DNA of 64,000 nt from an uncultured Myxococcales bacterium (GTDB taxonomy: Bacteria > Myxococcota_A > UBA9042), in NCBI GenBank assembly GCA_903883645.1, contig CAISBR010000108.1, positions 17,202 through 81,201 of the forward strand. The letters are read 5' to 3'. Below, in pieces: positions 1 through 64,000 of this stretch. The position numbers and the translations under genes are program-made. Numbering within the stretch: position 1 is the stretch's first letter; the number at the start of each line of letters is the position of its first letter. The notes below the pieces were generated by a model that saw nothing but the letters and a program-made list of their open reading frames with translations, was not told the DNA's origin and made no database searches.

Positions 1-1577
<1,577 letters not shown>

Positions 1578-1804
1578 CGGGATTTCTCCTGAGAGACAGT
1601 CAGGGTCGGAGCATACCGCGCACAGAATGAGGCGGCAAGTGCACTTCGCCCGGCCAAACGCAGCGGCGACCGCGCGGCCCGGATTTGGACGGGCGCTCCG
1701 GTATTCTGGGCCGGCGAAATCGGGTGATGGATAGGGCGAATACTTCAGGCTTGGCTGGCGCGCGCCGCCACGCTCGGGGCACGCCGTCCAGGTCGCTGCT
1801 CTTG

Positions 1805-3316
1805 CTACAGAAGTCGCAGAACCACGTGCGCAGTGACCACGCCGCCCTTACCGGGCTTGGTGGGATTGCTGGCCGGTGGCGTTGTCGCGGCCTTCAGGCG
1901 CCCGGCGTCGATGCCTTGCTCGACGACCCAGGCCTTGATCGACTCGGCGCGGGCGAGAGCTAGAGCCAGCGCCGGCTCGCCGTCACCCTCGGGCTGCACG
2001 GCGATTTCGACCTTCGAGGTCTCTTGTTCCAGCATGAATTCGAGTAGCGGCGTCAGGTGGGCGTCGGCACCCTTGTTCAGCTTGTCGGCCTTGAACTCGA
2101 CATGGGCCATCGGCGCCGCAAACAGCTTCTGCACGTTTTCGGCCATCTGGTCAGGGCAGCCATCCTCGTCTTGGAAGCCGTTCTTGGTCTCAGGCTTGCT
2201 CGGGCACTTGTCGTCTTTGTCCAAGATGCCGTCGCCGTCGTTGTCGGGATCAGGGCAGCCGTCCTCGTCTTGGAAGCCGTCTTTGTCTTCGGCCTGAGTC
2301 GGGCACTTATCCAAGTTGTTGGGGATGCCGTCGCCGTCCGAGTCGGCCACATCGGGGCAGCCGTCTTCGTCTTGCCAGCCGTTCTTGGTCTCGGGTTGGT
2401 CGGGGCACTTGTCCTTGGTGTCGGGGATGCCGTCTTCGTCGTTGTCGAGGTCGGGGCAGCCGTCGTCGTCGTGGAACTTGTCGAGATCCTCGGCCAAATT
2501 CGGGCACTTGTCGTGGCCGTCGGGGATGCCGTCGCCATCGTTGTCCATATCGGGGCAGCCGTCTTCGTCTTCAAAGCCGTCTTTGTCTTCGGCCTGGTTC
2601 GGGCACTTGTCGAAATCGTTGGGAATGCCGTCGCCGTCCGAGTCTTCGGGCTTGCCGCCGAACGACCAGCTAAAGCCGGCCTGCGCTTCGAATTCGGAGA
2701 CCATGCCCGAGCTACCGGGGCGCGGATCGCCCATCAAGTACAGACCGGCCACGCGCAGACCCAAGCGATAGGTCACTGGAACCTTAAGACCAATGCCGAC
2801 TTCGAGCGCCTTGTCGTTATCGGGCGACTTGACCCAAGCGCAGTTGCTGCTGTTCGCGGTTTTGCACTGCGGCTTGCTGTTGATAAGGATGTCTTGCCCG
2901 GCACCGAGTTGCAGGTAGGGCAACACCGGACCTTCGTTCAAGATGTACCACAGACCGCGTACGCGCCAGCCCAGTACCTGCGCCGACGATGCCTTGCTCA
3001 CCAACTCGGTAAACGAATCGCGGAAGGCAGCCTCTATCCCCAAGTGGCGGTTGAGGACCACAACGCCCACATGCGCGCCCACTAACGGTCCGCTGCCTGG
3101 GCGGTCCGCCACATTTTCGGCGTTGCCAAGACCCGATTTACTCGCAAACGAAGTAAAACCGCCCATTAGGCCCACATCGACCTGAAGCGGCGTCGCGACG
3201 GCGACTAGCTTAGGTGCCTCTACAGCACGTGTGACTTCGTCGGCCATGGCCGTGGCAGGGGTCAGCAGAGCGACCGCGGCGGCGGTGGCTGTAAAGTGGC
3301 GTCCGGTTCGCAACAT
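1805..3316 (-). CDS. OmpA-like protein with TSP3 repeats and degenerate C-terminal domain
   Basis: This 503-residue secreted protein starts at ATG 3316, with an AGAGG motif 7 bases upstream; an in-frame GTG at 3319 is the alternative. It has a signal peptide (residues 1 to about 25, cleavage near AMA-DE), a probable barrel of about 190 residues, five TSP3 repeats (DKCPNQAEDKDGF type) and a C-terminal OmpA-shaped domain. In that domain the Asp of the TD motif aligns with Gln and the conserved Asn with Ala, while the Arg of the RA motif remains. Peptidoglycan binding may therefore be lost or altered. It is probably a tandem-duplication paralogue of the next gene downstream. Confidence 0.87.
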   Translation of the reverse strand: MLRTGRHFTATAAAVALLTPATAMADEVTRAVEAPKLVAVATPLQVDVGLMGGFTSFASKSGLGNAENVADRPGSGPLVGAHVGVVVLNRHLGIEAAFRDSFTELVSKASSAQVLGWRVRGLWYILNEGPVLPYLQLGAGQDILINSKPQCKTANSSNCAWVKSPDNDKALEVGIGLKVPVTYRLGLRVAGLYLMGDPRPGSSGMVSEFEAQAGFSWSFGGKPEDSDGDGIPNDFDKCPNQAEDKDGFEDEDGCPDMDNDGDGIPDGHDKCPNLAEDLDKFHDDDGCPDLDNDEDGIPDTKDKCPDQPETKNGWQDEDGCPDVADSDGDGIPNNLDKCPTQAEDKDGFQDEDGCPDPDNDGDGILDKDDKCPSKPETKNGFQDEDGCPDQMAENVQKLFAAPMAHVEFKADKLNKGADAHLTPLLEFMLEQETSKVEIAVQPEGDGEPALALALARAESIKAWVVEQGIDAGRLKAATTPPASNPTKPGKGGVVTAHVVLRLL

Positions 3317-3704
3317 CACATAACCTCTGGTATTTCTAGCCAGGCTCGACAGTGCAAGCTGGCTTGGAAGTGGCGGTCCAGGCGAGCGTCGCGTCAGGGC
3401 TGGCCGTTGGCCGTGCGTCGCCTAGAAAAGCGCGACAACGTATAGCACCGGTCGCCGCCGCTCACAAGGCAGGGCAATCGTCGGCTACTACCGCTTCCGC
3501 ACGACCAATTTCAGGCCTAGACGTGGTTCAGCCCGCCGCGACGAGGCCGTCAGGCCCCAACCAAGCGCCAAGCAGCCTAGTAAACGCTGTGAAGCTTTGT
3601 GAATTGTGACCAAGCGGCCCCCCCGACCCGGTCACCGCAGCGGCAAGTGTGCGACGCGCTGCGGCGGCCGGGTAGGGTGGCAAAGGCTTGCTAGTACTAA
3701 GAAG
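3317..3704. other. Intergenic region between OmpA-like gene and glnII
   Basis: These 388 bases lie between two minus-strand genes. They should hold the promoter of the OmpA-like gene and the 3' end of the glutamine synthetase transcript. I see no convincing ORF, RNA gene, terminator hairpin or repeat; only a short TAGTACTA palindrome near 3692-3699. Confidence 0.4.
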
Positions 3705-4712
3705 TTAACCAGGAATTCGCGAACAGACCGTCTCCGTGATCAGCCGACACACCACGTAGGGGTCGACGTTGGCACAGGGGCGGCGGTCTTCGATATAGCC
3801 CTTGCCGTCTTGCGCGACCTGCCACGGAATGCGCACCGAGGCGCCGCGATCCGAAACGCCATACTTATACTGGCGATACGAGCAGGTCTCGTGCTTGCCG
3901 GTCAGGCGCTCTTCGATGCCGTCGCCGTAGTTTTCGATGTGCAGCTCGTGGCGCTCGCCTAGGGCCTTGGCCGCCGCGATGCAGACGTCGATCGACTCGC
4001 GCATCTGCTTGCTCGAGAAATTGCAGTGCGCGCCCGCGCCGTTCCAGTCGCCCTTGACCGGCTTGGGATTCAAGGTGGCGCTCACGCCGTAGTCTTCGGC
4101 CACGCGATAGAGCAAGAAGCGGGCCATCCACAGGTGGTCCGAGGCCTCGACAGGCCCCATCGGGCCGATCTGGAATTCCCACTGGGCGGGCATCACTTCG
4201 GCATTGATTCCGGCGATTTTTAGCCCCGCGTCGATGCACTTATCCAGGTGCTCTTCGACGATATCGCGACCAAAAACCTCGTCGGCGCCCACGCCGCAAT
4301 AATAGCCAAACTGGGGCGCGGGGAAGCCGTTGTCCGGCCAACCGAGCGGCTTGATACCGTCGAAAAACGTGTATTCTTGCTCGATTCCGAACCACATTTC
4401 GTGCCCGGTGTACTGCTTGGCCACCTCGACCAGCTTGGCGCGGGTGTTGGTGCGGTGCGGCGTCATGTCGATGTTCATGACTTCGCAGAGGATCAGCTTG
4501 TTCGGCGCACCGCGCACCGGGTCGTGGCACTGAAACACGGGCTTGAGCACGCAGTCCGACGCGTGACCCTCGGCCTGGTTGGTGCTCGAGCCGTCAAAAC
4601 CCCAGAGCGGCGGCTCGTGGCCGAGCGGCACAATCTTGGTCTTCGAACGCAGCTTCTGGGTCGGTTCGGCGCCGTCCATCCAGATGTATTCGGCTTTGTA
4701 CACACCACTCAC
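3705..4712 (-). CDS. glnII: Type II (eukaryote-type) glutamine synthetase
   Basis: This 335-residue protein makes glutamine from glutamate, ammonia and ATP in the cytoplasm. Its length and motifs are those of the short GSII family, not the ~470-residue GlnA of most bacteria: FDGSSTNQAEG near residue 40, the glutamate/ATP-site WNGAGAH segment, and the C-terminal run GVSDRGASVRIP followed by EDRRPCANVDPYVV. The start is GTG 4712, 7 bases after CAGGAG. No nitrogen regulator, amtB or glnB gene is adjacent. GSII occurs in Rhizobiales, actinomycetes and several deltaproteobacterial lines, so it need not be recently acquired. Confidence 0.95.
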   Translation of the reverse strand: MSGVYKAEYIWMDGAEPTQKLRSKTKIVPLGHEPPLWGFDGSSTNQAEGHASDCVLKPVFQCHDPVRGAPNKLILCEVMNIDMTPHRTNTRAKLVEVAKQYTGHEMWFGIEQEYTFFDGIKPLGWPDNGFPAPQFGYYCGVGADEVFGRDIVEEHLDKCIDAGLKIAGINAEVMPAQWEFQIGPMGPVEASDHLWMARFLLYRVAEDYGVSATLNPKPVKGDWNGAGAHCNFSSKQMRESIDVCIAAAKALGERHELHIENYGDGIEERLTGKHETCSYRQYKYGVSDRGASVRIPWQVAQDGKGYIEDRRPCANVDPYVVCRLITETVCSRIPG

Positions 4713-4913
4713 GGTCTTGCTCCTGGTTCGGGGATTGCTTTATGGTCGCGGCCTTATGAGCTCTGCGCCGGGTCATCCAGCCGCCATTGGCCGGGTTGGC
4801 GACAAGTCTAAGGGCTAAATGTTTCGAATCTGTTTCGGACCGAAACACTTGCGCTGCGCCGCGCGTTTGCCGACCATCTTCGTCTGCCGCAAGCCGCGGC
4901 TATCCGTGTGCCC

Positions 4914-5351
4914 ATGCGCGAAGATATCGGCGAAATCGAGACAAAACTCCTGGCGATCCAGCTGCGGATGCCCACGGGCGAGCAGGCCTGCACGCAGCTG
5001 CCAATTACCGTGCTTTCGGATAGTTTGCGCACACGACGGGCGTTTCGGGCCTTCGGCTTCGCGTTCGCGGTCGGCGCGGTGCTGATTGTGGTGCCGTTGA
5101 TGCACCTTATCGGGCCGCTGGTAAGCTGGATTACCGCAGGAGTGCTGCTGGTGCGGCGGCTCAGCGAGCGCGAGCGCCTGCTTGAGTGCAAGGTGGTCTG
5201 CCCCAAGTGTGGCGGTGAGGCGCACATTGCCGAACAGCGCGTGCAGTGGCCGATCGTGACTCTGTGCAGCAGCTGCAAGTGGCAGATCACGTGCGTGCCG
5301 GCAGCTGCAGTGACTGCGCACGAAACTGGCGTTTCGTCAGCACGCGTGTAG
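4914..5351 (+). CDS. Small membrane protein with C-terminal zinc ribbon
   Basis: This protein of about 145 residues has a soluble N-terminal segment, a hydrophobic stretch near residues 45-75 long enough for one hairpin or two transmembrane helices, then a cytoplasmic-type zinc ribbon with CPKCGG and CSSCKW pairs about 27 residues apart. The ATG at 4914 and a GTG at 4908 are both possible. The frame stays open and protein-like upstream to 4812, so a rarer start cannot be excluded, and no clear Shine-Dalgarno is visible. It is divergent from glnII and ends 40 bases before ddl, so co-transcription with ddl is likely. I do not recognise a named family. Confidence 0.6.
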   Translation: MREDIGEIETKLLAIQLRMPTGEQACTQLPITVLSDSLRTRRAFRAFGFAFAVGAVLIVVPLMHLIGPLVSWITAGVLLVRRLSERERLLECKVVCPKCGGEAHIAEQRVQWPIVTLCSSCKWQITCVPAAAVTAHETGVSSARV

Positions 5352-5391
5352 GCTTGCCGTGGGCGCGCGGCTGACGCGGCGGAGAGACGAC

Positions 5392-6420
5392 ATGATCGAT
5401 AAGAACCTGAAAATCGCGGTATTGCACGGCGGACCGTCGTCGGAGCACGACATCTCGGTCTGGTCGTCGAAGGGTGTGACCACCACGCTGCGGCAGGCTG
5501 GGTTTCCGGTGCTGCCCGTGTACATCGACCGCGATGGCCGTTGGCATTTTGGCGACGCGCATAGCGAGGCCGGCCAGACCCAGCGCGAGCACCTGCCGAT
5601 CGCGGCGGCACTGCAGCGACTGCAAGATTTAGCCGTCGACGTCTGTTTCATGGGTTTCCACGGCACGTATGGCGAGGACGGTAAGGTGCAGGCCGCGCTC
5701 GACCTCGTCGGCATTCCGTACACGGGGTCGGGCCCCACAGCTTCGGCGGTTGCGATGGATAAGCCATTGGCACGGCGTGTCTTTCGCGGCGTCGGGCTGC
5801 CGGTGGCCAAGGCTCGCGAAGTGCCCGCGCGCGGACTTGGCGAGCTGACCGCGGCCCGGGTGATGGCCTCTGAGATCGTCGCGGACTTGGGCCTGCCCGT
5901 GGTGGTCAAGGTGCCTGCGGGTGGTAGCAGTGTCGGGATCGAAATCCCGCGCGACGAGCAGGGCGTAGCCGATGCGCTGCGGCGCCTGAGCGTAGGGGTC
6001 GACATGCTGCTTTGCGAGCAGTTCGTCGATGGCGTTGAGCTTACCGCGGGCGTACTTGAGCTGCCCGACGGCACGCTCGAGAGCATGCCCATCGTTGAGA
6101 TCGTGCCCAAATCCTCCGAGTTTTTTGACTATCACGCCAAGTACCAAGCGCTGGGCAGCGAAGAGATCGTGCCGGCACGCATCTCGCCCGAAGCGACGCG
6201 ACTCGTGCAAGAGCTCGGTCGCCGTGCCCATCACGCGCTGGGTTGCCGTGGCGTGTCGCGCACCGATGTGATCTTGGGCCGCAACGGACAACCTGTGATA
6301 CTCGAAACGAATACGCTGCCGGGGCTTACGCCCGCGTCGCTGTTGCCCAAAGCGGCTGCGGAGTTCGGCTTGAACTACGAGCAATTGCTGCTCACGATTT
6401 TGGCCACAGCTCTGGCCTAG
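5392..6420 (+). CDS. ddl: D-alanine--D-alanine ligase
   Basis: This 342-residue ATP-grasp enzyme joins two D-alanines for the peptidoglycan stem peptide. Evidence: N-terminal VLHGGPSSEHDIS (family GGxSxEHxxS), the FMGFHGTYGEDGKVQ segment, PYTGSGPTASAVAMDK, ATP-grasp VVVKVPAGGSSVG, the omega-loop DYHAKYQ, and metal-site ILETNTLPGLTPASLLP. ATG 5392 has a GGAGAG motif 5 bases upstream and was preferred over an in-frame start at 5359. It follows the zinc-ribbon membrane protein; no mur genes are adjacent. All recognised catalytic segments are present, so it should be active. Confidence 0.95.
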   Translation: MIDKNLKIAVLHGGPSSEHDISVWSSKGVTTTLRQAGFPVLPVYIDRDGRWHFGDAHSEAGQTQREHLPIAAALQRLQDLAVDVCFMGFHGTYGEDGKVQAALDLVGIPYTGSGPTASAVAMDKPLARRVFRGVGLPVAKAREVPARGLGELTAARVMASEIVADLGLPVVVKVPAGGSSVGIEIPRDEQGVADALRRLSVGVDMLLCEQFVDGVELTAGVLELPDGTLESMPIVEIVPKSSEFFDYHAKYQALGSEEIVPARISPEATRLVQELGRRAHHALGCRGVSRTDVILGRNGQPVILETNTLPGLTPASLLPKAAAEFGLNYEQLLLTILATALA

Positions 6421-6493
6421 TTTCAAGCGGTTATGTGGCGGTGGTGGGCATCGCTTGCATCGATCCGGCCAAAGCTGCGTCGGATTTTCCTTG

Positions 6494-6542
6494 ACGGGCA
6501 GCCCGCAAGCTTGCAGGCTACTGGGCCGCTTTGCCTGCCCGT
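6494..6542. other. Inverted repeat downstream of ddl
   Basis: Perfect 8-base arms ACGGGCAG (6494-6501) and CTGCCCGT (6535-6542) flank a loop containing the 10-base palindrome GCAAGCTTGC. It lies 74 bases after the ddl stop codon. There is no T-tract, so it may be a factor-dependent terminator, an RNA-stabilising structure or chance. Confidence 0.3.
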
Positions 6543-6651
6543 ACTGACGGCGGGGCATTGAGCGACCCGAATCACGATTGGATTGCGCCGACAGAATGTG
6601 TTGGCGGTGTGGGCTGGCGGTACTGGGCCAGCAGCATGTGCGGAGGAACTG

Positions 6652-7062
6652 GTGAACATTGCGCTGTCCATCGACTCGATCGCTCCCAACCATATCCAAG
6701 AAAACGAGACCTTTAAGGTCACTTGGACGCTCAGCGCCTCAGAAACGTTCGAGACTCGCTCGGTGGTGGTAACCCTACTGACCGACGATGCGCGGCTGGT
6801 GCTACTCGACCCCAAGTCGCAGGAGTCGCCGCCCGAAGTGCCGATGTCGCTCGCACCCGGTCAAAAGGTCTCGCGCACCGTGCAAGTGATGATTCAGAAG
6901 CGCAAAGGCCTGATCGATGAGCCCGCGCGCGACGGCAACAGCTCGCCATTTTTTGTGCTTGGCCGCGTGCGCCACGACAACGACGTACTCGCCTCGTCGG
7001 GTGGGGTCGAAGTCGAGATGACCGGGCTGGCACGCCGCGCGGCCCACCGCGTCTTTCTGTAA
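6652..7062 (+). CDS. Conserved-looking hypothetical protein, beta-rich
   Basis: This 136-residue protein starts at GTG 6652, placed just after a strong GGAGGA motif, which decides against an earlier in-frame ATG at 6583. It has no signal peptide or membrane segment. The sequence alternates short beta-strand-like stretches (FKVTWTLS, RSVVVTLLTD, SRTVQVMIQK, FFVLGRVRHD), suggesting an immunoglobulin-like or C2-like beta sandwich; this is inference. It converges on the next minus-strand gene across the G-rich hexamer repeat. I do not recognise the family. Confidence 0.6.
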   Translation: MNIALSIDSIAPNHIQENETFKVTWTLSASETFETRSVVVTLLTDDARLVLLDPKSQESPPEVPMSLAPGQKVSRTVQVMIQKRKGLIDEPARDGNSSPFFVLGRVRHDNDVLASSGGVEVEMTGLARRAAHRVFL

Positions 7063-7090
7063 ATTCAAGGAAATTCTATACTACGGCTTG

Positions 7091-7156
7091 GGCTGGGGCT
7101 GGGGCTAGGGCTGGGGCTAGGGCTGGGGCTAGGGCTAGGGCTAGGGCTGGGGCTAC
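7091..7156. repeat. Eleven-unit GGCTRG hexamer tandem repeat between convergent genes
   Basis: Eleven tandem hexamers, GGCTGG or GGCTAG with a final GGCTAC, lie just after the stop codon at 7062 and touch the stop of the convergent gene (7153-7155). On the plus strand every unit contributes a run of three or four G, separated by CT or CTA, so the tract could fold as a G-quadruplex in DNA or RNA. Confidence 0.9.
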
Positions 7157-8112
7157 GGCGCAACGGGGCAAGCCCGCAGCTCGCGCGGCCCGGTCGGCGG
7201 CTGCAGCCACGCGAGCCAGTGGTCGCCGCGATTCGGTGCGAGCTTGGCCAGACACTTGCTAGGTGCCGCAAGCTGACACGCCGCGAGCCGCGAACCGCGC
7301 ACGTCGCCCGTGCTTTCGACCCGCAGCGCCTCGCGACTCAGAACAGACTCGGGGTCGCCCGGCAAGTACCGGTCCTTCGCCGTAGCAGCAGTCGCAACCG
7401 GGACAAGTATCTCTTTACTAATCAGAGACTTGCCACCCGAATCGCGCACGGGCACTCGCAGCGTAAGCAGCTTATCTCCGTGGGGTACATCGAGCTCGAC
7501 CGCTAGGCCGCGCGGGTCAAGGCTCCACCGCAAGTCTGCGACTGGGCTTGGCTTCATGTGCGTCAGCCCCAGAATTTCGCCGGCCGCGAGGTCGAGCACG
7601 GTCCACTCGAGCATTGGCGCCTCTTTCCCCTCGGCTGGCAGTTGCTCCACGATCGCGAGCAGATCGCCCGACCGCGCCACAGCCAGCAGCGGGCCTTGTG
7701 GCTCCATGACCACATCCGCCTTGCCCGCCCGGGACTCGATCGCTGCAATGCCGCCCGGATAGGCCAGCAGCACCGGCGCACCAGGCCACAGTTGTCCAAC
7801 AACGGGTAGGGTCGTCCCGGTAAAATCCTCTGGCGGCAGCGAGGCTTGCTGCACACGCTGCCCGGTCGCCAGCGACTTGACCTCGACCGACCGTCGCACC
7901 ACTTTGCGGCCGGCTAGGTCGTGGTGGCATACCTTGGGCACCAGCACCAGGTCGCCATCGACAATCGGCTGACCGTAGGCGCAGTTGCCCAACGTCGTTG
8001 CATAGATTTGCGCCCCGGCCTTGCAGCTCGCGTCGGCACCTGTGCCCACGCCTCCTGGCAAAGCGGCCAGCACCACGTAGAAGATCGAAACAAGCACAGC
8101 ACTAGCAATCAT
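7153..8112 (-). CDS. Secreted protein of unknown function
   Basis: This 319-residue protein starts at ATG 8112, preceded by GAGGTGA. Residues 1 to about 28 form a signal peptide (ASAVLVSIFYVVLAALPGG). The mature part has scattered Cys residues and repeated short strands with phrases such as GQPIVDGDLVLVPKV, DLLAIVEQLPAEGK and ADLRWSLDPRGLAVEL. These resemble blades of a beta-propeller, but no family motif is clear. The stop codon lies inside the hexamer repeat. It is divergent from the small membrane-protein pair starting at 8170, with 57 bases between. Confidence 0.65.
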   Translation of the reverse strand: MIASAVLVSIFYVVLAALPGGVGTGADASCKAGAQIYATTLGNCAYGQPIVDGDLVLVPKVCHHDLAGRKVVRRSVEVKSLATGQRVQQASLPPEDFTGTTLPVVGQLWPGAPVLLAYPGGIAAIESRAGKADVVMEPQGPLLAVARSGDLLAIVEQLPAEGKEAPMLEWTVLDLAAGEILGLTHMKPSPVADLRWSLDPRGLAVELDVPHGDKLLTLRVPVRDSGGKSLISKEILVPVATAATAKDRYLPGDPESVLSREALRVESTGDVRGSRLAACQLAAPSKCLAKLAPNRGDHWLAWLQPPTGPRELRACPVAP

Positions 8113-8169
8113 CGTCACCTCGCTCCCGTGCACTTTGCACGCTGCCGGGCGCCGTGCCAAGATCCGCCC

Positions 8170-8328
8170 ATGCCCACCGCGCCCAGTACCTCCGCAGCTC
8201 AAACGCCCGTTCCGGTTGAACTACCTGTATTGGCTGGCATACCTACGGTGCGGGCATGGATGATCGCGCTGGCGGTGGTAGTGCTGCAGTTGACGGTGTT
8301 GGCTTGGGGCCTGTCGGTGCAGCCGTGA
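8170..8328 (+). CDS. 52-residue single-span membrane microprotein
   Basis: ATG 8170 opens a 52-codon frame. It encodes a Pro/Ala/Thr-rich N-terminus and one strong transmembrane helix (WMIALAVVVLQLTVLAWGL) near the C-terminus. Its TGA stop overlaps the GTG start of the next gene by four bases (GTGA), a typical translational-coupling arrangement, which is the best argument that it is real. No clear Shine-Dalgarno is visible. It may be a small accessory subunit of the downstream membrane protein; this is inference. Confidence 0.5.
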   Translation: MPTAPSTSAAQTPVPVELPVLAGIPTVRAWMIALAVVVLQLTVLAWGLSVQP

Positions 8329-9203
8329 AACGTGCCACGGCCGAAGACAACCAGACCCGCGCAGGGCTACTTGCCAGTGAATTCAGCTTGATCGGCTTGG
8401 GCTCAGGCCTGCTAGTGGCCGTAGCCCTGATGCAGCTCGTGTCGGCGGGCAATGATCAGCCGGCGGGGCGCGAAACAGCCGTAGTTGCGGCGGGTTTACT
8501 AACCTTGGGGGCGTTGCTGGCGCTGGCTGGCTGGTGGTGGAACCTGGGTGACCCGCGCGACAGGGCGCCACATCTGGCATCGACACTGCCGTTCTTACTC
8601 GGTTTTTCAGCACTTGGCGCGGTGGGGGCCGCTCTGGCGGCGGGGCTGCAGTGGCCGACGCAAAGCCATGCGGCGACGTGGATGCCCGGACCTACCCTGC
8701 TCACCATCACGGGGCTGCTCACCGGGACACCGCTGCTGGCGACCTTGGGCCTGCGCGCGCTGGCTGTCGGTGCCGGAAAGCCGCCGATGCCGTTGCTCCA
8801 ACTGCTCCAAGCGAGTGCGCACACGGTCGCTGGCGGCGCCGCCGTGCTGCTGGTGTTGGCGGCAGCTGCCGATCGCTTGACGGTGGCTGCGCGCAACGAC
8901 CTGACCTGTGCTGTTGGGCTTTTATGCGGCCACGCGCTGTTTTGGACGGCGTGGCTGCTCGCAGGTTGGCGGCAAGTCCGCAAGCGCAACGGGCTGCCCG
9001 CGATACCGAATCTACCGGCTCTTGAGCGGGTGGATGTCTTGGCGGGCGTCGTTGCGCTTTTGGGTCTGGGGCTGCCGGGGCTGGTGCTCGCCAACGCCCT
9101 GATTACTGGGCGCGAAGTGGGGCTGCTGGCGGCGTGCGCGGTGGCAGCGGCGTCGAACCACGTCATGCGCTATGCGTGGGCGATGGCCAGCGATATCGAG
9201 TAG
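8325..9203 (+). CDS. Polytopic membrane protein, DmsC-like anchor subunit (tentative)
   Basis: This 292-residue, very hydrophobic protein has about eight predicted membrane helices. GTG 8325 overlaps the stop of the 52-residue gene and avoids the low-complexity extension from 8256. Helix layout and some motifs resemble the quinol-oxidising anchor of DMSO reductase-type enzymes: WWWNLGDPRDRAP after helix 2 (DmsC has LHLGSPMRA there), ATWMPGPTLLTITGLLTGTPLLA (compare WTPMGFF...GGPLLG), and a final ITGRE...SNHVMRYAW segment. No catalytic molybdopterin subunit or Fe-S partner is nearby. The family call is inference by memory; another membrane family is possible. Confidence 0.5.
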   Translation: MKRATAEDNQTRAGLLASEFSLIGLGSGLLVAVALMQLVSAGNDQPAGRETAVVAAGLLTLGALLALAGWWWNLGDPRDRAPHLASTLPFLLGFSALGAVGAALAAGLQWPTQSHAATWMPGPTLLTITGLLTGTPLLATLGLRALAVGAGKPPMPLLQLLQASAHTVAGGAAVLLVLAAAADRLTVAARNDLTCAVGLLCGHALFWTAWLLAGWRQVRKRNGLPAIPNLPALERVDVLAGVVALLGLGLPGLVLANALITGREVGLLAACAVAAASNHVMRYAWAMASDIE

Positions 9204-9209
9204 AGTCAG

Positions 9210-11330
9210 CTACTTCGCTATGGCTACGGTCGGGCGATGGTCTAGCGACAGCTCGGCCAGCTCGTCTTGGAACTTGACCTTGGCGACCATCAGCCGCTCT
9301 TGCGCGCCCACCACATCCAGCGTGGTCTGTTGCACGCGATCGCTCATTTCCTTCATCTTTTGCTGCAGGTGCACCATCAGCGGCCCGGCGGTCTTGACCA
9401 GCTTCAGGCTAAAGATCTGATCGTGTAGCTCGTCGGACCGCACCCGAAATTCCTCTGCCCGCTCGCGCAGATGGGCAATCTGTTCCTCGGTCTTGGCCAT
9501 ATCGTCGAACAGCCCCAGCAGCTTTTGGATCGACGCCTCAACCTTGGGATCCTCTTTGGCCGTCTGCAGATACAAGCGCACCATCTCGACACCCACCGGC
9601 GAACGCAGGTCCACCGTGCGGGTCATGGGCGTGGCCTCTTCAATCTCGATAACCCGGCTCTCGCCCGGGGGCACATCGACGGCGAACAGGCGGCTTTCGC
9701 CAATGACTTCAGCCGCTTTGGGCCCCTTGCTGACGACCCAGCCCTTGGGCGTGGTGTGCCGCACCAGCACCGTGGTGACCAAGTGGCTGCGGTTGTTGAT
9801 CTTTAGCTTGGTGGAGCGCAGGTGCTGCACCTCGGCTGTAAGCACGCCGTGATTTAGCTTGACCAACTTGCTCATCCGGTCGCCCGTCGAGCCCTCGCGA
9901 TCGATCACCACTTGGCGATCGAGGGCAAACGGCACCACCGCTGTGCCACCGGGCGGGATCGGCTCAGCCAAGCCCTCGCCCACAAAGCGACCGCCGCCGT
10001 ACACCGTGATCGGCCCACTTTCGAGCGTAGAGCCGGTCGGGTTCTTGAAGCGAACGGCCTTAAACGCATAACGCCCGTCGCCCCCAGCACTTTCGGCATC
10101 GTACAGATACACGACCTCGCCCTGAGCCTGGCCCTGGACGATCGACACCATCGCGCTCGTGCCGCGCGCCACCGTCATCGGCAGCTTGCTGTCAAAGTGG
10201 CTCTCGCCCACCGGCGGCGCGTCGCGATCCTCGGGCTTGCCGCCCTGGTCTTGTTGCGGCGTCGCCACCAGCCTTACGCCCGCCTTTTGCCCCGCCACGA
10301 CACCGCGCCCCACCGCCTGCACCTGCGCCGGCGGCACCCCGCGCTCGATCAGCTGATTTCGCAAGATATTCGCGCGGTCCAGCGCCTTGTCTTCGGCGTC
10401 TGTCTCGCCGGCATTGGCATAGCCCTCGACCATCACGGGTTGGCGCACGTTCTTCAGCTGCTCGGCCAGGGCCGTCACCTTGCGATCATCCGCCCCATCG
10501 TCTTTGCCTTTGGTCTTAGCCTGTTTCTCCATGCGGTAGTGCGCTGCCCGGGTCGGCATCTCGGCCAAACCGGCCTGGCCATTGCTGCCGCCCGACCGCG
10601 GCGCAGCGGAGGCTGGAACCTTGTAATATGCTCCAGAATCAGCCACATCGGGATGGCCTTCGGGGCGCGCCAGTTCTTCGTCACTCCATGCGGCCAGAGC
10701 CACTTCTTTGCCCGGGTCGTCGCGCCCCACGCTGCCACCCAGCGGTGGCGCCTTGGCAAAACTGTCGTTGCTATGCAGGGTTTCGCGGTGCACGACGCGG
10801 ATCGAGTGCAGGTCGTAGCGAAACGACAGGGCGGAACTCGAGCCCACGCCCACTTGCACCGCCGTCCAGTCCTCGCCCGAGGTATTGTCGACGATCGCCC
10901 AGCCCTGCAGGTCCACCTTGCCATTTTCGCCTACGGCCACGCGGTAAGTCGGCTTCCACGCAGGCGATTCTGTCACATAGCTCAGCACCACGTCGCGGTG
11001 TTGCCGATCAGGAAGCTGGATCACCATCTCGATCTGACCATTCTTAGCTTGGCCCGGCGAGGGAAACGAAATAGGCAGCGATTCCTTGGTCTTGGCATCG
11101 ATCACGGTCAGCGACTTCAAGAAATCGTCCACTTTGTCTTGCGGTACGCGCAGCACCAGATGGTCGCTATCGACCGCGGCTCGGCGCTCGTAGAACGCCA
11201 CACCGTTGCGGTACACCACCACGCGCCCCAGCGAGGCCTGCTCCGAAGCGACATACGAAGCATTCGCGCCGCAAGCCGAAGCAAGCGCCGACAACACGGC
11301 TAGAGCTAAAGCAACAGAAATCTTTCGCAT
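9210..11330 (-). CDS. DUF4139-domain lipoprotein with embedded OmpA-like segment
   Basis: This 706-residue protein starts at ATG 11330 (GAGGT upstream); a longer frame to 11648 lacks a signal and was rejected. The N-terminus is a lipoprotein signal ending at Cys20 (LASAC). The VVVYRNGVAFYERRA and SPAWKPTYRVAVGENGKVDLQGWAIVDN stretches (the latter in two parts around GENG) mark the DUF4139 fold. Residues about 285-350 carry an OmpA-like insert (VEGYANAGETDA... LDRANILRNQLIERG) with Asn in place of the diaminopimelate-binding Asp. The last ~100 residues are a charged coiled coil. It is probably anchored at the outer membrane or cell surface. DUF4139 biochemistry is not established. Confidence 0.75.
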   Translation of the reverse strand: MRKISVALALAVLSALASACGANASYVASEQASLGRVVVYRNGVAFYERRAAVDSDHLVLRVPQDKVDDFLKSLTVIDAKTKESLPISFPSPGQAKNGQIEMVIQLPDRQHRDVVLSYVTESPAWKPTYRVAVGENGKVDLQGWAIVDNTSGEDWTAVQVGVGSSSALSFRYDLHSIRVVHRETLHSNDSFAKAPPLGGSVGRDDPGKEVALAAWSDEELARPEGHPDVADSGAYYKVPASAAPRSGGSNGQAGLAEMPTRAAHYRMEKQAKTKGKDDGADDRKVTALAEQLKNVRQPVMVEGYANAGETDAEDKALDRANILRNQLIERGVPPAQVQAVGRGVVAGQKAGVRLVATPQQDQGGKPEDRDAPPVGESHFDSKLPMTVARGTSAMVSIVQGQAQGEVVYLYDAESAGGDGRYAFKAVRFKNPTGSTLESGPITVYGGGRFVGEGLAEPIPPGGTAVVPFALDRQVVIDREGSTGDRMSKLVKLNHGVLTAEVQHLRSTKLKINNRSHLVTTVLVRHTTPKGWVVSKGPKAAEVIGESRLFAVDVPPGESRVIEIEEATPMTRTVDLRSPVGVEMVRLYLQTAKEDPKVEASIQKLLGLFDDMAKTEEQIAHLRERAEEFRVRSDELHDQIFSLKLVKTAGPLMVHLQQKMKEMSDRVQQTTLDVVGAQERLMVAKVKFQDELAELSLDHRPTVAIAK

Positions 11331-11674
11331 TTCGACCTCGTAATTAGACAGGGGGCAACGGCGCCCAGGTGCAAAGACGCGCGGCTCAGCGCTTCGGTTT
11401 AGCTTGCGCACTTGCGGCCACAACTCTGGTGCTCGCGGTCCTGCGTCATGGCGCACTGTCACGAAAATGTAGGATTTGCCATGCGCGAAACTTTCCAGTT
11501 GACGCGGTGCGTCGAAACACGTTATTTGCGTTAGACGGTGGCGCCGCCTTTCGGTAGGCGTCACCCCGGCAGTCTCGGCGAACAACGGCCAGCGAAATAC
11601 TGCCGCAAATGGCAACGACTCCAAGTGGTTATCTACCCGATCATCCACCGATTCATCGCAGCGAGGCCCTTTCC
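11331..11674. promoter_or_regulatory. Divergent intergenic region, DUF4139 lipoprotein / acyl-CoA dehydrogenase
   Basis: These 344 bases separate two divergent genes and must contain both promoters. I cannot pick convincing -35/-10 pairs or an operator. Short open frames across it (11369-11557 plus) have no Shine-Dalgarno and no protein-like composition. Confidence 0.4.
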
Positions 11675-13570
11675 ATGAGCGACAATTTTTATCTCGACAA
11701 CGACGACCTAAAGTTCTGGATCGAGAAGGCTATTGAGTGGGACACGCTCGTCGACTTGGCCGAACACGGCGCCAAGGCCGAAGACCGGCCCACCTCGGTT
11801 CGCGACGCCCGCGATACATTCGAAGATATCCTTCGTGAATTCGGCAAGTACGTAGCCCGCAACGTGGAGCCGTACACCCGCAAGATGGACGACGACGGCA
11901 CCCGGCTCGAAAACGGCGAAGTGATCATGTCGCCCCATCTCGACAAGATCTTCAAGGGTCTTAAGAAGATGGATGTGTTCGGCATTCCGCTGCCGCGCGA
12001 ACTGGGCGGCCTGAACGCGCCCGTGGTGGTCTACCTGGCCGCCGCTGAAGTGCTGGCCCGCGCCGATGTGTCGTGTATGACGCACTTTGGCTTCCACACC
12101 GGTATCGCGCTGTCGCTGATGATGTACGCGCTGCGGGACCCGCGCAGCAAGATCGAGAACGGTCGCGTGATCTCGACGCCGTACGACGATGTGATCAAAG
12201 ACGTTTTGACGAACGGCCAGTGGGGCTGCATGGTCCTGACCGAGGCTGGAGCGGGCTCGGACTTGGCGCAGATCAAGACGACGGCGGTGCTGAGCGACGA
12301 CGGCCTGTGGAAGCTCAACGGCGAGAAGATGTGGATCACCAGCGGCAACGGCCAGTACCAGCTGGTGCTCGCCCGCACCGAGGACCCGCAGAAGGCCCCG
12401 GGTCTCAAGGGGATCTCGCTGTTCCTCTGCCGCCAGAAGATCGACGGCAAGACCAACGTGCGGATTTCGAAGGTGGAGCACAAGATTGGCCACCACAGCT
12501 CGCCGACCTGCGTGCTCGTGTACGAAGACTCGCTGGGCGAGATCATTGGTCGGCGCGGCGAGGGCTTTGAGCTCATGCTTCTGCTGATGAATTCGGCGCG
12601 ACTGGCGGTCGGTTTCGAGTCGCTGGGCATCATCGAAGCGGCGATTCGCACGGCCAAGGACTATGCGGCGCAGCGGGTGACGATGGGCAAGACCATTGAT
12701 CGCCACGAAATGATTGCGGATTACATCGAGGACATGGAGCTGTACGCCAAGGGCGTGCGCGCACTGTGCTTCGAGGCGACGCAAAAGGTCGAAAAGGCCA
12801 TGCGTTGGGAGCTGATCCTGAAGTTCGATCCGCCGAAGGACGAGGCCGCCCGTGCCGACATGGAGAAGAAGCTGTCGCGCGTGCGCCGGCAGGCCCGGGA
12901 TATGACGCCGCTGGTCAAGTACATCGCCTCGGAAAAAGCGGTGGAGTTCAGCCGGATGGCCATGCAGATCTTGGGCGGCGTGGGCTATTCGTGCGAGTAC
13001 CTGCCCGAGAAGCTGCTGCGCGATGCGCTGGTGCTGCCCATCTACGAGGGTACGAGCCAGATTCAGTCGCTGATGGTGCTGAAAGACCAGCTGATGCAAG
13101 GGCTTAAGGACCCGCGGCGCTTTATCGTCAAGATGGCGCGCGCCAACTGGAAGCGGGTGGCCGAAAATGACCCGCTCGAGAAGAACCTGAGCCGGCTGTT
13201 CTCGTACAAGTACAAGGCACTGCAGACGATTTTGGTGCGGATTGCCAAGAACAAGATGAAGGCGACGTACGAGCTGCCGGTGGGCGATTGGACCGAGGCG
13301 CTGTTCTCGCAGTGGGACCCGAAGGTCGATTTTGCGCCCGGTATGCTGCACGCCGAGCGTCTGACCAAGATCCTGGCCGAGGTGACGATCGCGCGCATCA
13401 TGGTCAAGTACGCGATCAAGTTCCCCGAGCGCCGCCGCGACGCCGAGCGGTTCTTGCGCCGGGCCGACCTGCGCTGCCGCTTCTGGCTGTCCGAGATCGA
13501 GGAGCACGGCACCGAACTGCTGGCTGATCTGGCCGCTATCGAGCTGGCGCAGGGCACGAAGGCCGCGTAA
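11675..13570 (+). CDS. Long-form acyl-CoA dehydrogenase
   Basis: This 631-residue flavoprotein is of the ~600-residue acyl-CoA dehydrogenase type with an extra C-terminal helical region. It should oxidise an acyl-CoA to the 2-enoyl-CoA and pass electrons to ETF. Evidence: FAD/substrate-site LTEAGAGSDLAQIKT, WKLNGEKMWITSGN, the ILGGVGYSCEYLPEKLLRD stretch and catalytic-Glu segment PIYEGTSQIQ. ATG 11675 has GAGG upstream and gives the natural N-terminus MSDNFYLDND. Substrate chain length cannot be read from sequence. No etfAB or thiolase is adjacent; the enoyl-CoA hydratase at 43957 is far away. Confidence 0.93.
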   Translation: MSDNFYLDNDDLKFWIEKAIEWDTLVDLAEHGAKAEDRPTSVRDARDTFEDILREFGKYVARNVEPYTRKMDDDGTRLENGEVIMSPHLDKIFKGLKKMDVFGIPLPRELGGLNAPVVVYLAAAEVLARADVSCMTHFGFHTGIALSLMMYALRDPRSKIENGRVISTPYDDVIKDVLTNGQWGCMVLTEAGAGSDLAQIKTTAVLSDDGLWKLNGEKMWITSGNGQYQLVLARTEDPQKAPGLKGISLFLCRQKIDGKTNVRISKVEHKIGHHSSPTCVLVYEDSLGEIIGRRGEGFELMLLLMNSARLAVGFESLGIIEAAIRTAKDYAAQRVTMGKTIDRHEMIADYIEDMELYAKGVRALCFEATQKVEKAMRWELILKFDPPKDEAARADMEKKLSRVRRQARDMTPLVKYIASEKAVEFSRMAMQILGGVGYSCEYLPEKLLRDALVLPIYEGTSQIQSLMVLKDQLMQGLKDPRRFIVKMARANWKRVAENDPLEKNLSRLFSYKYKALQTILVRIAKNKMKATYELPVGDWTEALFSQWDPKVDFAPGMLHAERLTKILAEVTIARIMVKYAIKFPERRRDAERFLRRADLRCRFWLSEIEEHGTELLADLAAIELAQGTKAA

Positions 13571-13648
13571 TTTCAGGGTAAGCTACAGCGCGAACCGCCC
13601 CTGGACCTGCTGAACCTAGCGCAGGCCCGGGGGCTGGTACGCCACCCG

Positions 13649-15034
13649 CTACAAATCGAAGATTTTGCCTGGATTCAGCAGCCCTTGCGGGTCCCAAGCA
13701 CGCTTGGTGGCGCGCATGACCGCCAGCTCGGCCGGGCCACGCGTCAGGTGCAGCCACGGCTTCTTGACCAGGCCAATACCGTGTTCCGCCGAGATGGACC
13801 CACGATGCGCGGCCACGAGCGCAAACAGGTCATCATCTAAGCTCTTGCAGGCCAAGGCAAAACGCTCAGTCGTCCACTCGGCGGGCCGCAGCGTGTTGAT
13901 GTGCAAGTTACCGTCGCCTACATGGCCAAACACCGCCACCGGCAGCGGATGCGGATGCGGTTGCTGATCGAGCCACGCCAGCAGGTCCGCGCCAAAGGCG
14001 GGCAAGGCGGCCACCGGCACAGCGATGTCGTTCTTGTGGGGCGTAAAGGCCTGCAGCGACTCGGTAATCCGCTCGCGCCACTGCCATAGTCGCGCAGAAT
14101 GCTGGCGGTCGACGGCAACAGCACCATCGCTGACCGCGCCACCTTCGAGTAAACCCGTCAGAATCGTATCTATTTCAAGGCTTTGGGGGTCTTCAAATTC
14201 GACCAGGGCATACCACGGCGCCGTGGTGGGCAATGGCCGGCGCTGACCGGTGTGCCGCGCCACATGCTGCAGGCAAAACTCTGAAAATACTTCGAAAGCA
14301 TCGATGACAATCGGCCGGCCGCGCAGCCAAGTCAGTGTCTCGACCACGGCCGCCAGCGACGGGCAGGCTAGGAGCAGCGTCTGCGTCGGGCCGGGCAGGG
14401 GGGCAAGCGCCAGAGTCGCCTGGGTAATGACCGCCAAAGTGCCTTCGCTGCCGGCCAGCAACTGCGCCAAAGCATACCCAGAGTTGTCTTTGACAAGAGG
14501 GCCACCTAGTTCGAGCACTTCGCCGGCCATCGTCACGGCTTGGACGCCGAGCAGCCAGTGCCGCGCATGACCGTAGCGCAACACCCGCAAACCACCCGCA
14601 TTCGTAGCCAAATTGCCGCCGATTTGCGCCGAACCCTTTGAAGCCAAGTCGACCGGCCACCATAGACCAAACGGCCGCAGGTGGTCTTGCAGCGCTTGGT
14701 TGGCCACGCCGGCGCCGACCGTGACCGTGCGGCCCGCCAAATCGACCGGCCCTAGATGCTGCAACCTATCGAGAGACAGGACGATCTCGCCGTTCGTGGC
14801 CACCGCCGCCGCCGCCAGCCCGGTGCGGCCACCCGAGGGCACCACAGCGAGGTGGTGATGGCTACATAAAGCTAGAATATCGGCCACTTCAGAGGTATCC
14901 GCCGGCCACACCACTGCCGCCGGCTGCGGCGCAAAGGCGCGCGTCCAGTCGCAACCCCAAGTGCGCAAGTGCTCAGGATCCGTAGAGAATCGTGAGCCGA
15001 GTCGCGCCTGCAGAACGGCCAATCCGGGGTTCAC
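13649..15034 (-). CDS. FAD-linked oxidase, GlcD / D-2-hydroxyacid dehydrogenase family
   Basis: This 461-residue protein has an N-terminal FAD_binding_4 domain (VVPSGGRTGLAAAAV, NLATNAGGLRVLRYG) and a C-terminal FAD-oxidase_C domain (VAVFGHVGDGNLHIN, ISAEHGIG, LLNPGKIFD). It resembles D-2-hydroxyglutarate and D-lactate dehydrogenases, oxidising a D-2-hydroxyacid and probably feeding ETF or quinone. GTG 15034 is chosen because it overlaps the upstream stop by four bases (GTGA) and has AAGGA 7 bases upstream. It is the last gene of a three-gene minus operon. The exact substrate is undetermined. Confidence 0.9.
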   Translation of the reverse strand: MNPGLAVLQARLGSRFSTDPEHLRTWGCDWTRAFAPQPAAVVWPADTSEVADILALCSHHHLAVVPSGGRTGLAAAAVATNGEIVLSLDRLQHLGPVDLAGRTVTVGAGVANQALQDHLRPFGLWWPVDLASKGSAQIGGNLATNAGGLRVLRYGHARHWLLGVQAVTMAGEVLELGGPLVKDNSGYALAQLLAGSEGTLAVITQATLALAPLPGPTQTLLLACPSLAAVVETLTWLRGRPIVIDAFEVFSEFCLQHVARHTGQRRPLPTTAPWYALVEFEDPQSLEIDTILTGLLEGGAVSDGAVAVDRQHSARLWQWRERITESLQAFTPHKNDIAVPVAALPAFGADLLAWLDQQPHPHPLPVAVFGHVGDGNLHINTLRPAEWTTERFALACKSLDDDLFALVAAHRGSISAEHGIGLVKKPWLHLTRGPAELAVMRATKRAWDPQGLLNPGKIFDL

Positions 15035-15519
15035 ATCAAGTCCTTTCCCAGGCGCAGCAGCGCAGAATCGAGCAGGGCGCGCCCCTTGTTGGTCAGCCAC
15101 ACGTGCCGTTGCCCCACGTTCTGCTTTTCGCCCAAAGCACCGTCGCGCAGCAAGTCTTCGACTAGCGCACGGGCCTCACCTTTCTGGTCGTCGGGTATGC
15201 CCTTGGCGTACAAGTGCACAATATTGGTGTGGTGTTCCGGCCCGTGTTTGCCCATCGCCGCCATCGGCCGCAGCATCCGCACCAGCAGGTCGTCGCGGCC
15301 CAGGCGCTCTACGGCCACCGGCTCCGCACCCCAGGCGCGCAATCCCAACGCCTCGCGGGCGCGCCGCAGTTCGGCACCAGCCAGACCATCGTTGCCATGT
15401 TTTACAGTAAAACCAGCCAGTTGCAGCTGAATAATCGCTTCCTCGACCGGACGCTTAGCTTCGCCAGCGAGCGAGCGCACCTTGGCGCGGTTGGGCTTGT
15501 TCGCAGTGGAGTCGGCCAT
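15031..15519 (-). CDS. Hypothetical 162-residue protein
   Basis: This soluble, charged, helix-rich protein has no signal peptide. The C-terminal QRHVWLTNKGRALLDSALLRLG looks like the wing end of a winged-helix domain (LTxKGRxLL), so DNA binding is possible but unproven. It starts 9 bases after the lipoprotein gene stop, with an AGGTCGAG motif, and its own TGA overlaps the GTG of the FAD oxidase. This placement argues for co-translation with that enzyme. Confidence 0.7.
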   Translation of the reverse strand: MADSTANKPNRAKVRSLAGEAKRPVEEAIIQLQLAGFTVKHGNDGLAGAELRRAREALGLRAWGAEPVAVERLGRDDLLVRMLRPMAAMGKHGPEHHTNIVHLYAKGIPDDQKGEARALVEDLLRDGALGEKQNVGQRHVWLTNKGRALLDSALLRLGKDLM

Positions 15520-15528
15520 ATTCTCGAC

Positions 15529-17040
15529 CTAGTTGGGGCAAGGTATCGACAACGGCGTGGTCGTACCGGGCGCTGCAAAGCCATCGACCTTGCAGTCACC
15601 GTTGAGGTCGGTCGCGCGCTCGCGGGTATCGGAGACACAGTCGGCGGTCGTCTGGTTTGGCCACTTCATCTCGCCACAACCGCCCGCAGAAGCAAAAAGG
15701 CCATTTTTCTTGTCTTTGTTTCCAGTTTCATCGCCAAAGTAGTCGAAACGGGTGACGATATGGTCGCCATCTACATCAATTAACTCAAGAACACGCTGAT
15801 TTCCGGGGAACTCTTCGCTGTCCGTCCAGCCTTGGCCCGCGAGCCCGAACGTGAACTTATACGCGATGCGTACCGGGTTAACGTCATGTGTTGGCTCGAT
15901 ATACGGCAAATCAAAACTGGCGGTCCACACCCCATCACCGGCCTTGCCGTCGCCGTGGCTGCCATCGTCGAACATGGGGATGGTATTCGGCACCCAGTTG
16001 CCCATTGCGGTATTGGCTTTGTCCACTTCGGCGCTAGTCAGGCAACCTGGCGCTGCGGCACCCGTGCAAAGGAGCGTGTCGGGGTGGATGCCGCCGGTGA
16101 CAAACACCTGCTTGCTCGGCGCTTTTTCGGTCCACGTGTAGGGGTTAAGGGCGATGCAGTTGCGGTCGAGGGCCGACTCGTCGAGCTTGGTTTCGATGAC
16201 CACCGCGACATGGCGCGGCTGGTAACACGCGTTGTATTCAAAGCTTTGCAAGGCAGCCGCAAGGGCGGCATCGAAGATTGCAGTCGTGGCGTCGGGCTGG
16301 CCATCCATGTCGAGGTCGGTTGGATTGGCCTGCAAGAACGCTAAGTTCAAGAACGAGCCGGCTTCGGCTAGGCGCAAGGGCAACTGGTCCGGCGTGCCCG
16401 TCGTCGCCGCTTGGGCGTGGATATTCGCCACAATTTGGGCAAACGCCGTCAGCGCCGGGTCGCCTTCGAGCAGTTTCTTGTGGGCGCCGATCAGCGTCTC
16501 GGTCAGCGCCGACGACGAGGCGCTCGGCCAACTGAGCTTCATCGCGCGCACTTTGGCGATACCCAGCACAGCGAGCGCCGAGGTCGTGGCGTCCATCTGC
16601 AGTGCGCCGGGCGACAGGTCTTTGAGCGCATACGTCTTAGGGGGAGAAAGCACACTGGTTTGCTTGGGTAATAGCGGCACCACGGCGAGCCATTGCCGAC
16701 GACCCATGCGGGCTTGCACCACGCTATTTTGCATGCCCGCCGCACCGTCGATGGTCAGGGCAAAGGCGCCCGCATCGCCTGCGGTGGTCGCCACGCCCGC
16801 CACAACTTCGCCGGTGCCGCCGCGTACGGTCACTTCGGCCTTGCTACCGCCCGCGATCTGCCCAGTTAGCGTCAGGGGCGCCGGGTCGGGCATGGGCTGG
16901 TTGTTGCCGCGCGTAGCCTCGGTCAAGAACAACCCATCGAGACTGCAGGCGTTGCAGGCCAGCGCCACCACACATAACGCGGTCAGAGCGAGGGGCTTGG
17001 CGAGCAGCGGTCGCGACTTCGAGCAGAGGCGAGAGTCCAT
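15529..17040 (-). CDS. Putative lipoprotein with choice-of-anchor-like C-terminal region
   Basis: This 503-residue protein starts at ATG 17040 with an AGGTT motif upstream. The N-terminus has an Arg/Lys n-region and a hydrophobic core ending ALACNACSLDG, a probable though not ideal lipobox. An early beta-rich stretch (LTLTGQIAGGSKAEVTVRGGTGEVV) looks like a carboxypeptidase-regulatory-type fold. A helical middle follows, then MFDDGSHGDGKAGDGVWTAS, a motif seen in choice-of-anchor X surface proteins, and an Asp-rich tail with DVDGDH and DLNGDCKVDG calcium-loop signatures. It heads the three-gene operon and is divergent from the amidase gene. Confidence 0.7.
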   Translation of the reverse strand: MDSRLCSKSRPLLAKPLALTALCVVALACNACSLDGLFLTEATRGNNQPMPDPAPLTLTGQIAGGSKAEVTVRGGTGEVVAGVATTAGDAGAFALTIDGAAGMQNSVVQARMGRRQWLAVVPLLPKQTSVLSPPKTYALKDLSPGALQMDATTSALAVLGIAKVRAMKLSWPSASSSALTETLIGAHKKLLEGDPALTAFAQIVANIHAQAATTGTPDQLPLRLAEAGSFLNLAFLQANPTDLDMDGQPDATTAIFDAALAAALQSFEYNACYQPRHVAVVIETKLDESALDRNCIALNPYTWTEKAPSKQVFVTGGIHPDTLLCTGAAAPGCLTSAEVDKANTAMGNWVPNTIPMFDDGSHGDGKAGDGVWTASFDLPYIEPTHDVNPVRIAYKFTFGLAGQGWTDSEEFPGNQRVLELIDVDGDHIVTRFDYFGDETGNKDKKNGLFASAGGCGEMKWPNQTTADCVSDTRERATDLNGDCKVDGFAAPGTTTPLSIPCPN

Positions 17041-17188
17041 GGCAACCTGCCGGCGCGGGCGCGCCATGCGCAGCAGTATGCCACGAATAGCGGGAAAACT
17101 AAACGGGATAGCGGGGGGTCGCTTGCGAGCACAGGCGCAGGTGCGCGCAGTTCTTGACTTTGACGACGGTCCGTCTAGTGTCACGGCG

Positions 17189-18034
17189 ATGAAGTGGCGC
17201 ACACTGAGTTTGGGTTCTCTGCTGGCTTGGATGGCATTCGGGCCCCTGGCCAACACCGCGGTGGCCGCGGGGAAACACTCGGTAACTTCAAATGATCATG
17301 TGCATCTCAGCCAAGTGCATCGTCTGGTATTGGACCCCGGCCACGGTGGCGAAAACCTTGGAGCGCTGGGCAGTTCGGGCATCCGCGAAAAGGTCCTTTG
17401 CCTTGATGTAGCGACGGCGGCCGCCGCTTGGTTGCGCGATCACAGCGATCTCGAGGTCTTGCTCACCCGCGACCGCGACGTGGCACTCGAGCTGCGGCAA
17501 CGTCCCCGCCTGGCCAACGACTGGAAGGCTGACGCGCTGATCAGTATCCACGCCAACGCCCACGAGGCCGGCGAAGCTCAGGGAATGGAAGTGTTTTTCT
17601 TGGCGGCCGATGCCTCTGTCGATGCGGCGCGTCAGCTCGTCGAGCGCGAAGAAGGTATCCGCCCCGGCGATGGCACAGCGCAGCTCGCGTGGTCGACTCC
17701 GGGGATTCTGGCGGATCTTGACCTTGCGGCAGCGCACGCGCGGGCCCAAGTTCTGGCGCTAGCCCTGGGCGACAGCCTGCACCAGCTGCGACCCAAAGCG
17801 CGCTTTCGCGGGGTGCGGCAGGCCGCCTTTGGGGTGCTAAAAGAAGCGAGGATGCCCGCAGTTGTTCTCGAGATTGGCTACCTAACCCACCCAGTCGAGG
17901 GGCCCCAGCTCACGGAGCCCGAAACGCACGTGCAGTTTGCCAAGGCGATCTTGCGCGCAGTGCAGCAGCTCGATCGGCGACTGATCACCGAGCGCCACGC
18001 CGACGAGGCCCGCGTCAAACCCAAGCACCGCTAA
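17189..18034 (+). CDS. N-acetylmuramoyl-L-alanine amidase (Amidase_3)
   Basis: This 281-residue exported zinc hydrolase should cut the bond between muramic acid and L-Ala in peptidoglycan. ATG 17189 gives a signal peptide ending about residue 27 (NTAVAAGKH). The Amidase_3 fold shows RLVLDPGHGGENLGA (first Zn His), a Glu in REKVLCLDVA (second ligand), SIHANAH (third ligand) and the catalytic Glu in VVLEIGYLTHP. No AMIN or SPOR domain is present. Its TAA stop overlaps by four bases the stop of the convergent coaB gene. Confidence 0.92.
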   Translation: MKWRTLSLGSLLAWMAFGPLANTAVAAGKHSVTSNDHVHLSQVHRLVLDPGHGGENLGALGSSGIREKVLCLDVATAAAAWLRDHSDLEVLLTRDRDVALELRQRPRLANDWKADALISIHANAHEAGEAQGMEVFFLAADASVDAARQLVEREEGIRPGDGTAQLAWSTPGILADLDLAAAHARAQVLALALGDSLHQLRPKARFRGVRQAAFGVLKEARMPAVVLEIGYLTHPVEGPQLTEPETHVQFAKAILRAVQQLDRRLITERHADEARVKPKHR

Positions 18035-18945
18035 AGCTTCGACAAATCGACCTTGCGCGTAGGTGCATCGGCGCTGACATTGGCCGGCATGAAGTCGCGG
18101 GCGGCGTGCTGCACAATCAACTCGGCCAAGCGACTGGTGGCTTCTTCGCCTTTACCGCCGTCGAGCCGGGCCAGCACGTGCCCTTTGGCGATCAGCAGGC
18201 CAGTGCGCAGACCCTTGCGATAGTCATTCATATCATTGGCAAATACCAGGTCGGCATTCGCCCGATGCGCCAGGTGAACGCTCGCTTGCAGCAGCGCCGC
18301 CTCGTCCGCACCGGCCAGCAGCTTAAAGCCCAGCAGCCGAGTGTGTGGAGCCGCTGCGCGCACGCCGTCGATCGCCTTGGCCGTGGGATACAGGTCGAGA
18401 CGCAGCATGTCGTCGGGTACGGCCGCAGCAGGCAGCGGGGGCGGCAGCTCGGGTTCAATCTTGGCGTAGGGTGCGGTTGGCAGCCCCAGCGAGTCGACGC
18501 GCGACTGTAGCTTGCCCGCCACCGGCTTGGGCGCAAAGTCGGCCACCGCCATGGCACAGACAGTCAGCGACGGCTGCGAGGCGCGACACAAATCCGCAAG
18601 CGCGGTCGCCGCTTCGGCCGCAGTAGCCACGGGGTGCAGGTGGACTAGGCCCGGTCGCAGCTTGCGGGCCAACCGCTCGGCGCGGACTTCGCTTTCGTGC
18701 CAGCGGGCCGGCCAGTCTGCAGCGGTGGTGTCGATCGTCGCCGGCAAGTGCCCCGGCAGGCGGGCCCCAGGTCCATGCAAATACTCGACTTGCCAACCGC
18801 GCGCCATAAGCGACTCGGCGATCGCGCAAGGCAGGGCGCCCGTCGCCACATTGGCCAAGTGCCGCACCGCGTCGATCGGCTCGCGGGTACCACCGGCAGT
18901 AATGACGGCAATCGGCCGGGCAGAATTGGGCGAAAGCTGTGTCAT
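18031..18945 (-). CDS. coaB: Stand-alone phosphopantothenate--cysteine ligase
   Basis: This 304-residue cytoplasmic enzyme of coenzyme A synthesis joins 4'-phosphopantothenate to cysteine. Most bacteria have it fused behind CoaC; here there is no decarboxylase domain. ITAGGTREPIDAVRHLAN (nucleotide-binding loop), the AMAVADFAPKPV segment, LLGFKLLAGADE and ADLVFANDM match the stand-alone form known from streptococci. ATG 18945 overlaps the uppP stop (ATGA), so the two are probably translationally coupled; an ATG at 18960 inside uppP is less likely. The CTP or ATP preference is not clear from sequence. Confidence 0.8.
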   Translation of the reverse strand: MTQLSPNSARPIAVITAGGTREPIDAVRHLANVATGALPCAIAESLMARGWQVEYLHGPGARLPGHLPATIDTTAADWPARWHESEVRAERLARKLRPGLVHLHPVATAAEAATALADLCRASQPSLTVCAMAVADFAPKPVAGKLQSRVDSLGLPTAPYAKIEPELPPPLPAAAVPDDMLRLDLYPTAKAIDGVRAAAPHTRLLGFKLLAGADEAALLQASVHLAHRANADLVFANDMNDYRKGLRTGLLIAKGHVLARLDGGKGEEATSRLAELIVQHAARDFMPANVSADAPTRKVDLSKL

Positions 18946-19775
18946 GTTAGGGTTTTCCATACGACTAGCGCTAGCACCAGGCGGTACACGCCAAATGGCA
19001 AGAGGCCAACCTTGCCAAGGATGCGCAAGAAGCCCGCGATGGCGGCCCAGCCCACCAAGAAGCTGGCCAGCAGACCGATGGTGATCGCCTCAACGCCGAT
19101 TTGATCGAGCAGAATCCGCCACTCTTTCATGGTCTCGTAGGCCGTGGCCGCGCCGAGCACCGGAATGGCCAGCAAAAACGAAAAATCAGCCGCAGCGCGC
19201 CGGTCCAAGCCCGCAAATAGCCCGCCGATCATGGTCGACATCGAGCGCGAGGTGCCAGGCAGCAGCGAAAAGCACTGAAACCCGCCAACGATCGCGGCAG
19301 TGCGCAGGTCGAGGTGGCCCAGGTCCTTGCTCTCGCCTTGCTGCGGCCGCTTAGCGAACCACAGGTCCGCCGCAATCATCAGCACGCCGCCCACCGCGAG
19401 CGCCACCGCCACAGGCGTGACGCCAAACAGCAACGCCTTGATTTGCTTGCGAAGTAGCAACCCCACCACCATCACCGGCACGAAGGCTACACCCAGGCCC
19501 ACGGCCAGTCGCCGGCCGCGCTGGTTGCGCACGGGGTCGTCGCTGCTCAGGTCGCGCACGCGTTCGAGCAAAAGCGGCGCGTAATACCAACAGCAGGCCA
19601 GCCAGGCGCCGGCTTGAATCACGATGTCGAATGCGTCAATTGCTTGTTTCTGCTCAGCACTTTGCCCGAGCCCGAGCCACGAGCCGGCCAATATCAAGTG
19701 CCCGGTCGACGAAACAGGCACAAATTCAGTCAGCCCTTCGACAATACCCAGTACTAGCGCGTGCGTAAGTTCCAT
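18942..19775 (-). CDS. uppP: Undecaprenyl-diphosphatase
   Basis: This 277-residue, eight-helix inner-membrane protein of the BacA/UppP family recycles the lipid carrier by converting undecaprenyl diphosphate to the monophosphate. The two family signatures are present: ALVLGIVEGLTEFVPVSSTG with HLIL near the N-terminus and the LLPGTSRSMSTMIGGLFAGL loop. Its length is normal. It overlaps coaB by four bases and is divergent from the kinase gene with about 60 bases between. It may confer bacitracin tolerance, as in other bacteria. Confidence 0.96.
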   Translation of the reverse strand: MELTHALVLGIVEGLTEFVPVSSTGHLILAGSWLGLGQSAEQKQAIDAFDIVIQAGAWLACCWYYAPLLLERVRDLSSDDPVRNQRGRRLAVGLGVAFVPVMVVGLLLRKQIKALLFGVTPVAVALAVGGVLMIAADLWFAKRPQQGESKDLGHLDLRTAAIVGGFQCFSLLPGTSRSMSTMIGGLFAGLDRRAAADFSFLLAIPVLGAATAYETMKEWRILLDQIGVEAITIGLLASFLVGWAAIAGFLRILGKVGLLPFGVYRLVLALVVWKTLT

Positions 19776-19836
19776 GACCGCGGTGTAGCGGAACTGCGGC
19801 GAGAGTCAAGTTCGCGCGCACCAGTTCTTGGTGCCT

Positions 19837-21978
19837 ATGCTTGCGGGGCGATTGCGTGTACATTCCGGCGGTGTGGAACCTCGCCTACCCCAGAACTTCG
19901 GCCGTTATATCCTGCGCGAGCGGGTCGGTCGTGGTGGCATGGCCGAGGTGTTTCGCGCGTCGCTTCCAGGCTTTGGCGGTTTCGAAAAGGCCGTAGCGAT
20001 CAAGCGGATGTTCCGCGATTTCAGCCACGACGCCGCCTTTGTCGAGATGCTCAACGACGAGGCGAAGATCGTCAGTCAGCTGGCGCACCCCAACATTGTG
20101 CAGATCTTGGATGTGGGTCGGGTTGGCGACGAATACTTTATCGCTTTTGAGTATATCGAAGGGGTAGACCTGTTCTCGGTGCTGCAACGGCACCACGAAG
20201 AGCAGCGCGATCTGCCGGCTGGCTTGGCCTGTTTCATCGTGGCCGAGCTGTGCTCAGCGCTCGACTACGCCCACAGCCGGCGCACCACCGATGGCAAACC
20301 GCTTGGAATTATTCACCGCGACGTCTCGCCGCAGAATGTGCTGCTCAGCTTAGTGGGCGAGGTCAAGCTGACCGACTTTGGGATCGCCAAGGCTGCCTAC
20401 CGCTACACGCAAACACAAGCTGGCCTTATCAAAGGTAAAGTCTACTACATGAGCCCCGAGCAGGTGCTGGGGCAAGAGCTCGACTTTCGCTCGGACCTGT
20501 TCGCGGCGGGCATCTTGCTGTTTGAGTGCCTGACGACGCGGCCGCTGTACGATGAACCCGATCAGAAGCGACTGCTCGACCGCGTCAGTCGGGCGCAGGT
20601 CAGCTGGCCGGCCGACAAGATCGGGCGGGTGCCGCCCGTGCTGCGACAAATCGCCGAAAGGGCGCTGCAAGTGCGGCAGACGGAGCGTTACGCCTCGGGC
20701 AAAGACATGCGGTTGGCGCTGACGACGGCGGCGCGCGACCTGGGCTTGTGGTGGGAGCGCGAGCAACTGGGCGCGTATCTGCGGCAAATGTATGGGGTAG
20801 CCGAGGACCGTCCACCGGATGTGCGCGTGCACGAGCGCATGACCCACCCCGAGCGTCACGACGCGCGCTGGAATTCACGGGTCGATGTGAAGCCCCACCG
20901 GGACGATACCGGCGACGAAGCCACTTGGCGCGATCCGGCCCTGCCGCCGCGGCTGCCCTCGTGGGGGCCGGCGGGTCCCAAGGCGCCTCCACCGCGCCCG
21001 CCGCTACCGCCGGTGTCGAGCCAAGTGCGCGAGACGGCGCCACCGCCACTGCCGCCTGCGCCGCCCGTTCCGCCTGCGCCGCCCGTTCCGCCTGCGCCGC
21101 CCATTGCGAGCCCAGCGGCTGCGCCCAGTGCGCCGGCCCGCGCGATTCCGCCTGCGCCGCCCATTGCGAGCCCAGCGGCTGCGCCCAGTGCGCCGGCCCG
21201 CGCGATTCCGCCCAGTCCACCTGTGGCTGCGCCGAGTGCACCGACGCCGGGGCGCCGCGAAGCCTCGCTTTTGGCGCAAAGCACGGTGCCAGGCAAGCCA
21301 AGCGCCAATGGTCGCCAACCGGTGCCGGCTACGCTGCCGCCGCCGCTGCCACCCGCGCTGCCTGCGGAGCCTATCGACGCGCCGACCGCTGAGCCCGATA
21401 ACCCCACATTTGAGCTGTCGGTGATTGCGCTTCAGCCCTCGGCGCCACTGCCGCCACTGGCGCCCGCACCTGCGGCTTCGTCGACCGAAGCTGTGGCATC
21501 ACCTGTACTTGCACAACGTGTGCCCACGCCGCCGCCGCAGGCTCGCCCGCCTGGCTCCCCTCCGCGGCTGCAGCCCCCGGCGCGGCCTGCAAGCCGTCCG
21601 TCGATCGAGCGGCCGGCGCTCGGCAAGTTGACGCCCGCGCCCGCGCCTTCCGCTCCAGCCCGCGAAGATGCGACCTTTCAGATGGATCAGGCTGAGTTGC
21701 AACGCCGTTTGGCCGACCAGCCGCCCGTCTTGCCCGCCGACGCCGACAGCACGCGCGCCGTGGCAGCCGTGGGCGAAGAGCTAGATGACACAACAAAACC
21801 GCAGACTTCGCGGCAGGAGCAGTGGGCCGCACGCACCCAGCCCAGCGGCCCCGCTGCCGACGATAGGCCCGACGACGAGCAACCAGCGAGCCGCACTTTG
21901 CTTATCGCGACGGCCGCAGTGTGGGTGGGCGCGGTGACGCTCGCCGTGTACGCCACGCTGATTACGGTGCGCGGCTAG
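19837..21978 (+). CDS. Membrane-anchored Ser/Thr protein kinase with Pro-rich region
   Basis: About 713 residues. The N-terminal Hanks-type kinase domain (residues ~20-290) has P-loop VGRGGMAEVF, ATP Lys in VAIKRMF, catalytic HRDVSPQNVLL, DFGIAK and MSPEQ. The Asp before Gly and all core residues are intact. A Pro/Ala-rich region of roughly 300 residues follows, with a perfect 60-base tandem duplication, then one C-terminal membrane helix (RTLLIATAAVWVGAVTLAVY). So the kinase is probably cytoplasmic and tethered at its C-terminus, with almost no extracellular sensor. The start is uncertain: ATG 19837, GTG 19831 or GTG 19873 (VEPRLPQNFGRYIL) all fit; none has a good Shine-Dalgarno. Confidence 0.93.
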   Translation: MLAGRLRVHSGGVEPRLPQNFGRYILRERVGRGGMAEVFRASLPGFGGFEKAVAIKRMFRDFSHDAAFVEMLNDEAKIVSQLAHPNIVQILDVGRVGDEYFIAFEYIEGVDLFSVLQRHHEEQRDLPAGLACFIVAELCSALDYAHSRRTTDGKPLGIIHRDVSPQNVLLSLVGEVKLTDFGIAKAAYRYTQTQAGLIKGKVYYMSPEQVLGQELDFRSDLFAAGILLFECLTTRPLYDEPDQKRLLDRVSRAQVSWPADKIGRVPPVLRQIAERALQVRQTERYASGKDMRLALTTAARDLGLWWEREQLGAYLRQMYGVAEDRPPDVRVHERMTHPERHDARWNSRVDVKPHRDDTGDEATWRDPALPPRLPSWGPAGPKAPPPRPPLPPVSSQVRETAPPPLPPAPPVPPAPPVPPAPPIASPAAAPSAPARAIPPAPPIASPAAAPSAPARAIPPSPPVAAPSAPTPGRREASLLAQSTVPGKPSANGRQPVPATLPPPLPPALPAEPIDAPTAEPDNPTFELSVIALQPSAPLPPLAPAPAASSTEAVASPVLAQRVPTPPPQARPPGSPPRLQPPARPASRPSIERPALGKLTPAPAPSAPAREDATFQMDQAELQRRLADQPPVLPADADSTRAVAAVGEELDDTTKPQTSRQEQWAARTQPSGPAADDRPDDEQPASRTLLIATAAVWVGAVTLAVYATLITVRG
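21091..21210 (+). repeat. Perfect 60-bp tandem duplication inside the kinase gene
   Basis: Bases 21091-21150 and 21151-21210 are identical. Each unit is in frame and encodes 20 residues (PAPPIASP...ARAIP) of the Pro-rich linker. Shorter CCTGCGCCGCCCGTT copies lie just upstream. The lack of any mismatch suggests recent slippage or recombination. Confidence 0.95.
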
Positions 21979-21992
21979 AAGTAGGTTGCGAC

Positions 21993-22009
21993 GTAACAGC
22001 CACTGTTAC
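21993..22009. terminator. Short hairpin between convergent genes
   Basis: GTAACAG and CTGTTAC form perfect 7-base arms around a 3-base loop, between the kinase stop (21978) and the stop of the convergent giant gene (22006-22008), which it overlaps. There is no long T-tract, so a bidirectional terminator role is tentative. Confidence 0.4.
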
Positions 22010-25000
22010 TTGGGTAAAATCGCCGTTAGCACGCTAGTGCCGAGCGTCCCTTCGTAGGCCAGCGAAAACCGCGTAGCTCCAGGCGCAATCACCAACTCGG
22101 ACAGGCCGCCCGACCCCAGCAGCGGCACGCCCGTGCTCAGCGGCGCAAAATCGCTGATCAAGACCTGCGCCACCTGGGTAATGAACTTGCTGTCGTTGGC
22201 GGCCTTGAGCCGGGCAATCCACACCTGTCCACTGCCGGGCAGGGCCCACACGGTCAAGAAGTCGGTGCTGCCCGGGATCTCGGCGATGCGAAATGCCGCC
22301 AACGCCGGGCTATCGGTGCCGGGTGGGTCGAACCACTGCGCCACTACCGGCGTCAGCGCGGTGGTCGCAGTCGGAGCGAAGCGAGTATGTGCCAAGAAAC
22401 CGCGTACTTTCCCACCTTGATTGGTCGTGCCTGAGATGGTTGCGATGACGCGTGTGGCGTCGGCATCCCAGGTCATTTCGGCAGCCAAGTAGGCGACATT
22501 TGTGCCGATGACATCAATGCCCTTGGCCACAACCTGCCATGCGGGCTGGGTGCCGACGCTGGCTACCTGACCGTATTGCAACTGCGAATAGGGCTGAAAA
22601 TCTGTGCCGTTCAGGGCCTCGATGTGCACCGGCAAGACCATGCCCTGGGCACCATTCACCGTCGCGACGGCGGGACGACCAAAGCTAAATTTTCCGGGCT
22701 GAGCGGGCGGCATGGCCACGGCCACTGCGGCGCCCGAGCTGACTTGGCCATCGGGATAGATTCCAGTGCCTTGCCAGGCCTGTGCTCCGCTGGCGCGCAG
22801 GGCGGTAATCTGGGCCCCGGTGACCGTGTTTACGTCGGACTTGCTGATGCCCACGGCGACTCGACCGCCACCGATCGGCCAACAGCCGCTGGGGGTGCTG
22901 GGCTGCGATGCCGTGCCGCCCAAGACCTGAGCGCGCAGGACGGCATTTGGACACAGCTTGGTGTCGGTATCGAACCACGTCAGCACGGTTCGCGCAAAAC
23001 TGCTGGGATGGGCTAGCAACTGGGGCTGTTGACTACAGACTCCGCTACTGGGCGAGCCAATCGTCTGCACTTGCAGCGGCGCGCCACCGGGGCCGAGCTT
23101 GACGACCATGGTGGCGCTGCTGCCACTTCCGCATGTAGTCGATTGCCCAGCTAGCCATAGCCGCGGCGCGCCGCCCAGCCAGTCTTCGGCCGTATCTTGC
23201 CAGCGCAGCGTGGGCGCCACCATAGTCAGCATGCCCACCGGCGTGGCGACCGACACCGGGCCGAACTTGCCGCCCGCACCGGTCAAACATTCACCCACCG
23301 AGCACTCGTGCAGCGCGGGGCAAGCCGTAACCTTGACGCAGCCGCTCGCAGGGTCGCACGTGTTCATTAGGCAAGCCGCGGCGTCTGCAGGCCCTGCAGG
23401 GCAGTTCAGCGCTTGGCCCGAGCAGATGCCGGCAATGCAGGTGTCGCCCGTTGTGCACGCATTGCCGTCGCTGCAAAGGCTGCCATTGAGCGGGCCATGC
23501 GAGCACCCCGCCGCTGGCGAGCACGTATCGGTGGTGCACGGGTTCTGGTCATCGCAGCTGGCCGTGCCGCTCGGCTTACAGTTGCCCGTAGCGCAGGTGT
23601 CGCCTACGGTGCATGGGTTGCCGTCGTCGCACGCAATGCCGGTGGCTGGGCTCCACGCCGCGTTCGCCAAGCTGGGTTGGCAGCTTTGGCACGCCGGGCT
23701 GGCGGCGAGCTCGCCCGCGGCACGGCACGCACCGGCAATTTTGCACCAGCCACTGGCCACGGGATGGCTACAAACACCGTCTTGGCACGCGTCGTTCGTA
23801 CACGCCAAGCCGTCGTCGCCGCACACCGTGCCGTTGCCCGCTGGGGTGTGGCCACAGCCGCTGGGCCCCGTGCAGCTATCGACCGTACAAGGGTTGCCAT
23901 CCGAGCAGTTGAGACCCGTGCCGCCGCACTTGCCGGCGCTGCATACGTCGCCCGTGGTGCACGGGTTGCCGTCGTCGCATACCCCAACGATGGGCACCCA
24001 GAAGCACGGCGACTGCGGGGCGCTGCTGTTGCAGTTGTCCGATGTGCAGGGCTCGTTGTCGCTGCAAGCTAGCTTTTGGCCTACGCATTTTCCGCCGACG
24101 GTGCAGGCCTCGCCCACAGTACAGGCGCTGCCGTCGTTGCAAGGTAAGGCCACGCGCACCGACCATGCCGACTGGCTGACCTTGGGCAAGCAGCCCTGGC
24201 AGCTATCGAGCGTGCTGATCGCGCCGCCACTTAGGCATGTTCCCTGAATCATGCACATATCGGCCTTAATTTCGCTGTGATTGCAGACCCCGCCCAAGCA
24301 CTGGTCGATGGTGCAGCCGATGCCGTCGTCGGGGCAGGCGGTGCCGCTGCCGAACAAGCTGTGTTCACATGCGCCGCTGACTGCGTTGCAGGTGTCGAGC
24401 GAGCACGGATTGCCGTCGTCGCAAACCTTGGGGCTGCCGCTGCACTGGCCTAGCACGCAAAAGTCGCCAGAAGTGCAGGCGTTCGCGTCGCTACAGGGCG
24501 TGGCATCGAGAGCTTGGGTCACGCAGCCGACCTCGGCCACGCAGCCGTCTAGGGTGCACGGGTTCTTGTCGTTGCAGCCTAAGGGGGTGCCTTGGCACCA
24601 ACCGCTACTGCACTTGTCGCTTGTCGTGCACGCGTCGCCGTCGTTGCAGGGCAAGCCCATCAAGGGTACCGCTTTGCAGCCAGTCGCCACGCAAGTATTG
24701 GTTGTGCAAGGGTTGCCGTCGTCGCATTCGGCGTCGGTCAAGCACGGGCACGCCATTTCGCCGGGCAGGCACTTGCCGCTATCGCAAGTATCGCCTTTGG
24801 TGCACGGGTCCGCGTCGCTGCAGGGGGCCGCATTGGGCTTGTGGCTGCAGCCAAAGGTGGCGTCGCACAAGTCGTTTGTGCACGGGTTGCCGTCGTCGCA
24901 GGTCGAGGCGGGCAGCGGTGTGCCCACGCACTTGCCGCCTTTGCAGATGTCGTACTGGGTGCACAAGCTGCCATCTGTGCAAGTCACATCTAGGGGTAAG

Positions 25001-26325
25001 AACACGCAACCCAGCTTGGCGTCGCACTTATCGGCGGTGCAAGGCGACTTGTCATCGCACACGAGCGACAGGCCTTGGCACTGGCCCTGGATGCAAAACG
25101 TCGCGAACGTGCACGCGTCGCCGTCGTTGCAGGGCGCGTCGACCTTTTCGCTCCACTGGTTGGGGTTGGCGGGGTCGCAAAACAAGCAAGGATTGCCGTC
25201 CGATACTGCCTGTGCCGGCACGCATACGGGGCCGATGTTGCACACCGCCGGGTTGGGGAATGGCACGCACGCGCCGGCCATGCACATGTCGATGGTGCAG
25301 GGATTGCCGTCGGCGACGCACGGTGGGCTGTCGGGGCCCGACAACGGCTCGTGGCTGCAGCCAAAACCTACGATGCAGCTGTCGCCGGTGCAGGGCACGC
25401 CGTCGTCGCAATCCAGCGGTTTTCCGGGTTTGCATTGGCCGCCCCCGCACGCATCGGCAGCGGTGCACGGGTCGCCGTCGTCGCAGGGCCCGCCTTGAGC
25501 CAGCAGTTGGCAGCCGGTCTTGGGGTCACAACTTGCTGTTGCGCATACGGTTGTGCCAGCGCACTCGACCGCCAGCCCAACGCAGGTGCCCATGGTGGTG
25601 CAGCTGTCGGCGTCGGTGCACGCGTTGCCGTCGTCGCAAGTGCCGCTGGTCACCAAGCTCCAGCCACTGGTCGACACGGTGGGGGCGCATTGGCTGCACG
25701 GTTGGCCGGGCTTGGCCGCGCCGGCAGCGAGACAAGTGGCGTCAATGACACAGAACCCAGGCTTGAGCACAGGGGCGCACGCACCCGCTTGGCACACTCC
25801 GCTGCTGCACTCGGCAAAGCTGCTGTCGTTGCACACTTGCCCGTCGGCGGTGTGGCTGTGGACGCAGCCGCTGTCGGTGCACGTGTCGACGGTACACGGA
25901 TTGTGGTCGTCGCACACGGACAGCGCGGTGCACGACCCCGCCTCGCAACGCCCTGAAACTGTGCACTTTCCGTCGCCTTGGCCGGTACAAGTCGCCTCGT
26001 CTGGCAGCTGCAGCGGAATACAGACGCCGCTTGAGCAGCGGCCGAGCGTGCACGCTTCGTCGAATTGCGCGCACTCTTTGTCGATCTGGCACTTGATTAG
26101 GCTGTCGGCAGGCGAGCCTACCTCGCCGGCGGTATCCGCGACGCTCGCATCGGCGATGGGTACGCATAGCCCGGCCAAGCACGCGCCCGAGGGGCAGTCC
26201 GAGTCGCTCATGCACGCGGTGGTCGGCGCGATGGGGTTGCAGCCACACAGCCATACCGTCGCCAGCAGCGCGAGCCTGCCGAGCCTAGAGCATCGCCGCT
26301 TGGGGTAGCTGGGGGGTAGGGTCAC
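22006..26325 (-). CDS. Giant Cys-rich repeat lipoprotein (CDDGNPCT type)
   Basis: This 1439-residue protein starts most plausibly at GTG 26325, giving a basic n-region (YPKRRCSRLGR), a hydrophobic core and lipobox WLCGC. The frame extends to 26478 without a better signal, and no good Shine-Dalgarno is seen. Residues ~110-1010 contain about 24 copies of a Cys repeat of the form CDDGNPCTxDxC, each probably disulfide-bonded and perhaps Ca2+-binding through its Asp residues. Residues ~1020-1439 are free of repeats and rich in beta-strands (WLAGQSTTCGSGS, FLAHTRFAP), possibly a propeller. Surface exposure is inferred. It lies 79 bases downstream of the DUF2330 gene. Confidence 0.82.
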   Translation of the reverse strand: MTLPPSYPKRRCSRLGRLALLATVWLCGCNPIAPTTACMSDSDCPSGACLAGLCVPIADASVADTAGEVGSPADSLIKCQIDKECAQFDEACTLGRCSSGVCIPLQLPDEATCTGQGDGKCTVSGRCEAGSCTALSVCDDHNPCTVDTCTDSGCVHSHTADGQVCNDSSFAECSSGVCQAGACAPVLKPGFCVIDATCLAAGAAKPGQPCSQCAPTVSTSGWSLVTSGTCDDGNACTDADSCTTMGTCVGLAVECAGTTVCATASCDPKTGCQLLAQGGPCDDGDPCTAADACGGGQCKPGKPLDCDDGVPCTGDSCIVGFGCSHEPLSGPDSPPCVADGNPCTIDMCMAGACVPFPNPAVCNIGPVCVPAQAVSDGNPCLFCDPANPNQWSEKVDAPCNDGDACTFATFCIQGQCQGLSLVCDDKSPCTADKCDAKLGCVFLPLDVTCTDGSLCTQYDICKGGKCVGTPLPASTCDDGNPCTNDLCDATFGCSHKPNAAPCSDADPCTKGDTCDSGKCLPGEMACPCLTDAECDDGNPCTTNTCVATGCKAVPLMGLPCNDGDACTTSDKCSSGWCQGTPLGCNDKNPCTLDGCVAEVGCVTQALDATPCSDANACTSGDFCVLGQCSGSPKVCDDGNPCSLDTCNAVSGACEHSLFGSGTACPDDGIGCTIDQCLGGVCNHSEIKADMCMIQGTCLSGGAISTLDSCQGCLPKVSQSAWSVRVALPCNDGSACTVGEACTVGGKCVGQKLACSDNEPCTSDNCNSSAPQSPCFWVPIVGVCDDGNPCTTGDVCSAGKCGGTGLNCSDGNPCTVDSCTGPSGCGHTPAGNGTVCGDDGLACTNDACQDGVCSHPVASGWCKIAGACRAAGELAASPACQSCQPSLANAAWSPATGIACDDGNPCTVGDTCATGNCKPSGTASCDDQNPCTTDTCSPAAGCSHGPLNGSLCSDGNACTTGDTCIAGICSGQALNCPAGPADAAACLMNTCDPASGCVKVTACPALHECSVGECLTGAGGKFGPVSVATPVGMLTMVAPTLRWQDTAEDWLGGAPRLWLAGQSTTCGSGSSATMVVKLGPGGAPLQVQTIGSPSSGVCSQQPQLLAHPSSFARTVLTWFDTDTKLCPNAVLRAQVLGGTASQPSTPSGCWPIGGGRVAVGISKSDVNTVTGAQITALRASGAQAWQGTGIYPDGQVSSGAAVAVAMPPAQPGKFSFGRPAVATVNGAQGMVLPVHIEALNGTDFQPYSQLQYGQVASVGTQPAWQVVAKGIDVIGTNVAYLAAEMTWDADATRVIATISGTTNQGGKVRGFLAHTRFAPTATTALTPVVAQWFDPPGTDSPALAAFRIAEIPGSTDFLTVWALPGSGQVWIARLKAANDSKFITQVAQVLISDFAPLSTGVPLLGSGGLSELVIAPGATRFSLAYEGTLGTSVLTAILPK

Positions 26326-26404
26326 CGCGGTCCGTGCACAGGTCCGCGCCTGTAGCCATGCAGTATCCAAATTTGCGCGCTGCGTGTCGAACTGTGAAGT
26401 GGAG

Positions 26405-28510
26405 CTAGCGAGCCCGGCGCCGCAGGCCCAGAAGCAGGCCCACGCCCACAAGCATAACAAGCCACCATGGGTTACCACGTGTTTGCGCGGTGCAGCTGCT
26501 GCTCGAAGGGCTGGCTGTAGAGCTGGGCGTGCCGGTATCGCTGCCGCCCGCTTGGCCTAAATCGCTTGCCCCAGCATCACTTACGCTGCCTGTGCTATCG
26601 CCGCTGGTGGCATCGATACCGTCGATGGGGGGTTGCGTGGGCGGTACTTTGCCGTCGGCCCAGCCCGGCTTGGGTGTGCAGTTGCCGAATTGCGATTGCG
26701 GCTTGGGCCAGCCGCCCGTGGTGGTCACCAGGCCGTTGTCGGGCGGTGCCTTCCATTGCGAAACAGTCTTAAGCACAAGGTCTTTGGGCAGGGTCGGCTT
26801 GCCGGGCACGGCGCCCGCGATCGACGACGACACCACCCCCGCCTGCGTCGGATCGATCAAGATCGGCCCACCCGTCTCGTCGAGCACTTCGATGCGCAGC
26901 GCGGTCGGCGCAGCTTTGAAGCGCGTATCCTGCGTATTATTGCCGAGTTGCCCGCCCCCATTGGGCGGCGTGCCTTGGAACACCCACGAGCCCAGCCCAT
27001 CGATCGTAAGGCGCGACTGCTGCGCCGGCAGCCACCCCTCTCCACAAACCTGCTTAAATACAGCAGTATGCACATTATCCACATCGGGCAGAGTGGGGTT
27101 AAAGGCGAATACCGGGTCGCGGTCCATCTCTTCGGGCGAGATGCGCATTAGCAGGCGCGTCAGCTTGGGCGTAGCCTTGACTGCGGCTGCTACATCGTTG
27201 ATAGGCTTAAAGAAGCTGACGTCTAGGGCCTCGTGCAGCGCCTGGCCATCCACCGCAAAGGCCTTCGCGTCGTCGGTCGTGATGGTCAGCGACTTGCCGC
27301 TGGGCAGGTACCGGGTGCAGCTCGCACTGTACTCCCAGTTGACGGCGCAATCGCTTAACACCGCCCAGGCTTCGGCTGCGCTCAGACCATTCTTGGTGCC
27401 AAAGCCAACCACGCCGTCTAGGTCGCCCACCAGCTCGGTAGCGGCAAACTGCGGGTTCGTTGCCATCCAATTCGCCAGATCGGACAAGTTCTTAATGAAT
27501 GTCAGGCCGTTCATCACACCCACGGGGATAAACAGCGGGTCGATAATCGCGTTGGGGCTACCGGCAAACTCGGTCGAAAACGCATTGCCGCCCGCTTCGT
27601 CGATCGCCGCCGACACGACCTGCGGATAGTTGCTCGCCGCGGTAAACCAGTTGAGGCGCGCCCAGTTCGGTACCACGTGCAGGGTATTCTTGGGTACGGT
27701 GCGCCCTGGGCCGGCGACCGTAACCGACACCGTCATCTCGCTGGCCGCGGCGATCGAAGTTAGGCGCAGCGGCACGCACGGCTCCGCATCCGTCATCTCG
27801 AGCGCGATCGGCCGCACCATCTCGACGCCCTTGCCGTTGCTCAGCTTGATCGCCACGAACACATCGCCCTTCTTGATGTGCGCCTCGAGGATGGGCTTGG
27901 CGGCGGCCGGTGTCTTGTAGCCCCGCGTATTCAGCCAGTCATATAGCGGCGTCGTATCCGTGGCAGACAGCACGGTGTAGTCGTAGGGGCCCGTCTGACC
28001 CTGATCGAGCACCGTCACACCGTCGAAACCGCCGCCTCCGCCGCCCGCTGCATCGGCAGAGGAATCGCCATAACCAGACGAAGCATCTTGGGCAGTGGGG
28101 ACAGCGAGCCGGCCCTCGACGCAGCCATCGTACGGGTCGCGGCAGTTCTCTTGCCCGCCGTATGTGCTTTGGAAGCGCGGCGCCGTCTGCTGATCCAACC
28201 GGTCAAAAATGTAGCGCGAACCCACGCTTACCTTGGGTTGCTTCGGCAGCGGCAACACCCAGCCAAAATCCTGGGCGGCACCGGTGTAGCGCACCTCGAC
28301 CCAGACCGTTGCCTTCTTGGTCGCCGGATCCTGAACAAACAGAACACGTTCGGCATCCTGCACCACGTACTGCTGGTCTTGTTGGCCTGGAGGGGGCGGC
28401 GGCGTCATCGAGAAGCAGCCACCGCAAGCCCAGGCGGTTTGCGCGGCGAGCAGCGCGGTGCCGAGTGAGGCGGCCAACAATCGGGTGGCAAGGGCGCGTG
28501 GCGACGGCAT
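26405..28510 (-). CDS. DUF2330 protein with C-terminal membrane/Arg sorting-like tail
   Basis: This 701-residue protein starts at ATG 28510 with GGAG 6 bases upstream. A signal peptide ends at AWA-CGGCF, giving the CGGCF N-terminus usual in DUF2330 proteins. The RVLFVQDPATKKATVWVEVRYTG and FGWVLPLPKQPKV segments are the recognisable DUF2330 core. A Gly-rich loop follows near residue 160. The C-terminus has a Ser/Thr/Pro linker, SSSC, one membrane helix (WWLVMLVGVGLLLGL) and RRRAR, resembling the MYXO-CTERM type of surface-sorting tail. It starts 29 bases after menH ends and may be read through from the men operon. Confidence 0.82.
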   Translation of the reverse strand: MPSPRALATRLLAASLGTALLAAQTAWACGGCFSMTPPPPPGQQDQQYVVQDAERVLFVQDPATKKATVWVEVRYTGAAQDFGWVLPLPKQPKVSVGSRYIFDRLDQQTAPRFQSTYGGQENCRDPYDGCVEGRLAVPTAQDASSGYGDSSADAAGGGGGGFDGVTVLDQGQTGPYDYTVLSATDTTPLYDWLNTRGYKTPAAAKPILEAHIKKGDVFVAIKLSNGKGVEMVRPIALEMTDAEPCVPLRLTSIAAASEMTVSVTVAGPGRTVPKNTLHVVPNWARLNWFTAASNYPQVVSAAIDEAGGNAFSTEFAGSPNAIIDPLFIPVGVMNGLTFIKNLSDLANWMATNPQFAATELVGDLDGVVGFGTKNGLSAAEAWAVLSDCAVNWEYSASCTRYLPSGKSLTITTDDAKAFAVDGQALHEALDVSFFKPINDVAAAVKATPKLTRLLMRISPEEMDRDPVFAFNPTLPDVDNVHTAVFKQVCGEGWLPAQQSRLTIDGLGSWVFQGTPPNGGGQLGNNTQDTRFKAAPTALRIEVLDETGGPILIDPTQAGVVSSSIAGAVPGKPTLPKDLVLKTVSQWKAPPDNGLVTTTGGWPKPQSQFGNCTPKPGWADGKVPPTQPPIDGIDATSGDSTGSVSDAGASDLGQAGGSDTGTPSSTASPSSSSCTAQTRGNPWWLVMLVGVGLLLGLRRRAR

Positions 28511-28539
28511 GTTCAACTCCAGCGGGATGAAGCTTCACC

Positions 28540-29382
28540 TTACTGCCCGCCGAGTGCCTCTGCAACCGCGTGCTGCCATGGGCCGGGAGCTTCGAGGTGG
28601 ACGTTGTGGCCCGCGCCCGCCACGACCCGCAGCTGTGCGGCTGGCAGAAGCTGCGACCATCGCGGCAGCAAGGCGCAATAGGCCGTATCTAGCTGACCTG
28701 ACAACACAATCGCCGGCAAATGGGTGCGGGGCGGCAGCGTGTCAAGGCGGGGCATCGCGCCATTACCCAGTGTCTGCAAGTGATCGACCAGCCCGCTTGC
28801 CGTTTGCGCTAGGCGAAGACGCCTTTGCTTACAAAGGGTTGTCTGGTCGCACCCAAGTTGGCTCGCAAATAGGGGCAGGCGCTGCCACGCATCGACGAAG
28901 GCAGTCAGGCCATGGCTCGCAAGGTCGCGCGCACGCTGTTGATCTTGGGCTAGCCGCGCCGGGCGCTCCACGTCGAGCAGCCCGGGATGGGCCGACTCGA
29001 GCACCAATGCCGAAATCCCAAGCTTCTGGCTAAGTTGCCCGTGTAGCGCCCACCACGCCGCCACGCGCCCACCGGCCGAATAGCCCACGAGCGCAAATGG
29101 GCCATGTAAGGTATTAGAAAGACTGCGATCAAGCAGATCGAGCAGCGCAAGCCAGGGGTTCTCGCTCTTGGCCAGGGCGATACCAGCCGAGCGCCCGTGC
29201 CCCGGCAGATCGACGGCAAGCCAGCGTCGCGGCGGCAGATTTGGGCCATTCACCACGTCGCGCCAAGCCCGACCGTCGGCCAAGAACCCATGCAAAAGCA
29301 CGACGGGCGGCGCCGCGGCCGGGCCAGTCACAGCGACAGCCAAGTGCCCAGGGGGCTGTGGCAACCAGCGCCAGCGACTCAT
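28540..29382 (-). CDS. menH: SHCHC synthase, menaquinone pathway
   Basis: This 280-residue alpha/beta hydrolase-fold enzyme should eliminate pyruvate from SEPHCHC to give SHCHC. MenH-type signatures are present: VVLLHGFLADGRAWRDV (oxyanion loop), nucleophile elbow GYSAGGR, LVLESAHPGL, and catalytic-His AGAGHNVHLEAPGPW. The second Gly-Tyr-Ser-Met residue is Ala here. ATG 29382 overlaps the menD stop by four bases (ATGA). The location directly after menD makes MenH far more likely than a generic hydrolase. Confidence 0.88.
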   Translation of the reverse strand: MSRWRWLPQPPGHLAVAVTGPAAAPPVVLLHGFLADGRAWRDVVNGPNLPPRRWLAVDLPGHGRSAGIALAKSENPWLALLDLLDRSLSNTLHGPFALVGYSAGGRVAAWWALHGQLSQKLGISALVLESAHPGLLDVERPARLAQDQQRARDLASHGLTAFVDAWQRLPLFASQLGCDQTTLCKQRRLRLAQTASGLVDHLQTLGNGAMPRLDTLPPRTHLPAIVLSGQLDTAYCALLPRWSQLLPAAQLRVVAGAGHNVHLEAPGPWQHAVAEALGGQ

Positions 29383-31064
29383 GTTTTGGCCAGACTCGCC
29401 AGGACTTGCTGTTGCATGGCGCGGCGATGCAGCAGCGAGCGGTCGCGATCCACCGCCAGAATCCCCAAGCGCGGACCTGGGTTATCGCCCGCGAGCCAAG
29501 CCAGCAACGCCGCGGGGTCGCCAAAGCGCTGCGCAGGCAAGCCAAACCCCTGGGCGATCGCCAGCAAGTCCAAGCCGTGCGGCGCGTAGAACAGGCGCTG
29601 ATGCACTTGCGGATCAATCACTTGTGCGGCAGGGAGCAGGTCAAAAATCGCGCCACCGCCGTTGTCGACGACGATCGCACGCACATCCGCACGCTGCTGG
29701 GTTAGAAGCTGCAACGAACCGATATCATGCAAGAATGCCCCATCGCCCAGCAGCAACCAGGTCGTGCCGCGGGCTAGCGCCAGCCCCAATGCCGTGGCCA
29801 ACGTGCCGTCGATGCCATTGGCACCACGCGCAACGTGAACGTGCACATCCTTTGGAATCTGTGGGCAAAACGCGTCGGCGTCGCGGATCGCCATCGAGTT
29901 AGCCAACACGAGCTGCGCACCCGGCTGCACGGCCGTGGCCAGGCAACCTAGCAGCTGCCGCTCTATGGGGCCTGGCAGCAGCGCCAGCTGGGTGGCAACC
30001 CGTTGATCAATCTTATGAAATGCGGAGCGCCACGCCTGCACCAGGGGCACCGGCAGCGGCGCATCGACCCAGCCCGCAGTGGCTTGCAGCGGGGGCAAGG
30101 GGGTCGAAAGCTGATTGCCCTTCAGCGGATCTGAGGTACGGCCCGGCTCGATGACCTGAATTGGCACCTGGGCCGCCGCCGCATCGTCGAGTAGTAGCTG
30201 TAACCCCTTAGAAGCAGGCCATTCGCCCAGGCGCACGATCCGGTCGGGCAGGGTGCGCTGCCGTACACCGGGGTCGCGCAGCCACAGGTCGAAGTAGCGC
30301 AACTGCCCGTCGGCCAGATGACTGGGCCACTCGGCCAGCAGTAGGGCAGAATTCGTCAGACGTTTAAGGAGTTGCGGGTCTTGCGGCACCAGCGGTCCGG
30401 CAATGACCACCACCCGCTCGCCGGGCTGGGGCGGCGGCACCGGGGGGCCTTGGAGGGCAATAACCGCAGTTATTTCAACCGGCTGCCGCGGCAATGCCGG
30501 CCCGGGCTGGAGAGCCAGCGGCAGGTCAAGGCCCACATTGATGTGCAACGGCAGACCGCGGGCACGCAATTGCGCCCCATACTGCAGCAATTCTGCGGCA
30601 ATTGTGGCAAATTGCCCCATACCCTCGGGCACGCAGACTTCTAGGTGCAGCACCGCGGCATAGCTGGCCAAGAATTGCTGCTGCCGCACGGTCTGCGGCG
30701 CGCCCACGTTCTGCAGCTGCAACGGCCTGTCGCCACTCAAGAAAATCAGCGGAAGACTGCTCTCGCCAGCCTCGACCACCGCGGGCAGCCAGTTCGCCAC
30801 GGCACTACCCGACGTGCAGACCACCAGCGGCAGCCGCCCCGCGCGCGCCAACCCCACGGCCACAAAGGCCGCACTGCGTTCGTCGAGCACCACGGTCACC
30901 GGCCAATCGCCCAGGTGCTCGCGCTCAGCCACGGCTTGCGCCAGGGGGGTTGACCGCGAACCTGGCGAAAGTACAACGTGATTTACGCCAAGATTGGCCA
31001 GTAGCCGCAGCAGCGCCCGCACCAGCTGCGACTGCATTTGCGCTTGCAGCGGCACCAAAGTCAT
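29379..31064 (-). CDS. menD: SEPHCHC synthase, menaquinone pathway
   Basis: This 561-residue ThDP enzyme decarboxylates 2-oxoglutarate and adds the succinyl-semialdehyde unit to isochorismate. Evidence: HVVLSPGSRSTPLAQA near the N-terminus, the activating Glu in TVVLDERSAAFVAVG, PLVVCTSGSAVAN, LSGDRP, and the ThDP-Mg motif LLLGDGAFLHDIGSL with VVDNGGGAIFDLLP. ATG 31064 overlaps the menF stop (ATGA), so earlier in-frame starts inside menF were rejected. The length is typical of the family. Confidence 0.95.
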   Translation of the reverse strand: MTLVPLQAQMQSQLVRALLRLLANLGVNHVVLSPGSRSTPLAQAVAEREHLGDWPVTVVLDERSAAFVAVGLARAGRLPLVVCTSGSAVANWLPAVVEAGESSLPLIFLSGDRPLQLQNVGAPQTVRQQQFLASYAAVLHLEVCVPEGMGQFATIAAELLQYGAQLRARGLPLHINVGLDLPLALQPGPALPRQPVEITAVIALQGPPVPPPQPGERVVVIAGPLVPQDPQLLKRLTNSALLLAEWPSHLADGQLRYFDLWLRDPGVRQRTLPDRIVRLGEWPASKGLQLLLDDAAAAQVPIQVIEPGRTSDPLKGNQLSTPLPPLQATAGWVDAPLPVPLVQAWRSAFHKIDQRVATQLALLPGPIERQLLGCLATAVQPGAQLVLANSMAIRDADAFCPQIPKDVHVHVARGANGIDGTLATALGLALARGTTWLLLGDGAFLHDIGSLQLLTQQRADVRAIVVDNGGGAIFDLLPAAQVIDPQVHQRLFYAPHGLDLLAIAQGFGLPAQRFGDPAALLAWLAGDNPGPRLGILAVDRDRSLLHRRAMQQQVLASLAKT

Positions 31065-32449
31065 GGCACGCCTGCTAGGCCCAGCATGCGGCCGATTGCA
31101 TTGTGTTTGTTGCGGATTTCGGCGTGTTCTTCGGCCGATGTGCTTGTCGCGACCAGCCCTGCACCGGCCCAGCTGCGCCACCCTTCACCCAAGAACTCAG
31201 CGCCGCGGAGCAGGACCGCAAATTCGCCCTCGCCACTGCCGCTGCCCGACACGATGCCTGCAAAACCGCCATACCATCCGCGTGGTTCGACCTCTAGCTC
31301 GTTGACAGTAGCCAGGGCAACCGGCCGCGGCAAGCCCAGCAGTGCCGGTGTGGGATGCAGGTGCAGCGCGGCGGTCAGCGCGTCGAGCCCTGGAGGCCGC
31401 CGGCCCCGCAGCGGTGTCGCCAAGTGCAGCAGCGGCCCCGCCTCGCGCAGCTGCCGTTTGCCAACTTCAACTTCAATTCCAATGCCTTGTAAGGTATCGC
31501 CCAGGTAGTCGACCACCAGCTGATGCTCGCGCTGCAGGTGTTCGGCCACCGGCTGACCCGCCGCCAAGGTGCCCGCCAAGGCCAATGTTTCAATGTGCTC
31601 GCCGGCGGTCCGCACCAGCAGCTCGGGCGACGCGCAGACCACCTGTCGCGGCGTGGCATCACCTAGCAACTGCGTAGAAAAACTACAGATCCACGCCGTT
31701 GCCTGCTGCTGGACCACCCGTTGCTCAACCGCGCGCGGCGACTGCGGGGTGGGCCAATGGCGCGGCACGCCGACCACCAGCTTGGCCAGCGCCGGGTCTT
31801 GCAGGCGCTGCAGGGCCGCAGCCACCGGTGCATCGCCACCGCTGCTCAGACACGCCTGTGGCGGCTCGCTGGGCAACATGGGTTGCAGCCCGTGCAAAAG
31901 ATTTGTGATTTCGGCGATTAGCTCGCCTTCCTCGCCGCGCCGGTCGAGCACTACCGCCACACCAAGGGGCTCGCCTGCTGTCAGCCACAGCCGCGGCAGC
32001 CAAACGCGCAACGGCACCTGCACGTGACCTGCCGCGTCGCGCTGCGGAAAGCCGGCCACCGCCACAACATCCAAAGTGGTCTGCTGGCGACTCAGCCACG
32101 CTTCGATCGTCGCCAAGGCCTGCGGGTCGGGTTGCAGGGCGTCGCCATGCTGCAGCAGCGCGATGCTGGTCACTGGGCAGGCATCTGTACAGCCCAAAGC
32201 CCAACGCAATCGGGCATTTGGACTGCGAAATGCAAAGCGCCAATCGCTGTTAGAAACAGCAACATCTTGACTATCAAAGGGAATATGTAGATGGGTGCGA
32301 CATACCGCCCGCTGACTGGGCCGGTGCAGCACGCGCAGCTGTAGCTCCAAGTGCGCGAGTAGACTAGCGATCGTTGGCCACGAACCGTCGCGACCCGGCA
32401 CGGCGCCGCGGGTAGGGCCGCTTACAGCTAGCACTGGGTCGCTGCTCAT
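31061..32449 (-). CDS. menF: Isochorismate synthase
   Basis: This 462-residue chorismate-utilising enzyme converts chorismate to isochorismate, the entry to the classical Men pathway. Conserved C-terminal blocks: VCASPELLVRT, LAGTLAAG, LVVDYLGDTLQ, LLHLATPLRG, LHPTPALLGLPR, WYGGFAGIVS and the GAGLVATSTSAEEHAEIRNK segment. The N-terminal third is divergent, as is usual. ATG 32449 overlaps the menG stop (ATGA). Its place next to menD favours MenF over a siderophore EntC or salicylate enzyme. Confidence 0.92.
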   Translation of the reverse strand: MSSDPVLAVSGPTRGAVPGRDGSWPTIASLLAHLELQLRVLHRPSQRAVCRTHLHIPFDSQDVAVSNSDWRFAFRSPNARLRWALGCTDACPVTSIALLQHGDALQPDPQALATIEAWLSRQQTTLDVVAVAGFPQRDAAGHVQVPLRVWLPRLWLTAGEPLGVAVVLDRRGEEGELIAEITNLLHGLQPMLPSEPPQACLSSGGDAPVAAALQRLQDPALAKLVVGVPRHWPTPQSPRAVEQRVVQQQATAWICSFSTQLLGDATPRQVVCASPELLVRTAGEHIETLALAGTLAAGQPVAEHLQREHQLVVDYLGDTLQGIGIEVEVGKRQLREAGPLLHLATPLRGRRPPGLDALTAALHLHPTPALLGLPRPVALATVNELEVEPRGWYGGFAGIVSGSGSGEGEFAVLLRGAEFLGEGWRSWAGAGLVATSTSAEEHAEIRNKHNAIGRMLGLAGVP

Positions 32450-33213
32450 AGCGCGCTCGCAGACTCCAGCCGTGGCATAGGCGAAGCAACATGAATACAA
32501 GAAGCTCCAGCCAATAGCGTAATCAACTGCTGCATCTTTAGGCCCGAACTCTCGATGATTTTGGCAAAATCCTCTGGGTTTGGGAATGCCGTCGTCGACT
32601 GTTGCAGGTAGCGGTACTCGCGCGGCGCACCCGACAGCAGGCCACCCAGCAGGGGCACGAGCACGCGCATGTGCAGCTTGGCCCCCAAGCCCAGAAGTCC
32701 TTTCGGCTCACTGGTTTCAAGGATGGCCACCCGCGCACCCGGCTTGAGGACGCGCGCCATCTCGGCCAGGGCCTTGGGCCGATCAAAGACGTTGCGAATG
32801 CCGTATCCCATGGTAATGCCGTCGAAACTCTGATCAGGGAACGGCAGCTGGCAGGCATCGCCCTGCACCAGCTCGATCCGCGCCCCCAGGCCCCGCGCCG
32901 CCACCTTGTCGCGCCCCACCGCCAGCATGCCGGCCGACGGATCGAGGCCCACCACCGTGCAGTTGGGGATGCGCTCGGCCACCATGATCGCCATGTCGCC
33001 GGTACCCGTTGCCAGGTCCAAAATACGAGACCCCGCAACGACTTGCAGTGCGTCGACCGTTTGCCGCCGCCAGCGCTGGTCGATGCCAAACGTCATCACG
33101 CGGTTCATCAGGTCGTAACGCGCGGCAATGCCGTCGAACATGGCGCCACTGCCGCCGGCAACACCCGTCGCGGCCAAGGGCTGCCCAACCGGACTGCTTG
33201 GTGAATTGCTCAC
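32446..33213 (-). CDS. menG: Demethylmenaquinone methyltransferase (UbiE/MenG)
   Basis: This 255-residue SAM-dependent C-methyltransferase catalyses the last step, methylating demethylmenaquinone. Family blocks: MFDGIAARYDLMNRVMTFG, WRRQTVDAL, the SAM loop ILDLATGTGDMA, DGITMGYGIRNVFD, LKPGARVAILETSEP and YRYLQQSTTAFPNP. The start is GTG 33213 with AGGCGG close upstream, 12 bases after the end of the DAHP synthase-HMG-CoA reductase gene. No ubiquinone-specific genes are seen, so the menaquinone assignment is preferred. Confidence 0.94.
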   Translation of the reverse strand: MSNSPSSPVGQPLAATGVAGGSGAMFDGIAARYDLMNRVMTFGIDQRWRRQTVDALQVVAGSRILDLATGTGDMAIMVAERIPNCTVVGLDPSAGMLAVGRDKVAARGLGARIELVQGDACQLPFPDQSFDGITMGYGIRNVFDRPKALAEMARVLKPGARVAILETSEPKGLLGLGAKLHMRVLVPLLGGLLSGAPREYRYLQQSTTAFPNPEDFAKIIESSGLKMQQLITLLAGASCIHVASPMPRLESASAL

Positions 33214-33225
33214 AATTCCGCCTTT

Positions 33226-35409
33226 TTATGCTGCGTCGCCGCGCTTGCCATGCGCCAAGTCGGCCTTGCGAGCATGTAGCCGCATGTGCCCCTGCTGAAT
33301 ACCTTCGCCGGCCAGGGCACGCAAGGCTGCAAGATTCGAAGCCAAACCGACCGCCGCCATCACCACCGCGAGTTCACGGGCGCTCTGGGTTTGAATGATT
33401 TCCATCGCCGTACGCACACCGGGGTGGGCCTGGGTCGAGCCGCCCACAGTGCCAATCGCCAAAGGAAGTTCCATGGTGCCGTGCAGGCCCGCATCGGTGC
33501 GCTGCCACGTCGCGAGCGGCCGATAGTCGACGCCAAGGCCCGCGTACGAATGTGCACCAGCCTCGATGGCCCGCCAGTCTTGCCCAAGCGCCACCGCCAC
33601 AGCATCAATGCCGTTTAGGATTCCCTTGTTGTGCGTCGAGGCGCGGAAGGGGTCCAGCTCGGCAAAGCGACTCGCCCGGGCGATGCCATCGGCTAGGCGC
33701 TCGCCGCCCAAGAAATCGCTGCCCACATCGCACTCTACGTGGCAAATGCGCCGAAGCGGGGTGTTCGACAGGATGCGCAGTCCGATGTCGCCGCCGATCC
33801 ACTCGCGCACCAGCGGTGCCACATGCTCGGCCACGGTATCGACCACGTTCGCGCCCATGGCATCGCCCACGTCGACATACAAGTGCATGACTAGAATGCC
33901 TATCTCGCGATCAAGCACCCGCACATCCACATCGGTACAGCCGCCACCGCGAGCCACCATCCGCGGAATCGCCGCGTTCGCCGCCGCGATAATGGCATCG
34001 CGCCTTTCTTCAATTAATTTAGCGCCTAGCTCGACGTTGGGCACGTTGTCGAACTGCACCTGCGCCGTCATCACGCTGGCCGTGGCATCGCCGCGAAAGC
34101 CGCCCGTAGCCCGCACCATCCGCGCCGCATTGCTGGCCGCCGCCACGACGCTCGGCTCTTCGACCACCATAGGCACAATGTAATCGCGGCCATTGACACG
34201 GAAATTGAGCCCGAGCGCCATCGGCAGGGCAAACGTGGTCACCACGTTCTCGCTCATCTTGTCGGCGATCGCCATGTCGAGCGTGCCGGTGCGCAAGAAC
34301 CGCTGCGCGGCCGGCGACAAACCAAGCTGAGTCGACAGCTGCCGGCAGCGCTCCGCCACCGACTTCTTATAGAACTCTGGGTAACGACTCGTGTACGGCG
34401 GCAAGTCTTGCGCGCGCGGCACCGTCACATCCAGGTCGAGCTTCTGGCCCAGCTCGAGCAGCTGATCGGGCAACAGCGCCTGAGGACCATCGCTTTTGGC
34501 GCGCGCCGGCTCGGGATGTACCTCGACAAGGACCACATCGGCACCCGCAGCCTTGCCGGCCAGCGCCAGCGGCACCACCAGATCGCGGCGACCGGCGGCG
34601 TGCGACGGGTCCACGGCCACGGGCAAATTCAGAGCGTGATGCAACAGCGCAACTGCACCAAGATCCAAGGTATTGCGCGTCTCGTTGCCAATGCCCGTTA
34701 CGCCGCGCTCGCAGAAAAGCAGCCACGGGCAACCGTGCACCAGCAAGTGCTCGCCCGCGCACAGCCACTCTTCGACCGTCGCGCCGCGACCGCGCTTGAG
34801 CAGCACGGCCTTGCCGGTGCGGCCCACCGCCCCAAGCAGAGCGAAATTCTGCATGTTTCGCGAGCCAATCTGGATGATGTCAGCAAACGCCGCCACCGCC
34901 TCGACATGCATCTCGCTCATCGCCTCGGTAACCACGCCCAGCCTGTGCTCGGCTGCGGCATCGGCCAGCCACTGCAGCGCAGGGGTACCGGCACCAGCAA
35001 AACTGTAAGGCGAGGTGCGGGGTTTATAGGCACCGCCGCGCAACAGTCGCGCTCCCGCCGACGCCACCAGCTTGGCCGAATCGCGAATTTGCTGCTGCGA
35101 CTCGACCGCACAAGGCCCGGCGATCAGCACAGTTTCACGGCCTAGCTCGATCACGCCGCCGGCCCGCGTCGGCAGCGACCAGGTCTGTGGCATGGCATCC
35201 ACACGCGGATGTGCAGATTTTGCCTCACGAATCGCTGCCACGCCCGCAATCGAGCGGATCAGCGCGTGGGGCACCCGCGACGAGTGCGGCTCAACTTCAA
35301 GCAGCCCCGGCCCCTCTTCACCGGTCAGGAGCCGCGTCCACAGCCCCAACCCTTGCAGCGCGGCGGTAACCGCCGAAGTATCGGCATTTGGGGCAAGTAC
35401 GATGATCAT
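33226..35409 (-). CDS. Bifunctional DAHP synthase - class II HMG-CoA reductase fusion
   Basis: One uninterrupted 727-codon frame from ATG 35409 (GAGG upstream) encodes two enzymes. Residues 1-70: ferredoxin-like regulatory domain. Residues ~90-328: type I-beta DAHP synthase barrel, with GAYKPRTSPYSF and metal ligands Cys100 (AGPC), His270 (DPSH), Glu296 and Asp307, spaced as in the Thermotoga enzyme. After a linker of about 10 residues, residues ~341-715 are class II HMG-CoA reductase: SRYPEFYKKSVAER, Glu388 in SENVVTTF, MVVEEPSVVAAASNAA, NAD-site DAMGAN (517-521 region), Lys595 in THNKGILNG, Asp611 in DWRAIEAG, His708 in GHMRLHA. Both halves keep all recognised catalytic residues. It links chorismate supply to mevalonate supply and lies directly before menG. 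Confidence 0.95.
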   Translation of the reverse strand: MIIVLAPNADTSAVTAALQGLGLWTRLLTGEEGPGLLEVEPHSSRVPHALIRSIAGVAAIREAKSAHPRVDAMPQTWSLPTRAGGVIELGRETVLIAGPCAVESQQQIRDSAKLVASAGARLLRGGAYKPRTSPYSFAGAGTPALQWLADAAAEHRLGVVTEAMSEMHVEAVAAFADIIQIGSRNMQNFALLGAVGRTGKAVLLKRGRGATVEEWLCAGEHLLVHGCPWLLFCERGVTGIGNETRNTLDLGAVALLHHALNLPVAVDPSHAAGRRDLVVPLALAGKAAGADVVLVEVHPEPARAKSDGPQALLPDQLLELGQKLDLDVTVPRAQDLPPYTSRYPEFYKKSVAERCRQLSTQLGLSPAAQRFLRTGTLDMAIADKMSENVVTTFALPMALGLNFRVNGRDYIVPMVVEEPSVVAAASNAARMVRATGGFRGDATASVMTAQVQFDNVPNVELGAKLIEERRDAIIAAANAAIPRMVARGGGCTDVDVRVLDREIGILVMHLYVDVGDAMGANVVDTVAEHVAPLVREWIGGDIGLRILSNTPLRRICHVECDVGSDFLGGERLADGIARASRFAELDPFRASTHNKGILNGIDAVAVALGQDWRAIEAGAHSYAGLGVDYRPLATWQRTDAGLHGTMELPLAIGTVGGSTQAHPGVRTAMEIIQTQSARELAVVMAAVGLASNLAALRALAGEGIQQGHMRLHARKADLAHGKRGDAA

Positions 35410-35496
35410 GCAACCTCGGAACTCGCGCGGCTAGTGCAGCCGCAGTACCACTGTTGGATGCGCCGTCAGCTCTGGGCGACGCGGACCCCGGCTATG

Positions 35497-36621
35497 CTAC
35501 GCGCGTCGCGTTGTGAGCGCATCCGCAATGGCTCGCAGTGCATCGCGTTGGGCCGACTCGGGTAGCGTGGCCAGCGCCGTTTGGGCCTCGTGCAGCCGCG
35601 CCGATGCCACCCCGCGCGCTGTCGCCAGAGCGCCGCTGTCGCGGACCGTCGCCACAATTTCGCTCACCAGGGCGGGATCTGCGGTCTCGCCGGCCAAGGT
35701 AGCCGCGCGCACCAAAGCGATCTTGTCGCGCAAGTGGTTGTGATGCCTCAGGGTCAGTGCCAAGGGCAGGGTAATCTTGCCTTCGTTCAAGTCGGCCAGC
35801 AGCGCCTTGCCCGTCGCCACGGGCGCACCTTCAAAATCGAGCACATCGTCGACCAGCTGAAACGCCATGCCTAATTCGCTGCCAAACTGCACCAGGGCCG
35901 CCGTGGTCTCGGCCGAACAGCCGCCGGCTACAGCACCCGCTCGCAAAGCAAAGCGGAACAGCGACGCTGTCTTGCCATCGATGACCTTGTAGTAGCCCTC
36001 GCTATCGTCGGCGAGCACCTTGGCGCGCTCGGCTTGTTCGACCTCAGCCAGAATCAACGCTTCGACCGTGTTGAGCGCCTCGGTGACCAAAGGCGAGTGG
36101 CCCGTGGCTACGATGCGCCGCAAAGCCTCGACAAGCAGCCAATCACCAGCAAAAATCGATATCTCGTTGCCATGCAGCGCCCGTGCCGTCGCCTGTCCGC
36201 GGCGAGTATCGGCCAGGTCGACCACGTCGTCGTGCAGCAGGGTCGCCGCGTGCACGAGCTCGACCGCGACCGCCAAGTTGCGGGCGTGGGCATGGGCCGT
36301 CGCATCTTGCTTTGGGCCGAAACGACTTGCCAAAAGCGTACATAGCGGTCGCAGTCGCTTGCCGCCCGCCGCCAAAATGTGCCACCCCGCCCGCTGGGCC
36401 AAGTTCGCACCCGTGGTCTGCAGCAGCGCCTGCTCTACGCCCATCAGATCGCCCGCCAGCCAGGCCTGAAGCTCGCTGAGCCGCTCGGCAAGGTCGGGAT
36501 GCTGGTGCTCGTCGGCCCGCTCGGCCAGCCGCGGCAATGGGGTCAAGGCATGGCGCGTGCTGGCGGGGTGCGACTCCATGAGGTGCGGAGTTACCACGTT
36601 GTTCAACGCTTCTGCGGGCAT
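35497..36621 (-). CDS. Long-chain polyprenyl diphosphate synthase
   Basis: This 374-residue trans-prenyltransferase is of the IspB/HepPP-synthase type and makes the isoprenoid side chain for menaquinone. Evidence: GGKRLRPLCTLLAS, first Asp-rich motif LLHDDVVD (DDxxD), GDWLLVEALRR, KTASLFRFA and second motif FQLVDDVLDFEG. ATG 36621 follows GAGG; longer frames to 36729 lack support. Chain length is not readable from sequence alone. It lies 87 bases upstream of the DAHP synthase-HMG-CoA reductase fusion on the same strand, so head, tail and tail-assembly enzymes are clustered. Confidence 0.92.
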   Translation of the reverse strand: MPAEALNNVVTPHLMESHPASTRHALTPLPRLAERADEHQHPDLAERLSELQAWLAGDLMGVEQALLQTTGANLAQRAGWHILAAGGKRLRPLCTLLASRFGPKQDATAHAHARNLAVAVELVHAATLLHDDVVDLADTRRGQATARALHGNEISIFAGDWLLVEALRRIVATGHSPLVTEALNTVEALILAEVEQAERAKVLADDSEGYYKVIDGKTASLFRFALRAGAVAGGCSAETTAALVQFGSELGMAFQLVDDVLDFEGAPVATGKALLADLNEGKITLPLALTLRHHNHLRDKIALVRAATLAGETADPALVSEIVATVRDSGALATARGVASARLHEAQTALATLPESAQRDALRAIADALTTRRA

Positions 36622-36747
36622 CGGTGGGCCTCGCTGGGCTGGGACAAGCAGGCGGGAAAGGAGGAGTGGCGGCGAAATTTCACTCGCCACTGAAATCATC
36701 GACGCTGCCGGCCGCGCCGTCAAGCGCAAACTGGGCCGGCAGTCTAG

Positions 36748-37608
36748 CTAGCGCCGGGCTGCGGCAAAAACCTTTTGCAAACTCAGTGGAATCGGCCCCG
36801 CATAGCTGTCACCGCTTTGCAGTTCATGCGCGAGGCCGTCTAACGCGTCCCTCTCTTCGGCCGCCCAACTGCGGCACTCATCGCGCACTTGCAGCAGGCT
36901 ATTGCGGGTCTGGTGTGCCACATTCATCAAGCGCCGAGCGGTGTTGGCCATGCGACCCACTTGATACGACAGGCGCGGGTTCTTGCGCCACGCCAGCTCT
37001 TTCACCGCGTCGGCCAGCTCGCTTTGCAGCGCCCCAAGTGTCACAAACAGGTCTTCGATGCCATCGGCCGGCGGCTCGGGCGTCGCCACAATCGCGCGAA
37101 GTTGCGCCGCCACTAGCCCCGTCGCTAAGCGCTCTTTGCGTTGGAAAATACGCACATACATGGCCAACGACACCAGCCCGTTGACCGCCACCGCCGCAGT
37201 GCCGCCCACCGCCACTGAGCTCAAGCGAATGAGCAGCGTATGGGCCGGGGTGCCGCGCGGGATGAGAAGCAAGTAAATCGCTGTAAAGGCTGCTACTTGA
37301 AAGCCCGCGCCAAAGCCAAGCCGCATCGTTAGATACACCGCCAAGCCGACGCCCAGCGCCAGTTCGAGCGGAAACGGCAGACCAATCCACGCAAAGAGCG
37401 CCGCCACAGCGCCGCCGATAAGCGAGCCAAGCACTTGATCGCGCGCGCGTTTTAGCCCCGAAAGCATGATGGGCGAGGTGCAAATCACCGCGACAAACGC
37501 TGCGGAGACCGCGTCGGGATTGCCAAGCAGCGTAACGCCGGCCCAGCCGAGCACCGCCGAAGCAGCTGCTTTGCCGGCGAGAAACCGGTAATCAACTAAT
37601 GAATTCAT
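36748..37608 (-). CDS. FUSC / aromatic acid exporter-like membrane protein
   Basis: This 286-residue protein has about six hydrophobic segments in residues 10-150 (AASAVLGWAGVTLLGN, VSAAFVAVICTSPIMLSG, VGLAVYLTMRLGFGAGFQVA) and a cytoplasmic helical C-terminal half with many Arg/Glu. This is the layout of the ArAE/FUSC superfamily (YccS, DUF939, plant aluminium-activated channels), thought to export organic or aromatic acids. It starts 30 bases after mlaE and precedes the polyprenyl synthase. A link to the aromatic pathway of the cluster is possible but inferred. Confidence 0.7.
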   Translation of the reverse strand: MNSLVDYRFLAGKAAASAVLGWAGVTLLGNPDAVSAAFVAVICTSPIMLSGLKRARDQVLGSLIGGAVAALFAWIGLPFPLELALGVGLAVYLTMRLGFGAGFQVAAFTAIYLLLIPRGTPAHTLLIRLSSVAVGGTAAVAVNGLVSLAMYVRIFQRKERLATGLVAAQLRAIVATPEPPADGIEDLFVTLGALQSELADAVKELAWRKNPRLSYQVGRMANTARRLMNVAHQTRNSLLQVRDECRSWAAEERDALDGLAHELQSGDSYAGPIPLSLQKVFAAARR

Positions 37609-37638
37609 GTTTCTATTTAATATCAGCCCAGAGTCGGA

Positions 37639-38424
37639 CTAGTGGAGCAGCGAAGTGCTGTTGGCGAAGTAGGTAATGAAGTAGTCCCAGACGAAGATGC
37701 CGATGGCGGAGGTGACGACGCAGTTGTTGACGGCTCGCCCCACGCCTGCCGCGCCGCCCGAGACGCCGAGGCCATAGTAGCACGACACTACGCTGATCGA
37801 CGCGCCGAAGCTGGTGCCCTTGACCAGTCCGACCAAGTACTCGTCGACCAAGTGCGACTCGAAAACACCTTGAAAAAACACGCGATAATCTACGTCTAAG
37901 ATGAATTGTGACGTCAGCGCACCGCCTGCGAGCGCAAACAGGTCGCCCAGCGCCGTCAGCAGCAGCAGCATCAGCACCATCGACACGAACCGCGGCACCA
38001 CCAAATGGTGAATGGGGTCGATCGCCAGGGCCCGCAAAGCGTCAATCTGTTCGGTCACTTTCATGGTGCCGAGCTCAGCCGTGTTGTTGGCGCCCACCCG
38101 ACCCGAGAACATGAGCCCAATCAGCACGGGCCCAATCTCGGCCAGCACGGCATAGCCCGCACCCCAGCCCAGCAGCCCCGTCGCGCCGGTGCGCTTCACG
38201 TAGGTGCCGCTCTGGATCACCATGATCGCGCCAGTAAAAATCGCCGTCATCGCCACGATTGGATAGCTTTTGACGCCCACCTTGTACAGGTTGAGCCAAG
38301 TCTCATCGCGGTCGAAGCGAGGCGGAATCATCGCGCGAAAGATCTGCAGCATCTGCATGGTAATGCCACCGACCGTCTGCGAGATCTGCAGAAAACCGGC
38401 GCCTATGGCCCGTATTGGATTCAC
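37639..38424 (-). CDS. mlaE: MlaE-family lipid ABC transporter permease
   Basis: This 261-residue inner-membrane permease belongs to systems that move phospholipids between the membranes. Evidence: about five helices, the YPIVAMTAIFTGAIMVIQSG block, GLMFSGRVGANNTAELGTMK (coupling-helix signature of the MlaE/YrbE family) and EQIDALRALAIDP. The start is GTG 38424 with AAGGAG 10 bases upstream. It pairs with mlaF immediately upstream. No MlaD (MCE-domain) or MlaC gene follows; these must be elsewhere or replaced. Confidence 0.92.
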   Translation of the reverse strand: MNPIRAIGAGFLQISQTVGGITMQMLQIFRAMIPPRFDRDETWLNLYKVGVKSYPIVAMTAIFTGAIMVIQSGTYVKRTGATGLLGWGAGYAVLAEIGPVLIGLMFSGRVGANNTAELGTMKVTEQIDALRALAIDPIHHLVVPRFVSMVLMLLLLTALGDLFALAGGALTSQFILDVDYRVFFQGVFESHLVDEYLVGLVKGTSFGASISVVSCYYGLGVSGGAAGVGRAVNNCVVTSAIGIFVWDYFITYFANSTSLLH

Positions 38425-38451
38425 GCGAAATAGACTCCTTTACATGATGAT

Positions 38452-39231
38452 CTAGCTATGAACTTCTTTATCCCGCTGGAAAAACTCGTGAACTATGCTG
38501 TCGCGGCTGGCCAGCGCCTGCTCGGCGGTGCCGGCAAAGTGCACCCGCGCCGCATACAACAGAACATAGCGGTCGCACGCCGCGCGCATGCGGTCGATGT
38601 CGTGCGAGATCACCAAGCACGTCGAGTTGCGCTGCTCCTGGGTTTTACGAATCAAATTGAAGATTTTTGACGATGTCACCGGGTCCAGGCCCGCGGTCGG
38701 ATCGTCGAAAAAGATCAGCTCGGGGTCGTTGATATTCGCCCGCGCCAGACCGACGCGCTTCTTCATGCCTCCCGACAGTTCGCCGGGCATCAGGTGCCGC
38801 ACCTTGGGCAAATCCACTTCAGCTAGGCGCTCTTGCACCTTGGCCGCCACCTGTTCATCGCTAAACCCGCCGCGCTGCCGCATAGGAAAGGCCACATTGT
38901 CGCCCACGGTCATAAAGTCGAACAGCGCGTAATTTTGGAAGACTAGCCCGACACGCTCGCGCAGGGCCTGCTTCTCTTGCTCCGTGGTCTGCGCCAAGTC
39001 TTGTCCGAGCAACTCGATGCGGCCAGCATCGGGGGCCATCAGGCCGCAACAGAGCTTGACGAAGACGCTTTTGCCGACTCCGCCCGGCCCGATTAGGCCG
39101 ACAATTTCGTTGGCGCGCATCTCAAAGTCGAGGCCATCGAAGACGCACACTTCGCCAAACCACTTGACTAGGCCGGTGACACGCAACACCACTTCGCCCA
39201 ATTCACGCTCTGTTCCATGGTGTTCACTCAC
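38452..39231 (-). CDS. mlaF: MlaF-family ABC transporter ATPase
   Basis: This 259-residue nucleotide-binding subunit has Walker A GPGGVGKS, Q-loop FQNYALFD, ABC signature LSGGMKKRVGLARA, Walker B LIFFDDPTAGLDP and H-loop ISHD. The Asp in place of the usual catalytic Glu after Walker B Asp (FFDDPTAG) is common in MlaF proteins. The start is GTG 39231, overlapping the stop of the upstream lipoprotein gene by four bases (GTGA). With mlaE, 27 bases downstream, it forms the core of a lipid transporter. Confidence 0.93.
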   Translation of the reverse strand: MSEHHGTERELGEVVLRVTGLVKWFGEVCVFDGLDFEMRANEIVGLIGPGGVGKSVFVKLCCGLMAPDAGRIELLGQDLAQTTEQEKQALRERVGLVFQNYALFDFMTVGDNVAFPMRQRGGFSDEQVAAKVQERLAEVDLPKVRHLMPGELSGGMKKRVGLARANINDPELIFFDDPTAGLDPVTSSKIFNLIRKTQEQRNSTCLVISHDIDRMRAACDRYVLLYAARVHFAGTAEQALASRDSIVHEFFQRDKEVHS

Positions 39232-40484
39232 GGCTGACCCCGATCGCTCGCGCCGTGCTGTTCCAAGTGGGGCTGCCGCAGCTCACTCTCAAGCCGGGCA
39301 ATTCGCTCGCGGGCCAGCGCACACTGCCGCGGCTCAACATCGGTCGAGTTTTCAAGCTCGTGCAGGCAGTTGTCGCGCTCAGCAGCGGTCTCGCTCTCGC
39401 TACAAATTCGTTGATCATTTTGCCGAAAATCTAGGTTACGCCGTTCAACGACACGCAATACTTCGCGATACGTATCGAGTGCTCTGAGTTTGCTACCTTT
39501 TTGCTCCTGAATCTCCGCTTGCAGCACGAGGTATTCGGGCAGCTTCAGCGGCTTGCGCAGCATCTGCGGCAGGTTGCGCGCATGGAACTCGGCCCGCTCC
39601 AAATTCGCGAGCGGCCCGCGGTAGAGCTCAACCAGCCGCAGCGACGCAGTCTTCTGCTCCTCAAAGGCGTACGAGGCGAAAATATAGCTGGTCTCGTAAA
39701 AATCGACCACGCGTTCAAGGTCTTGCGCCTCGAGTTCAAGCTTGCCCTGCAGTCTGCGCACCCGCGCCCGCGTCATCAGCGCGTCGATAATCGTCGGGTC
39801 CTCGGCATGGTCGCGCCAGGACCGCTCGAGCAAATCCGCTGCCATTTTAAGAGCTTCAGGCCTGCCATCCTGTTCAAGCAGCATCGCCGCGCGCAGCAGC
39901 AAGTTGTCGGCGATCTCCGACCGCGGGTCCGCGTGCTCAAACTGTAAGAACAGCTCCACCATGCGATTGCGCTTGGCCATGTCGAGCCCGCCGTATAAGT
40001 ACAGGTGATCCAAGGCCCGGCGCGCCGCCGGCTGGTCCGTCGACCGCTCGACTAGGGCCTGCCACAGCGCCAACCCCTCGGCCTCGCGATGCAAACCGTA
40101 AAAGCGCAGCTCGCCCGCGTGCAGCACCGCCCGCGCTCGCATCGCCACGTCGATTGCCGACATCGCCAACTGGTCGTAACAAGCTGTCGCTTCAGGCAAT
40201 TTACCGCCGTGAGCTTGGCTTTCGCACTCCATCAGCGCCGCTTCGTCGGCATCGCGGGGGGCGGTCGCCAGCTTGCGCAACGCCGCGAACCGCTTGGCCG
40301 CCAGCTCGGTCTGGCCATCGACATTCAGCCGCTCGGTCCAGTAGTAATCCGACTCCCACTTCTGCAGCTTGGGCTCGAGCGCGCAGCCGCTGGCCAATGC
40401 AATGCAACCCGCTACAATCCATACAAAATTGCGAGCGCTAGCAAAGGGCAGGGTGGGCACAGCCATGGTGGGGAGTAGGGGCAT
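39228..40484 (-). CDS. TPR-like lipoprotein upstream of mlaFE
   Basis: This helical protein of about 418 residues has a lipoprotein signal (WIVAGCIALASGCALEP; lipobox ASGC). The mature part is alpha-helical with repeats like tetratricopeptide units (ERLNVDGQTELAAKRFAALRK, EALKMAADLLERSW, GSKLRALDTYREVLR). The end is a charged coiled coil. Start uncertain: ATG 40484, ATG 40466 or GTG 40523; none has a strong Shine-Dalgarno. It heads a long minus-strand gene run and is translationally coupled to mlaF, suggesting a role at the outer membrane with the lipid transporter. I do not recognise a named family. Confidence 0.72.
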   Translation of the reverse strand: MPLLPTMAVPTLPFASARNFVWIVAGCIALASGCALEPKLQKWESDYYWTERLNVDGQTELAAKRFAALRKLATAPRDADEAALMECESQAHGGKLPEATACYDQLAMSAIDVAMRARAVLHAGELRFYGLHREAEGLALWQALVERSTDQPAARRALDHLYLYGGLDMAKRNRMVELFLQFEHADPRSEIADNLLLRAAMLLEQDGRPEALKMAADLLERSWRDHAEDPTIIDALMTRARVRRLQGKLELEAQDLERVVDFYETSYIFASYAFEEQKTASLRLVELYRGPLANLERAEFHARNLPQMLRKPLKLPEYLVLQAEIQEQKGSKLRALDTYREVLRVVERRNLDFRQNDQRICSESETAAERDNCLHELENSTDVEPRQCALARERIARLESELRQPHLEQHGASDRGQP

Positions 40485-40649
40485 CGCAGGCGGCAGCGTA
40501 GCGAAATGGTGAACACCTGTCACGAATTCGCGCGACCGTTCTAGCGGCCCTCGCGATTTGTCACGATTTTGTCTAAACTAGCGCGCCGCTGCCCGCGCTG
40601 GCTGCGTCTGCGGCGTAAAGCAAATATTGTCATCGAGTTGGAGATAGCC
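40485..40649. promoter_or_regulatory. Divergent promoter region, lipoprotein-mla-men block / box genes
   Basis: These 165 bases separate the head of the long minus-strand block from boxC on the plus strand and should carry promoters for both. The boxC ribosome site (TTGGAG, 6 bases before ATG 40650) is clear. I cannot define -35/-10 elements or an operator. Confidence 0.45.
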
Positions 40650-42326
40650 ATGGCCGAGAATGCCGCCCCCGCCGCGCCCGTCGAGTTCGCCACTTCGCCC
40701 GAGCAGTACCACCATTGGCAGATTCGCATCCACGGCGGCGTGGCCACGCTGACCCTGGCCATCGATCGCGATCATCCGCTGCGGCCCGGTTACGAACTGA
40801 AGTTGAATAGTTATGACCTGGGTGTCGATATCGAATTGGCCGATGCGATCCGCCGGCTGCGTTTTGAACATCCCCAAGTCCGGTGCGTGCTGGTCACCTC
40901 GGGCATTGCCAAGATGTTCTGCGCGGGCGCGAATATTCGAATGCTCTCGCAGTCTTCGCATACCTTCAAGGTCAACTTCTGCAAGTTCACCAACGAGACG
41001 CGCTGCGAGATCGAAGATGCCACGCTCAACTCAAATCAGCGCTACATCGCCGCTTTAAACGGCACTGCGGCGGGCGGCGGCTACGAGCTGGCCGAGTCGT
41101 GTGCCGAGATCTACCTGATCGACGACGGTTTTTCGGCCGTGTCGCTTCCCGAAGTGCCCCTGCTCGGCGTGCTGCCTGGCACCGGCGGTCTGACCCGCCT
41201 CGTCGACAAGCGCAAGGTGCGCCGCGATGTGGCCGACCTGTTCTGCACCAAGGCCGAGGGGTTTCGCCTGCGTGATGCCCTTAAAATGCGTCTAGTTGAC
41301 GGCGGTTGGGCCAAGTCGAAGTGGCAGGTCGAGGTCGATAAGCGCGCCGCTCACCTCGTTGAGCAGGCCGGGGGCGTGGGCAGCGAGGTCGGCATTGCGC
41401 TGACGCCGGTAGAACGCCAGACAAGTCACGAAGATGACAAAGAGATCCTGACCTATCGCTTTGTGCACGTGGCCATTGAACAAGGTGGACGGCACGCCCG
41501 CATTGAGCTGCGGGGACCCGAGACGGCACCCCCGCAATCGCATCAAGAACTTCATGATCTAGGTTGTAACTCATGGGCACTGCAGGCATTTCGCGAGCTC
41601 GACTCTGCTCTGCTCGACCTGCGCCTCAACCACAGCCCGGTGGGCTTGCTGAGCGTGACAACCGTGGGCGATCGCGAGCAAGTCCTGGCCTGGGATACCG
41701 CGATTTCGCGTTTGCGTGCCGAGGGTTCGTGGCTCGCTCGCGAGGTCCAGTTGCATCAGTCGCGCACGCTGCGGCGGCTCGATAACATGGCCAAGTCTAT
41801 GTTTGCTATCGTGCTTCCGGGATCGTGCTTCGCAGGTACCCTTGCCGAGGTGCTGTGGTCGGCCGACCGCGCCTACATGCTCGATCACCCGGATCAGCCC
41901 AGCGCCATCGCCCTACATCCGGTCAATTTCGGCGTGCACACCACCTACAACAGCATGACGCGACTGCAGATTCGTTTCTTTGGCGAGCCAGACAGCATGA
42001 CTAAGGCGGCCACGCTGCACGGCCCCATCGAGCCCAGCGACGCCGAGCGTTGCGGCTTGGTTACGCGAGCGCCCGACGACCTCGATTGGGACGACGAAGT
42101 GCGGATCGCCGAAGAAGAACGCCTATCGTTTTCGCCAGATGCACTAACAGGCATGGAGCAGAACCTGCGCTTTGCCGGGCAAGAGACCTGTGATACCAAG
42201 GTTTTTGGCCGATTGACTGCCTGGCAGAACTGGATCTTCCAGCGGCCGAACGCCGTGGGCGAGCGCGGCGCGCTGACGATGTACGGGGACCCGCGGTCGC
42301 CCATGTTCGACTTCAACCGCACCTAG
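40650..42326 (+). CDS. boxC: 2,3-epoxybenzoyl-CoA dihydrolase (BoxC)
   Basis: This 558-residue double-crotonase protein should open the epoxidised ring of benzoyl-CoA hydrolytically in the aerobic box pathway. Evidence: an N-terminal crotonase half with SGIAKMFCAGANIRML and the AALNGTAAGGGYELAESCAE segment (oxyanion-hole Gly pair), a PLLGVLPGTGGLTRLVDKR block, and a C-terminal half ending NWIFQRPNAVGERGALTMYG, typical of BoxC. ATG 40650 follows GGAG. It is followed by boxB 158 bases on. A generic enoyl-CoA hydratase is unlikely given the length and neighbour. Confidence 0.92.
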   Translation: MAENAAPAAPVEFATSPEQYHHWQIRIHGGVATLTLAIDRDHPLRPGYELKLNSYDLGVDIELADAIRRLRFEHPQVRCVLVTSGIAKMFCAGANIRMLSQSSHTFKVNFCKFTNETRCEIEDATLNSNQRYIAALNGTAAGGGYELAESCAEIYLIDDGFSAVSLPEVPLLGVLPGTGGLTRLVDKRKVRRDVADLFCTKAEGFRLRDALKMRLVDGGWAKSKWQVEVDKRAAHLVEQAGGVGSEVGIALTPVERQTSHEDDKEILTYRFVHVAIEQGGRHARIELRGPETAPPQSHQELHDLGCNSWALQAFRELDSALLDLRLNHSPVGLLSVTTVGDREQVLAWDTAISRLRAEGSWLAREVQLHQSRTLRRLDNMAKSMFAIVLPGSCFAGTLAEVLWSADRAYMLDHPDQPSAIALHPVNFGVHTTYNSMTRLQIRFFGEPDSMTKAATLHGPIEPSDAERCGLVTRAPDDLDWDDEVRIAEEERLSFSPDALTGMEQNLRFAGQETCDTKVFGRLTAWQNWIFQRPNAVGERGALTMYGDPRSPMFDFNRT

Positions 42327-42484
42327 ACGGCGCTGCTCGGGCTCGCCACAAAACTGAAACAGTCGTTCCAAAACCCCTTGCAACCGCCCATCATCTCGTT
42401 ACAATACTGTGACGCGGCGGGGCAGGCTCGCCGCGCTTTGCCTTACTCATCGCCGTCTTGCACGCCAGCCACACCGGAGTCGCC

Positions 42485-43900
<1,416 letters not shown>

Positions 43901-43956
43901 GCGGTCGCGCCTATACTGGCCAACCAACCGGCCCGTTGCCTGGGGGTCGAGGTGCC

Positions 43957-44778
43957 ATGACGCGACCCGAAGGTCCATTGCTACTCGATACACTGCACGA
44001 TGGCGTGCTGACGCTGACCCTGAATCGGCCCGACAAGCTGAATGCCCTGGATCAGCCGCTGGTCGATGCGTTGCATTCGGCGCTGTCGTACTACGAACCG
44101 CTGGTCGACATCGTGCGCGCTGTGGTCATCTGCGGCGCGGGTGGTAGGGCATTTGCCGCAGGTGCAGACATTGCCACCTTGCGAAACCGCAACAGTGGCG
44201 AGGCTTTGCTGGCCATCAACGCCCAATTGTTCGACCGCGTCGCGCGCTTTCCAGCGCCTACCATCGCCGCGGTGACCGGCTACGCCCTAGGCGGTGGCTG
44301 CGAGCTGGCGCTGGCGTGCGATCTGCGAGTTGCCGGTGAGTCCGCACAGTTCGGCCAACCCGAGACAGGTCTGGGCATCATCCCTGCCGCCGGCGCTACC
44401 TCGCGCTTGCCGCAGCTGGTGGGCATGGGCCGCGCCCGCGAGCTGATCTTTACGGGGCGACTGGTCGGTGCCGACGAGGCTGCGGCGATGGGCCTGGTCA
44501 ACGCGGTGGTTCCCGATGCCGAAGTGCTGTCTGCAGCGGTCGAAATGGCCATACAGATCGCCAAGAACGACGGTCTGGCCACGCGCCTGACCAAGCAGGC
44601 CCTGCAACTTGTAGAGGGTAATCTTGAGCATCAGCGCCGCTTTGCTAACTTGGCCCAGGGCTTATGCTTCGACAGCCCCAGCAAGGTCGCGCGTATGGAT
44701 GCATTCTTGGCGCGCAAGGCCGCCCGTCGCAACAGTGCCGCCCACCTTGCCCAACGCCACGACAGCGGAGAGGGGTAG
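43957..44778 (+). CDS. Enoyl-CoA hydratase/isomerase family protein
   Basis: This 273-residue crotonase-fold enzyme starts at ATG 43957 with GAGGT upstream. The oxyanion-hole segments AFAAGADIATL and AAVTGYALGGGCELALACDLRV and the catalytic region FGQPETGLGIIPAAGATSRLPQLVG are intact. The Glu positions fit a hydratase (Glu in PETGLGI; the second position is Ala-rich GAT, so the exact chemistry is uncertain). Placed after boxB, it may act in the lower box or beta-oxidation route. It is too generic for a gene symbol; MenB was considered and rejected. Confidence 0.88.
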   Translation: MTRPEGPLLLDTLHDGVLTLTLNRPDKLNALDQPLVDALHSALSYYEPLVDIVRAVVICGAGGRAFAAGADIATLRNRNSGEALLAINAQLFDRVARFPAPTIAAVTGYALGGGCELALACDLRVAGESAQFGQPETGLGIIPAAGATSRLPQLVGMGRARELIFTGRLVGADEAAAMGLVNAVVPDAEVLSAAVEMAIQIAKNDGLATRLTKQALQLVEGNLEHQRRFANLAQGLCFDSPSKVARMDAFLARKAARRNSAAHLAQRHDSGEG

Positions 44779-44787
44779 GGTATCTCC

Positions 44788-45384
44788 ATGTATCTCCAGC
44801 CCACGGCACGGTTTTTTGCTGCAGTAGCCGCATTGGCCCTCTGTGCTTGCACCGCCGACGGCAACGACAACCTCTCGACCGTCGAGCTGCAGCTAGCGAG
44901 CAGCGGCCCCATGCCCGCCGGTGCAGACACGTTGAGCTTGGTTGTGCGGTCGGTGGCGGTCCACGTGGGCGACTCCGGGGCCGAAGCGTTAGCGGCCGAC
45001 GATTTCGGCAGCGACGCCGACGGCCGCTGGCACACCCTCAGCGTAGAACGGGCCGTTACCTTTCCAAATAGTGGCATCGCCTTAGGCTCCCTCAAGCTCC
45101 CCGCGGGCGCGATCACCCAGATTCGCCTCAACCTGGGCAGTGCGGCCGGCCTAGTCGCACCGCAGGGCGGCTGCACGCTCGACTTGACGCCCTACGCCAC
45201 AACTGGTTGGCGTTTAAGCTTGCCATTCAAGCCCTTTGCGACTTATCACGGCGTCTCCCACGTCGGCCTACTCGCGCTCGACCTGAGCGCGACGCTCATT
45301 CCTACGGGCAACTGCTTTGGCCTGCAGCCCACGCTCGGTGTTGCGAGTTGGCAGTCGTCGGGCCACCCCATCTCTGTGAATTAG
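44788..45384 (+). CDS. Small lipoprotein, DUF4382-like
   Basis: This 198-residue protein has a lipoprotein-type signal (FFAAVAALALCACTADG) and a beta-rich mature part. SVAVHVGDSG...WHTLSVE, followed by IALGSLKLPAGAITQIRLNL, is the pattern of DUF4382-type surface lipoproteins, where a strand pair is followed by a metal-like loop. The family call is tentative. It starts 9 bases after the hydratase gene and is probably in the same transcript. Confidence 0.65.
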   Translation: MYLQPTARFFAAVAALALCACTADGNDNLSTVELQLASSGPMPAGADTLSLVVRSVAVHVGDSGAEALAADDFGSDADGRWHTLSVERAVTFPNSGIALGSLKLPAGAITQIRLNLGSAAGLVAPQGGCTLDLTPYATTGWRLSLPFKPFATYHGVSHVGLLALDLSATLIPTGNCFGLQPTLGVASWQSSGHPISVN

Positions 45385-45434
45385 CCATTTTGTATTCTAT
45401 GGTTAGGCAGCCATCGGGCCGCCAAGGATTGCGC

Positions 45435-46505
45435 ATGTCGTACCTCGTCTGGACCGCCTTTGTCGCGATGATCTGCGGCTTCTTGGCTCTCGACCTAGGC
45501 GTATTCAATAAGAAAGACCATGTGATCGGCGTGCGCGAGGCCATGCGCTGGACGGCCATTTGGGTCACGGTCGCCATGGCCTTCGTCGGCGTAGTCTACG
45601 TGCTCTACGACAATCAAGTCGCCGGTTTCGGCCAACCTGACGGCACCCACGGCGTCTTGCAAGGCACTGAAGCGGCGCTACTTTTCTTGACCGGCTACCT
45701 CGTGGAGTACTCGCTCTCGATCGACAATATCTTCGTCATCGCGCTGCTGATCTCGGCGTTCAAGGTGCCGCGCAAGTACCAACATCGCGTGTTGTTCTGG
45801 GGTATTCTAGGCGCACTCGTAATGCGCGGCATGATGATTGCAGCCGGAACTGCGCTAATTCGCAACTTTACCTGGACCATGTACGTATTCGGCGGCATCC
45901 TCATCGTGTCCGCCGTCAAGATGGCGCTCTCGAGCGACGACAGCGGCAAAGACCCGCACAATAGCTGGGTTGCCCGCACCGCTCAGAAATTCTACCCACT
46001 TTCGCCCAAGTTCCACGGCAAGTCCTTCTTGACCACCTTGCCCGACGGCCGCCGCGCGATGACGCCGCTCCTTCTCGTGCTGCTGCTCGTCGAATCGACC
46101 GATGTGTTTTTCGCGGTCGACTCGATTCCGGCTGTCTTCGCCGTGACCACCGATCCGTTCTTAGTCTTTACGTCGAATGTCTTTGCGATCATGGGCTTGC
46201 GTTCACTATTCTTCGCCCTTGCCGGCCTGCTCGGCGCCTTTCATCACCTCAAGTACGCGCTGGTGGCCCTTATGGCCTTTATCGGCGTCAAGATGCTGGC
46301 GGCCGACTACATCCACATCGCGCCGGCACTGTCGCTCGCGGTCATCGGCGTGATTTTGGGTGTAGGCGTTGCGACTTCGCTGGCCTTTCCGCTCAGCGCC
46401 GAAGAGCAGGCCGCGCACGAGCGCAAGCACCGCGGCGACGACCATGAGCACGCTGCCCCAGACGCGGTCGAAAAGCCCGACGACGACCAGGCGGCAGGTG
46501 GGTAA
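45435..46505 (+). CDS. TerC/Alx-family membrane protein
   Basis: This 356-residue protein has about eight to nine helices and starts at ATG 45435 (AAGGA upstream). The family's acidic membrane motifs are both present: EYSLSIDNIFVIALL and ESTDVFFAVDSIPAVFA. A His/Asp/Glu-rich tail (RKHRGDDHEHAAPDA) could bind metal. TerC/Alx proteins act in manganese export, tellurite or alkaline stress. The gap upstream is only 50 bases, too short for a yybP-ykoY manganese riboswitch. It converges on the giant Cys-rich gene with 9 bases between. Confidence 0.93.
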   Translation: MSYLVWTAFVAMICGFLALDLGVFNKKDHVIGVREAMRWTAIWVTVAMAFVGVVYVLYDNQVAGFGQPDGTHGVLQGTEAALLFLTGYLVEYSLSIDNIFVIALLISAFKVPRKYQHRVLFWGILGALVMRGMMIAAGTALIRNFTWTMYVFGGILIVSAVKMALSSDDSGKDPHNSWVARTAQKFYPLSPKFHGKSFLTTLPDGRRAMTPLLLVLLLVESTDVFFAVDSIPAVFAVTTDPFLVFTSNVFAIMGLRSLFFALAGLLGAFHHLKYALVALMAFIGVKMLAADYIHIAPALSLAVIGVILGVGVATSLAFPLSAEEQAAHERKHRGDDHEHAAPDAVEKPDDDQAAGG

Positions 46506-46514
46506 CCGGGCAAC

Positions 46515-49500
46515 TTAGTTGGCGATATACACGTTATCGATGGTCAACTGCGTGCTCAGTAGCAGATTGCTGCCGTTCGCCAAGAAGCCGATGTACAGCT
46601 TGCCGCCACTCGTCGGCCCCACCAGCACCGACAGGGTCTGCTTGCCACCCGTCAGCTGAATAGTCTGATATGTCGCCCAGTTGACGCCATCGACCGACAC
46701 CTGCACCGACACGCTCACGCCGGCTCCCGGAAACGGCGGCATGATGGGCGGCAGCACCAAGTTCACATCGGCGGCCACCTTCAGCATCGTCGCGGTCCCC
46801 GTGTCGAGCTGCGGTGTAGCCAGCCGCGCGGCAAACGTCATCGTCGGCTGGCTGCTCACCGGCGATCCAGCTAATTGCGCGTACTTATTGCCCGTCGCAT
46901 CGGTCGCCAGCGCCCAAGATGCACTCGTAGCCACCACTAGCTGATTGTTCCAACCGCCTTCGCTCAGCGCGGTCTTGTAGCCGTCGAACTTGTCGGCAAA
47001 CGGCAGCGACTTGGGCCCAACCGGTGTAGTCGCATCGCATGCATCACCCAAGCCATTGCCGTTGCTGTCTTTTTGGTCGGGATTAACCACGAGCGAGCAG
47101 TTGTCCTTCTCGTCAGGGATACCGTCGTTGTCGTCGTCGGGGTCGCAGCTGTCATCGATACCGTCGCCATCTGTATCCACCGACTTGACCAGCTTATTGG
47201 GCAAAACTGGGCACATATCGTTCGTGTCGGGCACGCCGTCGCCGTCTTGGTCCGGGTCGCAGGCATTGACCTTGCCGTCGCCGTCCATGTCTAGGCTTTT
47301 GGGGTACGCCGTCCACACCGCCACGCTGTCGAGCCACACGCCCGAGGTGTCGTTGGCCACGCCGTCGCCGCTGTCGAAGTGGGCGCGCAAGCGAATCGTC
47401 TGGCCTGCGTACTTGCTCAAGTCGGCGAAACCTTGGACCCATGCCGCAGTGGCGGTGGTGTCGTCCTTGCTGTAGACCGCGGTCCAGTCGTTGTACAAGC
47501 CGCCGCCGGTGCTGACTTCGAGCCAGAACTTGTCGTAGGATGCACCTTTTTCGGTATCAAAGAACACCGCGAACGACAACGTGATCTGCCCCATCGGCGG
47601 CAACACGAACTGCGGCGAGCGCGCCATACCGGTCACCACCGCGCCGTTGTTGTAGTTGCCCGTCGCCGGGTTGCCAAACCACAAGGCGCCCGCGCCGGTC
47701 TTGGCCTTGCCGTTGGCCCAAACTTGCCAACCTACGCCATTTTGCGCCGGGTCCATGCTCCAGCCGCTGTTCGTGCCCTCGTCGAACTGCCAAACCGCGA
47801 CCGCTCCTTCGTCGGTCTGGCCGTTGCAGTTGTCGTCGATACCGTTGCAGGGCACATCGATCGCCGCAGGCTTGCTCGCGTCTTTGGGCGCGCAGTCTTG
47901 GGCATTGGCAAAGCCGTCGCCGTCAATATCGGGGTCGCACACATCGCCCACGCCGTCGGCATCCATGTCGGCCTGGTCCGCATTGGGGAATTTCGCGCAG
48001 TTATCGACATTGTCGCAAATGCCATCGCCGTCCAGGTCGCTGGCGCAGCACGGCACAATCGCCTTGTTGTAGCAGACTGCGCCTGAGCAAACGTCCGCGG
48101 TGCACGGGTTGCTGTCGTTGCAGTCGTAGTCCATCACGCACTTGCCGGGGAAGCACTGATTTTTCTGGCACAACAAGCCGGCAGGGCAGCCGGGGCCACA
48201 GGGGTTGCCGCAGCCGTCGTCGCCGCACATCTTGCCGCTGCAGGTGCCGATGCACGGGCACTTACCGCAGTCGCCGGGGCAGTTGCCGCAGGTCTCGCCG
48301 CTCGCGGCCGCGCAGACGCCGTCGCCGCACTTGGCGGGGCAAGAGCCGCAGTCGAGCGGGCAGTTGCCGCAGGTCTCGCCGCTGCTGGCCTGGCACAGCT
48401 TGTCGCCGCACTTGGGCTGGCAGGCGCCGCAGTCGTTGGGGCAGGTGCTGCAGCTTTCGGTGCCCGAGCACGAGCCGTCGCCGCACACGGCGGGGCAGTC
48501 GCCGCAGTCTTGCGGGCAGATCTTGCAGTTTTCGCCGGCCGAGGGCTGGCATACCGCATCGCCGCAAGTGGGCGGTGGTGTTACGCAAACGCCTGTAAAC
48601 GTGCAGGTCTGTCCGGGCAGGCAGACGCTGGGGCACTGGCCGCCGCACGCGTCGCTGCCACACTGCTTGCCTTCGCACTTGGGCACGCACGGGCAGGGCC
48701 CGCAGTCCATTGGGCAGCTCGCGCAGCTCTCGCTCGACGCGCACACGCCGTCGCCGCACGGGTTGCACTTGCCGCAGTCGACCGGGCACGACTTGCACGT
48801 CTCAGGTGCGCCGTTGGCATCGAATGCGCACACGCCGTCGCCGCAGCTGTTGCACTTGCCGCAGTCCATTGGGCAGCTTGAACACGTCTCGCCGATGCTG
48901 GCGGTGCAGAGGCCGTCGCCGCACACCTGGCACTTGCCGCAGTCGGTGGGGCACGTCTTGCAGTTCTCGACGGTGCCGTCTGGGCTGGGGCCGCACATGC
49001 CGTCGCCACAGCCGAATTTGCACGGGCCGCAATCGGTGGGGCAGGTCGCGCACGTCTCTTTGCTGCCGTCGATGCTGGGGCCGCACAGGCCATCGCCGCA
49101 GCCGAACGGGCAGGGTCCGCAATCCAGGGGGCAGGTGCTGCAGGTCTCGCCGGGGGCGAAGGGCGAGGCCACCGCGCAGACCTTATCGCCGCAGACGGGC
49201 ATACACGGGCCGCAGTCGTTCGGGCAGCTACTGCACGACTCGCCCGAGCTGCACTGTCCGTCGCCACAGGTCACCGGGCACTCGCCGCAATCTTGTGGAC
49301 ATCCCTGGCAATTTTCGCCGTTGTTGCACTGCTGGTCGCCGCAGACGGGCACGCCCGCGCAGGGTACGCCGCACTGAGCGCACTCGCTGACGCACAGGTT
49401 GTCCCACGCGGTCTGGCAGCAGAACGAATCCTTTTGGCAAACGCAGTCTTGGCACTTGCAGTTGCCGCAGGTGGGCGTGGGGCTTTGGGTGCAGCCGTCC

Positions 49501-51362
49501 GAGCATGAGCCGCAGTCTTTGGCGCAATTGCCACAGTTTTCGGTCTTGGCGTCGCAGACTTGGTCGCCGCAGAACGGGCACTTGCCGCAGTCGTTCGGGC
49601 AGTTGCTGCAGGTCTCGCCCGAGCCGCACTGGCCGTTGCCGCAGGCGGGGTTGCACTTGCCGCAATCTTGCGCGCAGCTGCTGCAGTCTTCGCCGGCGCC
49701 GCAATAGCCATCGCCGCACTTGGTGCAAAATCCGCAGTCGGGGGCGCACTGGCCGCATTGCTCGGCCGGCTCGCAATTGCCGTTGCCGCACAGGGGTTTG
49801 CAGGGACCGCAGTCGCCGGCGCAGTTGCCGCACGTTTCGCTCGACTCGCACTGGCCGTTGCCGCACACGGGGCCACACGTGCCGCAGTCCTTAGGGCAGC
49901 TTTGGCAATTTTCGCTGAGCTCGCAGACCGCGTTGCCGCAGGTGGTCGGGCAGGCGCAGTCTTTGGGGCAGTTCGTGCACGCCTCGCCGGGTTCGCAGAT
50001 GGCGTTGCCGCACACCGGACCGCAATTGCCGCAGTCTTTGGGGCAGTTACTGCAGCTTTCGCCGGCCGAGCTGCTGCATTGTCCGTCGCCACAGACCGCC
50101 GTTTGCGGGCAGAATATCTGATAATCCGGGCAGCAATTGCCCATTTGCTGGCACTCGGGGATGCACAGGCACATGTCCGACTTGCCGCCGCAATTGTTCA
50201 CGCAACTTCCGGGCTTGCACGGGCCGCAGTCGGCCGAGCAGCTGGTGCAGTTTTCGCCCGAGTTCGTGTCGCACTTCTTATCGCCGCAGAACGGCTTGAC
50301 GCACGGGCCGCAGTCGGCCGGGCAGCTGGTGCACGACTCGCCGGCGTCGCTCGAGCATAGGCCATCGCCGCAAAGACCCGGACAGGGGCCGCAGTCAATG
50401 CCGCAATTGCTGCAGTTTTCGCCGAGCATGCTCTCGCACTTGCTGTTGCCGCAGCTGGCTGGGCAGGGTCCGCAGTCGTTTGGGCAGGAGGTGCACGACT
50501 CGTTGCCGCTGCAACTGCCGTCGCCACACGTTGGCTGGCAGGGTCCGCAGTCCATCTGGCAATTCTTGCAGGTTTCTCCCATCTTGGGGTCGCAGAACAG
50601 GTCGCCGCAGGTGGGCGGGCACTTGCCGCAGTCTTGGCCGCAGGTGTTGCACGACTCGCTGGCGCCGCACACGCCGTCGCCGCACTTGTCTTGGCACTTG
50701 CCGCAGTCGCTCGCGCAATTCAGGCAGCTTTCTGCGCCGTTGCACACGCCGTCGCCGCAGACCTGGCCGCACGGCCCGCAGTCGCTTTGGCAGTTCTGGC
50801 AGTTTTCGCCGCTGTCTTTGCTGCACTTGCCGTCGCCGCACAAGGGCTTGGGGCAGGTTCCGCAGTCGCCAGGGCAGGTTGCGCAGGTCTCGCCGGGGCT
50901 ACACAAGCCATCGCCGCAGCCCTTCTTGGCGCAAAAGCCGTTCTCGCACGGCGCGTTATCGGGGCAAAGCTGGAAGTCGACCGCGGTGCTACCGTCGCTA
51001 TTGCAGGTGGCGGCGTACGGTCCGACGCATAAGTGTTCGCCGGGATTACAGCTTTGTGCCATGCACCAGTTGGTGGCGATGTTGCACTTTTGGCCCTTGG
51101 CACAGTCGCTGTCGACTTTGCACGCGATGGGCGGCTGCACATCGGGAACATCTGCAAGCGAATCAGCGCTGTCGGTATCCACCGCGACCGTGTCGTCACC
51201 GCCCACGCCGTCGCCCAAGATGCTGGTGTCGCCCTTGGCGTCGACGCCCACATTCTTGTAGCCGACCACCGCCTGTTGGTCCGGAGAACAGGACGTTAGC
51301 GTCCAGACCAGCACTGCAACGCCCACCAATTTGGCAGAAATTTTTGAAGAATTTCGACGCAT
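46515..51362 (-). CDS. Giant Cys-rich lipoprotein with 29 CGDG repeats
   Basis: This 1615-residue protein starts at ATG 51362 (GAGGG upstream) with lipobox TLTSC. Residues ~145-1035 carry 29 copies of CGDGxCxxxExCxxCPxDCGxC-type repeats by my count. Two different Cys modules interrupt the array: a somatomedin B-like one ([12 protein letters not shown]...CCPDY) and a WDNLCVSEC type. After these come Asp-rich Ca2+ loops ([31 protein letters not shown]), a lectin-like/MAM-like jelly-roll (~1190-1350) and a C-terminal beta domain. The pattern suggests a long, rigid, disulfide-braced surface fibre. Function unknown. It follows the vWA lipoprotein gene with 125 bases between. Confidence 0.85.
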
Positions 51363-51487
51363 TGCACCCTCGGCCGGCAGGAGGACCTGCGCGATCGCCA
51401 AGTGTAGCAGATAGCCCCACCTAGCCGCCACAAGAGCGCCAAGGTGTCAAGAAAATCGAGTATTTTAGAAACCGGAGTAAATCCAGA

Positions 51488-53599
51488 CTACAGGCCGACG
51501 TCCGCCGCGTAGTTGACCTGGACCTTATCGCCTTGCCGGGGCGTAATCGGGAAGTAAATCGCCTCGCTGTACACCTTGCACAAGCCGTCGATGCAGTCGA
51601 GGCCGGTTGGACAGTCGCGCGTCTTGGCACAGTGGTCGCCTTGTTGGGCGGCGAGCTCGGGCGATGCGGTCAGGCAGTCCGCTGTCGACTTGAGGTAGAA
51701 CGAATTGTCTTTCTGAGCCTCTGGCGCATCGAGGTTCGCAACATACTTCATGTCTTCGGGCGTGCCGTTGTTGCGCACGCGGGTGACCTTGAGCAGCGGC
51801 TCCCCCGTGACCGGGTCGCTGTTGGGCGCGTGCGGCAAGCAGATTTTGACGACGCGGCTCAAGATGGTGTTGGCGATCTGGTCGAGGGCGGCGGTAAAGT
51901 CGGCGCCTTCGCAGATGTTTGAGATAAGCCCGTTGTCGCCAAACGCCTTGGCCACCTGGATGTATCGCGAACCGTAGCCCGACTCGCCGCGGCCGCCGTT
52001 GCAGATGTAGGGGGCTTGCAAGCTCGCCTGATTGCGCAGGAATGAGCGGTAGTAGCTCGCGCGGTCCGCGGTCACTTGGTCCGGCAGTGTGCGGCCGTTC
52101 TGGCCCGCCTTTGAGATGGAGTCGCCCGTAATCGCCGCGAAAATCACGCGCGAGGGGTCGTTCTTCAGCGAGCGGAAGCGGTCGACGAAGTCGGTAACCG
52201 AGGCAAACCGCTTGTTTTGCATGAAGCCGCTGGCGTTGTCTTTGACGATCAGCGCCACGTTGGCGTCGGCCTCGGTCTGGCACGCAACCTTATCGGCGCC
52301 GGTGAGGGTGTGGCAGTCGCTCGGGCACTTGCGCGGCGGCTTGCCGGCCTGCTTATCCTTAAATTTCAGGTACTCGCAGTAGCCATTGGCCAAGTCGTGG
52401 TTGCCGGCGGTGCGATCGCCGTACTCTTGGCAGTAGGTCTGCAACTCCGAGGGAAACAGCTGATCGATCGCGGCCTTGGCCGAAGTCGCCGTGCCGTCGC
52501 CGATGTATTGGTCGAGGTCAAAGGCATACGAACAGTCATCGTCGTCCGACGCCACCACGAGCACCAAGTAAGCGTCGGGCCGCACCAAGTCGTCGTACTG
52601 GCACGTGCTGAGTTTCTTGCCGTTCTTGTCGCGCGGGCAGTTGATGCCGTTGGGGTCCAAAGCCTGCCACAGCGAGCGCAAGCCGCCTTCGAACTTGGCC
52701 TCTTTGGTCTGGATCGCGCCCACGTTGGCGATGCAGTGGAACCAATCGAGCTGCGTGCCGATCTTCTTGCCGTTCTTGTCTTTGATATCCACGCCTTGCT
52801 TGAGCACGCCGGGCAACTGCTCGGCGCCCGGGCAATCGCTGGTCTCCGGCGGATACATGCAGCCGGCCTGCACGGTCGCTTTGTTGCACTTGATGCGGTG
52901 CTGGCCTTCGGGCACGCCTTTTTCGTACATCGCCCAGCAGTCGGCGTCGGTCGTGCAGCGAAACTGGCAGGTCGTGTTTATCGAGCAGTTGTCGTTATTG
53001 TTGAACTGCGGGTTGTCGATGTTGGCCTTGCAGTAGTACGAGCCGTCGGTCAGCGGGTCGGCCGTGACCTGGCCCTCGGCGTTGCAAATGGCCGAATTAG
53101 CGTCGTAATTATAGAACTTGAACGGCACCGGCTTGGTACAATCGGCGTCCTTCATGCACGGTTGCTTGATGCGCTCGATGCACGCCGGCGGATAGTCGGT
53201 CGCCGGCTTGTGCACAAACTGGCCGATCCTCTTGATCTCGGCCGCGTCGGGCAGCTGCTGCACGGTCACCACGGCCATCTGCGCGTCGATAAACGACGGG
53301 TCGTCGGCCTTCGTCTTGCCGTAATCTTGCAAATTCTTGATAAATTTGCCGAAACCTTGCGACAGCTGCCGCTGCTCTTGGCACATCGACGACGAGTGAT
53401 CGATCATCCAGAGGAAGTCGATTTTTACGGCTTTGTCGCGGGCCAATGCACGCGTGACGCGCACTTCAAAGCTGTCGAGCAAGCTGTGCACGGGGTAGTC
53501 GTTGCAGCCGGCGAGCATGGTTGAACCCGCAAACAGCAAGACAAGTTGCGTGGTTGCGACCAAGCGAGCGGCGATCGGAAAGCGGAAGCGGTGGGCCAT
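51488..53599 (-). CDS. von Willebrand A-like surface lipoprotein
   Basis: This 703-residue lipoprotein starts at ATG 53599 with lipobox MLAGC. A frame extension to 53674 lacks a signal and was rejected. KIDFLWMIDHSSSMCQEQ is a MIDAS motif (DxSxS), so a metal-dependent von Willebrand A fold is expected. The domain is interrupted by a long Cys-rich insert (many C-pairs, DADCTKP, TDADCWAM). Later segments AYLVLVVASDDDDCS and RVIFAAITGDS continue the fold. The C-terminus has a further Cys module (CAKTRDCPTGLDCIDGLCK) of the kind seen in the giant repeat proteins. It probably mediates protein binding at the surface. Confidence 0.8.
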   Translation of the reverse strand: MAHRFRFPIAARLVATTQLVLLFAGSTMLAGCNDYPVHSLLDSFEVRVTRALARDKAVKIDFLWMIDHSSSMCQEQRQLSQGFGKFIKNLQDYGKTKADDPSFIDAQMAVVTVQQLPDAAEIKRIGQFVHKPATDYPPACIERIKQPCMKDADCTKPVPFKFYNYDANSAICNAEGQVTADPLTDGSYYCKANIDNPQFNNNDNCSINTTCQFRCTTDADCWAMYEKGVPEGQHRIKCNKATVQAGCMYPPETSDCPGAEQLPGVLKQGVDIKDKNGKKIGTQLDWFHCIANVGAIQTKEAKFEGGLRSLWQALDPNGINCPRDKNGKKLSTCQYDDLVRPDAYLVLVVASDDDDCSYAFDLDQYIGDGTATSAKAAIDQLFPSELQTYCQEYGDRTAGNHDLANGYCEYLKFKDKQAGKPPRKCPSDCHTLTGADKVACQTEADANVALIVKDNASGFMQNKRFASVTDFVDRFRSLKNDPSRVIFAAITGDSISKAGQNGRTLPDQVTADRASYYRSFLRNQASLQAPYICNGGRGESGYGSRYIQVAKAFGDNGLISNICEGADFTAALDQIANTILSRVVKICLPHAPNSDPVTGEPLLKVTRVRNNGTPEDMKYVANLDAPEAQKDNSFYLKSTADCLTASPELAAQQGDHCAKTRDCPTGLDCIDGLCKVYSEAIYFPITPRQGDKVQVNYAADVGL

Positions 53600-53881
53600 G
53601 GGATGCGGATCGTCCTTACCAAGTCCTGACCGAACAACATACCACAGGTAACGGCGCTGTGGGAAGTTGGGCAAAAGCCGCAGTTGGACTGGGATTCAGA
53701 CCTGGGCCTGGTTGGAAGCCAGAAACCGGGTTTTTGCACCCTGCCCGCACCCCCGGATATTCGAGTTTACATAATACCTATTATCAGACGTTGTATCTAT
53801 ATCAAGTTCCAGCCCTGCAGCCGCCCTATTTTGCCCCGAATCTATTTTCGCCGCCCGAGCCGCGCCGTACACTAGCTGCCC
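53600..53881. promoter_or_regulatory. AT-rich divergent intergenic region, vWA lipoprotein / nadE
   Basis: These 282 bases separate divergent genes. Bases about 53755-53810 are clearly AT-richer than the surroundings. On the minus strand TATTAT with TAGATA 17 bases upstream is a possible -10/-35 pair. On the plus strand TTTACA at 53766 resembles a -35 box, but no good -10 follows. These are weak suggestions only. Confidence 0.35.
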
Positions 53882-55573
53882 ATGCGTATCCGCCTTACCC
53901 AGTTCGATAGCCTAATCGCCGACATCGCCGGCAACCTCGCCCACATCGTCGCCGCGTGTGACCGGGCCCGCCGCGCTGGCGACCACATGGTCGTGACCCC
54001 AGAGCTCGCGCTGCACGGTTATCCGCCGCTCGACCTGCTCGAACGCGACGACTTCTTGGCCGCGACCGAGGCGTGCCTGCCGCAGCTGTGCGAGGCCTCG
54101 CGCGGTCTGGTGCTGGTGGTGGGCGCGGCGGCGCCGGTGGCCTTGGCGGGCCTGCCGCGCGGCCGGCATAAGGCGGCTAACGTCGCGCTGGTACTAGAAG
54201 ACGGTCGCCATGTCGCCACGGTGGCCAAGCGGCTGCTGCCCACGTACGACGTGTTCGACGAGGCGCGCTGGTTTGCGGCCGGCGATACGCCCGGGTTGGT
54301 CGAGGTCATGGTCGAGGGCCGCCGCGTGCGCCTGGGCGTCACCGTGTGCGAAGACGTGTGGTCGCGCGAAGACGACGGTCCGCCGCGCTACGCCTGCGAC
54401 CCTGTGGCCGATCTTGCGGCGTTGGGCGCCGAGGTGCTGGTCAACTTGTCGGCCTCGCCGTTCGACCTGGGCAAGCCGGCGCGACGACTCGAGCTAGTGC
54501 GCGGCTTGGCGCGCGAGCACCACATCCCGGCCGTGTACTGCAACACGGTGGGCGCCAACGACCAATTGATCTTTGATGGCCGCAGCTTTGCCGTGGATGC
54601 CCAGGGTCGGCTGCTGGCCGTGGGCCCGGCGCTCCTCGACGCCGACGTGCAAGTCGACCTGCAGGCTCCGCCGCGCGTATTTGACGAAACCGCGCTGTTT
54701 TCGCCGCCGCGGCCCATGCAAGCCCGCAGCGCCTTGGTGCGTGGTATCGCCGATTATGTGCGCAAGTGTGGGTTTAAAGACGTGCTTTTGGGCCTGTCGG
54801 GCGGCATCGACTCGGCGGTGGTGGCGGCGCTGGCGGTCGAGGCCCTGGGCAAAGAGCACGTGATGGGCGTGGCCATGCCCGGGCCGTGCAGCAGCCAAGG
54901 CAGTGTCGACGATGCCCTTGAACTGGCCGAAAACCTTGGGATTCGCTGCCCGATCCTGCCCATTATCGGACCTTATGATGCCTTGGCGCTGGCGCTGCAG
55001 CCTGAGCTGGCCCGCACCCCGTCGCAACCCCACGACATTACCGAACAAAATCTGCAGGCCCGCCTGCGCGGCACCATGCTGATGGCGCTGTCGAATCGCA
55101 CCGGCGCGCTGCTGCTGACCACCGGCAACAAAAGCGAAATGGCGGTGGGCTATTGCACCCTGTATGGCGACATGAACGGCGGCTTGGCGGTCATTGGCGA
55201 CCTGCCAAAAATGCTCGTCTATGCCGTGGCCGAGACCTATAATCACGATGTGCAGCATCAAGGTCGGGTGGTTATCCCCCTGTCGACGATGACGAAAGCG
55301 CCATCGGCCGAACTGGCGCCGAACCAAACCGACCAAGACAACCTGCCGCCCTACCCGCTCCTCGACGCGATCTTGGAGCGCTTTGTCGAACTGGGCGAAA
55401 CGGCTGAGCAAGTTATTGAGGCGGGCTACGAGCGTGCCACCGTCAAAAAGGTGGTGCGGCTGGTCGAAATGGCTGAATTTAAACGGCGTCAGGCGGCGCC
55501 AGTGCTGCGTGTGACCCGCAAGGCCTTTGGCCCTGGTCGGCGGATTCCGCTGGCCCGCGCCGTTCCCCGCTAA
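53882..55573 (+). CDS. nadE: Glutamine-dependent NAD+ synthetase
   Basis: This 563-residue two-domain enzyme amidates nicotinic acid adenine dinucleotide to NAD+. The N-terminal nitrilase-fold glutaminase has the triad Glu41 (VTPELALHGYPP), Lys116 (VAKRLLPTYDVFDE) and Cys156 (VTVCEDVW). The C-terminal synthetase has P-loop LGLSGGIDSAVV (~303-313), TTGNKSEMAVGYCTLYGD and the segment PSAELAPNQTDQDNLPPY. The length matches the family. It is followed by malQ 18 bases on, so the two are probably co-transcribed. Confidence 0.97.
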   Translation: MRIRLTQFDSLIADIAGNLAHIVAACDRARRAGDHMVVTPELALHGYPPLDLLERDDFLAATEACLPQLCEASRGLVLVVGAAAPVALAGLPRGRHKAANVALVLEDGRHVATVAKRLLPTYDVFDEARWFAAGDTPGLVEVMVEGRRVRLGVTVCEDVWSREDDGPPRYACDPVADLAALGAEVLVNLSASPFDLGKPARRLELVRGLAREHHIPAVYCNTVGANDQLIFDGRSFAVDAQGRLLAVGPALLDADVQVDLQAPPRVFDETALFSPPRPMQARSALVRGIADYVRKCGFKDVLLGLSGGIDSAVVAALAVEALGKEHVMGVAMPGPCSSQGSVDDALELAENLGIRCPILPIIGPYDALALALQPELARTPSQPHDITEQNLQARLRGTMLMALSNRTGALLLTTGNKSEMAVGYCTLYGDMNGGLAVIGDLPKMLVYAVAETYNHDVQHQGRVVIPLSTMTKAPSAELAPNQTDQDNLPPYPLLDAILERFVELGETAEQVIEAGYERATVKKVVRLVEMAEFKRRQAAPVLRVTRKAFGPGRRIPLARAVPR

Positions 55574-55591
55574 GATTTTATAGGAAGAACA

Positions 55592-57088
55592 ATGACTTCG
55601 AAGCCAATCACCCTGCCCCGCGCCGCGGGCGTTCTTTTGCACCCGTCGTCGCTGCCGGGGCCGCATGGCATTGGCGATATTGGCAAGATCTCTCATGATT
55701 TTGTCGACTGGCTGCACAGCGCCGGCATCAAGGTGTGGCAAGTGCTGCCTCTCGGGCCCACTGGCGGCGGCGACTCGCCCTATGCGAGCCCGGCGTCGAT
55801 GGCCGGCAATCCCTGGCTGGTGGGGCTCGAGCTGCTAGTCGATGGGCAGCTTTTGCAGTCTGAAGAGCTTATTGGGCCACAACTTGCAAACGACTACATC
55901 GAGTTTGGCGGTATGATCCACTGGAAACAGGACCGTTTGCACCTGGCCGCTGATCGTTTGCTGGCCCAGCCGCGCCACGCGTGGTACAGCGAGCTGCAGC
56001 AATTCCGTACGGATAATCCATGGGTACTGGATGCCGCCCTGTTTCAGGTGCTGCGCGAGGCCCGCAACTATCAGCCGTGGTGGACGTGGGAGCCGGAGCT
56101 GCGCACCCGCAAGGCCGCCGCCCTGCAATTTGTTCGCGAAAATCAACGGGTAGAGGTCGATCGCTACATCGTGCTGCAGTACTTCTTCGACCGGCAGTGG
56201 CGCGAGCTGCGGCAGTATGCCAAGAAGCGCGGTATTGAATTCCTAGGCGATGTGCCGATTTACGTGGATGCCGACAGCGCCGACACCTGGTCGCAGCCTG
56301 GGCTGTTCCAGCTCGATGCCAGTGGCAAGCCGAGTGCGGTCGCCGGAGTTCCACCCGATTATTTCAGCGTAACCGGGCAGTTGTGGGGCAATCCGCTGTA
56401 CGACTGGGCGGCGATGCACAAGACACAGTACCGCTGGTGGTCCGCGCGGCTGAACCGGGCGCTGCAGCTGGTCGACCGGGTGCGTATCGACCATTTTCGC
56501 GGTTTTGCGGCCTATTGGGCGGTGCCGCAAGGAGCCGAGGATGCGCGCGGCGGCTCGTGGCAACCGGGCCCCGGCATTGCATTATTTCGTGCCCTGGCCC
56601 GCGACTTGGGCAAGCTGCCCCTGGTCGCCGAAGACCTGGGTGTGGTCGACGACGACGTGATCGCCCTGCGCGAAGGGGCCGAGCTGCCGGGCATGTTGGT
56701 CCTGCAATTTGCCTTTGGCGACAACGCCGACAACCCCTTCTTGCCGCACAACCATGTGCCGCACGCCGTGGTGTACACCGGTACGCACGACAACGATACG
56801 ACCTTGGGGTGGTGGCAGAGCTCGGCCGATGTGCACGGTAAGGTCGCGGATTATCTGGGCAAGCCGCTGCTGGCCGACGTGCCCTGGACACTCATACGTA
56901 CGGCGATGCAGTCGGTCGCGCAGCTCGCGGTGGTGCCGCTGCAAGACGTGCTCGAGCTGGGCAGCGAGGCGCGCATGAACGTACCCGGGCGGCCCGACAA
57001 GAATTGGGCTTGGCGCGTCTTGCCGGGCCAGCTAACTGCGGATCATGCCAAGCGTTTAGCGCACTTGGTCAAGCTGTACGGGCGATAA
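55592..57088 (+). CDS. malQ: 4-alpha-glucanotransferase (amylomaltase, GH77)
   Basis: This 498-residue enzyme transfers maltodextrin segments in glycogen or maltose metabolism. It starts at ATG 55592 after a GGAAGA motif. GH77 landmarks: GVLLHPSSLPGPHGIGDIG, WQVLPLGPTGGGDSPYASPA, FLGDVPIYVDADSADTW, nucleophile in VRIDHFRGFAAYW, acid/base in LVAEDLGVV, third carboxylate in YTGTHDNDTTLGWW, and C-terminal RMNVPGRPDKNWAWR. Its stop abuts the stop of the convergent Ppx/GppA gene with no bases between. Confidence 0.97.
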   Translation: MTSKPITLPRAAGVLLHPSSLPGPHGIGDIGKISHDFVDWLHSAGIKVWQVLPLGPTGGGDSPYASPASMAGNPWLVGLELLVDGQLLQSEELIGPQLANDYIEFGGMIHWKQDRLHLAADRLLAQPRHAWYSELQQFRTDNPWVLDAALFQVLREARNYQPWWTWEPELRTRKAAALQFVRENQRVEVDRYIVLQYFFDRQWRELRQYAKKRGIEFLGDVPIYVDADSADTWSQPGLFQLDASGKPSAVAGVPPDYFSVTGQLWGNPLYDWAAMHKTQYRWWSARLNRALQLVDRVRIDHFRGFAAYWAVPQGAEDARGGSWQPGPGIALFRALARDLGKLPLVAEDLGVVDDDVIALREGAELPGMLVLQFAFGDNADNPFLPHNHVPHAVVYTGTHDNDTTLGWWQSSADVHGKVADYLGKPLLADVPWTLIRTAMQSVAQLAVVPLQDVLELGSEARMNVPGRPDKNWAWRVLPGQLTADHAKRLAHLVKLYGR

Positions 57089-58048
57089 CTAGGTAAAGCC
57101 GATCACGCGGCCCTTGGTGTGGTGCGCGGTCAGGTCCCACAGCACGCCCATGCGCAGTCCGTCCATCGACACCAGCCACTTGGGCAGCGCCAGCACCTCG
57201 GCCAGCTGCTCGTAGATCAGCGCGCCGCCCAGCAAGATATCGGAACGACTGGGGTCCATGCCCGGCACGGTCAGCCGCTCGGCGTTGGTGGGCGCCGACT
57301 CGATGGCGCGGGTGACGGCCTGCAAATCCGCGATCTCTAAGCACAAGCCGTGGACTGATTCGTTCGTGTTGCCTGTTACGGCCTGGTGAATGCGCGCCAC
57401 GCGCTGAATGGTACCGGCCACGCCGATCGCCACATCGATGTGCAGGGGCAGCAAGTCGCGAAGATCGCGGTGCAACATCGCCCGCAACTCGGCACGGGCC
57501 TGGGCCACAGCCTCGGGCAGCACGGGGTCTGTGCCCAGCCACGTACGCGTAACCACAAGCGCACCAAGGGGAATACTTGTGGCGAACAGGACCTCGCCGT
57601 TCTTGCTGAGCAGCAACTCGGTCGATCCGCCACCCACATCGGCGCACAGCACGGCGCCCTCGATACGGTCCGACATGCCGCCCAGCACACCGCGCCAGGC
57701 CAGCTGCGCCTCTTCGACACCGGCGATGATCTCGATCGCAATACCGCAACGCTGGCTCAAGCGGGCCGCCACCTCGGCACCATTGCTGGCCGCGCGAAAC
57801 GCCGCCGTCGCCACACAGCGCAGCTGCTGCACCCGCCAGTTGGCCAGCACCACCTTAAAGCGCTCCAGTGCTTCGGCAAGGCGGTCTTCAGCGACCTGCG
57901 ACAGCTTGCCGTCTGGGCCCACTTCGTCGCGTAACCGAGCAGCATCTTTATGTTTTGCTACCTGCACGAGCGATCCGTCGCGCAGCACCACCGCCACCAA
58001 CAGGCAGATCGAATTCGAGCCAATGTCGATGACCGCGACAGGTTCCAA
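57089..58048 (-). CDS. Ppx/GppA-family exopolyphosphatase
   Basis: This 319-residue protein is of the short Ppx/GppA type (N-terminal ASKHA domains only, no C-terminal HD domain). Motifs: VAVIDIGSNSICLLV, AGVEEAQLAWRG, ADVGGGSTELLL and VGVAGTIQRVA-like GVAGTIQ. The TTG at 58048 is chosen as the start because GGAGG lies 8 bases upstream and it gives MEPVAVIDIGSN, the usual family N-terminus. Upstream in-frame GTG codons lack such a site. It hydrolyses polyphosphate or pppGpp; which one cannot be told from sequence. Confidence 0.9.
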   Translation of the reverse strand: MEPVAVIDIGSNSICLLVAVVLRDGSLVQVAKHKDAARLRDEVGPDGKLSQVAEDRLAEALERFKVVLANWRVQQLRCVATAAFRAASNGAEVAARLSQRCGIAIEIIAGVEEAQLAWRGVLGGMSDRIEGAVLCADVGGGSTELLLSKNGEVLFATSIPLGALVVTRTWLGTDPVLPEAVAQARAELRAMLHRDLRDLLPLHIDVAIGVAGTIQRVARIHQAVTGNTNESVHGLCLEIADLQAVTRAIESAPTNAERLTVPGMDPSRSDILLGGALIYEQLAEVLALPKWLVSMDGLRMGVLWDLTAHHTKGRVIGFT

Positions 58049-58253
58049 AATGTCTTCCTCCTTCACGTTGATCAACACGGTACCCCCTTGCCCGGCGATT
58101 GTGGTCGAGGGGAGCGCCGCCGGCAAGCGAACGCGCCAAGATGACCCCGCGCGGGTGACGGCTACGGTCGCAGCTTACACCTGCCAGTGCGGTTGCAGTT
58201 GCCCCGCCATGCGCGCTGCCGTACGCTGTGGTCGCTACCCTGTCGAGGTTTTT

Positions 58254-59309
58254 ATGCGGTTCCGATCCTTTGTAGCGACCCTTTTCGTCAGCGTGGCGTG
58301 CCTGTTGGGCTGCGACAGCGAGTCCGCCACACCGGTCGCGGCTACGGCTAGCTGGCAGATGCCCATCACCGAGCACGCCGGCGCGTTCTACTCGGCCTGG
58401 GGCACCTCGCCCAACGATGTCTGGATCGTGGGCGCTGCGAACCACAAAACGGCCGGCGCCGGCCCCTCGGTGCTGCACTTCGACGGCGCTGCGTGGCAGA
58501 ACAAGGCAGTCGAGGCCCCGGGAGTCGACCTGTGGTGGGTGTCGGGCCTGGCCGGTGGCGACACCTGGTTTGCTGGTACCCAGGGCACCATCGCCCGCTG
58601 GCACCGCGACACGGGCAAGGTCGAAATCGAAAAAACCCCGAGCGCCGACCATATCTTTGGCCTGTTGCCCGTCGCCGCCAACGACGTATGGGCGGTCGGC
58701 GGCAGCTTGGGCTGCGGCGCCAAGACCTGCGGCGTAGTCTGGCACAACGACGGCACGGGTTGGGCTGCCGCGAGCGTACCGCCCGCATTGCTCGGCGGCG
58801 CGACCCAGTGGTTCAAAGCCTGGAAGCAGAAAGGCATTTTGTGGATTGTGGGCGCCGAGGGCAAGCTGCTACGCTACGATGGCAGCACGTGGACCAGCCC
58901 GGCCAGCGGCAGCGATCGCACCATCTTGACCATCCATGGCAATGGCGACGTGCTGGCGGCGGTCGGTGGCGCCGACTACGGCGATATCGTAGAGCTTGGC
59001 AGCGACGGCGCGTGGTCCAAAGTCACCCCCAGCGTGCTATTCCCCGCCATGAACGGCGTGTTCGTACCCACGGATGGCAATGCTGTTGCGGTGGGCGGCG
59101 GCGCGGCAGTGGCACGGCGCACGCACGGCGTATGGGCGCAAGACAAGGTAGCCAAGAAAGCCCTCGAAAACATCTTAGCTTTCGAAGCTTTTCATGGCGT
59201 CTATGTCGACGCAGACGGCGGCGTGTGGGCCGTGGGCGGCCAGCTCGAGTCAGGAACTTTGGGCCAGGTCTGCTACTTTGGCTCTAAGAAAGTGCCAATG
59301 CTGAAGTAG
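58254..59309 (+). CDS. Lipoprotein with repeated WxVG motifs, probable beta-propeller
   Basis: This 351-residue lipoprotein starts at ATG 58254 (CGAGG upstream), with lipobox CLLGC. The mature part repeats a blade-like pattern: SPNDVWIVGAA, AANDVWAVGGS, KGILWIVGAEGK, DGGVWAVGGQ, each followed by a short strand with FDGAAW or YDGSTW. This is typical of BNR/galactose-oxidase-like propeller proteins of Myxococcota. It is divergent from the Ppx gene and convergent with sodC. The ligand is unknown. Confidence 0.78.
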   Translation: MRFRSFVATLFVSVACLLGCDSESATPVAATASWQMPITEHAGAFYSAWGTSPNDVWIVGAANHKTAGAGPSVLHFDGAAWQNKAVEAPGVDLWWVSGLAGGDTWFAGTQGTIARWHRDTGKVEIEKTPSADHIFGLLPVAANDVWAVGGSLGCGAKTCGVVWHNDGTGWAAASVPPALLGGATQWFKAWKQKGILWIVGAEGKLLRYDGSTWTSPASGSDRTILTIHGNGDVLAAVGGADYGDIVELGSDGAWSKVTPSVLFPAMNGVFVPTDGNAVAVGGGAAVARRTHGVWAQDKVAKKALENILAFEAFHGVYVDADGGVWAVGGQLESGTLGQVCYFGSKKVPMLK

Positions 59310-59338
59310 ACGCGGGCGAATCGGCCGCAAAAATGCCG

Positions 59339-59368
59339 CGGGCGGACCCACCTGCGCAGATCCGCCCG
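59339..59368 (-). terminator. Probable terminator of the sodC transcript
   Basis: CGGGCGGA (59339-59346) and TCCGCCCG (59361-59368) form perfect 8-base arms with a 14-base loop between two convergent genes. Read on the minus strand the hairpin is followed, after CGGCA, by TTTTT, as in a Rho-independent terminator for sodC. On the plus strand there is no T-run. Confidence 0.6.
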
Positions 59369-59387
59369 ACATGCAAACCACTAGAAG

Positions 59388-60074
59388 CTACGGTTTCGCA
59401 ACGCCGATCAGGCCGCAAGCGACGCGCCCACCCGCGTTGCCCGTCGGCTGGCCACCATCGTCGGTCTTGGCGTGGACGATGACGCTGCGGCCAATCACCG
59501 CAAACTTCTTGCCCACGGTCAAATTATCGACCACAACCGTGTACTTGGCCTTGCCGTCTTTGTCGGCGGTCAGGTTGCCAAGGTCGCCGGCGTGACGCTG
59601 GGGCGCTTTTTCGGGCAGGCCGTGGTCGTGGCCACCCGGGTTGTAGTGGCCACCGGCCGAAGCGCCGTCGGGGGCCGAGCAGTCGCCAAACTCGTGCACA
59701 TGAAAAGCGTGCTGCTGCCCGGGGTTAAGACCTTCAAGCTCGGCCGTAACGGTGACCTTGCCGTCCGCACCCTCTACGAACTTGACGGTACCCTTGACCT
59801 TGTTGCCCGCCGTAGCCTGCATTTGCGCCAGAGCGGCGGTGGGAGCACCGGCGCAGCACTCGGGCGCGCACGGCTTGCCATCGGGGCCCACACACGGCTT
59901 GCTGTCATCCGCCTTCTTTTCAGGGGCTTTGGCAGCATCACCCTTAGCGGGCTCCGCTTTGGCCGGCTCCGACTTCGCAGCCTCGGCCTTCTTGTCGTCT
60001 TTGCCCGCCAGCGCCGGCACTGCAATCAGCGCCGATAGCGCCAGAAGCGCACCTAAACCAAGATATTTCTTCAT
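59388..60074 (-). CDS. sodC: Secreted Cu/Zn superoxide dismutase
   Basis: This 228-residue periplasmic or surface enzyme disproportionates superoxide. ATG 60074 follows GAGG. A signal peptide ends at PALA-GK, then a Lys/Ala/Glu/Pro-rich spacer (residues ~24-60) and a short Cys-rich segment (CVGPDGKPCAPECCAG) that could bind copper. The SOD domain has HAFHVHEFGDC, GGHYNPGGHDHG, HAGDLGN and the active-site NAGGRVACG, so the metal ligands and disulfide Cys are present. It lies 29 bases after the aminotransferase gene and could be its co-transcribed last gene. Confidence 0.95.
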   Translation of the reverse strand: MKKYLGLGALLALSALIAVPALAGKDDKKAEAAKSEPAKAEPAKGDAAKAPEKKADDSKPCVGPDGKPCAPECCAGAPTAALAQMQATAGNKVKGTVKFVEGADGKVTVTAELEGLNPGQQHAFHVHEFGDCSAPDGASAGGHYNPGGHDHGLPEKAPQRHAGDLGNLTADKDGKAKYTVVVDNLTVGKKFAVIGRSVIVHAKTDDGGQPTGNAGGRVACGLIGVAKP

Positions 60075-60103
60075 GTTTCCTCAGGTGGTCGCAGCCTAGG
60101 CGG

Positions 60104-61423
60104 CTACAGGCCCAGCTCCGCATCGACCAGGCTCAGTGCCCCGTCGATAATCTCGAAACCCTCGGCCATTTGCGCGTCGGTGATGCACAGCGGCGGGTTG
60201 GTCATGATGGTGCCCCACTGCAGCATCGTAAATAAACCGTTGTCTCGCAGGTACTTGCCAACCTTACCCATCACCGGATGGGCACCGGCGTACGGCACCA
60301 GCCGCTCGCCCTCCACATTCTTCTGCAATTCAATCAGGCCAAACAAGCCGATGTTGCGATGGGTGCGCACACACTTGTGTTTCGCCGCGAGCCGCCGCAT
60401 ATGCCCGTCCATAATCGGCCCCAGGCGCGCCGCATTTTCGATCATGCCCTCTTCGACCATCACGTTGATGCCGGCCAACGCTGCCGCCAAGCACACCGGG
60501 TGGGCGTTGTACGTTAGACCGCCGTAGAACACGTTTTCGCGAAAATGGTCGGCGATCTTATCCGACACGCCCATCACACCCAGCGGCAGGTACGAGCTCG
60601 TCACTCCCTTGGCCATGGTCACGATATCCGGAACGATGTCGCCATGTTCGAAGGCCAGCTTCTTGCCCGTGCGACCCCAGCCGGCCATCACCTCGTCGCA
60701 GATGAGCAAGATGCCGTATTTGCTGAGCAACGCCTTCAAACCCTTCAAGTAACCCTTGGGCGGAATCAAGATGCCGTTGGTACCCGTCACCGTCTCGATG
60801 AACATAGCGGCGATGGTGTGCGGCCCCTCAAACTGAATCACTTCTTCTAAGTAAGTCAGGTTGTTGTGCACAATTTCTTCGTCGGTCTTGCCAAAGCTGT
60901 AGTCCCACGGCGACGGGTCCATCACGCGGACCACGCCGGGGATGCCGGGCTCGTTGGGCCAGCGGCGCGGGTCACCCGTCAAGGCCATGGCGCCGGCGGT
61001 TGCACCGTGGTAACTACGATAACGCACAAGCAATTTCTGTCGGCCGGTATAGAGCCGCGCCGCCTTGATGGCGTTTTCGTTGGCCTCGGCGCCGCCCAGG
61101 GTATAGAAGAAGGTGTTGATGTCGCCGGGCACTAACTCGGCTAAACGCTTCGACAATTTGGCCCGCACCTCGGTCGCCACGCCGGGGTACACAAAGATCA
61201 GCTGGTCGAGCTGGTCCTTGATCGCCTGGATGACCTTGGGGTGGCCGTGGCCGATGTTCACGCTCATCAATTGGCTATTAAAATCAAGCCACTTCTGCCC
61301 TTCGGGGCCATACAGGTACACCCCCTCGGCGCGCGCGATGGGCATGGGGTCGACCTTGCCGGTCGCGGACCACGAAAACAGGCTGTGCTGCTTGCACAGA
61401 TCGATCATTTCTTGGGAATTCAT
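60104..61423 (-). CDS. Class III PLP aminotransferase, probably for beta-alanine/beta-aminoisobutyrate
   Basis: This 439-residue PLP enzyme is of the omega-aminotransferase class. Evidence: NIGHGHPKVIQAIKDQLDQ, TLGGAEANENAIKAAR, RYRSYHGATAGAMALTG, ICDEVMAGWGRTG and the PLP Lys in TMAKGVTSSYLPLG. ATG 61423 has AAGGA upstream. Next to dihydropyrimidinase and PreA it most likely transaminates beta-alanine or beta-aminoisobutyrate from pyrimidine breakdown. That substrate is inferred from context. No ureidopropionase gene is in the window. Confidence 0.9.
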   Translation of the reverse strand: MNSQEMIDLCKQHSLFSWSATGKVDPMPIARAEGVYLYGPEGQKWLDFNSQLMSVNIGHGHPKVIQAIKDQLDQLIFVYPGVATEVRAKLSKRLAELVPGDINTFFYTLGGAEANENAIKAARLYTGRQKLLVRYRSYHGATAGAMALTGDPRRWPNEPGIPGVVRVMDPSPWDYSFGKTDEEIVHNNLTYLEEVIQFEGPHTIAAMFIETVTGTNGILIPPKGYLKGLKALLSKYGILLICDEVMAGWGRTGKKLAFEHGDIVPDIVTMAKGVTSSYLPLGVMGVSDKIADHFRENVFYGGLTYNAHPVCLAAALAGINVMVEEGMIENAARLGPIMDGHMRRLAAKHKCVRTHRNIGLFGLIELQKNVEGERLVPYAGAHPVMGKVGKYLRDNGLFTMLQWGTIMTNPPLCITDAQMAEGFEIIDGALSLVDAELGL

Positions 61424-61507
61424 GATGTTGTCCTTAATGCGCCACGGTGCTGGCGGCCAGTTGGCGCCGCGGCAGCTGTGGATTCAGCAGAAATTCAGGT
61501 CGATGCG

Positions 61508-62962
<1,455 letters not shown>

Positions 62963-63012
62963 CTAGTGAACCTTTTGATCTTTCTGCTACTTGAGGCCGG
63001 AATCCCCTCACC

Positions 63013-63234
63013 CCAACCCCTTTCACTCTGAGGGGAGAGGGGGCGCTACGTGCTCGCGATGCCAATTTGCTCCGCGCCCACGATGCCGACCCAGCAAAGC
63101 ACGGAGCCACCTCACCTTCCGAACCCTCGCCGTCAAAAGCCCCTCTCTCGGGTGCGGCGGCGAGGGGACCCCACGGTCGCCCTCCGGACGATTTTGGGAG
63201 TCCAGCGGACCTCCAGAAAGTGGGAAGGGGTTGG
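63013..63234. repeat. Structured inverted-repeat element filling the hydA-preA gap
   Basis: Outer arms CCAACCCCTT (63013-63022) and AAGGGGTTGG (63225-63234) are perfect 10-base inverted repeats. Inside, CCCTCGCCG (63124-63132) and CGGCGAGGG (63158-63166) form another perfect 9-base pair, and CCCCTC/GAGGGG pairs occur near 63004-63036. The GGGTTGGGGTGAGGG type of sequence is known to me as a dispersed intergenic repeat in many high-GC genomes. Short open frames across it are not credible genes. Confidence 0.65.
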
Positions 63235-63239
63235 CGTGG

Positions 63240-64000
63240 CTAGTGCGCACCCTTCTTAGGCCGAATCGCCTTGTTTTGATACAGATGCTCGTTCCAGCTG
63301 GCGGGCGCGAAGCCGTTGTCGACCTCGGCCATGGTGATGCAATCGGGCACGGGGCAAACGATCTTGCACAGGTTGCAGCCCACGCACTCGCTCTCGTCGA
63401 CGCGGGGCACGCGGGTGCCCTCTTGCTGGTGGATGCACTGGTGCGCGCCGTCCATGCAGGCGACCAAGCAGGCCTGGCAGCCGATGCAGGTCTTATCGTT
63501 GATTTTCGCGACGATTTCGTAGTTTAGGTCCAGATCTCCCCAGTGCGTATAGTTGGGGATGGCCTTGCCCACCATCTGGTCGATGGTCTCGAAACCATGG
63601 GTTTTCATATAGCCTTCTAGGCCTTCGATCATGTCTTCGACGATGCGGTAGCCCTTGAGCATCACCTCGGTGCAGACCTGGACCGAGGTCGAGCCCAGCA
63701 AAATGAACTCGACCGCGTCGCGCCAGTTGGTTACGCCGCCAATACCGCTGATCGGTATACCGAAATTCGGGTTCTGCGCCAGCTGCGCCACCATGTGCAA
63801 CGCAATGGGCTTGACCGCCGCGCCGCAGTAGCCGCCATTGGTCGACATGTTGCCGACGCGCGGTTCGATCACCATGCGGTCGATGTCGACGCCGATTACG
63901 GACTTGATGGTGTTGATCAGCGACACGCCGTCGGCGCCACCGCGCTTGGCCGCCAGCCCGTGGGGGTTGATGTCGCCCACATTCGGCGTCAGCTTGACGA
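63240..64000 (-). CDS. preA: Dihydropyrimidine dehydrogenase (NAD+) subunit PreA (5' end off window)
   Basis: The visible 253 codons are the C-terminal part of an FMN/Fe-S protein that reduces uracil or thymine, or runs in reverse, with PreT. The barrel segments NTIKSVIGVDIDR, GGYCGAAVKPIALHMV, PISGIGGVTNWRDAVEFILLG and the end of the FMN site are present. Two [4Fe-4S] motifs follow: CIGCQACLVAC and CVGCNLCKIVCPVPDC. The N-terminus lies beyond 64000, where PreT may also be. It is the first visible gene of the pyrimidine catabolism run. Confidence 0.94.
   Translation of the reverse strand, partial: VKLTPNVGDINPHGLAAKRGGADGVSLINTIKSVIGVDIDRMVIEPRVGNMSTNGGYCGAAVKPIALHMVAQLAQNPNFGIPISGIGGVTNWRDAVEFILLGSTSVQVCTEVMLKGYRIVEDMIEGLEGYMKTHGFETIDQMVGKAIPNYTHWGDLDLNYEIVAKINDKTCIGCQACLVACMDGAHQCIHQQEGTRVPRVDESECVGCNLCKIVCPVPDCITMAEVDNGFAPASWNEHLYQNKAIRPKKGAH

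Follow-up and report, generated by a model that had tools for sequence, protein, structure and literature searches.

What is encoded by a single open reading frame that appears to unite the entry enzymes of the shikimate and mevalonate pathways, and what would such a union do for the cell? The question is raised by positions 33226..35409 of the window (the whole stretch of 64,000 nucleotides analyzed here, from an uncultured Myxococcales bacterium), where an earlier note had described a type I-beta DAHP synthase (DAHPS) joined to a class II HMG-CoA reductase (HMGR) in a menaquinone gene context.

Architecture of the fused gene and the reality of the joint

The fused gene is a minus-strand open reading frame running from 35409 to 33226 (727 codons, ATG start); the plus-strand frame across the same interval contains several stops. 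Pfam places DAHP_synth_1 (PF00793) at residues 90–322 (212.6 bits; cut-off 25.5) and HMG-CoA_red (PF00368) at residues 351–713 (314.9 bits; cut-off 27) and detects neither a thiolase nor a chorismate mutase domain, these two being its sole matches. In NCBIfam, the DAHPS half passes the curated cut-off of TIGR01361 (311.9 versus 267.75 bits) and the HMGR half that of TIGR00532 (382.7 versus 259.95), the latter half scoring far below TIGR00533, the NADPH (class I) model (42.4 versus 441.8). The uninterrupted 727-codon frame with both enzymes is thus borne out. Residues 1–86 (35152..35409, minus strand, as are all parts of the gene) are predicted by the structural model to form an N-terminal ferredoxin-like domain (beta-alpha-beta-beta-alpha-beta), as the earlier note had supposed, and occupy the same place as the N-terminal domain of Thermotoga maritima DAHPS, the alignment to 1vr6/1rzm being full-length from residue 1. 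The DAHPS barrel follows at residues 87–323 (34441..35151; Cys100, His270, Glu296, and Asp307), and the class II HMGR occupies residues 340–714 (33268..34392; Glu387, Lys595, Asp611, and His708, with the cofactor helix I481-x-R483-xxx-R487); both assignments draw on Pfam, NCBIfam, alignment, and structure match. Between them, alignment and coding sequences delimit a poorly conserved linker at residues 324–339 (34393..34440), about 16 residues long rather than the roughly 10 first estimated. The active-site residues originally listed all stand save Glu388, residue 388 being Asn and the catalytic glutamate being residue 387. Confidence in the predicted model is low (pLDDT <50) at residues 386–388, which include Glu387, and at residues 131–134.

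Among the best 120 of 6817 protein matches, at least 29 clusters (the window's own included) are full-length fusions with 68–100% identity to the query, accompanied by partial ones; the matches that follow are of ∼400 residues, correspond to HMGR alone, and have about half the score (548 bits for the first, as compared to 1014 for the last full-length fusion). Twelve further fused loci (L002–L013) were found on other genome contigs, labeled as Myxococcales (9), Deltaproteobacteria (2), and Proteobacteria (1); the bacteria that carry them are uncultured, and most of their nearest named relatives belong to the Myxococcales. Translation of the window's gene and of 11 full-length loci from separate records meets no internal stop, and L012, truncated by its contig end, is fused as well. 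Although the window's own genome is fragmented (244 contigs), the identical fusion is shared by 29 protein clusters and by 12 further contigs, which leaves practically no room for an assembly or sequencing artefact having joined two genes, and a sequencing error at the junction, the concern voiced in the earlier note, is ruled out by recurrence in independent records without stops. Relatives of the fused gene were sought among viral contigs with no match, and a viral origin was set aside.

Both halves appear to be maintained. None of the 29 full-length clusters differs at any of the eight catalytic and metal residues, and in each of the seven pairs compared both domains have a dN/dS well below 1, indicating purifying selection on both halves. 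Mean pairwise identity is 55% in the N-terminal domain, 72% in the barrel, and 79% in HMGR, with the linker, at 36%, the least conserved internal part. Among 12 coding sequences read, none has an ATG in the linker, and no start codon near the joint is common to all; relative to the Ser-Arg of the HMGR half, a TTG lies at −28 codons in nine, a GTG at −12 codons in six, and a GTG at +10 codons in six, with an ATG at this last position in L007. Production of a separate HMGR from an internal translation start was accordingly judged unlikely, the linker having no ATG and the other candidate starts occurring in some sequences only.

Copy number of the two enzymes and the supply of HMG-CoA

Eighteen genomes were searched, 12 of which carry the fusion (the window's own and G001–G011, that is, 12 of 13 fused genomes, with the genome of L005 left out); all are MAGs, the window's own being 95% complete, and absences are therefore provisional. 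Each of the 12 fused genomes contains exactly one HMGR, the fused one. The fused copy is also the sole type I DAHPS in eight of the 12, including the window's own, with a second type I DAHPS in G001, G005, G006, and G010. Neither type II DAHPS nor DXR was detected in any fused genome, DXR being undetected in all 18, and diphosphomevalonate decarboxylase is present in 12/12. On the evidence of these draft genomes, the fused protein is the only mevalonate entry in 12/12 and the only shikimate entry in 8/12 fused genomes. Since its HMGR is the sole one and DXR is absent, the protein would have to feed all isoprenoids, and in the eight genomes where its DAHPS is the sole one it would feed all aromatics; its likely role is thus cell-wide entry into both pathways, beyond menaquinone. 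In G010, the genome nearest to the window's by HMGR identity (91%; locus L012), the second DAHPS (L087; contig C338, 4133–4855) has one TAG stop in its open frame as searched, for which either decay of this copy or an error in the sequence may be responsible.

The cofactor helix of the HMGR half reads IxRxxxR in 29/29 full-length clusters. One report gives Dx(V/L)xxxL for NADH enzymes and (H/Y)xSxxxR for NADPH enzymes (PMC13370337). The fused helix fails the degradative NADH-type motif, and its last Arg matches the NADPH motif, whose first two positions it does not match. Use of NADPH by the HMGR half is likely because of this last Arg, the rest of the helix fitting neither motif. The half probably also runs in the biosynthetic direction, a reading against which stands the name of its NCBIfam model, TIGR00532, which is “degradative.” Degradative use of mevalonate was nevertheless judged unlikely, given the sole HMGR, the absence of DXR, and the presence of a mevalonate kinase/decarboxylase operon.

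A biosynthetic HMGR raises the matter of its substrate. No HMG-CoA synthase was detected by PF08540 or PF01154 in the 12 fused genomes, nor in 15 of all 18 (the window's own, G001–G012, G014, and G015); both models match in G013, G016, and G017. TIGR00748 likewise yields no match above its cut-off in any of the 18, and none at all in the window's own genome; its sub-cut-off matches in 14/18 genomes (8/12 fused, the best of these 38.6 bits versus 353.35) are taken as related ketoacyl synthases. HMG-CoA lyase exceeds its cut-off in 11/12 fused genomes, and G003 has two sub-cut-off pieces on two contigs; in G012, neither the decarboxylase nor the lyase was detected. In the window's own genome, genes for a carboxyltransferase, an enoyl-CoA hydratase, and a biotin carboxylase precede that for HMG-CoA lyase (L162, 4986–10894), a gene make-up that we take to be a leucine-degradation cluster, with no specific NCBIfam name over cut-off. 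Formation of isoprenoids via a leucine-degradation route is described for myxobacteria in one report (PMC7321100). Together these observations suggest that HMG-CoA is likely supplied by leucine catabolism in the fused genomes.

The menaquinone operon and the origin of the fusion

The fused gene lies in a minus-strand menaquinone operon of the order pps-fusion-menG-menF-menD-menH. Upstream is a gene of the polyprenyl diphosphate synthase family (pps; 35497..36729), for which the best NCBIfam models all fall below their cut-offs. Downstream, after 12 bases, comes the menG/ubiE methyltransferase gene (32446..33213; TIGR01934 over cut-off), followed by a menF-like isochorismate synthase gene (31061..32500; TIGR00543 149 bits, below the cut-off of 224.75), menD (29379..31181; TIGR00173 over cut-off), and a menH-like gene (28540..29382; TIGR03695 179.4 bits, below 208.55). 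The menaquinone setting described in the earlier note is a general one: the men operon accompanies 12 of 13 fused loci, with menG downstream in these 12 and pps upstream in 11 of the 12 loci whose contig extends that far. The exception is L011, whose 16.5-kb contig carries the fusion (9358–11505) but lacks both pps and menG; an open reading frame downstream of this fusion resembles, by eye, quinolinate synthase NadA. Immediately upstream of pps in the window and on the same strand are genes for an aromatic-acid-exporter-like membrane protein and an MlaE/ABC-ATPase pair (36748–39231). Farther on, at 40569–43900, lie divergent genes for an ECH-family protein (585 aa) and a PaaA_PaaC-like protein (480 aa, slightly below cut-off), which we take to resemble boxC and boxB of aerobic benzoyl-CoA breakdown.

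Gene order among relatives suggests how the fusion may have arisen. In G016 and G017 the order is pps-aroF-menG, with HMGR near the decarboxylase; in G014 and G015 it is pps-aroF-mvaA-menG, unfused, with a second HMGR near the decarboxylase; and in the fused loci it is pps-[aroF::mvaA]-menG. The two genes overlap or abut in the unfused relatives, the aroF/mvaA junction in G014/G015 (TAGCGATG) having an ATGA overlap. The mevalonate operon of the window's own genome comprises idi2, an mvk-like gene, mvd, a second GHMP kinase gene, and a prenyltransferase gene, with no HMGR; both kinases fall below cut-offs, and the second is taken as pmk by position. At L127 (7775–9295), the type 2 isopentenyl diphosphate isomerase match starts only at residue 165 of a 506-aa open reading frame, so that the protein may be extended at its N terminus or its start may have been called too early. 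G012 and G013 do not fit the series: G012 has HMGR-menG on one contig and pps-aroF-menF on another, plus a further DAHPS, and G013 has pps-HMGR-menG and, at other sites, a type II DAHPS and a distant match to PF00793.

In the HMGR tree (28 rows), all HMGRs of the men type, the unfused included, cluster as a group of 17 (100/100) separate from other copies, and the fused rows form one group of 13 (97/97) with no unfused row inside; the tree's label “MVA_operon” also took in L020 and L123 (G013, where the decarboxylase is on another contig). The fused rows are again one group (100/100) in the DAHPS tree, which was built without six long or distant rows (L084, L085, L087, L090, L095, and L100), the partial L012, and second copies of loci already included. 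This tree does not put the split pair L016/L017 beside the fused group. A clade of the fused rows with L016/L017 alone is rejected (p-AU 0.012), and one that further includes L088, L089, L102, and P0125 is not rejected (p-AU 0.46); that the fused DAHPS descends directly from the L016/L017 pair is thus not supported by the DAHPS tree. Because the fused rows form one group in both trees, a single fusion event is well supported, and descent from a G014/G015-like gene pair is the best reading of the gene order, if not one that the tree proves. By comparison with these relatives, the men operon would already have had a DAHPS gene with pps on one side and menG on the other. Insertion of a second HMGR gene between this DAHPS gene and menG would have been followed by fusion of the overlapping or abutting pair, and loss of the mevalonate-operon HMGR would likely have rendered the fused copy indispensable.

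Function, alternatives, and comparison with known systems

We consider it probable, at about 0.78, that the 727-residue protein is a bifunctional enzyme serving the whole cell, in which it would catalyze the first step of the shikimate pathway and the formation of mevalonate. Both active sites would work, so that DAHP and mevalonate would be products of a single chain and the two entry enzymes would be expressed 1:1; they may also share one oligomer, and the joining may alter oligomer formation and control. That one half is instead a structural or regulatory relic has a precedent, one report describing the chorismate mutase domain as mainly regulatory in some chorismate mutase-DAHPS fusions (PMC12202928). 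This alternative is very improbable here, as it is at odds with the retention of every catalytic residue in 29/29 clusters, with low dN/dS in both halves, and with the status of the two halves as sole HMGR (12/12) and sole DAHPS (8/12).

What the joining of two working enzymes brings is a separate matter. The earlier note had proposed that the fusion could serve to supply precursors for the head group and the tail of menaquinone in a fixed ratio, as the location within the men operon (menG after it in 12/13 loci, pps before it in 11/12) would invite one to think. A menaquinone molecule requires one chorismate but several isoprene units, and aromatic amino acids consume most chorismate. Stoichiometry therefore argues against a dedicated flux gate, as does L011, which retains the fusion with no men genes on its contig, and an only HMGR without DXR, together with an only DAHPS in 8/12 genomes, would serve all aromatics and isoprenoids; the fixed-ratio proposal is thus not supported, and we regard it as improbable. 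A stronger contender, to which we give somewhat less than even odds, is neutral read-through, in which loss of a stop codon between translationally coupled genes left the two enzymes independent and the joint without regulatory meaning. The overlapping or abutting genes of unfused relatives and the weakly conserved linker are what this would predict. The retention of one event through deep divergence (to 68% identity to the query among the best 120 of 6817 matches), the lack of any unfused row within the 13 fused ones of the HMGR tree, and the persistence of the fusion in L011, where men genes are not adjacent, weigh against it, and none of these is decisive. Doubtful, yet worth stating, is the most far-reaching possibility, that throughout this Myxococcota lineage the main DAHPS and the only HMGR work as a single allosteric unit. 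In this reading the N-terminal ferredoxin-like domain would sense an end product and throttle both entry reactions together, in cells that derive isoprenoids from leucine for want of an HMG-CoA synthase.

A bifunctional entry enzyme of this kind is of interest in several respects. Its halves are the only copies found in 8/12 fused genomes, relatives preserve apparent stages of its origin, and the genomes that bear it point to a mevalonate pathway seemingly running without HMG-CoA synthase. The fusion offers a natural test of whether joining unrelated gatekeepers brings shared control, and a ready-made scaffold for prenylated aromatics. Bifunctional fusion enzymes are known; in the titles and abstract openings listed for the open-licence PMC full texts searched, no DAHPS-HMGR pairing was found, in keeping with the earlier note, which knew of none, and no relevant report of Myxococcota with mevalonate and menaquinone was found there.

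As compared to T. maritima type I-beta DAHPS (1rzm/1vr6), with which it has the ferredoxin-like domain in common, the fused protein adds an entire C-terminal HMGR; as compared to Pseudomonas mevalonii class II HMGR (1qax/8sz6), it adds an N-terminal DAHPS, and it has Ile, Arg, and Arg where the NADH-type cofactor helix has Asp, Leu, and Leu. MvaE of Enterococcus, an acetoacetyl-CoA thiolase fused to HMGR, likewise has HMGR at the C terminus of a bifunctional protein, but its partner belongs to the mevalonate pathway rather than the shikimate pathway; PDB entry 7m1z is named as thiolase. The DAHPS-chorismate mutase fusions of Bacillus, Listeria, and Porphyromonas similarly unite DAHPS with a second enzyme, in their case one of the same pathway. 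In the Porphyromonas protein, DAHPS comes first, the partner is dimeric, and cross-talk is reported (PMC12202928), which provides a partial parallel. As a rule, enzymes that are fused belong to the same pathway, whereas the DAHPS-HMGR fusion joins the entry enzymes of two.
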